From Clostridiales bacterium (lineage in GTDB: Bacteria; Bacillota; Clostridia; Christensenellales; Aristaeellaceae), in assembly GCA_012523405.1 (NCBI GenBank), contig JAAYIN010000085.1:1-47519 (forward strand): a DNA stretch of 47,519 bases, in the 5' to 3' direction. The position numbers and the translations under genes were made by a program. Below the pieces are notes generated by a model. The model made no database searches, was not told the origin of the DNA, and saw only the letters and a program-made list of their open reading frames with translations. Each line of letters begins with the position of its first letter. The first letter of the stretch is position 1. Positions 1 to 47,519 of the stretch are shown in pieces.

Positions 1-42
1 TACATCCTGCTTTGCTGTGCCTACTTCCTCGTGGTTTTCCAT
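1..42 (-). CDS. Possible start of a truncated gene running off the left edge
   Basis: On the minus strand an ATG at 42 opens 14 codons (beginning MENHEEVGTAKQDV) that stay open to the window edge. A GGAG lies five bases upstream of it. It would be transcribed away from the ygiQ terminator. Fourteen codons are too few to recognise a family, and the call rests only on the open frame and the ribosome-binding site. Other frames are also open here, including a hydrophobic plus-strand frame from 1 to 96, so this may be chance. Confidence 0.22.
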   Translation of the reverse strand, partial: MENHEEVGTAKQDV

Positions 43-74
43 GTTTTCTCCATGCTTGTATGGGTTTCTACGAG

Positions 75-127
75 AAAAGAGGCTGTTACAGGATGATTCT
101 TCTGAATCATTCTGCAACAGCCCCTTT
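75..127 (-). terminator. Terminator hairpin of ygiQ; copy 1 of a related inverted repeat
   Basis: Arms of about 24 bases (75-99 and 104-127) close over a TTCT loop. On the minus strand the hairpin is followed by TTTTC, fitting a Rho-independent terminator just after the ygiQ stop. The outer part of the arms (GGCTGTTACAG / CTGCAACAGCC) is shared with the element at 28457-28595. Confidence 0.75.
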
Positions 128-141
128 TGTTATGCACTGAA

Positions 142-2073
142 CTAATTTGGCTTTCGGTTGCGGCTGGGTCGCGATTTGCTATACCCGTTCGCATGTGAAC
201 TTTGCTGTGACTGTCTTCCTTGACTGGGGCGGCGAGAACTGCTGCGTGAGCTGTTGCTTTGATAGCTTCTGTTCATGCTAGAACCGTCCCTTGCAGAGGG
301 TACAAGACATTTCTTATTATATCCAATTAAGTCATCACGGCTTGCTAAACGAAGTGCCTCACGAACGAGCTCGAAGTTCTTTGGACTCTTAAATTGAAGC
401 AGTGCGCGCTGCATGGCTTTTTCATGGGAAGTTTTGGGAACGTAAACGGGTGTCATATCGCGTGGGTCAAGTCCCGTATAATACATACAGGTGCTCAGCG
501 TGCCCGGTGTTGGATAAAAATCCTGCACCTGCTGGGGCTGATGCCCAATATCACGCAGATACTCGGCTAGCTGGATGGCATCATTGAGCTGACTTCCGGG
601 GTGGCTGCTCATCAGATAGGGGACGAGATATTGCTTCATTCCAAGCTTCTCATTGATCGCCTTATACTTGGCAGTGAAAGCCTCATATACCTCATGGTTG
701 GGTTTTCCCATCTTCTCAAGGACATTGCTTGAAATATGCTCGGGTGCAACCTTTAGCTGTCCGCTGACATGATACTTGCACAGGTCGTTGAGGAATGCTG
801 GGTTTCGATCGGCCATCACATAGTCAAAGCGAATGCCTGAACGAATGAATACCTTCTTGACGCGGGGCAATTTGCGCATTTTTCCCAGCATCTCGCATAG
901 CTCTGCATGGCTGACATTAAGGTGTTTGCACGGTGTAGGGAATAGGCATTGACGCTTTTTGCATGTACCGCTTTTGAGCTGCTTTTCGCATGCAGGGGAG
1001 CGGAAGTTGGCTGTCGGACCGCCAACATCATGGATATAGCCCTTGAAATCAGGAAAAGATGTGAGTAGCTTTGCTTCATCAAGTAAGGATTTTTCACTGC
1101 GTGAGGTGACGATGCGTCCTTGGTGAAAGGTCAATGCACAGAAATTGCAGGAACCAAAGCACCCGCGCACCGATGAAAGGGAAAAACGAACCTCATCAAG
1201 CGCGGGAACACCGCCGTATTTGTCATAGGATGGGTGCGAGGTGCGCGTATATGGCAGTGCATAGACATCGTCTAAGGCATTGCGTTCAAGAGGCATGGCG
1301 GGCGGGTTTTGTACGAGATAACGCATCTCATCTTGCTTTTGACACAGCGTCTTGCCGCGGACGGGATCTTGCTCCTCATATTCGAGCATAAAGGCCCTTG
1401 CATACGCTTTGTGATCGGTGCTAACCTCTGCATGACCTGGCAGCAATACGGCGTGTTTTGGGGGCTCCTTAGCCATATAACAGCAACCTGAGAGGGTCGA
1501 TAGTTCATGGGCAGGCATTCCGCGCCTAACCCAGTCGCAGCAGTCAATGATGGTCTTCTCGCCCATGCCGTACATGAGGATGGTCGCGGCACTATCAACC
1601 AGCACGCTGCGGCGCACCTTATCATCCCAATAGTCATAATGGGAGAAACGGCGAAGCGATGCCTCTACGCCGCCAATCAGTATAGGCATACCGGGATACG
1701 CCTGATGAATGCGGTTGCAGTAGACGGTAACCGCCCTGTCGGGGCGCATGCCGCCTTTTCCGCCAGGGGCGTATACATCCGTGCTCCTACGCTTTTTAGC
1801 AGTTGTATAGTGGTTGACCATGCTATCGATGACGCCTGATGATACCAAAAAACCAAGCTTCGGTCGGCCAAAAAGCTTGAAGGCATCAGCGCTGTGATAC
1901 TCAGGCAGACAAAGCAGTGCGATTTTATATCCCGCATATTCCAGTACGCGGCTGATGATCGCATGCCCAAAAGATGGGTGATCCACATAGGCTTCCCCGA
2001 CGACATAGACAAAGTCAGGTGCATCCCATCCGCGTTCGCGTACCTCCTGGGGGGAGATTGGCAGAAAATTCAT
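142..2073 (-). CDS. ygiQ: YgiQ family radical SAM protein
   Basis: This 643-residue protein belongs to the YgiQ (UPF0313) radical SAM family, whose physiological reaction is not established. The radical SAM motif is visible as RGCFGSCNFCALTFHQGR, a CxxxCxxC cluster site that binds a [4Fe-4S] cluster and S-adenosylmethionine. It is preceded by the long N-terminal domain (PVLIGGVEASLRR region) typical of the family. The C-terminus is a basic, Ser/Arg-rich tail (SYQSNSSRSSSRRPSQGRQS region), probably disordered and possibly nucleic-acid binding. The start at 2073 was chosen because GGAGGT lies six bases upstream; an in-frame ATG at 2094 lacks such a site. The gene appears monocistronic, with its own promoter and a terminator hairpin. 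Confidence 0.93.
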   Translation of the reverse strand: MNFLPISPQEVRERGWDAPDFVYVVGEAYVDHPSFGHAIISRVLEYAGYKIALLCLPEYHSADAFKLFGRPKLGFLVSSGVIDSMVNHYTTAKKRRSTDVYAPGGKGGMRPDRAVTVYCNRIHQAYPGMPILIGGVEASLRRFSHYDYWDDKVRRSVLVDSAATILMYGMGEKTIIDCCDWVRRGMPAHELSTLSGCCYMAKEPPKHAVLLPGHAEVSTDHKAYARAFMLEYEEQDPVRGKTLCQKQDEMRYLVQNPPAMPLERNALDDVYALPYTRTSHPSYDKYGGVPALDEVRFSLSSVRGCFGSCNFCALTFHQGRIVTSRSEKSLLDEAKLLTSFPDFKGYIHDVGGPTANFRSPACEKQLKSGTCKKRQCLFPTPCKHLNVSHAELCEMLGKMRKLPRVKKVFIRSGIRFDYVMADRNPAFLNDLCKYHVSGQLKVAPEHISSNVLEKMGKPNHEVYEAFTAKYKAINEKLGMKQYLVPYLMSSHPGSQLNDAIQLAEYLRDIGHQPQQVQDFYPTPGTLSTCMYYTGLDPRDMTPVYVPKTSHEKAMQRALLQFKSPKNFELVREALRLASRDDLIGYNKKCLVPSARDGSSMNRSYQSNSSRSSSRRPSQGRQSQQSSHANGYSKSRPSRNRKPN

Positions 2074-2102
2074 CAAAATACCTCCGATGTTCATTACAAG
2101 GT

Positions 2103-2111
2103 ATTATAACA
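2103..2111 (-). promoter_or_regulatory. Extended -10 promoter of ygiQ
   Basis: The minus strand reads TGTTATAAT (2111-2103), a TGnTATAAT extended -10 box, 30 bases before the ygiQ start. The -35 region (TTCCAT at 2132-2127, 18-base spacer) is weak, which is usual for extended -10 promoters. Confidence 0.6.
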
Positions 2112-2173
2112 CAGAATGCTGCCCACATGGAAACATGGATTTTGAGAATCTCAGGAATTGGAAGGGATCAGAT

Positions 2174-2803
2174 TCAAAACAGTGACCACAGATTCAGAAT
2201 TTGCTTTGTGTCCCATATGATTTCGGGTTCACTGGGTGTTATCGAAGCGGAAGATGCATCATCGGCGGTGACCGGCGTTTGCCAAGGCTCATCGCTCGCA
2301 GCAGCAAGGCATAGCTGGGGAAAGAGGACGCACCACCAGTTTTGCCCTTCGCCGCTTCCAAGCGTAATGCGCAGCGCCTGATACTCGCCGCTTGGCAATG
2401 TGATATGGCCATAGTCCTTTGCGGGCAAGGTCATTCGTCCGACTTCGGCAGATACGCTGCCTGTGAATCCCTCTGCTTTTGCGCATTCCTCCGCAACGCA
2501 TCTCATCTCTTCTGCTTGACTGGCAAGCAGCGCATAGACTTGCGTGCAGCTGGCATCGGCGGCTGCGGTAAGCTCATTCCCAAAGGCTTTGAGCACGGCA
2601 TCGCGCACAGCCAGCTTGATGCGCTGCGCCTCGGTGTCATCGCTGTCAGCAAGGATGTGCAAACGGATGATGTCGCCTGATTCATAGGCACTAAGCAGGA
2701 CCTGTTCCTCCTGCGTGAATGAGTTGGCTTGAGCGGTTGCGAGTGCTGGTAAAAAGAGCAGCACGAGCAGACAGATAGCTGTTAATCCAATGACTTTTTT
2801 CAT
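2174..2803 (-). CDS. spoIIR: Stage II sporulation protein R (SpoIIR)
   Basis: This 209-residue exported protein matches SpoIIR, the forespore-made signal that triggers processing of pro-sigma-E by SpoIIGA in the mother cell. The evidence is an N-terminal signal segment (MKKVIGLTAICLLVLLFLPA, likely cut after ATA near residue 24), the family-typical IRLHILADSD block near residue 46, and the diagnostic GQNWWCVLFPQLCLA block near residue 155. The start has GGAGGG eight bases upstream. The gene stands alone between ygiQ and a divergent zinc peptidase gene. Its presence marks the organism as spore-forming. The 80 bases between its stop and ygiQ hold the ygiQ promoter and no clear terminator. Confidence 0.92.
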   Translation of the reverse strand: MKKVIGLTAICLLVLLFLPALATAQANSFTQEEQVLLSAYESGDIIRLHILADSDDTEAQRIKLAVRDAVLKAFGNELTAAADASCTQVYALLASQAEEMRCVAEECAKAEGFTGSVSAEVGRMTLPAKDYGHITLPSGEYQALRITLGSGEGQNWWCVLFPQLCLAAASDEPWQTPVTADDASSASITPSEPEIIWDTKQILNLWSLF

Positions 2804-2822
2804 GTGTTCATCCCTCCCGCAC

Positions 2823-2852
2823 TAGATTGCCCGATTGCGTGAGGATGTATAC
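2823..2852 (-). promoter_or_regulatory. Candidate sigma-F promoter of spoIIR
   Basis: The minus strand carries GTATA (2852-2848), a 15-base gap and GGGCAATCTA (2832-2823). This approximates the forespore sigma-F consensus GYWTA-N15-GGNRANAMTW, with mismatches in the -10. spoIIR is a known sigma-F target in Bacillus. The predicted start site falls very close to the ribosome-binding site, which weakens the call. Confidence 0.42.
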
Positions 2853-2932
2853 ATATGGGATTAATCAACAATTTCAAGCAACCAAACAGACATTCTGTCC
2901 GTAAGTGATTGAAATTTTATCGGAAAGGTGTA

Positions 2933-2941
2933 TGCTATAAT
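2933..2941 (+). promoter_or_regulatory. Extended -10 promoter of the zinc peptidase gene
   Basis: TGCTATAAT is a full TGnTATAAT extended -10 box 38 bases before the start codon at 2979. A TTGAAA at 2909-2914 is too far away (21 bases) to act as a standard -35. Confidence 0.6.
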
Positions 2942-2978
2942 AGGTAATGACTTAACAATGATTAAAGGAGGCTCCACT

Positions 2979-3662
2979 ATGTATTATTTGGATTGGACGA
3001 TGATTTTTGTTATTCCAGGCCTCTTACTAGGCCTTTATGCACAATGGAAAGTACAGTCGTCATTTAAGAAATATTCGAAGGTTAAGACAACGTCAGGTCG
3101 GTCGGCGAACGAAATTGCGCGCGCACTCCTCAACAGCACGCACTGCGATGCAGTCAATATTTCGGCGATTAGCGGCTCGCTCACCGATCACTATGACCCG
3201 CGCAGCAATACCCTGAGATTGAGCGACGATGTCAATGGTTCTACAAGCGTAGCTGCAATCGGTGTTGCAGCGCATGAATGCGGGCACGCGATGCAGCAAA
3301 AACAGGGGTATGCGCCCTTGAAGCTGCGCTCAGCTCTTGTTCCCGTTGTGAATCTTGGAAGCAACCTGTATTTCCCAATCTTCCTAGCCGGTATGCTCTT
3401 TAGCTGGTCACCGCTGATTTATGTCGGTATCGCATGCTTTGCTCTTTCGCTGGTGTTTTCTCTTGTAACACTTCCTGTGGAATTTAATGCGAGCAACCGC
3501 GCGATGGCAGCGCTCACAAGCGGAGGATATCTATCGCAAGAGGAGCTCAAAGGCGCAAGAACTGTACTGAATGCAGCAGCCCTAACCTATGTAGCAGCGG
3601 CAGTCAGCAGCCTATTGCAGTTGGTGAGGCTGCTTGTTATTTCTCGAAATCGCCGCGACTAG
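2979..3662 (+). CDS. YugP family membrane zinc metallopeptidase
   Basis: This 227-residue integral membrane protein matches the YugP-type neutral zinc metallopeptidase family (Zn_peptidase_2). The catalytic HEXXH motif reads AAHECGHAMQ near residue 98, where the two His bind zinc and Glu activates water. An N-terminal hydrophobic segment (residues 4-20) and two further segments after residue 120 predict membrane anchoring. The start was placed at 2979 because AAAGGAGG (2964-2971) precedes it at ideal distance; the earlier in-frame ATG at 2928 lies on the promoter -10. It is the first of three plus-strand genes packed closely together with a helicase and a TraB-like lipoprotein. Substrate unknown. 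Confidence 0.88.
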   Translation: MYYLDWTMIFVIPGLLLGLYAQWKVQSSFKKYSKVKTTSGRSANEIARALLNSTHCDAVNISAISGSLTDHYDPRSNTLRLSDDVNGSTSVAAIGVAAHECGHAMQQKQGYAPLKLRSALVPVVNLGSNLYFPIFLAGMLFSWSPLIYVGIACFALSLVFSLVTLPVEFNASNRAMAALTSGGYLSQEELKGARTVLNAAALTYVAAAVSSLLQLVRLLVISRNRRD

Positions 3663-3685
3663 TCATTTGAAGGGGAGGTATGAAA

Positions 3686-5992
3686 ATGGAGACATCGTTT
3701 CGCATTTCGGTTCGCGATCTGGTTGCCTTCACGTACTTCCAAGAGGATATTCTGCCTTCCGGTGATGCGAGCTTGATGCTCGCTGGTACGCAGGCACATA
3801 AATCAAGACAGGAACAAACAGACGATCATACGGAATACACGGTCAAATCGATTTTTGAAGAAATGGGCGAGACGATGCTCGTTTTTGGCAGGATTGATAT
3901 TTTTCGTGACGGCGACATCCCTGTGATTGAGGAAATCAAGCTGAGTTCATGGAATCAGCCCTATGCAATGCCTGAGCACCGCGCTCAGGCTCTTTGTTAT
4001 GCAGCGATGATAGCAAAGGAAAAACCGGCAGAGCGTGTGACATTCTCAGTATGCTATGTGAATGCCGGCGGCGAAGTGGAGCGGGAGTTTACGGAGACGC
4101 TGACATCAAGCGAGCTGATGGATGAAATGCATGAGCTGCTTATGCCATGGCTCAAGGTAGCGATTCGCGAGCAAGCGCATCAGAAGCGTAGGGATGCATC
4201 ACTAAAAAGCATGACCTTTCCATTTGAAGGCTACCGAAAGGGTCAAAGAGAGCTAGCTGTTCAGGTATATACTGCGATCACGCGCAAGAAGAGATTGTAT
4301 GCTAGCCTGCCCACGGGGACTGGAAAGAGCGCAGCGGTACTCTTCCCTGCACTCAAAGCCATGGGCGAGGGGAAGAACAAGAAGATTCTCTACTTTACGG
4401 CTCGAAATACAGCGCGCCAAAGCCCGCTTGCGACGCTTGAAAAAATGCAAGCTAAAGGCATGATTGCAAGGTGTTCGACGCTGACGGCAAAGGAAAAGAT
4501 GTGCCCTAAGATGGTTCGCTGCCACCCTGATTACTGCGAGCGTGCAAAGGGTCATTATAGTAGGGAGATCGATGCGATTGATGATCTGATAGGGAGTGAC
4601 AATCTCTATTGGGATGATGCATTGATCACCCAAGTAGCGAACAAACATAATATTTGTCCCTTTGAATTTGCGCTAGCACTCACTGATCTTGCGGATGTGG
4701 TGGTGCTGGATATCAACTACGCATTCGATCCCTTTGCGCAGCTCAAGCGCATGTTTCAGCGCAAAAGAGGCCTAACGCTGCTGATTGATGAAGCGCATCA
4801 CACGGTCGATCGGGTGAGGGAGAGCTTGTCGGGCGAGATGGACAGCAAAGAGCTTGTGCGTCACCGAGCCATCTTTGGCAAGGAAGCGGGCAGGCGGCAT
4901 TCGTTTTACAAAGAACTGACGAAGGTCATCAATCAATTGCGGTTGCTCATGGACGGGGATGATCCAAGCACAGAATCACTGGAAATCAGGCTGGATGATT
5001 TACCTGATGGCATTGTGCAGAGTGTGCAAGAATTACTGGATGAATGCATGACAGTATTTGCAAATCCCGTCCATAGCGGCGAAGCGATGGCGAGCGTATC
5101 AGCAGTGATTCGCCTTTGCTTGCCCTTTTTATATGCAGTGGAGCATCTGGATGACGACTATGCTATTTTATTAAGCGGGAAAAGACGTGAGCGCTGCTTG
5201 ACGCTTTACTGTTTGCTTCCTAGCAAGGAGATTGCGCGCATTACAAAAACAATGCAGGGAACGGTGTTCTTTTCAGCGACACTGACGCCTCTTCCAGCCA
5301 TGAAGCAGCTGCTTGGCGGCGAAGAAGGCGATGCGTGTTTCTCTTTCCCATCGCCTTTCCCGCCGCAAAACCTTAAGGTGGTTAGAAAGCGTATTTCCAC
5401 AAGGTATCAAGACCGCGAGCAGAGCGCCAAGGAAGTTGCCGGCAGTATTTCGCAGGCTGTGATGGGGCGCAAGGGCAAGTATATAGCTTATTTTCCAAGC
5501 TACGCCTATATGAGACTTGTGCTAAGCGATCTTAATCAGGAAATCCTGCCGCCTCTATGGATACAAGATCGGGATATGGATGAGGAAAACCGAAATGAAT
5601 TTCTCCGCGCCTTCCAGGAAGACCAGGAAGCAAAGCTGGGACTCTGCGTGCTTGGCGGGCTGTTTAGCGAAGGCGTTGATCTCCCGGGTGATCAGCTCAT
5701 CGGCGCGATCATCGTCGGTGTGGGGCTGCCTGTGCCTACGCAGCGTGTGAAAGTCGTGCAGACATGCTATGCGCATCATTTTGGAGACGGATTTGGCTAT
5801 GCATGCCGTATTCCCGGGATGCATAAGGTACTTCAGGCGGGCGGACGTGTGATTCGTACAGAGGAGGACATGGGGCTTGTGCTGCTGCTGGATGATCGCT
5901 ATTATCATCGGGAGTACGAAGCACTGCTGCCGCAGCATTGGCAGTTAATCAATGAGGATATCGGGCGAGCAATCGCAGAATTGGAGGGGTAA
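3686..5992 (+). CDS. RecB/Cas4-like nuclease fused to an XPD/DinG-type DNA helicase
   Basis: This 768-residue protein combines an N-terminal PD-(D/E)XK nuclease-like domain with a superfamily 2 helicase of the XPD/DinG class. In the first 120 residues, GRIDIF, EEIKLSS (E-x-K) and QALCYA (QxxxY motif) fit the RecB/Cas4 nuclease fold. The helicase has Walker A (SLPTGTGKSA near residue 207), a four-Cys stretch between about 262 and 283 that should hold a [4Fe-4S] cluster, a DEAH box (LLIDEAHH near 366) and a C-terminal motif VI (QAGGRVIR). The family unwinds damaged or structured DNA 5' to 3'. The start at 3686 sits seven bases after AAGGGGAGG; the ATG at 3680 is too close. The stop is two bases before the next gene. 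Confidence 0.87.
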   Translation: METSFRISVRDLVAFTYFQEDILPSGDASLMLAGTQAHKSRQEQTDDHTEYTVKSIFEEMGETMLVFGRIDIFRDGDIPVIEEIKLSSWNQPYAMPEHRAQALCYAAMIAKEKPAERVTFSVCYVNAGGEVEREFTETLTSSELMDEMHELLMPWLKVAIREQAHQKRRDASLKSMTFPFEGYRKGQRELAVQVYTAITRKKRLYASLPTGTGKSAAVLFPALKAMGEGKNKKILYFTARNTARQSPLATLEKMQAKGMIARCSTLTAKEKMCPKMVRCHPDYCERAKGHYSREIDAIDDLIGSDNLYWDDALITQVANKHNICPFEFALALTDLADVVVLDINYAFDPFAQLKRMFQRKRGLTLLIDEAHHTVDRVRESLSGEMDSKELVRHRAIFGKEAGRRHSFYKELTKVINQLRLLMDGDDPSTESLEIRLDDLPDGIVQSVQELLDECMTVFANPVHSGEAMASVSAVIRLCLPFLYAVEHLDDDYAILLSGKRRERCLTLYCLLPSKEIARITKTMQGTVFFSATLTPLPAMKQLLGGEEGDACFSFPSPFPPQNLKVVRKRISTRYQDREQSAKEVAGSISQAVMGRKGKYIAYFPSYAYMRLVLSDLNQEILPPLWIQDRDMDEENRNEFLRAFQEDQEAKLGLCVLGGLFSEGVDLPGDQLIGAIIVGVGLPVPTQRVKVVQTCYAHHFGDGFGYACRIPGMHKVLQAGGRVIRTEEDMGLVLLLDDRYYHREYEALLPQHWQLINEDIGRAIAELEG

Positions 5993-5994
5993 GG

Positions 5995-6954
5995 ATGAAA
6001 CATTTAGATAAACGTATGACAAAGCTGACGGCACTGATCATGACTGCCGTGATGCTTGTGGTGCTGGCTTCAAGCTGCGCAATTGGCGAGGGAAGTCATG
6101 GCATTGCGTACAAAGTAACGGGCGGTAAAAACGACATGGTTGTTTTGGGTTCTATTCATGTGGGCAATGAGGATATGTACCCGCTGAGCGATGCACTGCA
6201 AGAGGCAATTGCTGCTGCGGACACATTGATTTTTGAATGTGATTCGGAGTCTGCTGAAGTAATGAGCATGATGCTGGAGCTCATGTATTACCCTAAGGGA
6301 GAAACTCTGCAGGACCATGTATCCAAAGAAACCTATGCTTTGCTCAAAGAGGCACTCCAAGCAACAGGCTATTCAGTCGGTGTCTTTAATGCATTTCGTC
6401 CATGGGCGGTTTCGTCGACATTTGCACTGATTACAACAGCGCTTGAAATGGGTGTGGATGATATCACAAAAGCAAGTGAGCTGGGTGTAGAGTCGCAAAT
6501 TATACAGCTGGCGAAGGACGATGGAAAAGCGGTTGGATATTTAGAAACGGCAGAATTACAGCTTCAGATGATGAATGATTTTAGTCCGGATTTGCAGGAG
6601 TACATGCTGCAAACCACCTGCGAGGAGTTGCTTAGCGACCCTGAGGAGGTGGCTGAAAATAGTGAGATCAAATACTGGCCAAGCTGGTGGCGCGATGGGG
6701 ATGTAGACTCCTTTGTACAGTCCTATCTTGTGTCGATGCAAGAAGATCCAATGCCCGAATTGATGGAGGAATATCATTATGCGCTTGTGACAGAGCGCAA
6801 CGGCAATATGGCGGAGGGGATTCGTGCATTGCTGGAGTCAGATGAACCTCATAGCTACTTTGTAACAGTAGGTCTTTTGCATCTGGTGCTCCCGGAGGAT
6901 AGCGTGATGTATGAGCTCCAGAAGATGGGGTACACAGTGGAAAAACTGAATTGA
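5995..6954 (+). CDS. TraB/GumN family lipoprotein
   Basis: This 319-residue protein fits the TraB/GumN (PrgY-like) family. The N-terminal LGSIHVG block near residue 50 and a LIFECDSES block near residue 80 match the family's conserved His and Glu motifs, and the C-terminal HSYFVTVGLLHLV block is also typical. These proteins are proposed metal-dependent proteases or Tiki-like hydrolases. The N-terminus is a lipoprotein-type signal (AVMLVVLASSCA), so the mature protein is probably attached outside the membrane; the lipobox is imperfect, with Ser before Cys. A good GGAGGGG site precedes the start. It follows the helicase gene by two bases, suggesting translational coupling. Confidence 0.85.
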   Translation: MKHLDKRMTKLTALIMTAVMLVVLASSCAIGEGSHGIAYKVTGGKNDMVVLGSIHVGNEDMYPLSDALQEAIAAADTLIFECDSESAEVMSMMLELMYYPKGETLQDHVSKETYALLKEALQATGYSVGVFNAFRPWAVSSTFALITTALEMGVDDITKASELGVESQIIQLAKDDGKAVGYLETAELQLQMMNDFSPDLQEYMLQTTCEELLSDPEEVAENSEIKYWPSWWRDGDVDSFVQSYLVSMQEDPMPELMEEYHYALVTERNGNMAEGIRALLESDEPHSYFVTVGLLHLVLPEDSVMYELQKMGYTVEKLN

Positions 6955-6956
6955 GT

Positions 6957-7003
6957 AAAAAAGCGAGCCACAATCCAGCAACGGATTGTGGCTCGCTTTT
7001 TTA
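6957..7003. terminator. Bidirectional terminator between traB-like gene and rrf2 gene
   Basis: Perfect 15-base arms (6962-6976 and 6983-6997) close over AGCAAC, flanked by a run of A on the left and of T on the right. It can terminate both convergent genes. The TAA stop of the rrf2 gene lies in the flanking A/T tract (7001-7003). Confidence 0.92.
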
Positions 7004-7432
7004 TATGATGTAATGACCGATATCATCGCCCGATGCAGCAAGGTCTGCGATTGTAACGCTTTGCAGATACTCGGTGATGCGCCTGTCAAGCTCTATCCAC
7101 ATGGGCAATGTCTTGCACTCACCTGCTCTTGAGCATGTGCCAGCCTTTGCATCAAGGCAGGCAATGGGGGCAATGCTTCCTTCTGTCAGAATTAGAATTT
7201 GCGCAGCAGTGATCTGGTCGGGTGATTTTGTCAGCTTATAACCGCCGCCTTTGCCGCGCAGACCAATGAGGATATCCCCCTTGACAAGTAGAGAAATAAT
7301 GCTCTCTAGATATTTCATTGATATGCCTTGTCTTTTGGATATTTCCTTGAGCGTGATGTAGCTATCTGAATTCTGCTCTGCAAGGTCAATGATGACCCGA
7401 AGGGCATAACGTCCCTTGGTTGAAATCTTCAC
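7001..7432 (-). CDS. Rrf2 family transcriptional regulator, IscR-like
   Basis: This 143-residue winged-helix regulator begins with the family signature MKISTKGRYALRVIIDLA and has the HTH segment (ISKRQGISMKYLESII, residues 31-46) and wing (GLRGKGGGYKL). Three cysteines at 92, 100 and 106 match in number and almost in spacing the [2Fe-2S] ligands of IscR (92, 98, 104). It may therefore sense iron-sulfur status; a CymR-like role in cysteine control is the main alternative. It follows the serine dehydratase genes, whose product needs an iron-sulfur cluster, but has its own promoter. A palindrome overlaps that promoter, suggesting autorepression. Confidence 0.92.
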   Translation of the reverse strand: MKISTKGRYALRVIIDLAEQNSDSYITLKEISKRQGISMKYLESIISLLVKGDILIGLRGKGGGYKLTKSPDQITAAQILILTEGSIAPIACLDAKAGTCSRAGECKTLPMWIELDRRITEYLQSVTIADLAASGDDIGHYII

Positions 7433-7458
7433 GATGATTCACTCCTTGTGTAAAACCT

Positions 7459-7488
7459 ATTATACCATGTGGTATGCTAGGATTTCAA
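7459..7488 (-). promoter_or_regulatory. Promoter of the rrf2 gene with overlapping palindrome
   Basis: The minus strand carries TTGAAA (7488-7483), an 18-base spacer and TATAAT (7464-7459). An inverted repeat ATACCATGTGGTAT (7462-7475) overlaps the -10 and spacer, a position where a bound dimer would block RNA polymerase. The -35 box lies over the last codons of the upstream sdaAA gene. Confidence 0.65.
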
Positions 7489-8345
7489 TCAGAGTTTTGA
7501 ATCATGCGGTGTTTTCTGGCACTATGGCATGCGGCGCATCCGCCATCGCCTGTTTCTCTAAGGCTTGGAGGCATGGCATCACCAACATCCTTCATTGCCA
7601 GAATGATCTCATCGCATGGGAGCGGGCAGCGTATGCCGCAAAGTGCCATTTGTGCAGCTGACAGCGCCTGAGAAACGCCGCCGACGTTTCGATAAACACA
7701 TGGAATCTCGACTAGTCCATGCACGGGATCGCAGACAAGCCCCATCATGTTCATCAGTGCAAATCCGCAGGCATCGCATGCTTGCTGGGGTGTGCCGCCA
7801 TAAAGTTCGACCAGTGCCGCAGCTGCCATGCCCGCAGCAGCTCCGCATTCCGCTTGGCAACCGCCTTCTGCACCGCTGATGGTTGCGCCAATGGCAATGG
7901 CTCGCCCGATGGCTGCGCCTGTAAATAAGCCCCATACAAGCTCGTCATCCGTATACCCGGCATCCTCCTGCGCTGCGAGGAGTGCACCTGGCAAAATGCC
8001 GCAGCTTCCTGCAGTTGGTGCCGCTACGATTTTGCCCATGCACGCGTTGCTTTCTGCGATGGAAAGAGCGTAAGCGCAGGCTTTGCCAAGCATGCCAAAA
8101 CGCGAGGCATGGGTGGGCTGAATCATCTTAGCAGCCTGTCCGCCAACCATGCCAGACACCGAGCGAAGATCGGGAGAGAGACCTGCCTGTGCGCTTTCTC
8201 GCATGACAGCTAGCATCTTGTGCATGGTATTCCACGCGTGCTCCTCCGTTTGACCATCGTGCTTTGCTTGCCAAGCAAGGGACGCCTGCCCAAGCGTTTG
8301 ATTGTTTTTAGTTGCTGCGTCCAAAAGATCTAAAACAGTTCGCAT
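7485..8345 (-). CDS. sdaAA: L-serine dehydratase, iron-sulfur dependent, alpha subunit
   Basis: The 286-residue alpha subunit of the two-subunit [4Fe-4S] L-serine ammonia-lyase converts L-serine to pyruvate and ammonia in the cytoplasm. Family blocks are clear: KIVAAPTAGSCGILPGAL, TISGAEGGCQAECGAAAGMA, and GLVCDPVHGLVEIPC, which supply the Cys ligands. The C-terminus is unusual: instead of the common LRETxxGGLAxTPTG it reads LRETGDGGCAACHSARKHRM. It lies three bases after the beta-subunit gene and they surely share one transcript. The enzyme class is oxygen sensitive, supporting an anaerobic lifestyle. Confidence 0.94.
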   Translation of the reverse strand: MRTVLDLLDAATKNNQTLGQASLAWQAKHDGQTEEHAWNTMHKMLAVMRESAQAGLSPDLRSVSGMVGGQAAKMIQPTHASRFGMLGKACAYALSIAESNACMGKIVAAPTAGSCGILPGALLAAQEDAGYTDDELVWGLFTGAAIGRAIAIGATISGAEGGCQAECGAAAGMAAAALVELYGGTPQQACDACGFALMNMMGLVCDPVHGLVEIPCVYRNVGGVSQALSAAQMALCGIRCPLPCDEIILAMKDVGDAMPPSLRETGDGGCAACHSARKHRMIQNSD

Positions 8346-8348
8346 ACC

Positions 8349-9020
8349 CTACACCTCCTTTCCCTTCACAGCTAAATAGGCAACGTGAAAAATGCCGCGA
8401 AGAGAAGATAGCCGCTGAAGCAGTGCATCATCTGCATCTCCGTCAAGCTCAAGTGCAACCATCGCTTCACCGCCAACTGACTGACGAAATACGCGCATGG
8501 TTGCGATGTTGATTTGGCTCGCTGCTACCTCGCCGCTGATGCTGGCAATCATGCCGGGGGTATCGTGATGGGTGATGACAAGCGTGTTCTCATGTCCTGA
8601 GAACCCTGCTTCCAGCCCATCAATAGACTGAATAATGATCTCGCTGCCGCCAACGGAGGCCGCTCTGACCTGAATCTTGCGTCCGTCCTCGCCCTTCACA
8701 TCAAGGATGACTGTATTGGGGTGTGCACCTCTCATCTCAGCGTCATAAAATTCATAGGTAAGACCGCGTGAATCAGCCAGCTCAAGGCTCTCGCGCAGGC
8801 GAATATCATCCACATCCATACCCATCAGGCCGCCGATCAGCGCTTTGTCCGTGCCATGACCGAGGTAGGTTTTTTGAAACGAGCCAAACAGACCGATGCG
8901 TGCAGTGATCGGTTCACTGCCAAGCAGCATCCTTGTAAATTTGCCGATGCGTGCTGCACCTGCTGTATGCGAGGAGCTTGGCCCAATCATGACGGGACCA
9001 ATAATGTCAAATAGATCCAT
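8349..9020 (-). CDS. sdaAB: L-serine dehydratase, iron-sulfur dependent, beta subunit
   Basis: The 223-residue beta subunit begins with the diagnostic MDLFDIIGPVMIGPSSSHTAGA and ends in an ACT domain (NTLVITHHDTPGMIASISGEVA, from about residue 150), a fold that often binds a regulatory amino acid. It partners the alpha subunit encoded immediately downstream. The start at 9020 is supported by AAGGAGG six to eight bases upstream; a longer frame to 9095 would read through the promoter. It is the first gene of the sdaAB-sdaAA unit and is divergent from the M32 carboxypeptidase gene. Confidence 0.94.
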   Translation of the reverse strand: MDLFDIIGPVMIGPSSSHTAGAARIGKFTRMLLGSEPITARIGLFGSFQKTYLGHGTDKALIGGLMGMDVDDIRLRESLELADSRGLTYEFYDAEMRGAHPNTVILDVKGEDGRKIQVRAASVGGSEIIIQSIDGLEAGFSGHENTLVITHHDTPGMIASISGEVAASQINIATMRVFRQSVGGEAMVALELDGDADDALLQRLSSLRGIFHVAYLAVKGKEV

Positions 9021-9066
9021 AGAGAACCTCCTTGGAATAATGAAAAAGATTGTCTGTTCAACTGAT

Positions 9067-9095
9067 ATGATATCCTTCCAGATGACTTGCGTCAA
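9067..9095 (-). promoter_or_regulatory. Sigma-A promoter of sdaAB-sdaAA
   Basis: The minus strand reads TTGACG (9095-9090), a 17-base spacer and TATCAT (9072-9067), about 47 bases before the sdaAB start. Confidence 0.8.
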
Positions 9096-9120
9096 CCTGT
9101 TCTTCTGGGCAAATGCTCGA

Positions 9121-9149
9121 TTGACAGGTCTTTTCTCTTTGGGTATAAT
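9121..9149 (+). promoter_or_regulatory. Consensus sigma-A promoter of the M32 carboxypeptidase gene
   Basis: TTGACA (9121-9126), a 17-base spacer and TATAAT (9144-9149) form a perfect consensus promoter. It is divergent from the sdaAB promoter with 25 bases between their -35 boxes. Confidence 0.9.
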
Positions 9150-9183
9150 TGGAGCAATATCATAGATTGTGAGGCAATATCAT

Positions 9184-10680
9184 ATGGATATACAAGTAAT
9201 GTGCGAAAAACTTCAAAACCTACAAATGGAGCGGGCAGCTTATCAGCATGCATCATCCAGCCTTTATTTTGATGGGTCAACCGTCGCGCCGCGCGGATCG
9301 GCTGAGGATCGCGGCGTTGTGCTTGGCATGCTTAGTCAGAAGAGCTACGAGCTTTTTGTTAACGATGAGGTTAGAGTTCTTTTGGATGAACTATGGAAAG
9401 TGAAAGACGAAATCACTCCTGAGCAACGGCGGCAGGTTGAACTCTTGCGCGAAGAACTCGATCAGTTGACACGTACCCCGATGGACGAGTATGTGGAATA
9501 TGTGAAGCTATCAAATATTGCGGATGAGAAGTGGCGCAAAGCAAAGGAAGAGAACGACTATTCAATCTTTGAACCGTATTTGGTGAAGATCATCGAGTTC
9601 CAGCGCAAGTTCGCTAGCTACAAGAATGCGGATATTCCTGCCTACGAAGCCCTTCTGGATGACTATGAAAAAGGGATGACGACGCAGGTTCTGGATGAAT
9701 TCTTTGGCATGCTGCGCGAAAAGCTTGTGCCGCTGATTGACACTATCAAGAATCAACCGCCAAGGGCTTCGTTTGCCAATGAGTTTGCATCGGTTCAAAA
9801 ACAGCGTGAGCTATCCGACTATCTGATGGAAGTGATCGGACTTGATCGCAATTATTGCAATATTGCAGAATCAGAGCATCCATTTACCCTTGGCTTCAAT
9901 AAGCATGACGTGCGCATTACAACCCACTATTATGAAAACGATCTGCTGTCCTCCATGTATTCGGTGATTCATGAAGGCGGACATGCCCTTTATGAGCTGA
10001 ATATGGCGCAGGAGTATCAAAGAACGATATTGTATGATTCAACCAGCATGGGCATGCATGAGAGTCAAAGCCGCTTCTTTGAAAATATGATCGGACATCA
10101 CCCGGCGTTCAGCAAGCTGATGCTGCCTAAGCTACAGGAGCTTTTCCCTGAAACCTACGAGAATGTCGATGTGAAAGAGCTATACCGCGCGATCAATCAT
10201 ATTCAGCCATCACTCATTCGAACCGATGCAGATGAAGTAACCTATCCGCTGCATATCATGGTTCGCTATGAGCTTGAAAAGAGGCTGATCAGCGGCGAAC
10301 TCTTGGCAAGGGATTTACCCGAAGCTTGGAATGCCATGTATAAGGATTATTTGGGCATTGATGTACCCTCGGATTCAGTGGGCGTACTTCAGGATATGCA
10401 CTGGTCATCAGGTTACTTTGGATACTTCCCGACCTATGCGCTTGGCAGTGCGTATGCAGCTCAGTTCATGGCGACGATCCAGAAAACCATTGATGTTGCG
10501 GCTTGCATTGAAAACGGTGACCTAACTCCAATCGGCGCATGGCTAACCGAGCATGTGCACAGGCATGGTCATATGATCGATTCACAGGAATTGATTGAAA
10601 ATGCAACAGGCGAAGCGTTTAATGCACAGTACTATGTGGATTATCTGGCCGCTAAGGTGAAGGATGTATACGGGGCGTGA
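9184..10680 (+). CDS. M32 family metallocarboxypeptidase (Taq type)
   Basis: This 498-residue protein is a cytoplasmic M32 carboxypeptidase, which removes C-terminal residues from peptides using one metal ion. The zinc site HEXXH is seen as VIHEGGHALYE near residue 263, followed by the family motif GMHESQSRFFEN, which gives the third ligand. The C-terminal IRTDADEVTYPLHI and SSGYFGYFPTYALGSAYAAQ blocks are also characteristic, and the length fits the family. The start at 9184 is preferred because GTGAGG lies at suitable distance upstream; a GTG at 9169 overlaps that site. It has a perfect consensus promoter and is probably expressed constitutively as a single gene. Confidence 0.94.
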   Translation: MDIQVMCEKLQNLQMERAAYQHASSSLYFDGSTVAPRGSAEDRGVVLGMLSQKSYELFVNDEVRVLLDELWKVKDEITPEQRRQVELLREELDQLTRTPMDEYVEYVKLSNIADEKWRKAKEENDYSIFEPYLVKIIEFQRKFASYKNADIPAYEALLDDYEKGMTTQVLDEFFGMLREKLVPLIDTIKNQPPRASFANEFASVQKQRELSDYLMEVIGLDRNYCNIAESEHPFTLGFNKHDVRITTHYYENDLLSSMYSVIHEGGHALYELNMAQEYQRTILYDSTSMGMHESQSRFFENMIGHHPAFSKLMLPKLQELFPETYENVDVKELYRAINHIQPSLIRTDADEVTYPLHIMVRYELEKRLISGELLARDLPEAWNAMYKDYLGIDVPSDSVGVLQDMHWSSGYFGYFPTYALGSAYAAQFMATIQKTIDVAACIENGDLTPIGAWLTEHVHRHGHMIDSQELIENATGEAFNAQYYVDYLAAKVKDVYGA

Positions 10681-10783
10681 TGTTGGGGAACGAGGGATGG
10701 GGAACGGTCGTAGGGGTTGCCGCCCCTGCTCAGGGAAGCTTTGCTCACCTCATTGCCCTGAAACCCGTTATTTGGAAGCATTA
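10681..10783. other. Intergenic region with GC-rich hairpins
   Basis: No gene is seen between the convergent M32 and yigZ stops. The stretch contains two G-runs (GGGGAACG and GGGGATGGGGAACGG-like), a small hairpin AGGGG-TTGCCG-CCCCT and a CAGGG/CCCTG pairing. It has the look of degenerate intergenic repeat material but no second copy occurs in this window. Confidence 0.4.
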
Positions 10784-10812
10784 AAGCGCAGTGGATTCAC
10801 TCCACTGCGCTT
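10784..10812. terminator. Bidirectional terminator between M32 peptidase and yigZ
   Basis: Perfect 12-base arms (10784-10795, 10801-10812) around TTCAC, followed by TT on the plus strand and flanked by TTAAA on the other side. It can serve both convergent genes. Confidence 0.82.
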
Positions 10813-10824
10813 TTGCATGCATAA

Positions 10825-11472
10825 TTATTCGTTTGCATCCTCTTCTTCAATCCAAGGTGCAAAGCTTTCGTCCTCCAGCAGCATTTCGATTCTGCCGTCA
10901 GTGACCCTTGCTAGCTCTCCGCTCACATACTCTGCATCGGCGGTTTTCACATCGATGGAGAAGGTGACGGAAGCGGTGAAGTCAGTATCTTGGAGCTTTA
11001 TAGGCAGGGACTTCATGGTGTGCTGCACCTTATCCCATAGGGGATAGCTGACTTCGCACATCCATCGCTGAGTTGGGTGCATCTGGCATACCTCAGCGGC
11101 ATTGAGCGCGATGGCGCAGCCATGCGAGTACGCACGAACCAGTCCGCCTGCGCCAAGGAGCACGCCGCCAAAGTAGCGGGTGACGACCACAGCGCAGTTC
11201 ACCACGCCTCGTGCCTTCATTACTTCAATGATCGGCATACCTGCCGTGCCGCCTGGTTCGCCATCATCGCTGTAGCGCATGATGCCTGCATTCTGCCCAA
11301 CGATATAGGCAAAGCAGTTGTGGGTGGCATCGCGGTGCTTGTTTCGGATTTCGTCAAGGAATGCGAGGGCTTCCTCGGTGGTTTGAACGGGTGTGGCATA
11401 GCCGATGAAGCGGCTTTTGTTGACAATGAACTCATCATCGGCACGCTTCATCAGCGTTTTGTACGCCTTCAT
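10825..11472 (-). CDS. yigZ: YigZ/IMPACT family protein
   Basis: This 215-residue protein belongs to the YigZ/IMPACT family. The N-terminal domain carries FIVNKSRFIGYATPV, the HNCFAYIVG block and the signature RYSDDGEPGGTAGMPI, followed by VVVTRYFGGVLLGAGGLVRAY. A C-terminal ferredoxin-like domain completes it. Eukaryotic IMPACT regulates GCN2, but the bacterial role is not settled; binding to nucleic acid or ribosomes has been proposed. The start at 11472 lies at the end of tyrS (stop at 11474), so translation is probably coupled. It is the third gene of the T-box operon, though a link to tyrosine is not implied. Confidence 0.92.
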   Translation of the reverse strand: MKAYKTLMKRADDEFIVNKSRFIGYATPVQTTEEALAFLDEIRNKHRDATHNCFAYIVGQNAGIMRYSDDGEPGGTAGMPIIEVMKARGVVNCAVVVTRYFGGVLLGAGGLVRAYSHGCAIALNAAEVCQMHPTQRWMCEVSYPLWDKVQHTMKSLPIKLQDTDFTASVTFSIDVKTADAEYVSGELARVTDGRIEMLLEDESFAPWIEEEDANE

Positions 11473-11473
11473 A

Positions 11474-12697
11474 TTACTTGAGGATGAGGCGGCAGTAGTT
11501 CTTCTTGCCCTTGCGAAGAAGCAAACCATCGCTTCCGATTTGATCTACGGTGATGCAGGTGGTGGTATCCGTTACCTTTTCATCTGCGACCAGCACTGCG
11601 CCAGCTTGCATCAGTTTACGTGCTTCGCCGCGGCTGGAGCATAGACCGCAGGTGACTAGAATGGTGGAAACGTGACCGTCCTCCGCCAGCATGTCAGCGG
11701 TGATGTCAAAGGTGGGGACATTGGAGCTTGCGCCGCTGCCTGCGAAGAGGGACTGCGCTGCATCCTGTGCTTTGGTCGCTTCTTCTGTGCCGTGGATGAG
11801 CTGGGTGACTTCAAAAGCAAGTACGCGCTTGGCCTCGTTGATCTCAGAGCCTTCCAGTGCGCCAAGGCGGCGAACTTCGTCCATGGGCAAGAATGTCAGG
11901 AGACCTAGGAAACGCTCAACGTCCTGATCGCCTACATTGCGCCAGTACTGGTAGAAATCAAAGGGCGAGCAGCGATTGGGATCGAGCCATAGTGCGCCCT
12001 TCTCCGTTTTGCCCATTTTCTTGCCGTCATGGGTCATGATAAGCTTACAAGTGAGGGAGAACGCATCTTCCTTTTCCTTGCGGCGGATGAGGTCAGAGCC
12101 TGAAAGCATGTTGCTCCATTGATCGTCGCCGCCAAGCTGCAAGCGGCAGCCGTGCTTTTTGAACAGGCATAGGAAGTCATAGCTCTGCATGAGCATGTAG
12201 TTGAACTCAAGGAAGGTCAGACCGACCTCAAGGCGGCGCTTGTAGCAATCTGCTGCCAGCATGCGGTTGACGCTGAACTGAGAGCCGACATCGCGCAGGA
12301 AGTCAATGTAGTTCAGGTCAAGCAGCCAATCGGCGTTGTTGACCATCATCGCCTTGCCCTCGCCAAAGTCAAGGAAGCGGGCGAGCTGCTTTTGAATGCC
12401 TGCAACGTGCATTGCGATGGTTTCCTTGGTCATCATCTGGCGAAGATCGGTTCTGCCGCTGGGATCACCAACCATTGCCGTGCCGCCGCCGAATAGGGCG
12501 ATGGGGCGATGACCTGCGCGCTGCATATGCGCCATGGCCATGATTGGGATGTAGTGACCGACGTGCAGGCTATCAGCAGTGGGATCAAAGCCGACGTAAA
12601 AGGTCATTGGACCCTCATCCAGTGCCTTGTAGAGATCCTCCTCAAAGGTGACTTGGGCAACGAATCCGCGCTCTTTTAGAATATCAAGAATGTGCAT
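11474..12697 (-). CDS. tyrS: Tyrosyl-tRNA synthetase
   Basis: This 407-residue class I synthetase charges tRNA-Tyr. It shows the HIGH-type signature DSLHVGHYIP near residue 45, the tyrosine and tRNA site block GGDDQWSNMLSGSDLIRR, the KMSKS-type loop KKMGKTEKGALWL, and a C-terminal S4 RNA-binding domain (SSRGEARKLMQAGAV). The start at 12697 is chosen because AAAAGGAG precedes it by nine bases; an ATG at 12718 overlaps the aminotransferase stop but has no good site. It is the second gene of an operon controlled by a tyrosine-type T-box leader, which is the usual control for tyrS in Firmicutes. Confidence 0.95.
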   Translation of the reverse strand: MHILDILKERGFVAQVTFEEDLYKALDEGPMTFYVGFDPTADSLHVGHYIPIMAMAHMQRAGHRPIALFGGGTAMVGDPSGRTDLRQMMTKETIAMHVAGIQKQLARFLDFGEGKAMMVNNADWLLDLNYIDFLRDVGSQFSVNRMLAADCYKRRLEVGLTFLEFNYMLMQSYDFLCLFKKHGCRLQLGGDDQWSNMLSGSDLIRRKEKEDAFSLTCKLIMTHDGKKMGKTEKGALWLDPNRCSPFDFYQYWRNVGDQDVERFLGLLTFLPMDEVRRLGALEGSEINEAKRVLAFEVTQLIHGTEEATKAQDAAQSLFAGSGASSNVPTFDITADMLAEDGHVSTILVTCGLCSSRGEARKLMQAGAVLVADEKVTDTTTCITVDQIGSDGLLLRKGKKNYCRLILK

Positions 12698-12717
12698 TTT
12701 AGGTAACTCCTTTTTCA

Positions 12718-13905
12718 TTATATATTTGCTTCAAACAGTTCTCTGAGGATTTTCATTCCCTGCTTGATTTGATCGATGGTAGAGTTGCTGAAGTTCAGCC
12801 TGAGGGTATTGTGATGTCCGCCATCTGGATAGAAGAAGGTGCCTGGGACATAAGCAACGCCGCTTTCAACTGCAGTATCAAACAAGGTAGTCGCATTGAA
12901 AGTCTCAGGCATTTCCACGAAGATGAACAGGCCGCCATCTGGACGAGTGTACTTGGTTCCTTTTGGGAATGAGTCAAGCTCGTCAAGCATGAGATTCAGT
13001 TTCTCGCGGTAAGGCACGCCAATCTCTGCGATGTGGGGTGCGAGCAGCTGGCGGCGTAGGAACTGATCAATGATCGCTTGGTTTAGATTGGGCGTATGCA
13101 GATCAGTGCCTTGCTTGCCAATGGTGCATTTGCGGATGATATCCTCATTGGCAATCATATAGCCGACGCGCAATCCCGGGCTGATGATCTTTGAAAAGCT
13201 GCCCATATAGGCGACATGTCCAGTCTGGTCATATGCTTTAATGGGGGCAATATCTTCGCCGCAGTAACGAAGATCGCGGTACGGGTCATCTTCCACAACG
13301 AGGAAGCCATATTTCGCTGCCATCTTGGCAATGGGCTCTCTGCGATCAGCAGCTAATGTGCGTCCGGAGGGATTTTGGAACGTGGGGATGATGTACAGAA
13401 GCTTTGGCTTGTGCTCGATGACCGCTGCTTCCAGCTTGTCCAGCATCACGCCGTCATCGTCGCTTTCTACAGGCACGAGATTGGATTGATAGAGGTTTAG
13501 CGTCTGCATGTTGCCAAGAAATGTCGGGCTTTCAACCAGCACGGTGTCGCCCGGGTTTAGCATGGCTTTACAGATTAAATCCATACCGGATGTGCTTCCT
13601 GTCGTTGGCAGCACGGTCTGCTTGCTTACAGGGAATGTAAACGTGCTTGCTAAATAGTCAACTAAGCTCTCCACAAAAGGCGGATAGCCCTCCGTCGCGC
13701 CATATTGCAGTATACGCTTGCCGTCCGCTAGCAATACGTCACGAGCGATGTTTGCGCAAACCTCATTTGGCAATGCATCCATGGAGGGATTACCTCCTGC
13801 AAAACTAATCATGTTTGGCCGTCCGAGCACTTTGAAGATTTCCCTGATTGCGCTGCCGGTAACCTTGTCAAAGCGAGAGGCAAAAGAAAGTCCTTCTGGA
13901 ATCAT
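12718..13905 (-). CDS. PLP-dependent class I aminotransferase, probably aromatic
   Basis: This 395-residue fold-type I aminotransferase resembles the 2-aminoadipate/aromatic (LysN/ARO8-like) group. Visible are SFAGGNPSMDALP near the N-terminus, the cofactor-binding region TTGSTSGMDLICKAML, the IIPTFQNPSGRTL and VVEDDPYRDLRY blocks, and the Schiff-base lysine in YMGSFSKIISPGLRVGYM. Such enzymes often accept aromatic, branched or 2-aminoadipate substrates, so sequence alone is ambiguous. Here the gene is first in an operon with tyrS behind a T-box whose specifier appears to be UAC. The likely reaction is therefore 4-hydroxyphenylpyruvate to tyrosine; that is inference. The start at 13905 follows a GGGGG ribosome site. 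Confidence 0.88.
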   Translation of the reverse strand: MIPEGLSFASRFDKVTGSAIREIFKVLGRPNMISFAGGNPSMDALPNEVCANIARDVLLADGKRILQYGATEGYPPFVESLVDYLASTFTFPVSKQTVLPTTGSTSGMDLICKAMLNPGDTVLVESPTFLGNMQTLNLYQSNLVPVESDDDGVMLDKLEAAVIEHKPKLLYIIPTFQNPSGRTLAADRREPIAKMAAKYGFLVVEDDPYRDLRYCGEDIAPIKAYDQTGHVAYMGSFSKIISPGLRVGYMIANEDIIRKCTIGKQGTDLHTPNLNQAIIDQFLRRQLLAPHIAEIGVPYREKLNLMLDELDSFPKGTKYTRPDGGLFIFVEMPETFNATTLFDTAVESGVAYVPGTFFYPDGGHHNTLRLNFSNSTIDQIKQGMKILRELFEANI

Positions 13906-13941
13906 ACATGAATTACCCCCTTCATCGATATTCAATAGAAT

Positions 13942-14204
13942 GAAAAATCGCCTTCCTCCATTGCTGGAGGAAGGCGAGAAAACATCGCGGTACCACTTCC
14001 GTTTGGCATTGCTTTGAAGCGTTGCCCTCATAGAGTCCTATCAGACCCCTGCGCTATAAACGGCGCACCGTCAGACCGCTACGATCAAAGATTCACGGCT
14101 GAGCTCAGGGAGGTATTTGCCATAGCGCTTGCCGCCTTCTTGCACCAACCGAAGGCTCTCTGCGGGCTTGCATGCTAAGGGTACTTGATCCCATCATTGC
14201 TGAT
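13942..14204 (-). ncRNA. T-box leader, tyrosine specificity predicted
   Basis: Read on the minus strand, this leader has the T-box layout. A stem I region holds GATGGGATCAAGTA, the AGAGAGCC and GGTTGGTGCAAG apical motifs, and a specifier region GGCAAATACCTCCC in which UAC (14115-14113) is the likely tyrosine codon. The antiterminator T-box AAGTGGTACCGCG (13998-13986) contains UGGU, which would pair with the ACCA end of tRNA-Tyr. The terminator hairpin lies at 13976-13949 and is followed by ATTTTTC. Uncharged tRNA-Tyr would stabilise the antiterminator and turn on the aminotransferase-tyrS-yigZ operon. The specifier call is by eye, without folding software. Confidence 0.9.
13943..13976 (-). 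terminator. T-box regulatory terminator
   Basis: The minus strand has perfect 12-base arms CGCCTTCCTCCA / TGGAGGAAGGCG (13976-13949) around GCAA, then ATTTTT. It forms when the antiterminator is not stabilised. Confidence 0.9.
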
Positions 14205-14210
14205 AGAGGT

Positions 14211-14239
14211 ATTATAGGGGAGGATGTCGGTAATGTCAA
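14211..14239 (-). promoter_or_regulatory. Consensus sigma-A promoter of the T-box operon
   Basis: The minus strand reads TTGACA (14239-14234), 17 bases, TATAAT (14216-14211), a perfect consensus. Transcription would start near 14204, just ahead of the T-box stem I. Confidence 0.92.
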
Positions 14240-14286
14240 GCTCTTTTCTAAAGTGAATTTTACAGGTGATATTGTCGAAATTTAGC

Positions 14287-14315
14287 TTGACAGTGCATAT
14301 TCAGTTTGTTATGGT
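14287..14315 (+). promoter_or_regulatory. Candidate promoter of udk-ugd
   Basis: TTGACA (14287-14292), a 17-base spacer and TATGGT (14310-14315). A better -10-like TATAAA at 14315 is 22 bases away and so less likely. It diverges from the T-box operon promoter. Confidence 0.55.
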
Positions 14316-14340
14316 ATAAAAAATGAGGGAGGTCGACTAT

Positions 14341-14961
14341 ATGTTGGTAATTGGGGTTTGCGGTGCTAGCGGAAGTGGAAAAAGCACCCTTGCATGGGAG
14401 CTATGTAAGGCAATCGGCGATGGGTGCACGGTCATCAATCACGATAGCTATTACCTTGATCATCCGCATTTGACATTTGAAGAGCGCACAAGGCTTAATT
14501 ATGACGAACCAGGAATCTTTGATCATGACTTATTTTTATCCGATATTCAGACACTCCTTCAAGGAAACCCAATCAGCCATAAGAACTATGACTACGACCA
14601 GCATAGGCGCGCAGATAAACAGGATTTAATTTATCCAACAAACGTTTTGATTATCGAGGGTATTCATGTGTTTCATGACCCGAGGCTCTGTCAATTGATG
14701 TTTTTAAAACTGTATATGAGCGTTGATCCTGATATCTGCTTGCTTCGCCGTATTACTCGTGATATTAATGAGCGTGGGCGTAATATTGAGAACATAGCAA
14801 CGCAGTACGTTGGCTCTGTGAAGCCTATGTTTGATAAACATATTCGTAACTATATTGATTTGGCAGATGTTATTGTTGCTCATGGCGGGAAAAATGCGCG
14901 AATTGTTCAAATTCTCGCTGGCTATGTGCGTCATGAACTATTGCTTGAAGAGAACAAATAA
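14341..14961 (+). CDS. udk: Uridine kinase
   Basis: This 206-residue kinase phosphorylates uridine (and usually cytidine) to the monophosphate in pyrimidine salvage. Walker A is GASGSGKST at residue 9, followed by NHDSYY, the FDHDLF block, and [14 protein letters not shown]; the lid region [12 protein letters not shown] is also typical. The length is normal for Udk. The start at 14341 has GAGGGAGGT seven bases upstream. It is followed after 31 bases by ugd. UMP from this reaction can feed UTP and UDP-glucose, the substrate of the next enzyme, so the pair may support UDP-sugar supply, though that link is inference. Confidence 0.93.
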
Positions 14962-14992
14962 TGGCATAGGAAGAAGTAGGAGGCAATTGGTA

Positions 14993-16243
14993 ATGAGTAA
15001 GAAATACCGCGTGGCAGTTGCTGGAACAGGTTATGTAGGCTTGAGTATTGCAACATTATTAGCACAGCACCATAATGTGGTTGCTGTTGATATCATTGCG
15101 GAAAAAGTTGATATGATCAACCGGAGAAAGTCTCCGATTGCGGATGCTGAAATTGAAGAATACCTAGCGACAAAACCGCTGGATCTCTTTGCAACGCTGG
15201 ATGCAAAGGAAGCATATAGCGATGCGGACTTTGTGGTGATTGCAGCACCGACAAACTATGACAGCAAGAAAAAGTACTTTGATACATCCGCTGTTGAAAC
15301 TGTGATTAAGCTCGTGATGGAAGCAAACCCCAATGCCATGATGATCATCAAATCGACGGTTCCTGTTGGGTATACGAAATCGGTGCGCGAGAAATTTGGC
15401 ACAAAGAACATCCTATTCAGTCCGGAGTTCCTGCGTGAAGGTCGTGCGCTGCATGACAATTTGCATCCTTCTCGCATTATTGTTGGTACGGATATGGAAG
15501 ATGAAAATCTCTATGAAGCAGCAAGGGTTTTTGCGGATATGCTCAAACAAGGCGCGATTGATGAGGATATCGAAACGCTCTTTATGGGCTTTACCGAGGC
15601 AGAGGCTGTGAAGCTGTTTGCCAATACATATCTTGCTCTTCGCGTCAGCTTCTTTAATGAGCTGGATACCTATGCGGAGATGAAGGAACTGGATACAAAG
15701 CAAATCATCGATGGCGTTTGCCTTGATCCGCGCATTGGTACGCATTATAACAACCCGTCCTTTGGATATGGCGGTTATTGTCTGCCCAAGGATACAAAGC
15801 AATTGCTGGCAAACTACGATGATGTTCCGGAAAGTCTAATTGGTGCAATTGTTGAAGCGAACCGCACAAGAAAAGACTTTATTGCAGATCGCGTGCTTCA
15901 AATGGCTGGATATTATGGCTATGATGAGGACAACGATTTTGACAGCACCAAGGAAAAACCGGTGACCATTGGTGTATATCGTTTGACGATGAAAGCGGGC
16001 AGCGATAACTTCCGTCAAAGCTCCATCCAAGGCGTGATGAAACGCATCAAGGCCAAGGGCGCTAAGGTTGTGGTTTATGAACCCGTACTTGAGGACGGCA
16101 GTACATTCTTTGGCAGCACCGTTGTGAATGATTTGCAGAGCTTTAAGGCGCAATGTGATGCCATTATTGCAAACCGCTATGACAGCGCCCTTGATGATGT
16201 AAAGGGTAAGGTATATACAAGGGATATTTTCCGTAGGGATTAA
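14993..16243 (+). CDS. ugd: UDP-glucose 6-dehydrogenase
   Basis: This 416-residue enzyme oxidises UDP-glucose to UDP-glucuronate with two NAD+. The N-terminal Rossmann motif is [17 protein letters not shown], followed by [11 protein letters not shown] and [16 protein letters not shown]. The catalytic Cys lies in [18 protein letters not shown] near residue 257, and a C-terminal UDP-binding domain follows. The start at 14993 is supported by AGGAGG at 14978-14983; a longer open frame begins at 14831 within udk. Products would feed cell-surface polysaccharide, in keeping with the dehydratase gene at 22.5-24.4 kb. A terminator follows. Confidence 0.93.
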
Positions 16244-16276
16244 TTAGCTCCTCATACACTTTGAAATCAGTTCATT

Positions 16277-16311
16277 AAAACAGCTGCTATGTAATATATA
16301 GCAGCTGTTTT
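16277..16311. terminator. Bidirectional terminator between ugd and mbl
   Basis: Arms AAAACAGCTGCTAT (16277-16290) and ATAGCAGCTGTTTT (16298-16311) form a hairpin with A and T flanks that serves both convergent genes. Confidence 0.88.
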
Positions 16312-16326
16312 ATATTGATGGATGAA

Positions 16327-17355
16327 TTATCTACCCATGGATCGTTTGCGTCCATCATCTAGGTACTGGCCGAGTTCCTGCATGTTTTCAAGTGCACGGC
16401 CGCAGCCCATAACAACGTTATTTTGCGGATCGTCTGCGCAAGAGCAGGGTACCTTGAGTGCGTCTGCGATTGCTTCACATAGTCCGAACATCTCAGCACC
16501 GCCGCCCGACAGCAAAATACCAAACTCAAAGATGTCTGCTGCCAGCTCAGCAGGCGTATGTTCAAGAACGCCATGAATGCTCTCAATGAGCTGTTGGAGC
16601 GGTTCGTCAATGGCTTCGGTGATATCATCGCTGGTGATGCGCATGGTCTTTGGAAGTCCTGTGATGAGGTTGCGTCCGGTCACTTCCATGTAGAGTTGTT
16701 CGGTGCGCGGAATTGCAGAGCCGATGTTGATCTTTAGCTCTTCAGCCGTGCGTTCGCCGATGAGCAGGTTATGCTTTCTGCGCAGGTGACGAATGATTGC
16801 ATCATCAAAGCGATCTCCGCCCGTCTGAGCGCATTTTTTGACGATGACCTTTCCGTATGAGAGCACGGCAATATCGCTCACACCCGCACTGATGTCAACG
16901 ATCATGGTGCCAAAGGCTTCATCCATGGGGAGACCTGCACCAAGCGCGGCAGCGAGAGAACGATTGAATAGTTGTGTGCGGCGCATGCCTGCGTCAAACA
17001 TGGTGGAGATGAGCGAACGCTTCTCCATCTCGTTGACCTCGGTAGGGACGGACAGAACAGCTCTTGGACGTGCAAACATGCGCTTGCCAACGACCTTCAT
17101 CACAAAGCCCTTGAGCATGAAGTTAACGAGCTCAAAATCCGAAATCATACCGTCGCGCAGTGGACGAATAGCCAGAATATTACTGGGTGTGCGGCCAATC
17201 ATACGCTTTGCTTCTTCGCCAAAAGCGAGGATAGACCTTGTATCTCGGTCAATCGCAACCACTGTGGGTTCACGAAGAACGATTCCTTTGCCCTTCATAT
17301 AAATCAGGATATTAGAAGTACCTAAATCTATCCCGATATCGCTTACACTTGCCAT
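16327..17355 (-). CDS. mbl: MreB/Mbl family actin-like protein
   Basis: This 342-residue bacterial actin directs elongation of the cell wall by positioning synthesis enzymes at the membrane. It has the phosphate-1 motif IGIDLGTSNILIY, the GRTPSNILAIRPLRDGMISDFE block, AVLSVPTEVNEMEKRSL and the adenosine motif LLSGGGAEMFG. The phosphate-2 motif is altered: DISAGVSDIAV replaces the usual DIGGGTT(E/D)VAV, so nucleotide hydrolysis may differ. It follows spoIIID by 129 bases, the same order as in Bacillus subtilis, which favours the name mbl over mreB; mreC and mreD are not nearby. Confidence 0.9.
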   Translation of the reverse strand: MASVSDIGIDLGTSNILIYMKGKGIVLREPTVVAIDRDTRSILAFGEEAKRMIGRTPSNILAIRPLRDGMISDFELVNFMLKGFVMKVVGKRMFARPRAVLSVPTEVNEMEKRSLISTMFDAGMRRTQLFNRSLAAALGAGLPMDEAFGTMIVDISAGVSDIAVLSYGKVIVKKCAQTGGDRFDDAIIRHLRRKHNLLIGERTAEELKINIGSAIPRTEQLYMEVTGRNLITGLPKTMRITSDDITEAIDEPLQQLIESIHGVLEHTPAELAADIFEFGILLSGGGAEMFGLCEAIADALKVPCSCADDPQNNVVMGCGRALENMQELGQYLDDGRKRSMGR

Positions 17356-17484
17356 TCGTTTATTCTACCCCTTTTTTGTTGCATTTACGCTTATACAAAG
17401 TAAGCGACATACGCCTTATCTATAATTCGGCGGAAATTGAACAAATCCTGCTTTCACGCTTGAAAGGTAGTAGAAAATGGTTAT

Positions 17485-17748
17485 TTAGCCTCGTTTTTGC
17501 TCCAGTGCAACATATTTTCGCTTTGTTGCCTCGCCGCCGCGAAGATGCCTGACAGACTTATTATAGGACAGAACACTGCGAACCTGATGCGCTAGGGTAT
17601 CATTTAGCTGCGGCAAGCGCTCGTCCATATCCTTGTGAACAGATGATTTACTGACACCAAAATGCTTTGCAGCTTCACGAACCGTTGCCCCTGTATCCGA
17701 TATATATTGACCAATGCGTATACATCTGTCCTGAATATGTTGATGCAT
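17485..17748 (-). CDS. spoIIID: Stage III sporulation transcriptional regulator SpoIIID
   Basis: This 87-residue DNA-binding protein controls mother-cell genes in mid-sporulation, activating some sigma-E genes and repressing others. The helix-turn-helix is GATVREAAKHFGVSKSSVHKDMDERL, residues about 20-45, and the basic tail (LRGGEATKRKYVALEQKR) is typical of the family. The start at 17748 follows GGAGGGG at good spacing; upstream in-frame codons are non-conserved. Its pairing with mbl is conserved in spore-formers. Confidence 0.94.
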   Translation of the reverse strand: MHQHIQDRCIRIGQYISDTGATVREAAKHFGVSKSSVHKDMDERLPQLNDTLAHQVRSVLSYNKSVRHLRGGEATKRKYVALEQKRG

Positions 17749-17774
17749 GTAAGACCCCTCCAAGCGTTTTGGAA

Positions 17775-17782
17775 AGGATATG
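17775..17782 (-). promoter_or_regulatory. Candidate sigma-E -10 element of spoIIID
   Basis: The minus strand reads CATATCCT (17782-17775), matching the sigma-E -10 pattern CATAnnnT, about 27 bases before the start codon. A -35-like TGCAATTT lies 15 to 16 bases further up and is a poor match to the sigma-E -35. spoIIID is a known sigma-E gene in Bacillus. Confidence 0.4.
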
Positions 17783-17832
17783 CAGGGAGTGCGGGTAAAT
17801 TGCACAAAAAATTGGAGCCTGTCCATAGAAAT

Positions 17833-17873
17833 CACAAAGAGCTTCGCGCAGTGATCGCGCAAAGCCCTTTGTG
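17833..17873 (-). terminator. Terminator hairpin after asnS
   Basis: Seventeen-base arms with two mismatches (CACAAAGGGCTTTGCGC / GCGCGAAGCTCTTTGTG on the minus strand) lie just past the asnS stop. The following tract is only ATTTC, so termination may be partial, allowing some read-through into spoIIID. Confidence 0.6.
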
Positions 17874-17885
17874 ATAAACGTTTGA

Positions 17886-19280
17886 TTAATATTCTGCACT
17901 GCCTGTGGTGCGGGGGAAGGGCAGGACGTCGCGAATGTTTTGCATGCCTGTGAGGTACATGATCAGTCTTTCAAAGCCCAGACCAAAGCCCGCATGGGGA
18001 TTAGTGCCGAACTTGCGAGTGTCAAGGTAGAACGCGTAGTCCTCCTCCTCCATGCCCATCTCTTGGATGCGGCTGCAAAGCATGTCCATGCGCTCTTCGC
18101 GCTGGCTTCCCCCAATTAGCTCGCCAATGCCTGGTACAAGCAGGTCGACGGCTGCAACGGTCTTGTTATCATCGTTCATGCGCATATAGAATGCCTTGAT
18201 TTCCTTTGGATAGTTATAAACAAAGACAGGCTTTCCAAAATGCTTCTCGCTCAAATAACGCTCATGCTCGGTTTGCAGGTCAACGCCCCATGACACGGGG
18301 TATTCGAACTTAACACCCGACTTGAGCAAAATCTCAATGCCTTCAGTATAGGTGCAGCGAGCAAATTCGCTGTTTGCGATGGCGGTTAGTTTATCAATCA
18401 GACCCTTCTCAACAAAGCTGTTGAGGAATGCCATCTCTTCGGGAGCTTCAGCTAGGATGTGGTTGATGATGTATTTGAGCATGTCCTCAGCTAGTTCCAT
18501 ATCATCAAATAGATCGGCAAATGCAATCTCTGGCTCTACCATCCAAAACTCGGCTGCATGGCGAGGCGTGTAGCTCTTTTCGGAGCGGAAGGTCGGACCA
18601 AAAGTGTAGACATTGCGGAATGCCATCATGAAGGTCTCAACGTTTAGCTGACCGCTGACGGTAAGGCTTGCGTGCTTGCCAAAGAAATCCTGAGAGTAAT
18701 CAGGTTCGCCTTCCTTGGTCATGGGCAGCTTATCCATAGGAAGGGTAGTCACCTGAAACATTTCTCCGGCGCCCTCGCAGTCACTCGTGGTGATGATTGG
18801 GGTATGCACATAGACAAAGCCGCGCTCTTGGAAGAATGCATGAAGGAGCTGAGCGGCTAATGAACGAATGCGGAAAACCGCATAAAAGGTGTTGGTACGC
18901 GGACGAAGATGAGCAATGGTGCGCAGATACTCAAAGGAATGGCGCTTCTTTTGCAGCGGGAAATCCGAATCACAAATACCAACAGCTTCTACCTTCACTG
19001 CCTTTAGCTCAAAGGGCTGCTTCATGCCAGGGGTGGGGACCAAAGTGCCTGTTGCGCGAATGGCGCTGCCTAGCGTAAGCTTTACGGCACTTGCAAAGTC
19101 CTCTGTTACGCCTTCGTCCAATACGATTTGAAGGTTCTTAAAGTAGGTTCCATCGTTTAGTTCGATGAACCCGAAGGCCTTGCTGTCGCGCACTGTGCGC
19201 ACCCAGCCTGATACGGTGCAGTTTTCAATGCTTTGATCAGGCGGTGACTGAAAAAGACTCTTAATGCTTGTATCCTTCAT
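17886..19280 (-). CDS. asnS: Asparaginyl-tRNA synthetase
   Basis: This 464-residue class IIb synthetase charges tRNA-Asn. The N-terminal OB-fold domain ([24 protein letters not shown]) is followed by motif 1 ([24 protein letters not shown]), motif 2 ([25 protein letters not shown]) and motif 3 ([15 protein letters not shown]). The [12 protein letters not shown] segment and the F-R-S-E-K-S-Y-T motif separate AsnRS from AspRS. AAGGAGG precedes the start by seven bases and overlaps the end of glk, whose stop is two bases away. It is the last gene of the six-gene operon starting at 24418. Confidence 0.95.
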
Positions 19281-19282
19281 GA

Positions 19283-20245
19283 TTATGCCTCCTTAATAGG
19301 TGCTCTGCCTAGCATTGCGGCACCAATCATGCCAGCATCCGCGCCAAGCTGCGCGATTTCAATGCGGGAATAGGGCATTGTTTTAAATAGTAAATAGCGC
19401 GGAATGCGTTCGCGTACAGCATCAAGCAGGAAGCTGCCCGCTTTGCTCACGCCGCCGCCAAGAACGATCATTTCAGGATCGAGGAATGCGATGATCGTAT
19501 AGATGCCTTTGCATAGATAGTCCACATACTTATGGAACACCTTCATTGCGTAGTCGTCATTTTCTTTGGCCGCGTCAAAAACGATCTTTGCATTGAGCTT
19601 GCTCACATCACCGCCGCACAGATCATACATCATGCTGTCTGGGTGCTGGAGCATCATTTGCTTGCCCATGCGGATAATGGCAGTTGCGCTGCAATAGCGC
19701 TCTACACAGCCGTAGTTGCCGCATGTGCATGGCTCGCCGCCGATATCCATGGGGATGTGACCAATCTCGCTGCCAACGCCATGAAAGCCGCTCCAAGGTC
19801 TGCCGTCGATGACAATACCCCCGCCAACGCCTGTACCGAGCGTCATAAATACGCTGCTGTGGCTGCCGGCACTAACGCCGCAGATGCTCTCTGCAAAGCC
19901 TGCTACGGTCGCATCATTATCGATAAAAACGGGCTTGTTGAGGTACTTTTGAAGCTCTGAACGCAGCGGGACATCTGTCCAGCCCAAGTTGGTGCAGAAG
20001 ATAACATTTCCTGTTGCCTCGTCTGCAATGCCGGGAATGCCAATGCCGATAGCAGCAATGTCATCTGCAGTAAAGCCGCCCTTGGCCATTACATCAAGCA
20101 TGCATTTGCCCATGTCGCCAATAATATCTTCATAAGGACGACCTGCTAGCGTTGGGGTTTCACCCTGATTTAAGATAAGTCCTTTTTCGTCGACCACACC
20201 GATTTTGATCCCTGTTCCGCCTAAATCAATGCCGATATAAACCAT
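19283..20245 (-). CDS. glk: ROK family glucokinase
   Basis: This 320-residue ROK kinase phosphorylates glucose to glucose-6-phosphate with ATP. It carries the nucleotide motif [16 protein letters not shown], the sugar-site blocks [10 protein letters not shown] and [12 protein letters not shown], and the zinc motif [14 protein letters not shown] that defines ROK proteins. A regulator can be excluded because no N-terminal HTH is present. The start at 20245 has GGAGG seven bases upstream. It lies 16 bases after hprK in the same operon, so the sensor kinase of carbon catabolite repression and the entry kinase of glycolysis would be made together. Confidence 0.92.
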
Positions 20246-20261
20246 ATGCGTGCCTCCAGCT

Positions 20262-21191
20262 TTATTCGTTATTTTCAGAATTCTGAGCAATTAATTCGTT
20301 AAGACGGCGATCAAGCTCGTGTGCCGCGCTGTAGCCCATGCGCCTTAGGCTTAGATTACGTGCAGCAACCTCGATGATGATCGCAAGGTTACGACCCGGG
20401 CGTACGGGCATGATTTGGTAGGGAACCTTCACGCCTAGGATCGTAACGGTTTCTTCCGTCAGCCCAAGGCGGTCATATTCCTTAGCGGAGTCCCATTTTT
20501 CCATATGGATGACCATATCGATGGATTTGGTTAGAATAACTGAGCCTACGCCGTACATCGCACGAATGTCGATGATGCCAATACCGCGGATTTCCATGAA
20601 GTGGCGAACCATTTCAGGCGATTCACCGATTAAGCGATCATCCGCCACGCGGCAAATATCAACCACATCATCAGCAGCCAATTGATGACCGCGCTTTACG
20701 AGTTCAAGCGCTGCCTCGCTCTTGCCAACGCCGCTTTCGCCCGTCAGCAAGATACCAACGCCGTATACGTCAACGAGTACACCGTGACGCGTAACATGTG
20801 GTGCGAGCACACGGTTGAGGTACATGATGATTTGAAGTGTGAACTTGGTGGTCTTTAGCTTGCTTTGAAAGAGGGGAATATCGTGCTTGTTAGCAAGGTT
20901 TAGCAGCTCGCGAGAAGGCGGCATGCCCCAGCATAAGACGATACAGGGGATGGGGAAGCTCATAAAGCGCTCAAGCACGGCAGTGCGCTCTGAGCTGTCA
21001 AGTGATTCAAGGTACGTTAGCTCAACTTTTCCAAGCACCTGAGGGCGTTGGTGTGCGAAGTATTCATAAAAACCGCAAAACTGCATGCCGGGGCGATTGA
21101 TATCGGTGACATCAATGTCCATTTCAGTCTTTGTGGTCTCATTGAGTAGTTCGAGGTTGAGACTGGTTTTAAAATCCTCTAGACTAATCAC
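20262..21191 (-). CDS. hprK: HPr kinase/phosphorylase
   Basis: This 309-residue bifunctional enzyme phosphorylates and dephosphorylates Ser46 of HPr, the switch for CcpA-dependent catabolite repression in Firmicutes. The Walker A GESGVGKSEAALELVKRGH near residue 150, the HxxD-type DDVVDI segment and the signature MEIRGIGIIDIRAMYGVGSV are clear. The start is a GTG at 21191, with AGGAGG seven bases upstream; the GTG overlaps the stop of the preceding gene in a GTGA arrangement. The N-terminal domain is of normal length with this start. Confidence 0.95.
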   Translation of the reverse strand: MISLEDFKTSLNLELLNETTKTEMDIDVTDINRPGMQFCGFYEYFAHQRPQVLGKVELTYLESLDSSERTAVLERFMSFPIPCIVLCWGMPPSRELLNLANKHDIPLFQSKLKTTKFTLQIIMYLNRVLAPHVTRHGVLVDVYGVGILLTGESGVGKSEAALELVKRGHQLAADDVVDICRVADDRLIGESPEMVRHFMEIRGIGIIDIRAMYGVGSVILTKSIDMVIHMEKWDSAKEYDRLGLTEETVTILGVKVPYQIMPVRPGRNLAIIIEVAARNLSLRRMGYSAAHELDRRLNELIAQNSENNE

Positions 21192-22006
21192 ATTTTGTCC
21201 TCCTCTGCATCTTTTGAAAGGATATGTTCTTGGATGAATTTTGCCAGACCGTCCTGTGCATTGGTCAGGCAAATGTAGTCGGTTGCTTCCTTGACGTCAT
21301 CCCTTGCATTGCCCATAGCAACGCTATGTCCTGCAACGGTTAACATGCTCATATCATTGAGGCTGTCGCCAAAGGCGATGACATTCGCAATATCAAATTT
21401 CATCAGTTTTGCTAAGCGAATGAGCGCATCGCCTTTGGTTGCACCCGGCGGCTGCGCTTCGATGAAAAAAGGCTTGCTGACAGTGAAGTTGGCACGATCG
21501 CCGAAATGCTCACGAATGAGAGGGAGAACACGCGTAACTTCGCTGGGATCGCTGACAGATAAAATCTTTGGAACCGGAAAGGTAAGGTATGACAGCAGGT
21601 CACCGACCGCTTTGCCGTACATGCCAGTTGATTTTTTGTAGAGCTTGGAGGCTTTGCACTCCTGAGCATAATAAAAATAATCATCCTTGTAATACTGCAC
21701 ATAAAACCCCTGATCCGTTAGAAATGCACAGATTTCTTTGGATATTTGAACGTCAAGAACAAGAGAATCCATGATCGTATGATCCGCGTTGACCAATTCG
21801 GAACCGTTGCCCGAGATATAGGGGAGTCCTGTCTGTAGCTGGGTGACCAGCGGTTTCATGCTGGACATCATCCGTCCACTTGCAGGAATTACGCGGATTC
21901 CTCTTTGCATACAGCGGCGCAGAACATCCATGGTATAGTCGCTGATTTTGCCTTCTTCATTTAGTAAGGTGTCATCTAGGTCCGTTACAATGGTATCAAT
22001 CGTCAC
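21188..22006 (-). CDS. Cof-type HAD-IIB family phosphatase
   Basis: This 272-residue HAD hydrolase has motif I TDLDDTLLNEEG (nucleophile and acid Asp), motif II PASGRMMSSM, the class IIB cap between about 85 and 190, and motif IV VIAFGDSLNDMSML near the C-terminus. Cof-like enzymes dephosphorylate sugar phosphates, flavin or pyridoxal phosphate; the substrate cannot be predicted. The start is a GTG at 22006 with AAGGAG nine bases upstream, and the gene overlaps the end of tadA by 11 bases and the start of hprK by four, so translational coupling is likely. Confidence 0.92.
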   Translation of the reverse strand: MTIDTIVTDLDDTLLNEEGKISDYTMDVLRRCMQRGIRVIPASGRMMSSMKPLVTQLQTGLPYISGNGSELVNADHTIMDSLVLDVQISKEICAFLTDQGFYVQYYKDDYFYYAQECKASKLYKKSTGMYGKAVGDLLSYLTFPVPKILSVSDPSEVTRVLPLIREHFGDRANFTVSKPFFIEAQPPGATKGDALIRLAKLMKFDIANVIAFGDSLNDMSMLTVAGHSVAMGNARDDVKEATDYICLTNAQDGLAKFIQEHILSKDAEEDKM

Positions 22007-22478
22007 GTTGTCTTACTCCTTTATCCTTGGTACGGCGCTGCTTAAAAAAATGCAAAAGCAGCTCGCTGCATTCATTTGCCAAAACGCCGCCGATACAGGG
22101 CAGCCGATGATAGAATGCAGCATCTTGTGTGAGTGCGTAGACGCTTTCTACGCAGCCCTGACGTTCATCTCTTGCACCAAAATAGCATTTTCCAACACAT
22201 GCCATGCTAAGTGCACCCGCGCACATGGGGCAGGGCTCAAGCGTAACGTAGAGCGTGCAGTCATTGAGTCTGCGTGTCCCAATCTGCATGGCAGCTTCGC
22301 GAATGGCGAGGATTTCTGCATGTGCTGTGGGATCGCCGCTTGTTTCTCTGAGATTATGCGCAGCTGCAATGACCGCTCCATCATGAACCATCACTGCACC
22401 TACCGGTATCTCGCCCATCCCGTAAGCCTTCTTCGCCTCGCCAAGCGCAAGGGACATCATTTCTTCGTGTATGCTCAT
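21996..22478 (-). CDS. tadA: tRNA adenosine(34) deaminase
   Basis: This 160-residue deaminase converts adenosine 34 to inosine in the tRNA-Arg(ACG) anticodon. The zinc site is DPTAHAEILAIREAA (His, catalytic Glu) and TLEPCPMCAGAL (two Cys), with the N-terminal GEIPVGAVMV block. Length is normal for TadA; cytidine and guanine deaminases of the same fold lack the LYVTLEPCPMCAGALSMA context. The start overlaps the upstream dehydratase stop as ATGA. Confidence 0.94.
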   Translation of the reverse strand: MSIHEEMMSLALGEAKKAYGMGEIPVGAVMVHDGAVIAAAHNLRETSGDPTAHAEILAIREAAMQIGTRRLNDCTLYVTLEPCPMCAGALSMACVGKCYFGARDERQGCVESVYALTQDAAFYHRLPCIGGVLANECSELLLHFFKQRRTKDKGVRQRDD

Positions 22479-24418
22479 GCGCCTGCTTGCAAAGTGCTCT
22501 GCTCTGCTTGGTTTTCTGATGAAACCTTCTGATTCACAGCGTCCGCTTCTTTAAATGTGGGGACGAGGCGGTGCAGGCACGATAGCATGTTGCCGCTGGT
22601 GTCTATGCAGGTTTGCAGCTCCGCTAACATGTTTTCCATGACTGCGATGTCCACTACCTCGGGATTGGCAACGAAGATTTTTTCCTTTTCGGTTTTAGCT
22701 ATCCCTTCACCAGCAAGGAGGAGTTCTTCGTAGAGCTTTTCGCCAGGCCTGAGGCCTACGTACTGAATCTCAATCTTTTTACCATTGGCGGGGGCATACA
22801 GCTGAATCATCTGCTCAGCGAGTTCGCGAATCTTGACAGGCTGACCCATATCAAGCACAAAGAGCTCGCCGCCTTTTGCAATGGATGCCGCTTGAAGCAC
22901 TAGGCTTGCAGCTTCGGGAATGGTCATAAAATAACGAATGATGTCAGGGTGGGTAAGCGTGAGAGGACCGCCGGCACGAATTTGCTGCTCAAAGAGCGGA
23001 ACAACGCTGCCATGTGAACCAAGCACGTTACCAAATCTCACGGCTGTGAATTCGGTGGTGCCTTCTGTGTTGAGCGCTTCAATAACAATCTCTGCAAGGC
23101 GTTTTGTTGTGCCCATAACATTGGTTGGGTTCACAGCCTTATCAGTTGAAATGAGCACAAAGCGCTTAACGCCATGCTTGATGGCGGCTTTTGCGGTTAA
23201 GTAAGTACCAAATACATTGTTTTTCACAGCCTGAGCAGGGCAATCTTCCATGAGAGGCACATGCTTATGAGCCGCAGCGTGCAGCAAAATTTCGGGCTGA
23301 TAGAGCGCAAAGACCTCGTCAAGGCGATTGGTATCACGGACAGAGCCAACGCATAGTATGAGCTTGTCGCTGAGATTGCCGGGATATTGAAGACGCAATT
23401 CGCTAAAGAGGTCATACATATAGTTCTCGCTGATATCGTATAACACGATGCGCTTTGGAGCAAAGTTCAGCAGCTTTCTGCAAAGCTCACTGCCAATGCT
23501 TCCGCCGCCGCCTGAAATCAGGACGGTTTTATCATGGAAAAAAGCAGCAACCTGTGTCATGTCAAGCTGTTCTTCAGGTCTGCCAAGCAAATCGTTGATA
23601 TTTAGATCGCGGAGAGTGCTGGACGTGTTGGCGTTAGAGCCAACATCCTGCAGATGCCCGACCTTTCGTACACGGCAGCCTGTGGATAGGCATTTTTCAA
23701 TCAATGGCTTCAAATCGCCCTTGGGGGTTGCGATTGCGATGATAATATCATCAATGCTGAAGTCGCTTGCCAGCTTGAGTATATTCCCTGATCCGCGTAC
23801 AACGGGAACGCCGCTTAGTCTGGATCCTGTACGCGCTGTGTCATCATCAACAATGATAACTGGCACAGAATTCCCATAGCTGCCACGCTGCAAATCGTGC
23901 ACAACACTTGCGCCTGCCCATCCTGCACCAACCACCATCACGCGGCGGACATTGCTTTGACCGCTTTTGAGCAAGGCGAGGGGCTCTTTGGTCACAACGA
24001 AGCGATAAACCAAGCGTGAGCCGCCAATAAGGATCATGCTGGTAATCCACATGAGCAGATAGATCATTCGGTGCATACGGAAGAGATTTTGCGGGCGCAC
24101 AAAGCTATTGGCTATGATTGAGAAGGCATAGGTAAGCAAGGATGCAATCAGCGTGGTGATTGCAATGCGAAGAATATCACTTGCAGATGCGTATTGCCAC
24201 ATGGTTTTGTAGAAATCGAAGAACCAGAATGATAGGATGAAAATAAGCGTCATTGCAGGTGCAAGACGAATGTAAATCGAAAAGTATTCATAGGATACAT
24301 TTGTAGAATAACGAAATATCTGCGCAATAATGACCGCTGCGTTGACAAGAAAAATATCCAGCAGCAGCCACAAGAGCGTGCGGGTTGATTTTTGTAGTTT
24401 GGGTTTAGCTGAATTCAC
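22475..24418 (-). CDS. Membrane-bound UDP-sugar 4,6-dehydratase (CapD/WbpM/EpsC type)
   Basis: This 647-residue protein has four N-terminal transmembrane segments (about residues 12-145), a first Rossmann-like domain (RVMVVGAGWAGASVVHDL near 175) and a second, catalytic SDR domain (VLISGGGGSIGSELCRKLL near 300, then FVLISTDKAVNPTNVMGTTKR). The Met in place of the usual SDR Tyr fits the WbpM/FlaA1 4,6-dehydratase class, which acts on UDP-GlcNAc in glycan or capsule synthesis. The start is a GTG at 24418 with GGGAGG seven bases upstream; the frame upstream contains the promoter. It heads the six-gene operon through asnS. Confidence 0.92.
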   Translation of the reverse strand: MNSAKPKLQKSTRTLLWLLLDIFLVNAAVIIAQIFRYSTNVSYEYFSIYIRLAPAMTLIFILSFWFFDFYKTMWQYASASDILRIAITTLIASLLTYAFSIIANSFVRPQNLFRMHRMIYLLMWITSMILIGGSRLVYRFVVTKEPLALLKSGQSNVRRVMVVGAGWAGASVVHDLQRGSYGNSVPVIIVDDDTARTGSRLSGVPVVRGSGNILKLASDFSIDDIIIAIATPKGDLKPLIEKCLSTGCRVRKVGHLQDVGSNANTSSTLRDLNINDLLGRPEEQLDMTQVAAFFHDKTVLISGGGGSIGSELCRKLLNFAPKRIVLYDISENYMYDLFSELRLQYPGNLSDKLILCVGSVRDTNRLDEVFALYQPEILLHAAAHKHVPLMEDCPAQAVKNNVFGTYLTAKAAIKHGVKRFVLISTDKAVNPTNVMGTTKRLAEIVIEALNTEGTTEFTAVRFGNVLGSHGSVVPLFEQQIRAGGPLTLTHPDIIRYFMTIPEAASLVLQAASIAKGGELFVLDMGQPVKIRELAEQMIQLYAPANGKKIEIQYVGLRPGEKLYEELLLAGEGIAKTEKEKIFVANPEVVDIAVMENMLAELQTCIDTSGNMLSCLHRLVPTFKEADAVNQKVSSENQAEQSTLQAGA

Positions 24419-24458
24419 AGAGTCGCCTCCCAGTCTAATGCTTATTACATACCGAGTA

Positions 24459-24487
24459 ATTATACCACAGAAACGAGTGAATGCAAA
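24459..24487 (-). promoter_or_regulatory. Promoter of the capD-like to asnS operon
   Basis: The minus strand reads TTTGCA (24487-24482), a 17-base spacer, TATAAT (24464-24459), about 40 bases before the GTG start. Confidence 0.68.
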
Positions 24488-24522
24488 GAGCGCAGGGGCA
24501 AGAACGAGCGTGTAGGCGTAAC

Positions 24523-24551
24523 TTGGCAAATGTACCATTGAATGTTATGAT
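24523..24551 (+). promoter_or_regulatory. Promoter of the DUF362 gene
   Basis: TTGGCA (24523-24528), a 17-base spacer and TATGAT (24546-24551), 31 bases before the start at 24583. Confidence 0.7.
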
Positions 24552-24582
24552 AATCAAAACAAACATAGAGGGTGACACATGT

Positions 24583-25683
24583 ATGAGCCTACATCAGGAC
24601 ATTTATCTAACCAATGGAACGGACGCTGCGCGCATGGCGATGGAGATCATGAATGCGGCTGATGTTGCTAGCCGAATACCATCCAAAACCTCGATGATCG
24701 GCATCAAACCAAATCTTGTCTTACCTGCGCCTGCAGACCAAGGGGCGACCACACATCCAGAGCTTGTTTGCGGCGTGATTGAGTATTTGCGGGAGCGCGG
24801 CTTTGAAAACATTGCGATACTGGAAGGTGCATGGGTTGGAGCGCGAACAGATGAGGCATTTGATGTTTGCGGCTATAGCGCGATCGCTAAAAAGTACCAT
24901 GTAGAGCTATGGGATACGCAAAAAAGCAAATCACATGCGGTGGACTGTGCTGGGATGACGCTGAATGTTTGCGATTGTGTGGATGAGGTGGACTATTTAA
25001 TCAATATGCCTGTACTCAAGGGGCATTGCCAAACGTCGCTCACCTGTGCGCTCAAGAACATGAAAGGGCTCATCCCAAACAGCGAAAAGAGGCGCTTTCA
25101 TTCCATGGGATTGATGAAACCAATCGCACACCTAAGTGCAGGGATTCATCAGGATTTTATCCTCGTGGACGCGATTTGCGGCGATCTTGATTTTGAGGAA
25201 GGCGGGAACCCAGTCCAGCGCAATCAGGTGATGGGGTTTTACGATCCCGTGCTCTGCGATGCTTATGCATCAAGAGCGCTTGGGTATGAGTTAAGCGATG
25301 TACCCTATATACAGATGGCTGAAAAGCTGGGCATTGGCTCTGCGGATGTGGACAGCGCAACGGTTCATACCGTGACAAAGTCAAAGGGAAATGAGACAAA
25401 TCAAAAGGCGACACGCCGTGTGAAGCGTCTCGCCATGAAGATTGATGCAAAGGATGCATGCAGCGCATGCTATGCCAATTTGATTTATGCGCTGCTCAGA
25501 ATAGAAGAAGCAGGACAGCTTGATCTCATCAAAGACCCGATTGCCATAGGACAAGCGTTTCGTGGCGAATGCGGGAAAGTGGGCGTTGGTCAGTGCACGA
25601 GCGGCTTCTCTTGCACCGTGAAGGGCTGTCCGCCATCTGCTGCTGACATGGTACGATTTTTAAGGAGCAATGTAATCGGTTGA
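24583..25683 (+). CDS. DUF362 domain protein with Cys-rich C-terminus
   Basis: This 366-residue protein matches DUF362 through IGIKPNLVLPAPADQGATTHPEL, IAILEGAWVGARTDEAF, INMPVLKGHCQTSLTCALKNMKGLI and LVDAICGDLDFEEGGNP. Its biochemical function is not known. Unlike DUF362 proteins fused to a 2x[4Fe-4S] ferredoxin, it ends in a distinct Cys set: CSACYANL near residue 295, then CGKVGVGQC and CTVKGCPPS near 340-360, which could hold a metal or cluster. No signal peptide is seen. The start at 24583 follows GAGGGTG. It is a single gene with its own promoter, convergent with the MATE gene 12 bases away and with no obvious terminator between. Confidence 0.85.
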   Translation: MSLHQDIYLTNGTDAARMAMEIMNAADVASRIPSKTSMIGIKPNLVLPAPADQGATTHPELVCGVIEYLRERGFENIAILEGAWVGARTDEAFDVCGYSAIAKKYHVELWDTQKSKSHAVDCAGMTLNVCDCVDEVDYLINMPVLKGHCQTSLTCALKNMKGLIPNSEKRRFHSMGLMKPIAHLSAGIHQDFILVDAICGDLDFEEGGNPVQRNQVMGFYDPVLCDAYASRALGYELSDVPYIQMAEKLGIGSADVDSATVHTVTKSKGNETNQKATRRVKRLAMKIDAKDACSACYANLIYALLRIEEAGQLDLIKDPIAIGQAFRGECGKVGVGQCTSGFSCTVKGCPPSAADMVRFLRSNVIG

Positions 25684-25695
25684 CGATGGGCAGCG

Positions 25696-27081
25696 TTAAG
25701 GCATTGTGATATTTCGGAGCCATCTTCCCTTTTTGAGTACAAAAAGTGCGAGGATGGCTTTTGAATTCATCAAGAGCTGGATGATGAAAGCCGCCAGTAC
25801 AATGGAGATGCGGCCTTGAAAGAACACACCCATGATGATGCTGGCAGGGACGGGAATGAGCCACATATAGCCACTGTCCAGCAGCATGGCATTTCGCGTA
25901 TCGCCGCCTGCACGCATGCAGTAAAAGCAGAAGCCATAGACAAAGCTGAGCGGAGAGAGAAAACCAATAATCAAGGCGATTTGCGTCGAAAGCGTTTTGA
26001 GTTCAGAGGAGACTTTGAAGGTGTGGGGGAGCAGGATACCAAGCGTGGAGCAAAGCAATACGCATACCACGCTGGTAGCCAGAACAAGGCTTAGGAGTTT
26101 CTTTGCGTTGTTTTTAGCTTCAACCAGTCTATTGGCACCGAGTTCCGCTCCGATCAGCACGGAAACGGCGGAGGCTGTTCCAGTTGCCATCACCGCAGCG
26201 ATTTGGCTGCAAAACTCGGCAATGGTAATCGCAGGAAGGGCGGCTTCATTGAGCTTTGCATAGCACCAAAAATAAATATTGATGCCGCATGTCCAGAGAA
26301 TTTCGTTGATGACCAGCGGGATTGCTTTGAGGGTGAAGGCGTGGACGACAGTCTTTGGAAGCTTTGTGAATGACGTAATATCCAGCGTGAAAATCAGGCG
26401 CTTGCTAAGGAGAAGCACGAGGTAGAAGATCATTTCAAACATACGCGCAATCACCGTTCCCCATGCAGCACCAGCAACGCCCATTGCGGGAATGCCCAGT
26501 GCGCCGAATATGAGAATGTAATTGCAAATGCCATTCACCGCCATGGTAACAAGGCTGACCAGCATGCTGATCTTGTTCATGCCCAATGCGCGCATTGAGA
26601 ATATACAGGTGCTGCTGATGGCAACGGGGATGTAGCTTAGCCAAATGATCTGTAAATACTCAACGCCAAGTGCAATGGTGCGCTCGTCGGTGACGAAAAT
26701 CCGCATGATGCTGCTTGGCATAAGCCCAAGCAGAAGCGAAAACAAGAGCGCAATGGCAAAGCCAAGCACAAGCTGCAACGAAAACAAACCTTGGCAGGTT
26801 TTTTTGTCGTTTGCACCATAGTATTGGCTGATCATTAGCCCCGCTGCCCCTGTCATGCCAAAGAAAATGCCGAAAAATATGACGTACGGTTTATTGGCAA
26901 CGCTGACAGCGCTCATGGCAAGCCCGTCGATATCGAGGCTTCCGACCATGAGGTTGTCGATCATATTAAACAAATTGTTGATGAGCTGCTGAATGATGAC
27001 GGGAATCATCACTTTAAGGGCATCAGCGTAAAAGGCGCGAGTACCAAGATAGGGCTTGGCGAGATGTTTGATCATTTGCAT
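25696..27081 (-). CDS. MATE family efflux transporter
   Basis: This 461-residue membrane protein has about twelve hydrophobic segments in two similar halves, and MATE blocks such as NLFNMIDNLMVGSLDIDGLAMSAVS near the N-terminus and ATGTASAVSVLIGAELGANR at the start of the second half. MATE proteins export drugs or metabolites using Na+ or H+ gradients. The substrate cannot be inferred. The start at 27081 follows AAGGTG; a TTG at 27102 is less likely. It is divergent from the cysK leader and shares a regulatory region of about 330 bases with it. Confidence 0.9.
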   Translation of the reverse strand: MQMIKHLAKPYLGTRAFYADALKVMIPVIIQQLINNLFNMIDNLMVGSLDIDGLAMSAVSVANKPYVIFFGIFFGMTGAAGLMISQYYGANDKKTCQGLFSLQLVLGFAIALLFSLLLGLMPSSIMRIFVTDERTIALGVEYLQIIWLSYIPVAISSTCIFSMRALGMNKISMLVSLVTMAVNGICNYILIFGALGIPAMGVAGAAWGTVIARMFEMIFYLVLLLSKRLIFTLDITSFTKLPKTVVHAFTLKAIPLVINEILWTCGINIYFWCYAKLNEAALPAITIAEFCSQIAAVMATGTASAVSVLIGAELGANRLVEAKNNAKKLLSLVLATSVVCVLLCSTLGILLPHTFKVSSELKTLSTQIALIIGFLSPLSFVYGFCFYCMRAGGDTRNAMLLDSGYMWLIPVPASIIMGVFFQGRISIVLAAFIIQLLMNSKAILALFVLKKGRWLRNITMP

Positions 27082-27141
27082 TGTGTTCACCTTATCAATC
27101 AAATAAAAAAGAAAATCGTGCGTTAAAAAGTACGTCTAACG

Positions 27142-27170
27142 ATGATAGCTGATAAATCGACAAATGGCAA
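27142..27170 (-). promoter_or_regulatory. Promoter of the MATE gene at 25.7-27.1 kb
   Basis: The minus strand reads TTGCCA (27170-27165), 17 bases, TATCAT (27147-27142), giving a leader of about 55 bases. Confidence 0.65.
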
Positions 27171-27259
27171 TATGAAAATAAAAAAGAGGCTTTTTATATT
27201 GCAAAAATGGACTTGATATCAATGCATAGAACGATACTGTAAATAAACATACAAACCTA

Positions 27260-27288
27260 TTGACATAGTGGGTATATCGGAATATACT
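27260..27288 (+). promoter_or_regulatory. cysK promoter with overlapping palindrome
   Basis: TTGACA (27260-27265), a 17-base spacer and TATACT (27283-27288). A perfect inverted repeat GTATAT-CGGA-ATATAC (27272-27287) covers the spacer and -10, a typical repressor site. Transcription would start near 27295, shortly before the small leader frame. Confidence 0.78.
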
Positions 27289-27321
27289 GGTGTTATTACA
27301 GATTTGAAGGGTGGTTCTCCA

Positions 27322-27405
27322 ATGAATCAGACTGTTTGTAAGCGAATGCGAATATACCAGAGAACGGATCGATGTTGCCATATAGAATTGCGATTGACTA
27401 AGTAA
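27322..27405 (+). CDS. Cys-containing leader peptide upstream of cysK
   Basis: A 27-codon frame lies between the cysK promoter and cysK. It starts with ATG at 27322, seven bases after AAGGGTGG, and ends with TAA at 27403. The peptide begins MNQTVCKRMR and ends RCCHIELRLTK; Cys is at positions 6, 18 and 19, the last two as tandem TGT-TGC codons (27373-27378). It is strongly basic. Cysteine codons in a short translated leader before a cysteine synthase gene suggest that ribosome stalling at low cysteinyl-tRNA controls cysK. The 30-base gap to the cysK start is short enough for coupling. No strong terminator lies in between, so control would be at translation or reinitiation. Expression is not proven. 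Confidence 0.6.
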   Translation: MNQTVCKRMRIYQRTDRCCHIELRLTK

Positions 27406-27435
27406 TGAAGACAAGACTTGAAAGGAACGATGAAA

Positions 27436-28368
27436 ATGGCTCATATTTATACATCGGCTGACCAACTGATTGGTAAAACCCCGCTTTTGGAGCTGACCCA
27501 TATTGAAAAGAAATATCAATTAGAAGCGAAAATCTTGGCAAAGCTGGAATACCTTAACCCTGCTGGATCAGTGAAGGACAGGATTGCAAAGGCAATGATC
27601 GATGACGCTGAACAAAGAGGCATATTGACACCTGATTCTGTGATCATCGAGCCAACATCGGGCAATACAGGCATTGGTCTGGCATCAGTTGCAGCTGCGC
27701 GAGGGTACCGAATCATTATTGTAATGCCTGAAACGATGTCTGTGGAGCGCCGCCAAATCATGAAAGCATATGGCGCGGAGCTTGTGCTTACAGAAGGGGC
27801 AAAGGGCATGAAGGGTGCGATTGCGAAGGCAGAAGAGCTTGCTGCTCAGACACCGAACAGTTTTATTCCAGGGCAATTTGTCAATCCTGCAAATCCTGCT
27901 GCTCACCTAGCAACCACCGGTCCTGAAATCTATGAGGACACAGACGGTCAAGTGGATGTATTTGTTGCAAGCGTGGGCACTGGCGGTACGATAACAGGTA
28001 CTGGCAGATATTTAAAAGAAAAGAATCCTCAGATCAAGATCGTCGCGGTTGAACCGGATTCATCTCCTGTGCTATCGGAAGGAAAGTCGGGTGCACATAA
28101 GATTCAAGGCATTGGTGCGGGTTTTGTTCCTGATGTGCTTGATACCAAGGTCTATGATGAAGTGATTCGAGTGACCAATGAGGACGCATTTGAGATTGGC
28201 AGAATGATTGGCATCAATGAAGGCATTTTGGTCGGCATTAGCTCAGGCGCTGCGCTTTGGGCGGCGATTGAAGTGGCAAAGCGCGTGGAAAACAAAGGGA
28301 AGAACATTGTGGTATTGTTGCCCGATACAGGCGACCGCTATCTATCAACGGAGTTGTTCTCTGAGTAA
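27436..28368 (+). CDS. cysK: Cysteine synthase A (O-acetylserine sulfhydrylase)
   Basis: This 310-residue fold-type II PLP enzyme makes L-cysteine from O-acetylserine and sulfide. The PLP lysine is in [16 protein letters not shown] near residue 41, the substrate loop is [20 protein letters not shown], and the phosphate loop is [15 protein letters not shown] near residue 178. The C-terminal [11 protein letters not shown] and [14 protein letters not shown] blocks are standard for CysK. The start at 27436 is nine bases after AAAGGA; ATG 27430 is too close. No serine acetyltransferase gene is in the window. It is preceded by the Cys-containing leader frame and a palindrome-bearing promoter, so expression is probably tuned to sulfur supply. 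Confidence 0.95.
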
Positions 28369-28456
28369 CCGATGAGACGATCCTTGAAGGCAGTATGTAC
28401 TTGGCTTGCATGATGCGATCAAGGACGGAAAATTACAGAACCTAATAGGCATATAG

Positions 28457-28595
28457 TAAAGGGGCTGTTACAGAAGTCTTTTCAAAAGACAATAGCAACA
28501 AAATCCACCTGCGAATTACTTGATTCGCAGGTGGATTTTTGTGTGTATTTACTACTGTTTTGTAAGACAACGGCCGTTTTGCAACAGCCCCTTTA
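28457..28595 (-). repeat. Inverted-repeat element with two inner hairpins; terminator of rhaD (copy 2)
   Basis: Nineteen-base outer arms (28457-28475 and 28577-28595, 17 of 19 paired) match the arms of the element at 75-127. Inside are a GTCTTTT-C-AAAAGAC palindrome (28476-28490) and a perfect 17-base-arm hairpin (28500-28516 / 28523-28539) flanked by A and T runs, able to terminate cysK on the plus strand and the rha operon on the minus strand. No target-site duplication is evident. Confidence 0.7.
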
Positions 28596-28617
28596 TTTGT
28601 CGTTTTTACATTAAACG

Positions 28618-29442
28618 TTAGTCTAAGAATTCTTCGCGAATGGTGACGGAGAAATCGCGTGCAATTGCGCGAAGATCATCATCCTCAATCGTTTGGCGAA
28701 TGCCCTGTCCCATGCTCATAGCCAGCACATAGATCTGTGCAGCTTTTTCGATGGTATGCATGAGTCCAAAGGTCAGGTCAAAGTCATTGCCGCTGACAAA
28801 TAGCCCGTGGTGGCTCCATACGGCAGCTTCGAATTCTTTCATGAGTTCGCAGGTTGCAAGGGCAATTTCTGAACCGCCCGGCACCATCCACGGCACAACG
28901 CCAACACCGCCCGGGAAAACAACGGGACATTCGGTAGCGCTCTTCCAAAGTACGCGAGAAAAATCGCGTGAGGTAAGGGGCAGAACGTAGGTGAGAGCAA
29001 TGAGGTTCGCGGGATGTGCATGATAGATCACGCGGGCTGCGCCATCTGTTGCAGTCTTGCGAACGCTGTGGTTCATGAAATGGGTGGGGAATTCGCTGGT
29101 GGGACGGCCGCCCTTTTCAAGTCCCCAAACAATGCGGTAAGCATCGCCCTGCGCGCTAATCTCAACAAGGCAAATATTGTCCTGCGGTGCGAGAATGACG
29201 TTGCGGAAGTACTTGCCGCTTCCTGTTGAAAGGAAGTATTCTCCTGCGAGGTTATCTGCTTTTACACCGATATCAACCCATTCGCCTGCTTGTGCATTCA
29301 TAAATGGGCGGCACTGTACAACTTCTTTGGTGGTTAGGCGATAGGTGAGGTTGCCGCCATTGCGCTCGTGCCAGCCTTGCAGCCAGCCATCATCACAAGC
29401 TCTGATATAGTTTTGGATTACTTCAATGTTGGTCATGCTCAT
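28618..29442 (-). CDS. rhaD: L-rhamnulose-1-phosphate aldolase
   Basis: This 274-residue class II aldolase splits L-rhamnulose 1-phosphate into dihydroxyacetone phosphate and L-lactaldehyde. The GWHERNGGNLTYRL block near residue 25, ARVIYHAHPANLIALTYV (zinc-binding HxH) near residue 137 and VWSHHGLFVSG near 210 are typical of RhaD. The start at 29442 follows AAAGGA by ten bases; the TTG at 29451 overlaps the rhaA stop and is less likely. It is the last gene of rhaB-rhaA-rhaD. No lactaldehyde reductase gene is in view. Confidence 0.95.
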   Translation of the reverse strand: MSMTNIEVIQNYIRACDDGWLQGWHERNGGNLTYRLTTKEVVQCRPFMNAQAGEWVDIGVKADNLAGEYFLSTGSGKYFRNVILAPQDNICLVEISAQGDAYRIVWGLEKGGRPTSEFPTHFMNHSVRKTATDGAARVIYHAHPANLIALTYVLPLTSRDFSRVLWKSATECPVVFPGGVGVVPWMVPGGSEIALATCELMKEFEAAVWSHHGLFVSGNDFDLTFGLMHTIEKAAQIYVLAMSMGQGIRQTIEDDDLRAIARDFSVTIREEFLD

Positions 29443-29447
29443 GTATA

Positions 29448-30695
29448 TCAATTCCTTTCACATAGAACCGTCTGTTCGTACTCTTTGATTGCTGCATACC
29501 ACTGACCATCTCTGGGGGTTTGCTGAGCATCACAGTAGGCATCCCAGATGTCGCCAAAGGGCATTGTCTTTAGTTCTTCTTGAAGAATGAAAAGCTCTGT
29601 GAAGCGGTATTCGTCTTGCATTGCAGCAAGCTCTTGATGCGGCATGAGCAGCGCATACAGCAATGCCTTTTGCATATTGCGTGTGCCAATGACCCAAGCA
29701 GCCACACGGTTGATGGATGCATCGAAGAAATCCAGTCCGATTAGCACGCGATCGGTTGCATCATTGCGGATGATCTCAATTGCGATTTCCTTGGTTTCAT
29801 CATCAAGGCGTACGACATGGTCGCTATCCCAGCGCACAGGGCGGGTAACGTGCAGAGGCAATTTTTCAAAATAGCAAAGCATGGCGGAAATCTTGTCACT
29901 GACCATTTCGGTGGGATGATAATGTCCGTTGTCCATGAGGTTATAAACGCCTGGATGCGTTGCGGCATAGCCAGTGTAGAACTCGTTGGAACCAACGGTA
30001 TACGCTTCCAGACCGATGCCAAATACTTTGCTTTCCACGCAGTCAATGACGCCGTCTAGGTCTTCATCGAAAATTTGGTCAAGGCTATCGCGTAGGCGCA
30101 GACGCGGGGCTAGGCGATCAGCAGGGACATCCTTCAAACCGTCAGGAATCCAAACGTTGCATAGGCAATGAGTTTGAAGTTCCTGAGCGAAGTATGCAGC
30201 AATGCGGCGGCAAGCAATGCCGTGACGAATCCAGAAACTACGAACTTCATCATCAGGCGATGAAAGGGTGAGACCATCCTTTACCATCGCATGGCTAAAG
30301 AAGGTGGGGTTGAAGTCGATACCGATGCCGCGGGACTTGGCATAATCAACCCAAGCCTCAAAGTGCTTTGGTTCAAGGGCATCTCGGTCGACCGCGTCAT
30401 CTCCCATGACTGAGTAGCTCGCATGCAGATTGATGCGCTTTTTGCCGGGGATGAGGCTGCAAGCTTTATCAAAGTCTGCTGTCAGCTCCTCAAAATTACG
30501 TGCCTTGCCAGGGTAGTCGCCAGTAGCTTGAATGCCGCCGCTTAGTACAGCATCGGGGCTTTCAAGTCCTGTGACATCATCGCCTTGCCAGCAATGGATA
30601 CTGATTGGGATTTCACCTAGGCGGGAGATTGCGTCTGTTGCATCAACACCGATGGCAGCATAGCGCTGACTGGCACTTTGAAAATTAGTATTCAT
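29448..30695 (-). CDS. rhaA: L-rhamnose isomerase
   Basis: This 415-residue TIM-barrel isomerase converts L-rhamnose to L-rhamnulose using Mn2+ or Zn2+. The N-terminal PISIHCWQGDDVTGLE block, KRINLHASY, GIGIDFNPTFFSHAMVKDGLTLSSPD, and VYNLMDNGHYHPTEMVSDKISAML contain the metal ligands and match RhaA over its whole length. AAGGAGG precedes the start. It sits 37 bases after rhaB and is followed directly by rhaD. Confidence 0.96.
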   Translation of the reverse strand: MNTNFQSASQRYAAIGVDATDAISRLGEIPISIHCWQGDDVTGLESPDAVLSGGIQATGDYPGKARNFEELTADFDKACSLIPGKKRINLHASYSVMGDDAVDRDALEPKHFEAWVDYAKSRGIGIDFNPTFFSHAMVKDGLTLSSPDDEVRSFWIRHGIACRRIAAYFAQELQTHCLCNVWIPDGLKDVPADRLAPRLRLRDSLDQIFDEDLDGVIDCVESKVFGIGLEAYTVGSNEFYTGYAATHPGVYNLMDNGHYHPTEMVSDKISAMLCYFEKLPLHVTRPVRWDSDHVVRLDDETKEIAIEIIRNDATDRVLIGLDFFDASINRVAAWVIGTRNMQKALLYALLMPHQELAAMQDEYRFTELFILQEELKTMPFGDIWDAYCDAQQTPRDGQWYAAIKEYEQTVLCERN

Positions 30696-30732
30696 GGTTT
30701 TTCCTCCTTATATATGGTTTGCTGTGATGTGT

Positions 30733-32127
30733 TTACTGTGGGGTAAAGGTCTTAATATCAAAACTGAAACGAATCAGTTCTCTCGCTGCACTTAGGTCTT
30801 TTAGTTCTCCCTGCGCAATCATCTGGGCGATGAGATTGCCAAGGGCGGTTCCTTCGCTGGGACCTGCGTACACAGGTAACCCTGTGGCATCGGCTGTCCA
30901 TTGGTTGAGCGTAAGGTTTTGACTGCCGCCGCCCACGATGTTCAGGGATGTGAATGTCTTTCCTGTTAGCTGCTCTAGCTTCTTGATTTCACCAGCGTAG
31001 CAGATCGCAAGGCTATGGTTAATACAGGCAAGTAGTTCCTCATCATTAGCTGGCAGGGGGGAGCCTTGTTCGCTCAGGGCCAGATTGATTTCATCAATCA
31101 TGCAACTAGGCGAAAGGAAGCGATCATCCGTTGCGTTGATGGTATGAGGATATCCCTTTCCAAGCAATGCTAGGTCTGCCATCTGTGCATAGGAGTATTT
31201 CTTGCCTTGTTCCTTGCGAATGGATTGGAGCATCCAAAGCCCCATGATGTTTTTGAGAAAGCGATAGGTTCCATTGTAGCTGCCTTCATTGGTGAAGTTG
31301 GCATCCATGCTGTCAGTGCTCGTAATGGGTTGATCATTTTCCACGCCTAGCAAGCTCCATGTACCGCTGGAAAGGTAGACAGCGCTTTCATCCTTTGCAG
31401 GAACTGCCATATAAGCACTGCCTGTATCGTGGCTTGCCGGCAGAATGACCTCGCAGTCAAAGCCTACAAGCGCTTGAATCTGAGGTGTCAAGCGTCCAAG
31501 TGAGGTTCCGCTTGGTACGGGCAGTTTTGGAAAGAGCGAGAGGGGAATGCCCGCAGCGTTTAGAATGTCTGCATCCCAATCCCTTGTTTGTGCATTGAGC
31601 AAGGCGGAAGTGGAGGCGATGGTGTACTCAACTTCCATTTGATCTGTGAGCAGATAATGCAGATAGTCGGGTACAAACAAGAAGTGTTTTGCCTGTGCCA
31701 AAAGCGCGGGATCGGTAGCCATCAGCTGATATAAGGTGTTGAAAGGCTGCTTGGCAATGCCGCAGCGCGTATAGAGCGCTTCAAATGAAAAGGTTTCCTC
31801 GAGCTTTTGATCCATTAGATCGGTTCTGTTATCGCGGTATGCAACGACTGGACCGATTCTTTGACCGTCTTGATCAAGGAGCACATAGTCCACGCCCCAT
31901 GTGTCGATGCCGACTGAATCGGGTATGATTCCCTGCTTTGCACATTCCTGCATACCGCTGATGATATGAGCAAAAAGTGTATCGATATCCCAGCAGAGTT
32001 GATCACCTGATGGCACCATACCGTTTTCAAAGCGATAAATCTCGGTGAGCATGAGCTTGCCGTCTTTGATCTCGCCTATGATATGCCGACCGCCTGATGC
32101 ACCGATGTCGATTGCTAGATGCTTCAT
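30733..32127 (-). CDS. rhaB: Rhamnulokinase
   Basis: This 464-residue FGGY-family kinase phosphorylates L-rhamnulose at O1. Visible are the nucleotide motif LAIDIGASGGRHIIGEI, GIDTWGVDYVLLDQDG, YRDNRTD near residue 90, SHDTGSAYMAVPA and the C-terminal LNIVGGGSQNLTLNQWTADATG. The length is normal. AAGGA lies nine bases before the start. The gene follows a terminator hairpin and has a TATAAT with a weak -35, so it is probably turned on by the AraC-type regulator encoded just upstream. Confidence 0.95.
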   Translation of the reverse strand: MKHLAIDIGASGGRHIIGEIKDGKLMLTEIYRFENGMVPSGDQLCWDIDTLFAHIISGMQECAKQGIIPDSVGIDTWGVDYVLLDQDGQRIGPVVAYRDNRTDLMDQKLEETFSFEALYTRCGIAKQPFNTLYQLMATDPALLAQAKHFLFVPDYLHYLLTDQMEVEYTIASTSALLNAQTRDWDADILNAAGIPLSLFPKLPVPSGTSLGRLTPQIQALVGFDCEVILPASHDTGSAYMAVPAKDESAVYLSSGTWSLLGVENDQPITSTDSMDANFTNEGSYNGTYRFLKNIMGLWMLQSIRKEQGKKYSYAQMADLALLGKGYPHTINATDDRFLSPSCMIDEINLALSEQGSPLPANDEELLACINHSLAICYAGEIKKLEQLTGKTFTSLNIVGGGSQNLTLNQWTADATGLPVYAGPSEGTALGNLIAQMIAQGELKDLSAARELIRFSFDIKTFTPQ

Positions 32128-32142
32128 TGAATCACGTCCTTA

Positions 32143-32177
32143 TTTATCTCTATACTATATTATAAACGCATTGATAC
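32143..32177 (-). promoter_or_regulatory. Candidate activator-dependent rhaB promoter
   Basis: The minus strand has TATAAT (near 32164-32159) in the gap between araC-type gene and rhaB, without a recognisable -35 at 17 bases (TTTTTC). A weak -35 is usual for promoters needing an AraC activator. A 12-base sequence, GAWTCACGTCCT, occurs both here (32129-32140) and at 32203-32214. Confidence 0.42.
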
Positions 32178-32183
32178 AAAAGA

Positions 32184-32215
32184 AAAAGGACGCGAATTGT
32201 ATAGATTCACGTCCT
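32184..32215 (-). terminator. Terminator/attenuator between the AraC gene and rhaB
   Basis: The minus strand forms AGGACGTGAAT-CTATACA-ATTCGCGTCCT with one mismatch and then TTTTTC. The TGA stop of the AraC gene (32209-32207) lies inside the 5' arm, so ribosomes finishing that gene would disturb the hairpin. Confidence 0.72.
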
Positions 32216-33172
32216 GTGTGAACTACGATATGCGCGAGGCGGCATACCGACGCTCTTTTCGAATATACGGTAGAAATGACTTGAATTGCTGTAGCCGACA
32301 GCAGTGCAAACTTCAAGAATGCTGAGATTGGTATCGCGCAGCAATTGCTTTGCCTTTTGCAATCGCCGCTCTTGAAGCAGCTGGGTGGCCGTTTGCCCTG
32401 TGGCTTGCTTGACAACTCTGCTTAGGTATGCGCATGATACGCGATGCTCATTTGCAAAATCAGTCATTTGGATCGCCTGGTAGTTGCGCTGTATCTCTTG
32501 AAGAAACTCAACAACCAGCGTATTTCCTGCGCGCATTTGGTGGGAAATCTGCATATTGCTTGGGACGCGCAAAAGCTGCATGAACAAAAGCCCCATTTGC
32601 GTGCGCTTAATGCGTTGATTGCCCTGATCCTGAGCGAGGAGGGTTTCAATCATAGAAACGATCATCGCTTGAATGCTCTTATCATCGGCAATTTGAAAAT
32701 GTAAATAGGGGACTTCGCTCTCGCCGCTTCTAAATGCGTCGAGTAAAAAGTGACCCAGCACATGATCAGTGCCAATCAGCTCGAGCGCATAGTCAAAAAA
32801 CGCAGGCTGAACAATGAAGTTCACGGCAATATCATCCTTGCTGCATTGCTCAATGGCGTGTGCGGCATGTCGGTTGATCATGAGCAATTCACCTGCTTTT
32901 AGCTCCACTCGTTCGCCATTTTGAAGCAGATGCAGCGTACGGCCGCTGATCACATACATCATTTCCACGCAGTCATGGCTATGCATTGGAAAGTCGACGA
33001 ATCGCGTATGCGGCCTAAGGGTGATCATCTGCTTTTCAGGGAGAAAGCGACTGCCTTCAACGGTGAACGCAAGCGCTGAACTGTATAAATCACGCCTCAG
33101 TAAACCGCCCTCAAGCAAATCCTGCTCCTCTGAGCTGATGGGCTGAAAATAGGTAATAAGGTTTTCTCTCAT
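32207..33172 (-). CDS. AraC family regulator, likely rhamnose activator (RhaR/RhaS-like)
   Basis: This 321-residue protein has an N-terminal cupin-type effector domain (FPMHSHDCVEMMYVISGRTLHLLQNGERVELKAGELLMIN, residues about 68-108) and a C-terminal double HTH (HRVSCAYLSRVVKQATGQTATQLLQERRLQKA, then NLSILEVCTAVGYSNSSHFYRIFEKSVGMPPRAYR). The position directly before rhaB-rhaA-rhaD suggests that L-rhamnose is its effector and that it activates the operon. The start at 33172 follows GAGG; a TTG at 33190 would overlap it. It lies 27 bases downstream of the membrane sensor gene, and may be cotranscribed with it. Confidence 0.92.
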   Translation of the reverse strand: MRENLITYFQPISSEEQDLLEGGLLRRDLYSSALAFTVEGSRFLPEKQMITLRPHTRFVDFPMHSHDCVEMMYVISGRTLHLLQNGERVELKAGELLMINRHAAHAIEQCSKDDIAVNFIVQPAFFDYALELIGTDHVLGHFLLDAFRSGESEVPYLHFQIADDKSIQAMIVSMIETLLAQDQGNQRIKRTQMGLLFMQLLRVPSNMQISHQMRAGNTLVVEFLQEIQRNYQAIQMTDFANEHRVSCAYLSRVVKQATGQTATQLLQERRLQKAKQLLRDTNLSILEVCTAVGYSNSSHFYRIFEKSVGMPPRAYRSSHRT

Positions 33173-33199
33173 CAAAAATACCTCTGTCAAAGATGGGGG

Positions 33200-35464
33200 T
33201 TAGGAACGCGGGTTGGTGGGCTTGCTGTCTCGCATTTCGCTGGGCGTCATGCCAAAACACTTTTTGAATGCGCGCCTGAATGTGGTTGGGTTGTTATAGC
33301 CCAGATCAAGATACAGCGATGAAAGTCCTTGATCCTTGGCGCCCTTGTCCATGTGCTGCAGTCTGCGCACGGCTTCGTTCAAACGCAGATTTTCAAGGTA
33401 TACAGAGAAGTTCTCTCCCGTGCGTTCCTTAAACATATGGGACAAATAGCTCTCTGAAATGTGGAACTGGTCGGACAGCTTTGTTAAGCACAAAGACGGA
33501 TCGGTGAAATTATCGCGTAAATAGTCCTTGATTTCTGGAATGGGGTCTGACGGTTCGGCGGATTCGACAAAGAAACCGCAAAGTGACAAGGCGATGCTCT
33601 CGTAAAGCGGGAAGGTGGGCACGTCGTTGATTCGTTCATCAATTTGAGCGAGCCGCATCTTCTCGTCCTTGCTCTTTGGCGCGATGGAGAAGCGCGCTCT
33701 AAGAATGGTGTTTTTGATATCGGAGAGAAGGAAGTTCATCATATTAATAGGTAGAGAGCGTTCTTCGATGTTCTCATGATGGATGAGCGTAAACATCTCA
33801 GTGACCTGCGCAGAGTTACCGGTTGCGATAAAGTGCTGGAGCTTTGCGGAAATTTCAACGGGATAATAAACGTTATCCTCTTCCTTTTGAATGACTTCAT
33901 AAGGAAGGTAAATATGATGCTTCGCAGTATAGCGTGAAGCCATTCTGGCTTGTTCATAGGATTCCCATAGCGTGAATGGTTCTGTGCAAACCGTACCAAC
34001 ACCGGTATAAAACCAGAGGGATTCCTCCGACATTAGATGATCGTGCAGCTTCATCACCCTTGTTTGAAGCTCCATTAGCGGGTCTTTGGAATCTGCCGCA
34101 AAGGGCACGAGGATGATGCAGGCATGATCAAGTGAGTTGTAGTGATATACAGGGTAATCGGTTTGCAAAAAGTGCTGAATGCTCTCACCGATGATTTCGT
34201 TTCTTGCAATGGAATCATCCACCTGCGTGCTTTGGCTATATGAAACAGCGAACAAAACCAAGAATTTCAAATCGCCGTCAAGGTGCAAGTAACGCATGAT
34301 ATAGTCAAATTCCTGTCCGGATGAAATATGCCCCGATAGGATTCGGCGCAGGTAAGATGCGCTGAGGAATGGACGCTGTACATCCATTTCTTCCTTAAGC
34401 AAGGCATTATCGCCCTGAACGATTTGTAACTGCTTTCCTAATTGCACGATTGGACGCATGTTTTGCCGTACCATCAGCACAACCACCCATGCAGCCCCTA
34501 AAATGGCTAGTACGATAATGAAGATAAACAATAAATCGTAGTTTCCAAGCGCTTGAGCGCATAAATCCTGGGGCAGAACAAGTAAGTACTTCCAATCATT
34601 ATGGGTGGATTGCTGTGTTAAAAGGTGAAAATCACGATAACTGTCGGGTGTATTCTCCTGAACCAGTAGTTTTTGAAGATCATCACTTAAACTGTAGTCC
34701 GCATCCTTTGCCCCTAGCAGGAATTGAAGAGCTCCTTCACCATTGACCGCAAGCACCATTGCATCAGGCGTGCTGTCTTGCGAGAAGAACAATTGATTTA
34801 GTTGATTCATGTCCCATTCAAACCAAATGATAGCTGGTATTTTTCGCATCATGATGTCATCGATATTGCGAACAAGCCACATTTGATTGGGTATACCGGT
34901 AAAGGCGGACGCATCAAAGTTTCGCTCTGAACCATCGGCCGATACAAGCATATCAAGCCAATCTTCATAGTGATCACTTCGGTACTTGCGGTAGCTTCTA
35001 TAAAACTGGTCTATCTCTGTGAATTGACTTCCAGAGATAATGTAATCATGATTCGTTAAGTAGATATGACTTTCTGTGATGGGTAGGTTTGAAAGGCTGT
35101 ATAATCTAGATGTCAGCACGTTTTTAACGGTGTATGCAGTAAAATAAAACCCGCTCTCATCCCTGCTTTTCATATTTGAAAAACGAATAAAGGTCGAGTC
35201 AATCAGCAATTGTCTAGAATAACTATCCAATGTGGAAAGGCTGTGATCCAGAAAGGATACGTTGCTTTGGAAATTAACAAGCCTTTGATCCCAAAAATCC
35301 GAGCGGGAATTTGATGTCGAGGAAAAATACAAACTAACGCCCATGAGCAGACAGACCAACAAAATAATACTGTAATATAAAGCGATTTTGGCTGGCAGAT
35401 TGTCCCCTGTTTCTTCTTGCGTTGGAGGATGAAATAGAGAGCGAATATTTAGCTTCCTTTTCAA
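33200..35464 (-). CDS. Membrane-bound AraC-type sensor regulator
   Basis: This 754-residue protein has a TM helix at about residues 27-47, an extracellular region of some 260 residues (Cache-like, with many aromatic residues), a second TM near 315 (YDLLFIFIIVLAILGAAWVVVLMV), a cytoplasmic linker and a C-terminal AraC double HTH (LCLTKLSDQFHISESYLSHMFKERTGENFSVYLENLRL and the GYNNPTTFRRAFKKCFGMTPSEMR end). This class is common beside LplABC-type sugar transporters in Clostridia and Paenibacillus and is thought to sense extracellular oligosaccharides. The start is probably TTG at 35464, six bases after GGAGGT. It diverges from the solute-binding protein gene. Confidence 0.9.
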   Translation of the reverse strand: MKRKLNIRSLFHPPTQEETGDNLPAKIALYYSIILLVCLLMGVSLYFSSTSNSRSDFWDQRLVNFQSNVSFLDHSLSTLDSYSRQLLIDSTFIRFSNMKSRDESGFYFTAYTVKNVLTSRLYSLSNLPITESHIYLTNHDYIISGSQFTEIDQFYRSYRKYRSDHYEDWLDMLVSADGSERNFDASAFTGIPNQMWLVRNIDDIMMRKIPAIIWFEWDMNQLNQLFFSQDSTPDAMVLAVNGEGALQFLLGAKDADYSLSDDLQKLLVQENTPDSYRDFHLLTQQSTHNDWKYLLVLPQDLCAQALGNYDLLFIFIIVLAILGAAWVVVLMVRQNMRPIVQLGKQLQIVQGDNALLKEEMDVQRPFLSASYLRRILSGHISSGQEFDYIMRYLHLDGDLKFLVLFAVSYSQSTQVDDSIARNEIIGESIQHFLQTDYPVYHYNSLDHACIILVPFAADSKDPLMELQTRVMKLHDHLMSEESLWFYTGVGTVCTEPFTLWESYEQARMASRYTAKHHIYLPYEVIQKEEDNVYYPVEISAKLQHFIATGNSAQVTEMFTLIHHENIEERSLPINMMNFLLSDIKNTILRARFSIAPKSKDEKMRLAQIDERINDVPTFPLYESIALSLCGFFVESAEPSDPIPEIKDYLRDNFTDPSLCLTKLSDQFHISESYLSHMFKERTGENFSVYLENLRLNEAVRRLQHMDKGAKDQGLSSLYLDLGYNNPTTFRRAFKKCFGMTPSEMRDSKPTNPRS

Positions 35465-35508
35465 GATTGTACCTCCATCATACAAATAATTTATTATTCA
35501 TCTATCAT

Positions 35509-35536
35509 ATTATAACAAATAATCCTTATGTTGCAA
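35509..35536 (-). promoter_or_regulatory. Promoter of the sensor regulator gene
   Basis: The minus strand reads TTGCAA (35536-35531), 16 bases, TATAAT (35514-35509). Confidence 0.6.
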
Positions 35537-35630
35537 GTGCTCACGCGGTATAGGGAAACATTTCTTGCTGAATGAACCCACACTGGAATCATGTGAAAAG
35601 CAGAATTTGTATCCTATTCAAAAAGTGTTC

Positions 35631-35661
35631 CTTGCGTACGTAAGGGCTTACATGCTATTAT
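35631..35661 (+). promoter_or_regulatory. Promoter and palindrome before the solute-binding protein gene
   Basis: TTGCGT (35632-35637), an 18-base spacer and TATTAT (35656-35661). A near-perfect palindrome CCTTGCGTACGTAAGG (35630-35645) overlaps the -35, a plausible regulator site. The rest of the 35486-35728 gap shows no gene. Confidence 0.5.
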
Positions 35662-35728
35662 CTGTACATAAGCAATGCGGATGAGATTAATAGAAACCGC
35701 AGGCAAAAACGAAAGGATGGAACTTATA

Positions 35729-37228
35729 ATGAAAAAACTTCTTTCTCTTATGTTGGTTCTTGCAATGACTTTTACCATGGTAACAGTAGTAGCAAGCGCT
35801 GAAGAAGTCGCAAAGCCCGAAAAAATTACCATCTTGGCAGACACAACCATTTTCTCCGCCAACAATGGCCGTGATGAAATGGAAGCTCGTTGGGAAGAAC
35901 TAACCGGTATTGAACTGGAAATCATCCAACCCGACCATGACGCTTACTACGATGTTATGCAACAGCATATCGCATCTGGCGAATGGCCTGATGTTATGAT
36001 CCTTTCCTCCACTTACTATTCCTCTTATGCTGCAGAAGGCGTTTTGTGGGACATGACCGAAGCTTGGGAAAACAGCGAAACCAAGGCATCTGGTCGTTTC
36101 AGCGGTGATGTTGTATTTGACGGTTTGAAGATTGACGGAAGCCTCTACGGCTTCAGCGCAACTCGCGGCAACGGCTGCGTTACTTATGTAAAGCAAGCTT
36201 GGCTAGATGCAGTTGACATGACCGCTCCTACCAACTTTGAAGAGTATGTAGCAATGCTAGATGCTTTCACCAAGAACGATCCTGATGGCGATGGCGTAGC
36301 TGACACATTCGGCGTATCTGCTGCTGGCTTCATCGGCGCAGAAGCTCCCTTTGTTAACTATCTACCTGAGTTCTATCAGGATGCATATCCCTTCTTTGTA
36401 GCACAGGAAGACGGCACATGGGTTGATGGATTCACCCAGCCTAACATGGAAGCAGCTTTGGCTCGTTTGTCTGATGCATATGCAGCAGGCTACATCGATC
36501 CTACCACCCTTACCAATGGTACTGGGGATTGCCGCAACAAGTTCTATGATGATGGCTTCGGCGCATTCACATACTGGGCAGGCACCTGGGCAACCAACCT
36601 CAAGACCAACCTAGAAGCTAATGAGCTTCCTGGCGACCTAGTAGCACTTGCTCCTATCGCTGAAGTTGGCGCATACTATGACCGTGTTCCTCCAGTCTGG
36701 GCGATCACCTCACAGTGCGAAAACCCCGAAGGTGTATTCAAGTATTTCATCGACACCATGCTTGATGGCAATGAAATGCAGATGCTGTGGACATATGGCG
36801 TAGAAGACGTTCACTACAGCTTCAAAGCAGAAACCATTCTTGAGAAGGAATATGCAGAAGGCCAGTTCCATATGCTCGAGAACCTCGAGAAGGAGGGCAC
36901 CGCATATACCAAGCATCACATTGATCCAATGCTTTCATTGGCAACCTTCGCAGAAGGCGTGTACGATCCTAAAGCTGACAGCGTAAAGCCCGAAGCAGCA
37001 GCAGCAGCACAGCTCTTTAATGAGAGCTCCAAGCTTGCTACAATCGTACCTACCACTGAGGACATGACCATGTACAATGGCGATCTAACCACACTTAAGA
37101 ACGAGCTAGTTGCTAAAGTCACCATGGGCGAAATGACCTATGCTGATGCAATGGCAAAGTTCGAAGCTGATGGCGGCAAGGCTTGGTCTGACGCAATCGT
37201 TGCTTCTCTTAACGCTCTTGCAGAATAA
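35729..37228 (+). CDS. Extracellular sugar-binding protein of an ABC transporter (LplA type)
   Basis: This 499-residue protein fits the large type-1 solute-binding proteins that work with LplB/YtcP permeases. The signal peptide MKKLLSLMLVLAMTFTMVTV is followed by VASAEE, a signal peptidase I site after residue 24, and there is no lipobox Cys, which is unusual because Gram-positive binding proteins are mostly lipoproteins. The mature part has ADTTIFSANNGRDEMEARWEELTGIELEII, typical of the family. Start at 35729 follows AAAGGATG. Synonymous codon choice (many GCA, CTA, ACC) looks tuned for strong expression compared with neighbours. An intercistronic hairpin follows, as often seen after highly expressed binding-protein genes. 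Confidence 0.9.
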   Translation: MKKLLSLMLVLAMTFTMVTVVASAEEVAKPEKITILADTTIFSANNGRDEMEARWEELTGIELEIIQPDHDAYYDVMQQHIASGEWPDVMILSSTYYSSYAAEGVLWDMTEAWENSETKASGRFSGDVVFDGLKIDGSLYGFSATRGNGCVTYVKQAWLDAVDMTAPTNFEEYVAMLDAFTKNDPDGDGVADTFGVSAAGFIGAEAPFVNYLPEFYQDAYPFFVAQEDGTWVDGFTQPNMEAALARLSDAYAAGYIDPTTLTNGTGDCRNKFYDDGFGAFTYWAGTWATNLKTNLEANELPGDLVALAPIAEVGAYYDRVPPVWAITSQCENPEGVFKYFIDTMLDGNEMQMLWTYGVEDVHYSFKAETILEKEYAEGQFHMLENLEKEGTAYTKHHIDPMLSLATFAEGVYDPKADSVKPEAAAAAQLFNESSKLATIVPTTEDMTMYNGDLTTLKNELVAKVTMGEMTYADAMAKFEADGGKAWSDAIVASLNALAE

Positions 37229-37267
37229 GACTAACTAAATAGTCTGATTTCTTAGGAAACACTTAAT

Positions 37268-37305
37268 AGGGACGGTCGCATCCTTTACCCGGTGTGGCCG
37301 TCCCT
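37268..37305 (+). terminator. Intercistronic hairpin after the binding protein gene
   Basis: GGGACGG (37269-37275) pairs with CCGTCCC (37298-37304), extended inward by weaker pairs, then TTTGCTTCTT. The T-run is short, so it probably acts as a partial terminator or mRNA-stabilising hairpin that keeps binding protein levels above permease levels. Confidence 0.6.
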
Positions 37306-37344
37306 TTGCTTCTTAAATATTACGCTTGCACAGGAGGGATTAGA

Positions 37345-38289
37345 GTGAATAATAACAACGTTGCCCAGCCTCTGCGCAAGGCACCGCTAAAGGTCCGTTT
37401 TGAAAAATATAAATGGTTCTATATTATGTTCCTACCAGTCATGGCTTTCTTAATTATCTTTCATTATCTTCCAATGTTTGGTATCAGATTTGCTTTTACC
37501 AAATATAATCTGATCAAAGCTCCGGTCTTTGTTGGATTCGACCAATTCAGACGCCTATTCTCAATGCCTAACTTCTGGTCGGCTTTTTACAATACGCTTG
37601 AGCTGAGTATTGTTAAATTGCTACTCAATACAGGAATGGCGATTATCGCATCACTATTCCTCAATGAAATGATCAGCGAACGCACCAAAAAACTCACCCA
37701 GACAATCATCTACCTACCTCACTTCATGTCTTGGGTTGTTACTGCGTCCGTATTCCAAATGTTGTTTTCGCCCACATCGGCAGGTCTGGTCAACCAGATG
37801 CTGCTAAAAATGGGTGTCATTGATAAAAGTATTTACTTCCTTGGTGATAGTGCGTGGTGGCGCACCACCTACTACATCATCAATGTCTGGAGAGAAACCG
37901 GTTGGGGTACCATTATCTTTATGGCAACCTTGGCAGGTATTGACCCAGGTATCTACGAGGCAGGTTCCATTGATGGTGCGACTAGAATGCAAAAGATGTG
38001 GTATATCACCATTCCTTCGATTGCGAACACCATTTTGACTGTTTTGATTCTAAACCTTGCAAAGGTTATGAACCTTTTTGAATCTGCTTTCGTTTTGCAA
38101 AACGACGCTGTTATGGGAACATCGCAAGTGCTCCAAACTTATGTATACTACCAGACCTTTAATAGCGGTGGTATTCCGGATTATGGTTATACCACTGCAA
38201 TTGGTTTGTTCCGTTCTATCGTTGGCATGTTCTTAGTACTTGCTTGTAACTTTGCAAGTAAAAAAGTACGCGGCCGTTCAATTGTTTAA
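37345..38289 (+). CDS. ABC sugar transporter permease, LplB type
   Basis: This 314-residue permease has six hydrophobic segments and the EAA motif EAGSIDGATRMQKMWYITIPSI that contacts the ATPase. The opening WFYIMFLPVMAFLIIFHYLPMFGI is the LplB family signature. The start is a GTG at 37345, seven bases after AGGAGG. It works with the permease 17 bases downstream and the binding protein upstream. No ATPase gene is present; such systems share a general MsmX/MsmK-like ATPase encoded elsewhere. Confidence 0.93.
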   Translation: MNNNNVAQPLRKAPLKVRFEKYKWFYIMFLPVMAFLIIFHYLPMFGIRFAFTKYNLIKAPVFVGFDQFRRLFSMPNFWSAFYNTLELSIVKLLLNTGMAIIASLFLNEMISERTKKLTQTIIYLPHFMSWVVTASVFQMLFSPTSAGLVNQMLLKMGVIDKSIYFLGDSAWWRTTYYIINVWRETGWGTIIFMATLAGIDPGIYEAGSIDGATRMQKMWYITIPSIANTILTVLILNLAKVMNLFESAFVLQNDAVMGTSQVLQTYVYYQTFNSGGIPDYGYTTAIGLFRSIVGMFLVLACNFASKKVRGRSIV

Positions 38290-38306
38290 GAAAGGAGGAC
38301 AATCAT

Positions 38307-39188
38307 ATGACAGTTCAAAATACTACGCCTCATACGCCTGTACTTAACAAGCCGAAGAGCACATTCAAACTATTTAACCTAGTTAACGGTCTTGTGTTTT
38401 TCGTCTTTTGCCTGTTCATTATCATCCCATTGTGGAAGGTGCTTGTCGACTCCTTTGACCTGAGTACCGGTTATGGTATGAAGCTATGGCCAAAGAGATT
38501 TGGACTTGCAGGCTATACCTCGGTATTTACCAACAAGTCGCTTTATACGCCTTTGATCAACTCCGTGATTACAACCGTTGCAGGTACATTCATGGGTCTG
38601 TTGCTGTCCACGCTGGGCGCTTATGTTCTGATTCAGTTTGACATGCCTGGCCGTAATTTCTTTGCGAATTTCTTGCTTTTCACCATGATCTTTGAAGGCG
38701 GTATGATCCCGACTTACTTGGTTATGAAAGACATGCATTTGGTTAACACCCTATGGGCAGTTATTTTGCTTCCAGCAATCAATGTGTATAACTTGGTGCT
38801 GATGCGTAACTTCTTTGAGGGCATTCCGCAAAGTCTGTTTGAATCGGCGGAACTGGATGGCTGCACACCGATGCAGACATTCTACAAGATTGTTCTTCCG
38901 CTTTCAAAGGCTGCACTTGCATCCATTGGTCTGATGTTTGCAGTTGCATATTGGAACGATTATACCAACTATAAGCTTTACATCACAAAGGAAACAATGT
39001 ACAATTTCCAGATGAAGCTTCGTTCTATCATGATGGGTTCGGATTTGCCGGCGGCAAACGGCGGTGCAGCAGAAAACACCGTTCAAAACGCAGCTGTTAT
39101 CGTAGCCATTCTTCCTTTCATGGTTCTGTATCCTTTCTTGCAGAAGTATTTTGTTAAGGGCGTCAACATTGGTGCCGTTAAGGGGTAA
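38307..39188 (+). CDS. ABC sugar transporter permease, YtcP type
   Basis: This 293-residue permease has about six hydrophobic segments and the EAA motif ESAELDGCTPMQTFYKIVLPLSKAA. Its N-terminal LFNLVNGLVFFVFCLFIIIPLWKVL and PFLQKYFVKGVNIGAVKG ending are typical of carbohydrate permeases paired with LplB. AAGGAGG precedes the ATG. The next gene starts seven bases after its stop, so transport and enzyme genes are one operon. Confidence 0.94.
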   Translation: MTVQNTTPHTPVLNKPKSTFKLFNLVNGLVFFVFCLFIIIPLWKVLVDSFDLSTGYGMKLWPKRFGLAGYTSVFTNKSLYTPLINSVITTVAGTFMGLLLSTLGAYVLIQFDMPGRNFFANFLLFTMIFEGGMIPTYLVMKDMHLVNTLWAVILLPAINVYNLVLMRNFFEGIPQSLFESAELDGCTPMQTFYKIVLPLSKAALASIGLMFAVAYWNDYTNYKLYITKETMYNFQMKLRSIMMGSDLPAANGGAAENTVQNAAVIVAILPFMVLYPFLQKYFVKGVNIGAVKG

Positions 39189-39195
39189 TAATCAT

Positions 39196-39906
39196 ATGAA
39201 TACTATATTCTGGGCAGCAGATTCTACTGTAAAACAGAATGCAATCTTGACCTATCCTCAAACGGGGATAGGTCAGGTTTTTCATTTGTATGCAAAGCCA
39301 ACGATTCGCATTGAAAACCACGCGGAAAATGGTAGAAGCACAAAGAGTTTTTTGGATGAGGGACGTCTTGCGATGATCTATGATCGGATCGAAGAAGGTG
39401 ATTTCCTCTTTATTCAGTTTGGGCACAACGACGAAAAAACGGGCGATCCTGCTCGTTATTCCGATCCTGATGCGGAATATATGGAAAATCTTGGACGGCT
39501 TATCAATGCAGCGCGAAACAAGAAAGCATATCCTGTGCTGATTACGCCGCTGACGAGGCGTAATTACCGCGATGATAACCAAGAATATTCGCATGAAAAA
39601 TACGCTATTGCGATGAAGAAAACAGCGAAGTTGCTTGATGTTCCGCTGGTCGACCTATGCGCTAAGAGCGAAGCACTTGTGGACCTCATTGGGGAGAAAA
39701 GCAAGGCGTATTATATGCATATCCCAGCAGGTATGTACTCGCGCTATCCTGATGGGCTGACAGATAATACGCATCTGCGATACGAAGGTGCAGTTGTGTT
39801 TGCAGGTCTTATTGCGCAGGAATTATTTGCTCTGGGCGGAATTTATGCGGAGCTGCTGGTAGACGGCTATGAAGCGCTGATCAAGGAGTCATCAAATGAA
39901 AAATAA
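39196..39906 (+). CDS. SGNH hydrolase, likely rhamnogalacturonan acetylesterase
   Basis: This 236-residue GDSL/SGNH esterase resembles the RhgT/YesT group that removes acetyl groups from rhamnogalacturonan. Block I is AADSTV (Ser nucleophile, residue 9), block II NGRSTKSF, block III FGHNDEKTGD (Asn oxyanion residue) and block V DNTHL (Asp-His). No signal peptide is present, so it should act in the cytoplasm on imported acetylated oligosaccharides. The start at 39196 lies between the permease stop and the next gene, with GGGGTAATAA as the weak ribosome site; it overlaps the GH43 gene by 11 bases. Confidence 0.88.
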   Translation: MNTIFWAADSTVKQNAILTYPQTGIGQVFHLYAKPTIRIENHAENGRSTKSFLDEGRLAMIYDRIEEGDFLFIQFGHNDEKTGDPARYSDPDAEYMENLGRLINAARNKKAYPVLITPLTRRNYRDDNQEYSHEKYAIAMKKTAKLLDVPLVDLCAKSEALVDLIGEKSKAYYMHIPAGMYSRYPDGLTDNTHLRYEGAVVFAGLIAQELFALGGIYAELLVDGYEALIKESSNEK

Positions 39907-41467
39907 AAGGCTATATTACGCGGACAAGCAGAATGGTGAGTATCAAAACCCCATTCTATTTGCTGATTATTCCGATCCTGATGTGATCCGCGTGGGCGAT
40001 ACATACTATATGGTTGCATCGTCGTTTAACTATGTACCGGGGTTACCGATTCTAACGTCTCACGATTTGGTCAACTGGGAATTGGTGAACTATGCATTGC
40101 CCAATATCCCATATGCGCGTTATGAAGTTCCGCAGCATTCCCAAGGGGTTTGGGCTCCTGCGATTCGCTACCGTGATGATGAGTTCTATATCTTTGTGGG
40201 TATGCCCGATGAAGGCATCTTCATGCTCAAAACGAAAGACCCGCTAGGGCAGTGGAGTGAACCGGTTTGTTTGCTGGAAGGCAAGGGCTTGATTGATCCG
40301 TGCCCATTTTGGGATGAGGATGGCAAGGCTTATGTGGTTCACGGCTTTGCAAGAAGCCGCATTGGGTTTAAGAGCTTTCTTGGCATCTTCCCGATGACGC
40401 CTGATGGCACAAAAGCAATCGGCACTGACCATTTGCTGTATAATGGGCTGGAAACCCAGCCTACCATTGAAGGACCGAAGGTTCATCGCAGAGGGGAGTA
40501 CCTCTATATATTCGCACCTGCGGGCGGCGTGGAAACAGGTTGGCAGACAGTGCTTCGTGCAAAAGACATTCATGGACCGTTTGAGGAACGCGTGGTCATG
40601 AGGCAAGGAACGTCAAGTACGAACGGTCCTCATCAAGGCGCATGGATAGAGGATACCAGTGGCAAGGACTGGTTTGTTCATTTCCAATCGCTTGGCGCAT
40701 ATGGCCGCATAGTCCATTTGCAGCCAATGCGCTGGACAGCGGATGGTTGGCCATATATCGGCATGGATAGCGGCGATACAGAGTGGGGCATGCCCTGCGA
40801 TTCATACGAGAAACCATATGCGGCTTGTCATTGTGAGCCTACATCACTTCTTGCTTCTGACGATTTTTCTTCGGATAAGCTTGCTCTTCAGTGGCAGTTC
40901 ATGGGTAACTGGCGATCTGATTTTTTCTCGCTTACGGAGAGGGAGCAGAGCATTCGGCTGTTTGCTCGGCGGCTACCTGAAGGCTGTGAGCCGATTTTGT
41001 GGCAATGTCCGCAGGCAATGACTCAAAAGCTTGTTTGTCCGGCTTTTTGCGCAAGTGTGGTTCTTGATGCATCAGGACTGAATCATGGCGAACAAGCAGG
41101 GTTTGCACTGATGGGCGGACAATATGCATATGTAGCAATGAGGAAGAATGCGGAAGGCTTCACACTGGTACATGCGGGGTCACATGGCGATGCACATACG
41201 GAATCTGTGCTGGAAAGCAAGAACCTCCGCACAGCCAAACTCACACTGCATATGGAACTTCAATGTGTTGACGGTCAACCGAAAGTCTGCTTTGGTTATT
41301 GTGTTGACGGCAATGCATTCGTACCCCTTGCTAAGCCTTTTTTCCCATCGCGACATACATGGGTAGGTGCAAAACCCACATTGTTTGTGATGTCCTATGA
41401 CCAATGCGAAGGCGATGTAGGGCATGCGGACTTTAGTCAGTATCAAGTCATAGCCATGAAGGAGTGA
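39896..41467 (+). CDS. Glycoside hydrolase family 43 enzyme
   Basis: This 523-residue protein has a five-bladed beta-propeller GH43 domain (residues about 15-300) and a C-terminal beta-sandwich (about 320-520). Catalytic residues can be placed at ADYSDPDVIRVGDTYYMV (Asp base), LLEGKGLIDPCPFWDEDGKAYVVHGF (pKa-modulating Asp) and TIEGPKVHRRGEYLY (Glu acid). GH43 members are alpha-L-arabinofuranosidases, beta-xylosidases or exo-galactosidases; arabinan or galactan side chains of rhamnogalacturonan I are the likely target here, by context. No signal peptide, so cytoplasmic. GGAGT precedes the start; translation is coupled to the esterase gene. Confidence 0.92.
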   Translation: MKNKRLYYADKQNGEYQNPILFADYSDPDVIRVGDTYYMVASSFNYVPGLPILTSHDLVNWELVNYALPNIPYARYEVPQHSQGVWAPAIRYRDDEFYIFVGMPDEGIFMLKTKDPLGQWSEPVCLLEGKGLIDPCPFWDEDGKAYVVHGFARSRIGFKSFLGIFPMTPDGTKAIGTDHLLYNGLETQPTIEGPKVHRRGEYLYIFAPAGGVETGWQTVLRAKDIHGPFEERVVMRQGTSSTNGPHQGAWIEDTSGKDWFVHFQSLGAYGRIVHLQPMRWTADGWPYIGMDSGDTEWGMPCDSYEKPYAACHCEPTSLLASDDFSSDKLALQWQFMGNWRSDFFSLTEREQSIRLFARRLPEGCEPILWQCPQAMTQKLVCPAFCASVVLDASGLNHGEQAGFALMGGQYAYVAMRKNAEGFTLVHAGSHGDAHTESVLESKNLRTAKLTLHMELQCVDGQPKVCFGYCVDGNAFVPLAKPFFPSRHTWVGAKPTLFVMSYDQCEGDVGHADFSQYQVIAMKE

Positions 41468-41471
41468 GTTG

Positions 41472-43352
41472 ATGTCCTTATTTCAATTGAAAAATGCATT
41501 GATACAGGCGGATTTGAATCGAGTCAAAGAGCTGCTAACAATTCATCCAGAATGGATTGAACGCTGCGATGAAGAGGGCATTGCGATGCATCTGCATGGT
41601 GCACGAAGCGGCGACTTGCAGATGATTCGATATATTGCTGAATATACGAGGGCGAGCCTGAGCACTACAGACGAAATGAACCGTGATATGCTGCACTATG
41701 CGGCACAATCAGGGTCGGTTGAAAGCTGCAAGTATTTAGTGGAACGCTGTGGTCTTAACGTATGCCGCGGTGATATCGCATCCGTCACGCCGTATGAAAT
41801 TGCAAAAGCATGTGCGCATCAAGAACTGGCGGCCTACTTCCAGACGGTAGCAGGTGCGTCGCTAGATGAGATGTATCATAACCCAATCAGGCGAGGCATG
41901 TTTCCTGACCCCTCCATTGTTCGGGTGGGCAGTGACTACTATATGGTCAATTCCTCGTTTGTTTATTTTCCATGCATTCCGATCTCTCACTCGACTGACC
42001 TCATTCATTGGGACATCATCGGTCATGCGATTACCAACCCTGATTGGTCGATGCTTGGTGAGCTTGACGGGGGCAGGGGATATTGGGCACCTGATATTTC
42101 TTATTGTGACGGCCTGTTCTACATATGTGCAACATACCGAATGAACGATGGTGGAAGTATCTGCCGCAAGCAAATCGTTGTGACCTCAAAGCAGCCGCAG
42201 GGACCGTATTCACAGCCGGCGATTTTTGATGAGGATGGCATTGACCCATCAATCTTTCATGACGATGATGGACGGCACTACATGCTGCTGAACCGCGGCG
42301 CAAGGATTTTTGAGATCAATCAATATGCCACCGAGCAGATTAGCGAAGCTGTAATGCTTTATTATGGCGACTGTAAGCGAGCGCCCGAAGGTCCGCATTT
42401 GCTCAAGAAGGATGGATATTACTATCTGTTTCTGGCGGAAGGCGGCACTGGTCCAGGTCATCGAGAGACCGTGGCAAGAAGCAAGACACTGCATGGTATC
42501 TATGAGCCATGCCCATACAATCCGATCCTCAGGCAATGGGATGAGAAAGCGCTGATTCAGCGCTGCGGACATGCGAAACCCTTCTGCACACAAAATGGGG
42601 ATTGGTACATGGTGTATCTCTGCGGTAGAGCGCTTGATGGCAAGTATACGATGCTTGGGCGCGAAACGTCGCTTGACCCGATCACATGGACGATGGATGG
42701 ATGGCCGCTGGTGAATGGTGGAAGAGGTCCATCTGATTTGCAAATCAAACCGACTGGATTGGTTCCGTCAATGGTAAATGAGGATACGCATGCTTGGATG
42801 ACACCGCGTGAACCAATACTTGGACAAATTCAGCAAAATGCAGAGTGTATCACCATTGTCGGGAGCGATGTACCGCTATCTGATGTGAAATGCCGCAGTC
42901 TGCTTGTTCGCAGACAAACTGCATTTGTGTTTTCTTTTTCATTTGATATGAAGTTTGAACAACTGCCCCTAGCAGGGGAAGCAGGGCTCACCTGTTACTA
43001 TGATGAGCATTCATTCTTTACTTTTGGTGTTGCAAGGAAAGAGGATATCTTTTACGTGTCGGTTTGTGAGCAAATTGGGTATGAAGCCAAAGTACATGAG
43101 CCTATAGCCATCACCGCATCAACAGAAGACACGATCAAGATGATGCTACATGCTGATGGACTGACGAGGCATTTGGCATTTGCATCCGCAGGGGGCGAGC
43201 TAATGGACGCTTCTGTACTTACTGATACCACTTACCTGAGTGATGAAGGCGTGAAAATAGGCAAACGCTTTACAGGCGCGATGGTTGGGCTTTATGCAAC
43301 AAGGCGAGCAAAAGCTACATTTAGCAATATTATTTATCGTGAAGGAGCATGA
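41472..43352 (+). CDS. Ankyrin-repeat protein fused to a GH43 glycosidase
   Basis: This 626-residue protein starts with about 130 residues of ankyrin-like repeats: helix pairs such as LKNALIQADLNRVKELL, then RDMLHYAAQSGSVESCKYLVERCG and SVTPYEIAKACAHQELAAYF. Residues about 137-430 form a GH43 propeller with RRGMFPDPSIVRVGSDYYMV (Asp base), EDGIDPSIFHDDDGRHYML (Asp) and APEGPHLLKKDGYYYLF (Glu acid). A beta-sandwich follows. No signal peptide is seen. The ankyrin part may hold partner proteins, perhaps other enzymes of this operon, or sense the ligand; this is inference. The start is ATG 41472, eight bases after GGAG; the gene is four bases behind the previous one. Confidence 0.9.
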   Translation: MSLFQLKNALIQADLNRVKELLTIHPEWIERCDEEGIAMHLHGARSGDLQMIRYIAEYTRASLSTTDEMNRDMLHYAAQSGSVESCKYLVERCGLNVCRGDIASVTPYEIAKACAHQELAAYFQTVAGASLDEMYHNPIRRGMFPDPSIVRVGSDYYMVNSSFVYFPCIPISHSTDLIHWDIIGHAITNPDWSMLGELDGGRGYWAPDISYCDGLFYICATYRMNDGGSICRKQIVVTSKQPQGPYSQPAIFDEDGIDPSIFHDDDGRHYMLLNRGARIFEINQYATEQISEAVMLYYGDCKRAPEGPHLLKKDGYYYLFLAEGGTGPGHRETVARSKTLHGIYEPCPYNPILRQWDEKALIQRCGHAKPFCTQNGDWYMVYLCGRALDGKYTMLGRETSLDPITWTMDGWPLVNGGRGPSDLQIKPTGLVPSMVNEDTHAWMTPREPILGQIQQNAECITIVGSDVPLSDVKCRSLLVRRQTAFVFSFSFDMKFEQLPLAGEAGLTCYYDEHSFFTFGVARKEDIFYVSVCEQIGYEAKVHEPIAITASTEDTIKMMLHADGLTRHLAFASAGGELMDASVLTDTTYLSDEGVKIGKRFTGAMVGLYATRRAKATFSNIIYREGA

Positions 43353-43356
43353 AAGT

Positions 43357-44721
43357 ATGTCAGATCAAAACCAAATTCTGGCAAGCGCAATTAGCCGCTT
43401 CATCAAACGGCTGGAGCGTGAGGATGTTTGCATACATGGGTTTGAAATCCGTCAGGATGGAAAAGTAAGGGCTGAAGGGTATTATGCACCCTTTGAAAAA
43501 GGTCAGCCTCATCGTCAGTACTCCATTAGCAAGAGCATGGTTTCCCTTGCCATTGGGCTTTTGATTGATGATGGGAAATGCAAGCTGACAGATCCCATCT
43601 GCGATTATTTTCCCGAGTTTATGACGGAAAACGCTGATCCGCGGCTCTTGCGGCTGAGCATTCATAATATGCTGCGCATGTCCACCTGCCATCAGAAAAC
43701 CACCTATAAAGAAGGGGTATACGATTGCTGGGCGGCTTCGTTTTTCACCTATCCGCCAACGCACGAGTCAGGTACGGTCTTTTCCTACGATACATCCTGC
43801 TCGCAGGTGCTGGGTGCACTTGCCGAAAAGCTGAGCGGGATGGGGCTGCTTGATTTCCTCAAGCAACGAATCTTTGATCCCATTGGAGCAGGGGACCCGA
43901 TGCGGTGGCTCACAGACCCCAGCGGAACGCCACAAGGCGGCAGCGGGCTTCTGATGTCGCTTCGCGATATGAGCAAGGTTGCGCAGCTTGTGATGGATGG
44001 CGGCAGGGGATTGATTTCAAGCGAATACTTGTCCTTAGCGACGAGCAAGCAAATCAATACAATCATGTGCAAGAATCCTGAAGAACGCTACGGCTATGGA
44101 TATCAATTTTGGCGCACTCGCAGTGGATATGCGATGTTTGGTATGGGCGGGCAGCTTGCGATTTGCTGCCCCAAGGAGCAGATCATTCTCTCCACCATTG
44201 CTAATACGCGACTTGATCCATATGGGGTACAGCATATCTATGATGCGTTTTACGAGGAGATCATGACTTCCAGTGCAGTGAATGAAGAACTCCCAGCGCA
44301 AGAAGCAAAGCTTCAGGCGTTGCTAAGCAATCTTGAAGTGGTCAAAGTGCTGCATGATACAGCATTTGAAAAAGCTGCATGGGCAAGCTACGCAATGCAT
44401 GCCAACCAGATGGGGCTGGGAAAAATGGTGCTAGGTGAATCGTGCATCTCATTTGAGCATGAGCAGGGGCTTACATGCTTTCCATTTGAACTTGGTGAGC
44501 ACAAAAAAGCAGAGATCGATGGCAAGCCCGTGCTGATTTCAGCCGGTTACTATGCGCATGAATCTCTGCGTATACGTTGTTTCTTTATTGGAGACAGCCC
44601 AAGCGGAATTGATCTGCTGGTTGTTACGAAGGGAGACCGGATCTGCGTTCAAGGGCATTCGTGTTATGAAGGAAATGCAGGCTTTGAAGGGTTTGCTTCA
44701 GGCGAAAGAATAAACGTATAA
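43357..44721 (+). CDS. Serine hydrolase of the beta-lactamase (class C-like) fold
   Basis: This 454-residue protein has the SxxK motif SISKSM near residue 58, a YxS/T-type motif in VFSYDTSCSQVLGALAEKLSG and a late FGMGGQLA segment in place of the usual KTG/HxG. This places it in the large beta-lactamase/esterase family. With no signal peptide it is cytoplasmic, so it is not an antibiotic-resistance enzyme. Members in pectin loci are often acyl or feruloyl esterases; that role here is inference. The start at 43357 follows GAAGGAG by nine bases and five bases after the GH43 stop. It is the last gene of the plus-strand operon. Confidence 0.87.
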   Translation: MSDQNQILASAISRFIKRLEREDVCIHGFEIRQDGKVRAEGYYAPFEKGQPHRQYSISKSMVSLAIGLLIDDGKCKLTDPICDYFPEFMTENADPRLLRLSIHNMLRMSTCHQKTTYKEGVYDCWAASFFTYPPTHESGTVFSYDTSCSQVLGALAEKLSGMGLLDFLKQRIFDPIGAGDPMRWLTDPSGTPQGGSGLLMSLRDMSKVAQLVMDGGRGLISSEYLSLATSKQINTIMCKNPEERYGYGYQFWRTRSGYAMFGMGGQLAICCPKEQIILSTIANTRLDPYGVQHIYDAFYEEIMTSSAVNEELPAQEAKLQALLSNLEVVKVLHDTAFEKAAWASYAMHANQMGLGKMVLGESCISFEHEQGLTCFPFELGEHKKAEIDGKPVLISAGYYAHESLRIRCFFIGDSPSGIDLLVVTKGDRICVQGHSCYEGNAGFEGFASGERINV

Positions 44722-46104
44722 TCAGGCTTTAGCCGTCTTTGCAGAAATGCGAAGGCGGTTTTTCTTCCATATACCTGTGAAATATAGCAAGAGCAAAATA
44801 GCTGAGCTAATGCCGTTACTGAGCACAACCGATAGCCAAATGCTCCGAACACCAAGACCTAGAACATGCTGGCATACATAGAGGGTCGCAAAGCGGAATA
44901 TCCAAAGGCGGCTTGCATCCACTGCCATGGTGACTTCTGTATGCCCTGTGCCTTGAAACAGGCCTGTCGTGCAGTTGTAGATACCGTTTGTCCAGCACCA
45001 GAATGCCATGAGACTGAGGAAATCAGATGCCATTGCAATAACCTGCGCATCGCTTGAAAAGATACTGATAATGGCGGTGGAGATGCTTTTTGTGGAGAGA
45101 ATCATTCCTCCGATAAGTAAAAAGCCAACGGATACCAACATGGAAACCAGGTATCCTTGTTCGGCTCTCTTTGGCTGCTCTGCGCCCATATTCTGCCCCA
45201 CAATGGTGCCGACTGCAGAACCAATGGCGTTTGAGGGAAGTGAGATCAAGCCATTGACTTTGTTCCCTATGCCATATGCAGCAATGGCATCCACGCCGAA
45301 TGCATAGACGCTTTTGCTCATGAGCAAAAAGCCAAACTGCATAGTGCTGCTGCCAAGGGCAGTGGGCAGACCAATGCGCGCAATGGAGAGGAGCTTTTCC
45401 TTTTCAAAGCGCATGGCGGAAAACTGCAGGTGAATGGGCTGGTCTTTTTTGCTTAGCAGGATGACGGCGATCACCGCGGGGATCATTTTTGAAATAACTG
45501 TGGCAATGGCTGCGCCTGCAACATTTAGCTGAAGGGTGATCATCAGCAATGGGTCAAGGATCATATTCATCGAAACACCAAGCAGGTTAAGCAGCATGGG
45601 ATGAAAGGTGTTTCCCTGTGCCTGCCTGACTGCTTGAAAGATATTGATCATAAATAAAAACGGCATGTCCAGTATTACAAGGCGCAGGTATACCACACTA
45701 TGGTTCCATGTATCTCCAGTTGCTCCGAGCCATGAAACGAGTGATGGGGTTAGCATAAAGCACAGGGTAGCACACAGAACCGCAAAGATCATGGCACAAG
45801 CAAAGATTTGATTTGCCATTTTCTTTGCTTCATCCCTTTGCCCTGCACCGATATATTGAGAGATCATGATCGCGCCGGCAACCGTTATGCCGCTGCCAAA
45901 GCTGATGACAATGCTCTGAATGGGCGATACTAGGTTGATCGCTGCAATTTGTTCCTTACCGATCTGACCAAGCCAGTAGGTGTCGGTTAGATTATACATG
46001 GTTTGTAGAAAACTGCTGATAACCACTGGTATCGCAATGGACAAGAGCGCTTTGACCAGACTGCCATGTAGAATGGTTTCATTATCATGACGCTTCATTA
46101 ACAC
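44722..46104 (-). CDS. MATE family efflux transporter
   Basis: This 460-residue membrane protein has about twelve hydrophobic segments. It has the MATE blocks QTMYNLTDTYWLGQIGKEQIAAINLVSP near the N-terminus and SAVGTIVGQNMGAEQPKRA in the middle, plus QYIGAGQRDEAKK. It is distinct in sequence from the MATE gene at 25.7-27.1 kb. The likely start is GTG 46104, seven bases after AAGGAG; ATG 46098 is also possible. It converges with the serine hydrolase gene with no gap at all between the stop codons. Confidence 0.92.
   Translation of the reverse strand: MLMKRHDNETILHGSLVKALLSIAIPVVISSFLQTMYNLTDTYWLGQIGKEQIAAINLVSPIQSIVISFGSGITVAGAIMISQYIGAGQRDEAKKMANQIFACAMIFAVLCATLCFMLTPSLVSWLGATGDTWNHSVVYLRLVILDMPFLFMINIFQAVRQAQGNTFHPMLLNLLGVSMNMILDPLLMITLQLNVAGAAIATVISKMIPAVIAVILLSKKDQPIHLQFSAMRFEKEKLLSIARIGLPTALGSSTMQFGFLLMSKSVYAFGVDAIAAYGIGNKVNGLISLPSNAIGSAVGTIVGQNMGAEQPKRAEQGYLVSMLVSVGFLLIGGMILSTKSISTAIISIFSSDAQVIAMASDFLSLMAFWCWTNGIYNCTTGLFQGTGHTEVTMAVDASRLWIFRFATLYVCQHVLGLGVRSIWLSVVLSNGISSAILLLLYFTGIWKKNRLRISAKTAKA
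44733..44764 (+). terminator. Terminator of the carbohydrate operon, inside the MATE 3' end
   Basis: CCGTCTTTGCA (44733-44743) and TGCGAAGGCGG (44748-44758) pair with a GAAA tetraloop, two pairs being G-U, followed by TTTTTC. It lies within the final codons of the convergent MATE gene. Confidence 0.8.
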
Positions 46105-46158
46105 AACCGCTCTCCTTACTATTAGTGATGGTACTGATTCAAAAAAGGCACAGCGACC

Positions 46159-46187
46159 ATTATACCATCATCAATGGCGGTGAGCAA
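46159..46187 (-). promoter_or_regulatory. Promoter of the MATE gene at 44.7-46.1 kb
   Basis: The minus strand reads TTGCTC (46187-46182), 17 bases, TATAAT (46164-46159). The rest of the 46105-46312 gap shows no gene. Confidence 0.7.
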
Positions 46188-46312
46188 CTTTTAATAGTGT
46201 AGAAGAAAATTGTTTAAGGTATGTGATATCATAGGCAGGTTCTTCAAAAGGTCATCAACCAGACTCGGGTTGCGATTGATGGTGATGATTTGAAATATAG
46301 CAGCAAAATCTA

Positions 46313-46353
46313 AAAAGGTACTGCGCCGAAATGGAGATGGCGCAGTACCTTTT
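46313..46353 (-). terminator. Terminator of the zip gene
   Basis: Perfect 15-base arms (46313-46327 and 46339-46353, including AAAA/TTTT ends) around an 11-base loop, just past the ZIP stop. It could work in both directions. Confidence 0.88.
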
Positions 46354-46367
46354 GATTGTTTCTTGTA

Positions 46368-47159
46368 TTAGCCAAGTGCCACATCCAGTACCATCATGAT
46401 CAAGAAACCGGCCATGACACCAAGTGTACCGCTATGCGAATGCTCACCAAGATGCGCTTCAGGGATCAGCTCTTCGACAACCACATAGAGCATAGTGCCG
46501 GCAGCAAAGGAGAGCATCCATGGCATCAGGGGCTGTATACTGCCTGCAATGATGACAACGAGCACACCAAAAACTAATTCGACAAGCCCTGAAAGGCTTC
46601 CCATAACAAAGGCTTTTTTGGCAGAAAACCCTTCCTGATATAGTGGCAGCGAAATGGCAGCACCTTCGGGGAAGTTCTGAATGCCCATGCCGATAGCAAG
46701 TGCAATCGCTCCTGATAATGCTGCGGGATTGGCACTGTTTTGAGCCGCCAAAGCGAAGGAAAGTCCAACAGCCATGCCTTCTGGAATGTTATGCAGCGTG
46801 ACAGCGAGAATGAGTAGGGTCGTACGCTTGAGGGAGGAAGAGATGCCCTCTGGTTCATCAGAACCGATGTGAAGATGGGGCATGAGGACATCCAGCAGCA
46901 TGATGAAGCCAATGCCCAGTATCAGTCCGCCCGCAGCTGGAATCCATCCAGGAATGCCGCTGGCCTCGGCCTCTTCAATAGCGGGAATCAACAGGCTCCA
47001 TACAGAGGCAGCAATCATCACTCCAGCAGCAAAGCCTAGAAAGATGCGTTGAATGGATGAGGATTTGGATTTGCGAAAGAAAAATACCATGGCAGAACCA
47101 GCGGCGGTCATCAAAAAGGTGAATCCAGTACCGCCAAGTGCCCATAAAATTGCTTGCAT
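46368..47159 (-). CDS. ZIP family metal transporter
   Basis: This 263-residue membrane protein has eight hydrophobic segments and the ZIP core motifs AVTLHNIPEGMAVGLSFALAA (TM4) and AIGMGIQNFPEGAAISLPL (TM5), which hold the binuclear metal site. A short His-containing loop (PHLHIGSDE) lies between TM3 and TM4. ZupT-like members import zinc, iron or manganese. AGGAGG lies just before the start. A palindrome resembling a DtxR-family operator covers the predicted transcription start, suggesting control by iron or manganese rather than zinc; this is inference. Confidence 0.93.
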   Translation of the reverse strand: MQAILWALGGTGFTFLMTAAGSAMVFFFRKSKSSSIQRIFLGFAAGVMIAASVWSLLIPAIEEAEASGIPGWIPAAGGLILGIGFIMLLDVLMPHLHIGSDEPEGISSSLKRTTLLILAVTLHNIPEGMAVGLSFALAAQNSANPAALSGAIALAIGMGIQNFPEGAAISLPLYQEGFSAKKAFVMGSLSGLVELVFGVLVVIIAGSIQPLMPWMLSFAAGTMLYVVVEELIPEAHLGEHSHSGTLGVMAGFLIMMVLDVALG

Positions 47160-47306
47160 AATTGCCTCCTGAAAAATAAGAGCATCACCGCTCTAGATGC
47201 TATGGTTTTATTAGCCCAAGAATTACATGATAATTTATCGTTTGGATAAAATCAAGGATCATTATTTGAACGGGTTCAATTGATTGATATTAATCCATAT
47301 TCAATG
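47160..47306 (-). other. Long 5' leader of the zip gene
   Basis: About 160 bases lie between the predicted transcript start and the ZIP start codon. They contain a perfect TTGAAC-GG-GTTCAA palindrome (47266-47279) and a hairpin AGCATC/GATGCT (47181-47201) followed on the minus strand by CTTATTTTTC directly before the ribosome site. No known riboswitch was recognised. Confidence 0.4.
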
Positions 47307-47358
47307 GTTAGTTGCACCTAACTATCAAGAGAATACCATAATTGTATTCATCCGTCAA
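47307..47358 (-). promoter_or_regulatory. zip promoter with DtxR-like palindrome
   Basis: The minus strand reads TTGACG (47358-47353), 17 bases, TATTCT (47335-47330). Directly behind it is the palindrome GTTAGTTGCACCTAAC (47307-47322), which covers the predicted start. Its TTAG-N6-CTAA core resembles half-sites bound by DtxR/IdeR/MntR repressors. Confidence 0.6.
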
Positions 47359-47519
47359 GCTCATCAATCAACAAAAAAATCCTCCCTGACACAGGGCACT
47401 GTAAAGTAAAGATGAAAGGAAAAGCTGAAGAAAACATAGCAATGCTTCAAGCAACGAGCGGAAACTCCCTTTTTTGATTTTTGGTAAGATTGAGACCCGC
47501 AACTTGCGCCGGCGTAAGA
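47359..47519. other. Right-edge region without a recognised gene
   Basis: No convincing gene is visible. A 21-codon plus-strand frame begins at 47412 but has no ribosome-binding site, and a T-rich run follows at 47469-47475. A gene may begin or end beyond the window edge. Confidence 0.3.

Follow-up and report, generated by a model that had tools for sequence, protein, structure and literature searches.

How is cysK controlled when a short frame with Cys codons stands directly in front of it? In the window (the whole stretch of DNA analyzed, 47,519 nucleotides of a Clostridiales genome), cysK, encoding cysteine synthase A, is preceded by a candidate leader whose 27 codons include 3 for Cys, as read from the sequence. 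Control of amino-acid genes in Firmicutes is generally ascribed to T-boxes, riboswitches, and repressors. The initial annotation proposed instead that ribosomes slowing at these Cys codons affect translation of cysK. Here, we examine the locus itself, the corresponding loci of relatives, and the RNA pairing by which such control might work.

The leader frame and promoter of cysK

The proposed order of promoter, short Cys-containing frame, and cysK is borne out on the sequence, with all elements on the + strand. A sigma-70-type promoter, TTGACA-17-TATACT (27260 to 27288), matches the consensus at 11 of 12 positions, and its -10 box is separated by 33 nt from the leader ATG. The leader frame, MNQTVCKRMRIYQRTDRCCHIELRLTK with stop codon TAA (27322 to 27405), is read from sequence, with its family evidence coming from relatives, and its translation places Cys at codons 6, 18, and 19, as annotated. 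It follows a weak ribosome-binding site, AAGGGTGG (27307 to 27314). The core CGA-TGT-TGC (27370 to 27378), encoding Arg17-Cys18-Cys19, is the proposed stall site, based on the recurrence of CGATGT in relatives. The cysK gene (27436 to 28368) matches Pfam PF00291 and, with 462.7 bits against a cut-off of 350.95, TIGR01139; its ribosome-binding site is AAAGGA (27421 to 27426). Judged from the sequence, ATG 27436 is the likely start, because ATG 27430 is too close to the AAAGGA site, and this start leaves 30 bases between the leader stop and cysK.

No intrinsic terminator, the hallmark of terminator-type leaders, was predicted on the + strand between 27289 and 27436. Rfam families gave no match in the window, and T-box RF00230 had none at its gathering threshold. 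The leader peptide found no NCBIfam or Pfam family at E values up to 10, a weak test for 27 residues, and eight other leaders had no family match either. Could the frame have arisen by chance? Among 5000 dinucleotide shuffles of positions 27289 to 27435, a short ATG/GTG frame with at least 3 Cys appeared in 124, a short frame holding an in-frame CGATGT in 68, and both features together in only 5, the CGATGT criterion having been taken from relatives' leaders. The two features also occurred together in 4 of 3790 overlapping 147-base stretches on both strands of the window, a count that includes stretches over the leader itself.

An operator-like element, AAACCTATTGACATAGTGGGTATAT (27253 to 27277, + strand), was located by pattern search over the -35 box and is a candidate site for an Rrf2-family (IscR/CymR-like) repressor. 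In this genome, the pattern CCTATTGACNNAGTNGG is matched without mismatches only at cysK, where CCTATTGACATAGTGGG over the -35 box is the single such occurrence, and with one mismatch only before metY. Allowing two mismatches added 11 further places, and the reversed control pattern had 16 places in all; six of the 11 were inspected, and none had a comparable arrangement of promoter, leader, and gene. Similar elements precede cysK in relatives, as judged by eye. The cysK promoter is probably also under an Rrf2-type repressor, as far as sequence can tell. Three Rrf2 genes exceed the cut-off in the genome, and the one within the window (7001 to 7432, - strand) is a candidate for the regulator acting at this operator. 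This gene matches the IscR and CymR models below their cut-offs and adjoins two L-serine ammonia-lyase subunits.

T-boxes are present elsewhere in the genome, with 15 matches, 8 of them over the cut-off, and none at cysK. Eighteen scanned cysK loci likewise gave no T-box or other family apart from four tRNA matches. With none in the window or in these 18 loci, a T-box or other Rfam family at cysK was dropped as a candidate. One T-box match in the window (13967 to 14206, - strand) scores 92.4 bits, just below the gathering score of 93, and precedes a PLP aminotransferase-like gene (12718 to 14031) and tyrS (11474 to 12718).

Cysteine leaders at cysK and metY in related genomes

If the frame were functional, its conservation could be expected in relatives. 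A six-frame search of 150 relatives, including the window's own genome, returned a close match to the peptide only in that genome and none in the 149 others; weak matches in 21 of the 149 (E values 0.03 to 0.9) were not accompanied by cysK or metY in the DNA examined. Since the peptide is not conserved as such, the DNA upstream of cysK was read in 177 loci: 30 from relatives (window included), 80 from named contigs (by title mainly Clostridia, Clostridiales, Oscillospiraceae, or Ruminococcaceae, plus a few spirochaetes), and 67 from the same family (27 new loci and 40 fetched stretches, part of 173 matching family genomes). Leaving out L199 to L202 and L204, which had no usable match, gave 172 loci, 168 of them distinct with at least 60 nt upstream.

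What recurs is the position of the frame, its start, and an Arg-Cys core, so that the lack of conservation named in the initial annotation as a refutation applies to this particular peptide but not to these features. At many loci, promoter and cysK enclose a short frame with Arg-Cys at or close to its end, such as MRNFKAFFRCC (L097), MRYRFRC (L132), MQNFKVFFRCCPC (L123), MFYFFRCCHTRERIVGKNKN (L101), MKYPLPLRCRRC (L118), and MNGMLPGVVFRCR (L164 and L169). The only residues recurring in these leaders are R-C-(C/R/S/stop), and the window leader has TCGATGTTGCCATA in common with L101. Within the window's genus, upstream DNA was read at 10 other cysK loci, and the CGATGT core is absent from all of them (an eleventh, L058, with 29 nt, was left out); L056 has a different Cys-rich frame before cysK, and L051 has an RC-containing frame overlapping its likely promoter. 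As a family, these leaders have good support, and from this sequence comparison, we conclude that the window leader is a diverged member of a family of Clostridial cysteine leader peptides.

Evidence for translation comes from the reading frame. In the region from -135 to -15 of the 168 cysK loci, CGATGT ranks second among hexamers with 41, after TATAAT with 52 and before TTGACA with 40. Thirty-nine of 42 CGATGT occurrences (not equivalent to 42 loci, as L114 has more than one) lie in a frame that starts with ATG or GTG no more than 30 codons away and stops before cysK, compared to 4 and 11 for the other two frames. CGCTGT, the form found in genus g30, is likewise biased and occurs 23 times, with 18 in frame and 3 and 10 in the other frames. 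Ten other hexamers, with 2 to 9 occurrences each, showed no clear bias, which serves as a rough control only. The leaders of genus g30 end in xP(L/M)RPGxxWRC at 10 of the 16 loci read. Across the 45 pairs of these ten leaders, differences at codon positions 1, 2, and 3 number 74, 59, and 209, and single changes are 150 synonymous versus 25 replacing; in the other two frames, the ratio is reversed (39 versus 166 and 11 versus 178). These counts are summed over pairs and are not independent events. On the sequences, this substitution pattern is the mark of a translated peptide. Synonymous changes, which the initial annotation had named as a check, prevail among these ten g30 leaders. At two g30 loci, L143 and L147, a second promoter-like TTGCCA-17-TATAAT was seen by eye between leader and cysK.

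A second Cys leader stands before metY, an O-acetylhomoserine sulfhydrylase-type gene (PF01053), in the window's own genome: MTSCNNFRMCGFY, with a good ribosome site, lies between promoter and gene. The metY leaders of relatives are better conserved, often reading ...RANFRFGRM(C). Forty-six loci had a metY match and 28 included its start (L059 and L061 are near-identical); CGAATGT occurs in 16 of the 28, with 16 of 16 in frame and 0 and 1 in the other frames. The pattern N-F/Y-R-F-G-R-M was found in 10 of 391 genomes of the class, with 0 for the reversed control among the matches listed, and the ten hits all have CGA, although any CGN would have fitted the pattern. Of these hits, eight lie before metY, and L240 and L242 precede other genes. 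The L240 leader is followed by an NlpA-type lipoprotein gene (PF03180, E value 0.00014, below the cut-off, from the first 60 residues) and that of L242, as judged by eye, by a lipoprotein-like frame and then an ABC ATPase-like frame. In the window's genus, G013 has VADYLERLVRANFRFGRMCSC... before metY, with no stop in the 33 codons read.

The leaders of L236, L239, L240, and L242, reading NFRFGRM or NYRFGRM, end in Arg-Met-stop without Cys. As these leaders are Cys-less and those of L240 and L242 precede lipoprotein genes of transporter type, they may sense methionine or act as arrest peptides. A metY leader of similar type, MMKYFFEKLIRENFRNGVMCLCCCLHY, was also found in L081, a MAG labelled Treponema, which suggests that leader and gene were transferred together.

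Leaders with runs of Cys codons form another arrangement. A poly-Cys frame precedes cysK in 25 of the 168 loci, with a terminator-like hairpin between frame and cysK in 12, such as MYGMMCCCQQSSCCGGQLCMAFHA (L038) and MQKIFYIGMICCDARCENRVNCVIPI (L085); some of the 25 are likely chance frames. In the loci without a poly-Cys frame, a terminator-like hairpin occurs anywhere between -330 and -10 in 15 of 143. L060, L071, L085, and L128 have an Arg-Cys leader after the poly-Cys attenuator, and in L181, the second (Arg-Cys) frame after the attenuator extends past the cysK start. Some Clostridial Cys leaders have a terminator-like hairpin and others none, and a few stand in tandem.

Predicted pairing of the leader with the cysK initiation region

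How might a ribosome on the leader affect cysK? The helix offered in the initial annotation, GTTCTC with GAGAAC, does not form in the predicted leader fold and was dropped; GAGAAC lies at 27360 to 27365, one base later than the 27359 to 27364 given there. Minimum-energy folds predict instead that GCCAU (27377 to 27381, + strand) pairs with the cysK start codon region AUGGC (27436 to 27440). The CGAUGU of the window is also predicted to pair with ACAUCG (27451 to 27456, cysK codons 6 and 7), and the core/cysK duplex has a predicted energy of -11.1 kcal/mol. The leader fold is not more stable than those of shuffles (z -0.26, -0.51, and -1.04). The predicted opening cost falls from 5.4 to 4.6 when the Cys codon is masked and to 3.2 when the mask is 18 nt further, and the window lacks the arm that, in the best relatives, would mask the ribosome site (-6.0 kcal/mol).

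Such an arm is present in relatives including L032, L063, L086, L094, L095, and L112, where leader UUCC/CUCC-GAUGUYG would, by prediction, pair with GGAGG, the ribosome site of cysK, along with the bases preceding it. The folds of L063 and L086 show this core/GGAGG pairing, with a stability no better than that of shuffles (z 0.56 and 0.35). For the pairing tests, L042, L066, L070, and loci with less than 130 nt upstream were removed, leaving 38. When the core was paired with its own -35 to -13 region, 0 of 2000 GC-matched permutations was as good (38 loci; 35 after thinning), at the best of 30 settings, and against -45 to -1, the core did better than the remaining arms of its locus in 25 of 36 (p 0.008). 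In the CGATGT loci, opening the cysK site is predicted to cost 7.53 kcal/mol when the leader is free and 5.59 kcal/mol when a ribosome stands on the Cys codon, the smallest value among the 13 positions tried, although the minimum is broad (5.87 at -12). The g30 loci show no pairing signal among 11 loci despite having the best protein-level signal, and their opening cost does not drop at Cys (5.74 free, 5.80 at Cys) and is lower at other positions. A consensus fold of 14 hand-chosen sequences contains only 4 pairs with no two-sided change, the aligner failing to line up the 3' arm. One compensated pair was seen by eye in L164 and L169, which belong to genus g32 and not to the window's genus.

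Pairing of the core with the cysK start is a different matter. It beats same-locus control arms in 35 of 38 loci but does not exceed GC-matched permutations (524 of 2000; 915 of 2000 for the thinned set). We take it to reflect the conserved sequence of cysK itself, which leaves the start-codon pairing of the window unproven. ACA stands at the paired cysK codon in 24 of 34 versus 30 of 69 (p 0.012), a difference not seen in the high-GC3 class. From these models, an RNA switch in the window would be a guess.

Possible modes of control and known leader systems

The order and position of the leader, the recurring in-frame Arg-Cys core, and the second Cys leader before metY can be read directly from the sequences. 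We take the best explanation, at a probability of about 0.6, to be that a translated leader senses charged tRNA-Cys through the ribosome and sets cysK expression. With plentiful cysteine, ribosomes would pass CGA-TGT-TGC, and the leader RNA would fold back onto the region where cysK translation begins; under Cys-tRNA shortage, a ribosome halting at the Cys codons would cover the 5' arm of the fold and expose the ribosome site or start codon of cysK. We infer the translation of the window frame, the halting at Cys, and the fold with its opening. Since there is no terminator between leader and cysK, the controlled step is most likely translation initiation. The original proposal of Cys-responsive translational control thus stands as to a Cys leader before cysK, with in-frame Arg-Cys leaders in relatives, and probably as to translation, while the mechanism would follow the scheme above.

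A broader form of this explanation is possible, and we hold it only tentatively. One Clostridial family of arrest-prone Arg-(Met)-Cys leaders, with CGA-TGT before cysK and CGA-ATG-TGN in NFRFGRM(C) before metY and the NlpA-type transporter protein, would sense shortage of sulfur amino acids in many Clostridia. The fixed CGA and the kept NFRFGRM residues would then mean that stalling depends on nascent peptide or codon context too, not on Cys-tRNA alone. Such leaders would act alongside an operator of Rrf2 type and, in certain species, downstream of a separate poly-Cys terminator attenuator, with the window as a diverged member.

Is the peptide needed at all? The frame could be incidental to a conserved DNA or RNA motif, CGATGTNG, since CGATGT[T/C/A]G varies less than its neighboring residues. 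Across the cysK genes of 35 core loci, CGA accounts for 7 of the 337 Arg codons; its rarity is a circular argument at the cysK cores, because the core was found as CGATGT, and not a circular one for its use in 10 of 10 metY-type leaders. The strong frame bias at both genes (39, 4, and 11 of 42 at cysK; 16, 0, and 1 of 16 at metY) and the synonymous differences among the g30 leaders make this the least probable account. It is somewhat more plausible, while still unlikely, that the window frame in particular is a chance or decayed leader and that the Rrf2-type operator alone controls cysK. The missing close copy of the peptide in 149 relatives, the missing CGATGT core at 10 same-genus cysK loci, the weak ribosome site, and the lack of a stable fold would all fit, but 3 Cys codons with an in-frame CGATGT arose in so few shuffles, the frame lies where a leader would be expected, after the promoter and before cysK, TCGATGTTGCCATA is found in L101 too, and the same genome has a second Cys leader.

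Other modes of coupling between leader and gene have also to be weighed. Ribosomes ending 30 bases upstream might re-initiate at cysK, so that Cys starvation would lower or delay its expression, or the leader might set basal expression without sensing. The short gap in the window, gaps of ~18 to 35 nt in L086, L101, L110, L128, and L139, and a cysK ribosome site of only AAAGGA are consistent with this, but many relatives have gaps of 50 to 100 nt and a strong GGAGG at cysK, and by reasoning, less cysK under cysteine starvation has the wrong sign for a biosynthetic gene; we give it the same low credence as a chance or decayed frame. Slightly less credible is transcription attenuation, in which a halt at the Cys codons would keep transcription from ending, by Rho or at an intrinsic terminator, ahead of cysK. 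The 12 other cysK loci with a poly-Cys leader followed by a terminator-like hairpin, some of which add an Arg-Cys frame (L060, L071, L085, and L128, and L181, whose frame passes the cysK start), favor it. Against it, no terminator-like site lies between leader and cysK in the window, and such a site follows the CGATGT core in only 1 of 38 loci (L182).

Translation-level sensing of Cys-tRNA, our preferred reading, has parallels in known systems. In ermC-type translational attenuation, a leader region pairs with the ribosome site of the gene, and a halted ribosome frees it. Mycobacterial polycysteine leaders were reportedly described by Canestrari et al. in 2020; that type, with a leaderless mRNA and a Cys run next to the stop, does not fit the window, where the -10 box stands 33 nt ahead of the ATG and the Cys pair lies 8 codons before the leader stop. 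The likeness of RxxHIEL to an actinobacterial RRHVDL core, pointed out in the initial annotation, is not supported: HIEL is not kept in relatives (L101 reads RCCHTRER), and NCBIfam and Pfam gave no match, a weak test at this length. Cysteine genes of Mycobacterium smegmatis are regulated by translation attenuation, according to an excerpt citing Canestrari et al. 2020 (PMC13236596). Passages of PMC1262725 describe Cys leaders without obvious terminators at actinobacterial cys operons, in Mycobacterium and Propionibacterium acnes, and at Bifidobacterium longum cbs, as well as the LEU element of actinobacterial leuA, a leader region pairing with the ribosome site of the gene. Like the leader here, these Cys leaders are, in those passages, short frames with Cys codons near the stop, before cysteine genes and with no obvious terminator (PMC1262725). 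Compared to what those passages describe, the present leader belongs to another lineage, has another peptide with an Arg-Cys core of mostly fixed CGA-TGT, has a ribosome site and 5' leader rather than being leaderless, lies below an operator-like element over the promoter, and also occurs before metY. Compared to the ermC type and the LEU element, the signal here would be shortage of Cys-tRNA, and the putative masking helix comes from prediction and from permutation in relatives.

Two further systems share features with this one. The uORFC-8-2 motif before cysS in Rhodobacterales, as outlined in PMC8632094, has tandem Cys codons in a short frame, as in the window, and an intrinsic terminator, with ribosome-mediated attenuation proposed; the window has neither terminator nor cysS downstream, and the nearer analogue would be the Clostridial poly-Cys leaders with terminators. 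Leader peptides in Firmicutes were, in the extract of PMC2965389, reported as new in 2010, for hisS. That extract presents them as amino-acid leader peptides replacing a T-box, as here, but for histidine, at an aminoacyl-tRNA synthetase gene of Bacilli and by transcription attenuation. Searches of open-licence papers brought up no report of Clostridial Cys leaders, whether before cysK or before metY. The Clostridial cysteine leader appears to be a case of ribosome-mediated amino-acid attenuation, and a ribosome-sensing cysteine switch, so far described mainly in other bacterial groups, is probably present here. If so, a large set of such Clostridial leaders would add a sensor for sulfide assimilation, and a single gene would have seen its control change repeatedly between transcription and translation. 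Both cores, NFRFGRM and CGA-TGT, lend themselves to direct testing as stalling sequences.

The 3' side of cysK bears a separate feature. A repeat of ~140 bases (28456 to 28596) directly follows the gene and contains a strong hairpin (28500 to 28539). The genome has 33 copies of at least 100 bases, this one included, which are 86 to 97% identical, most of them 92 to 97%; it looks like a recently spread small non-coding element, and one copy lies 21 bases past metY (C34:35573-35710).
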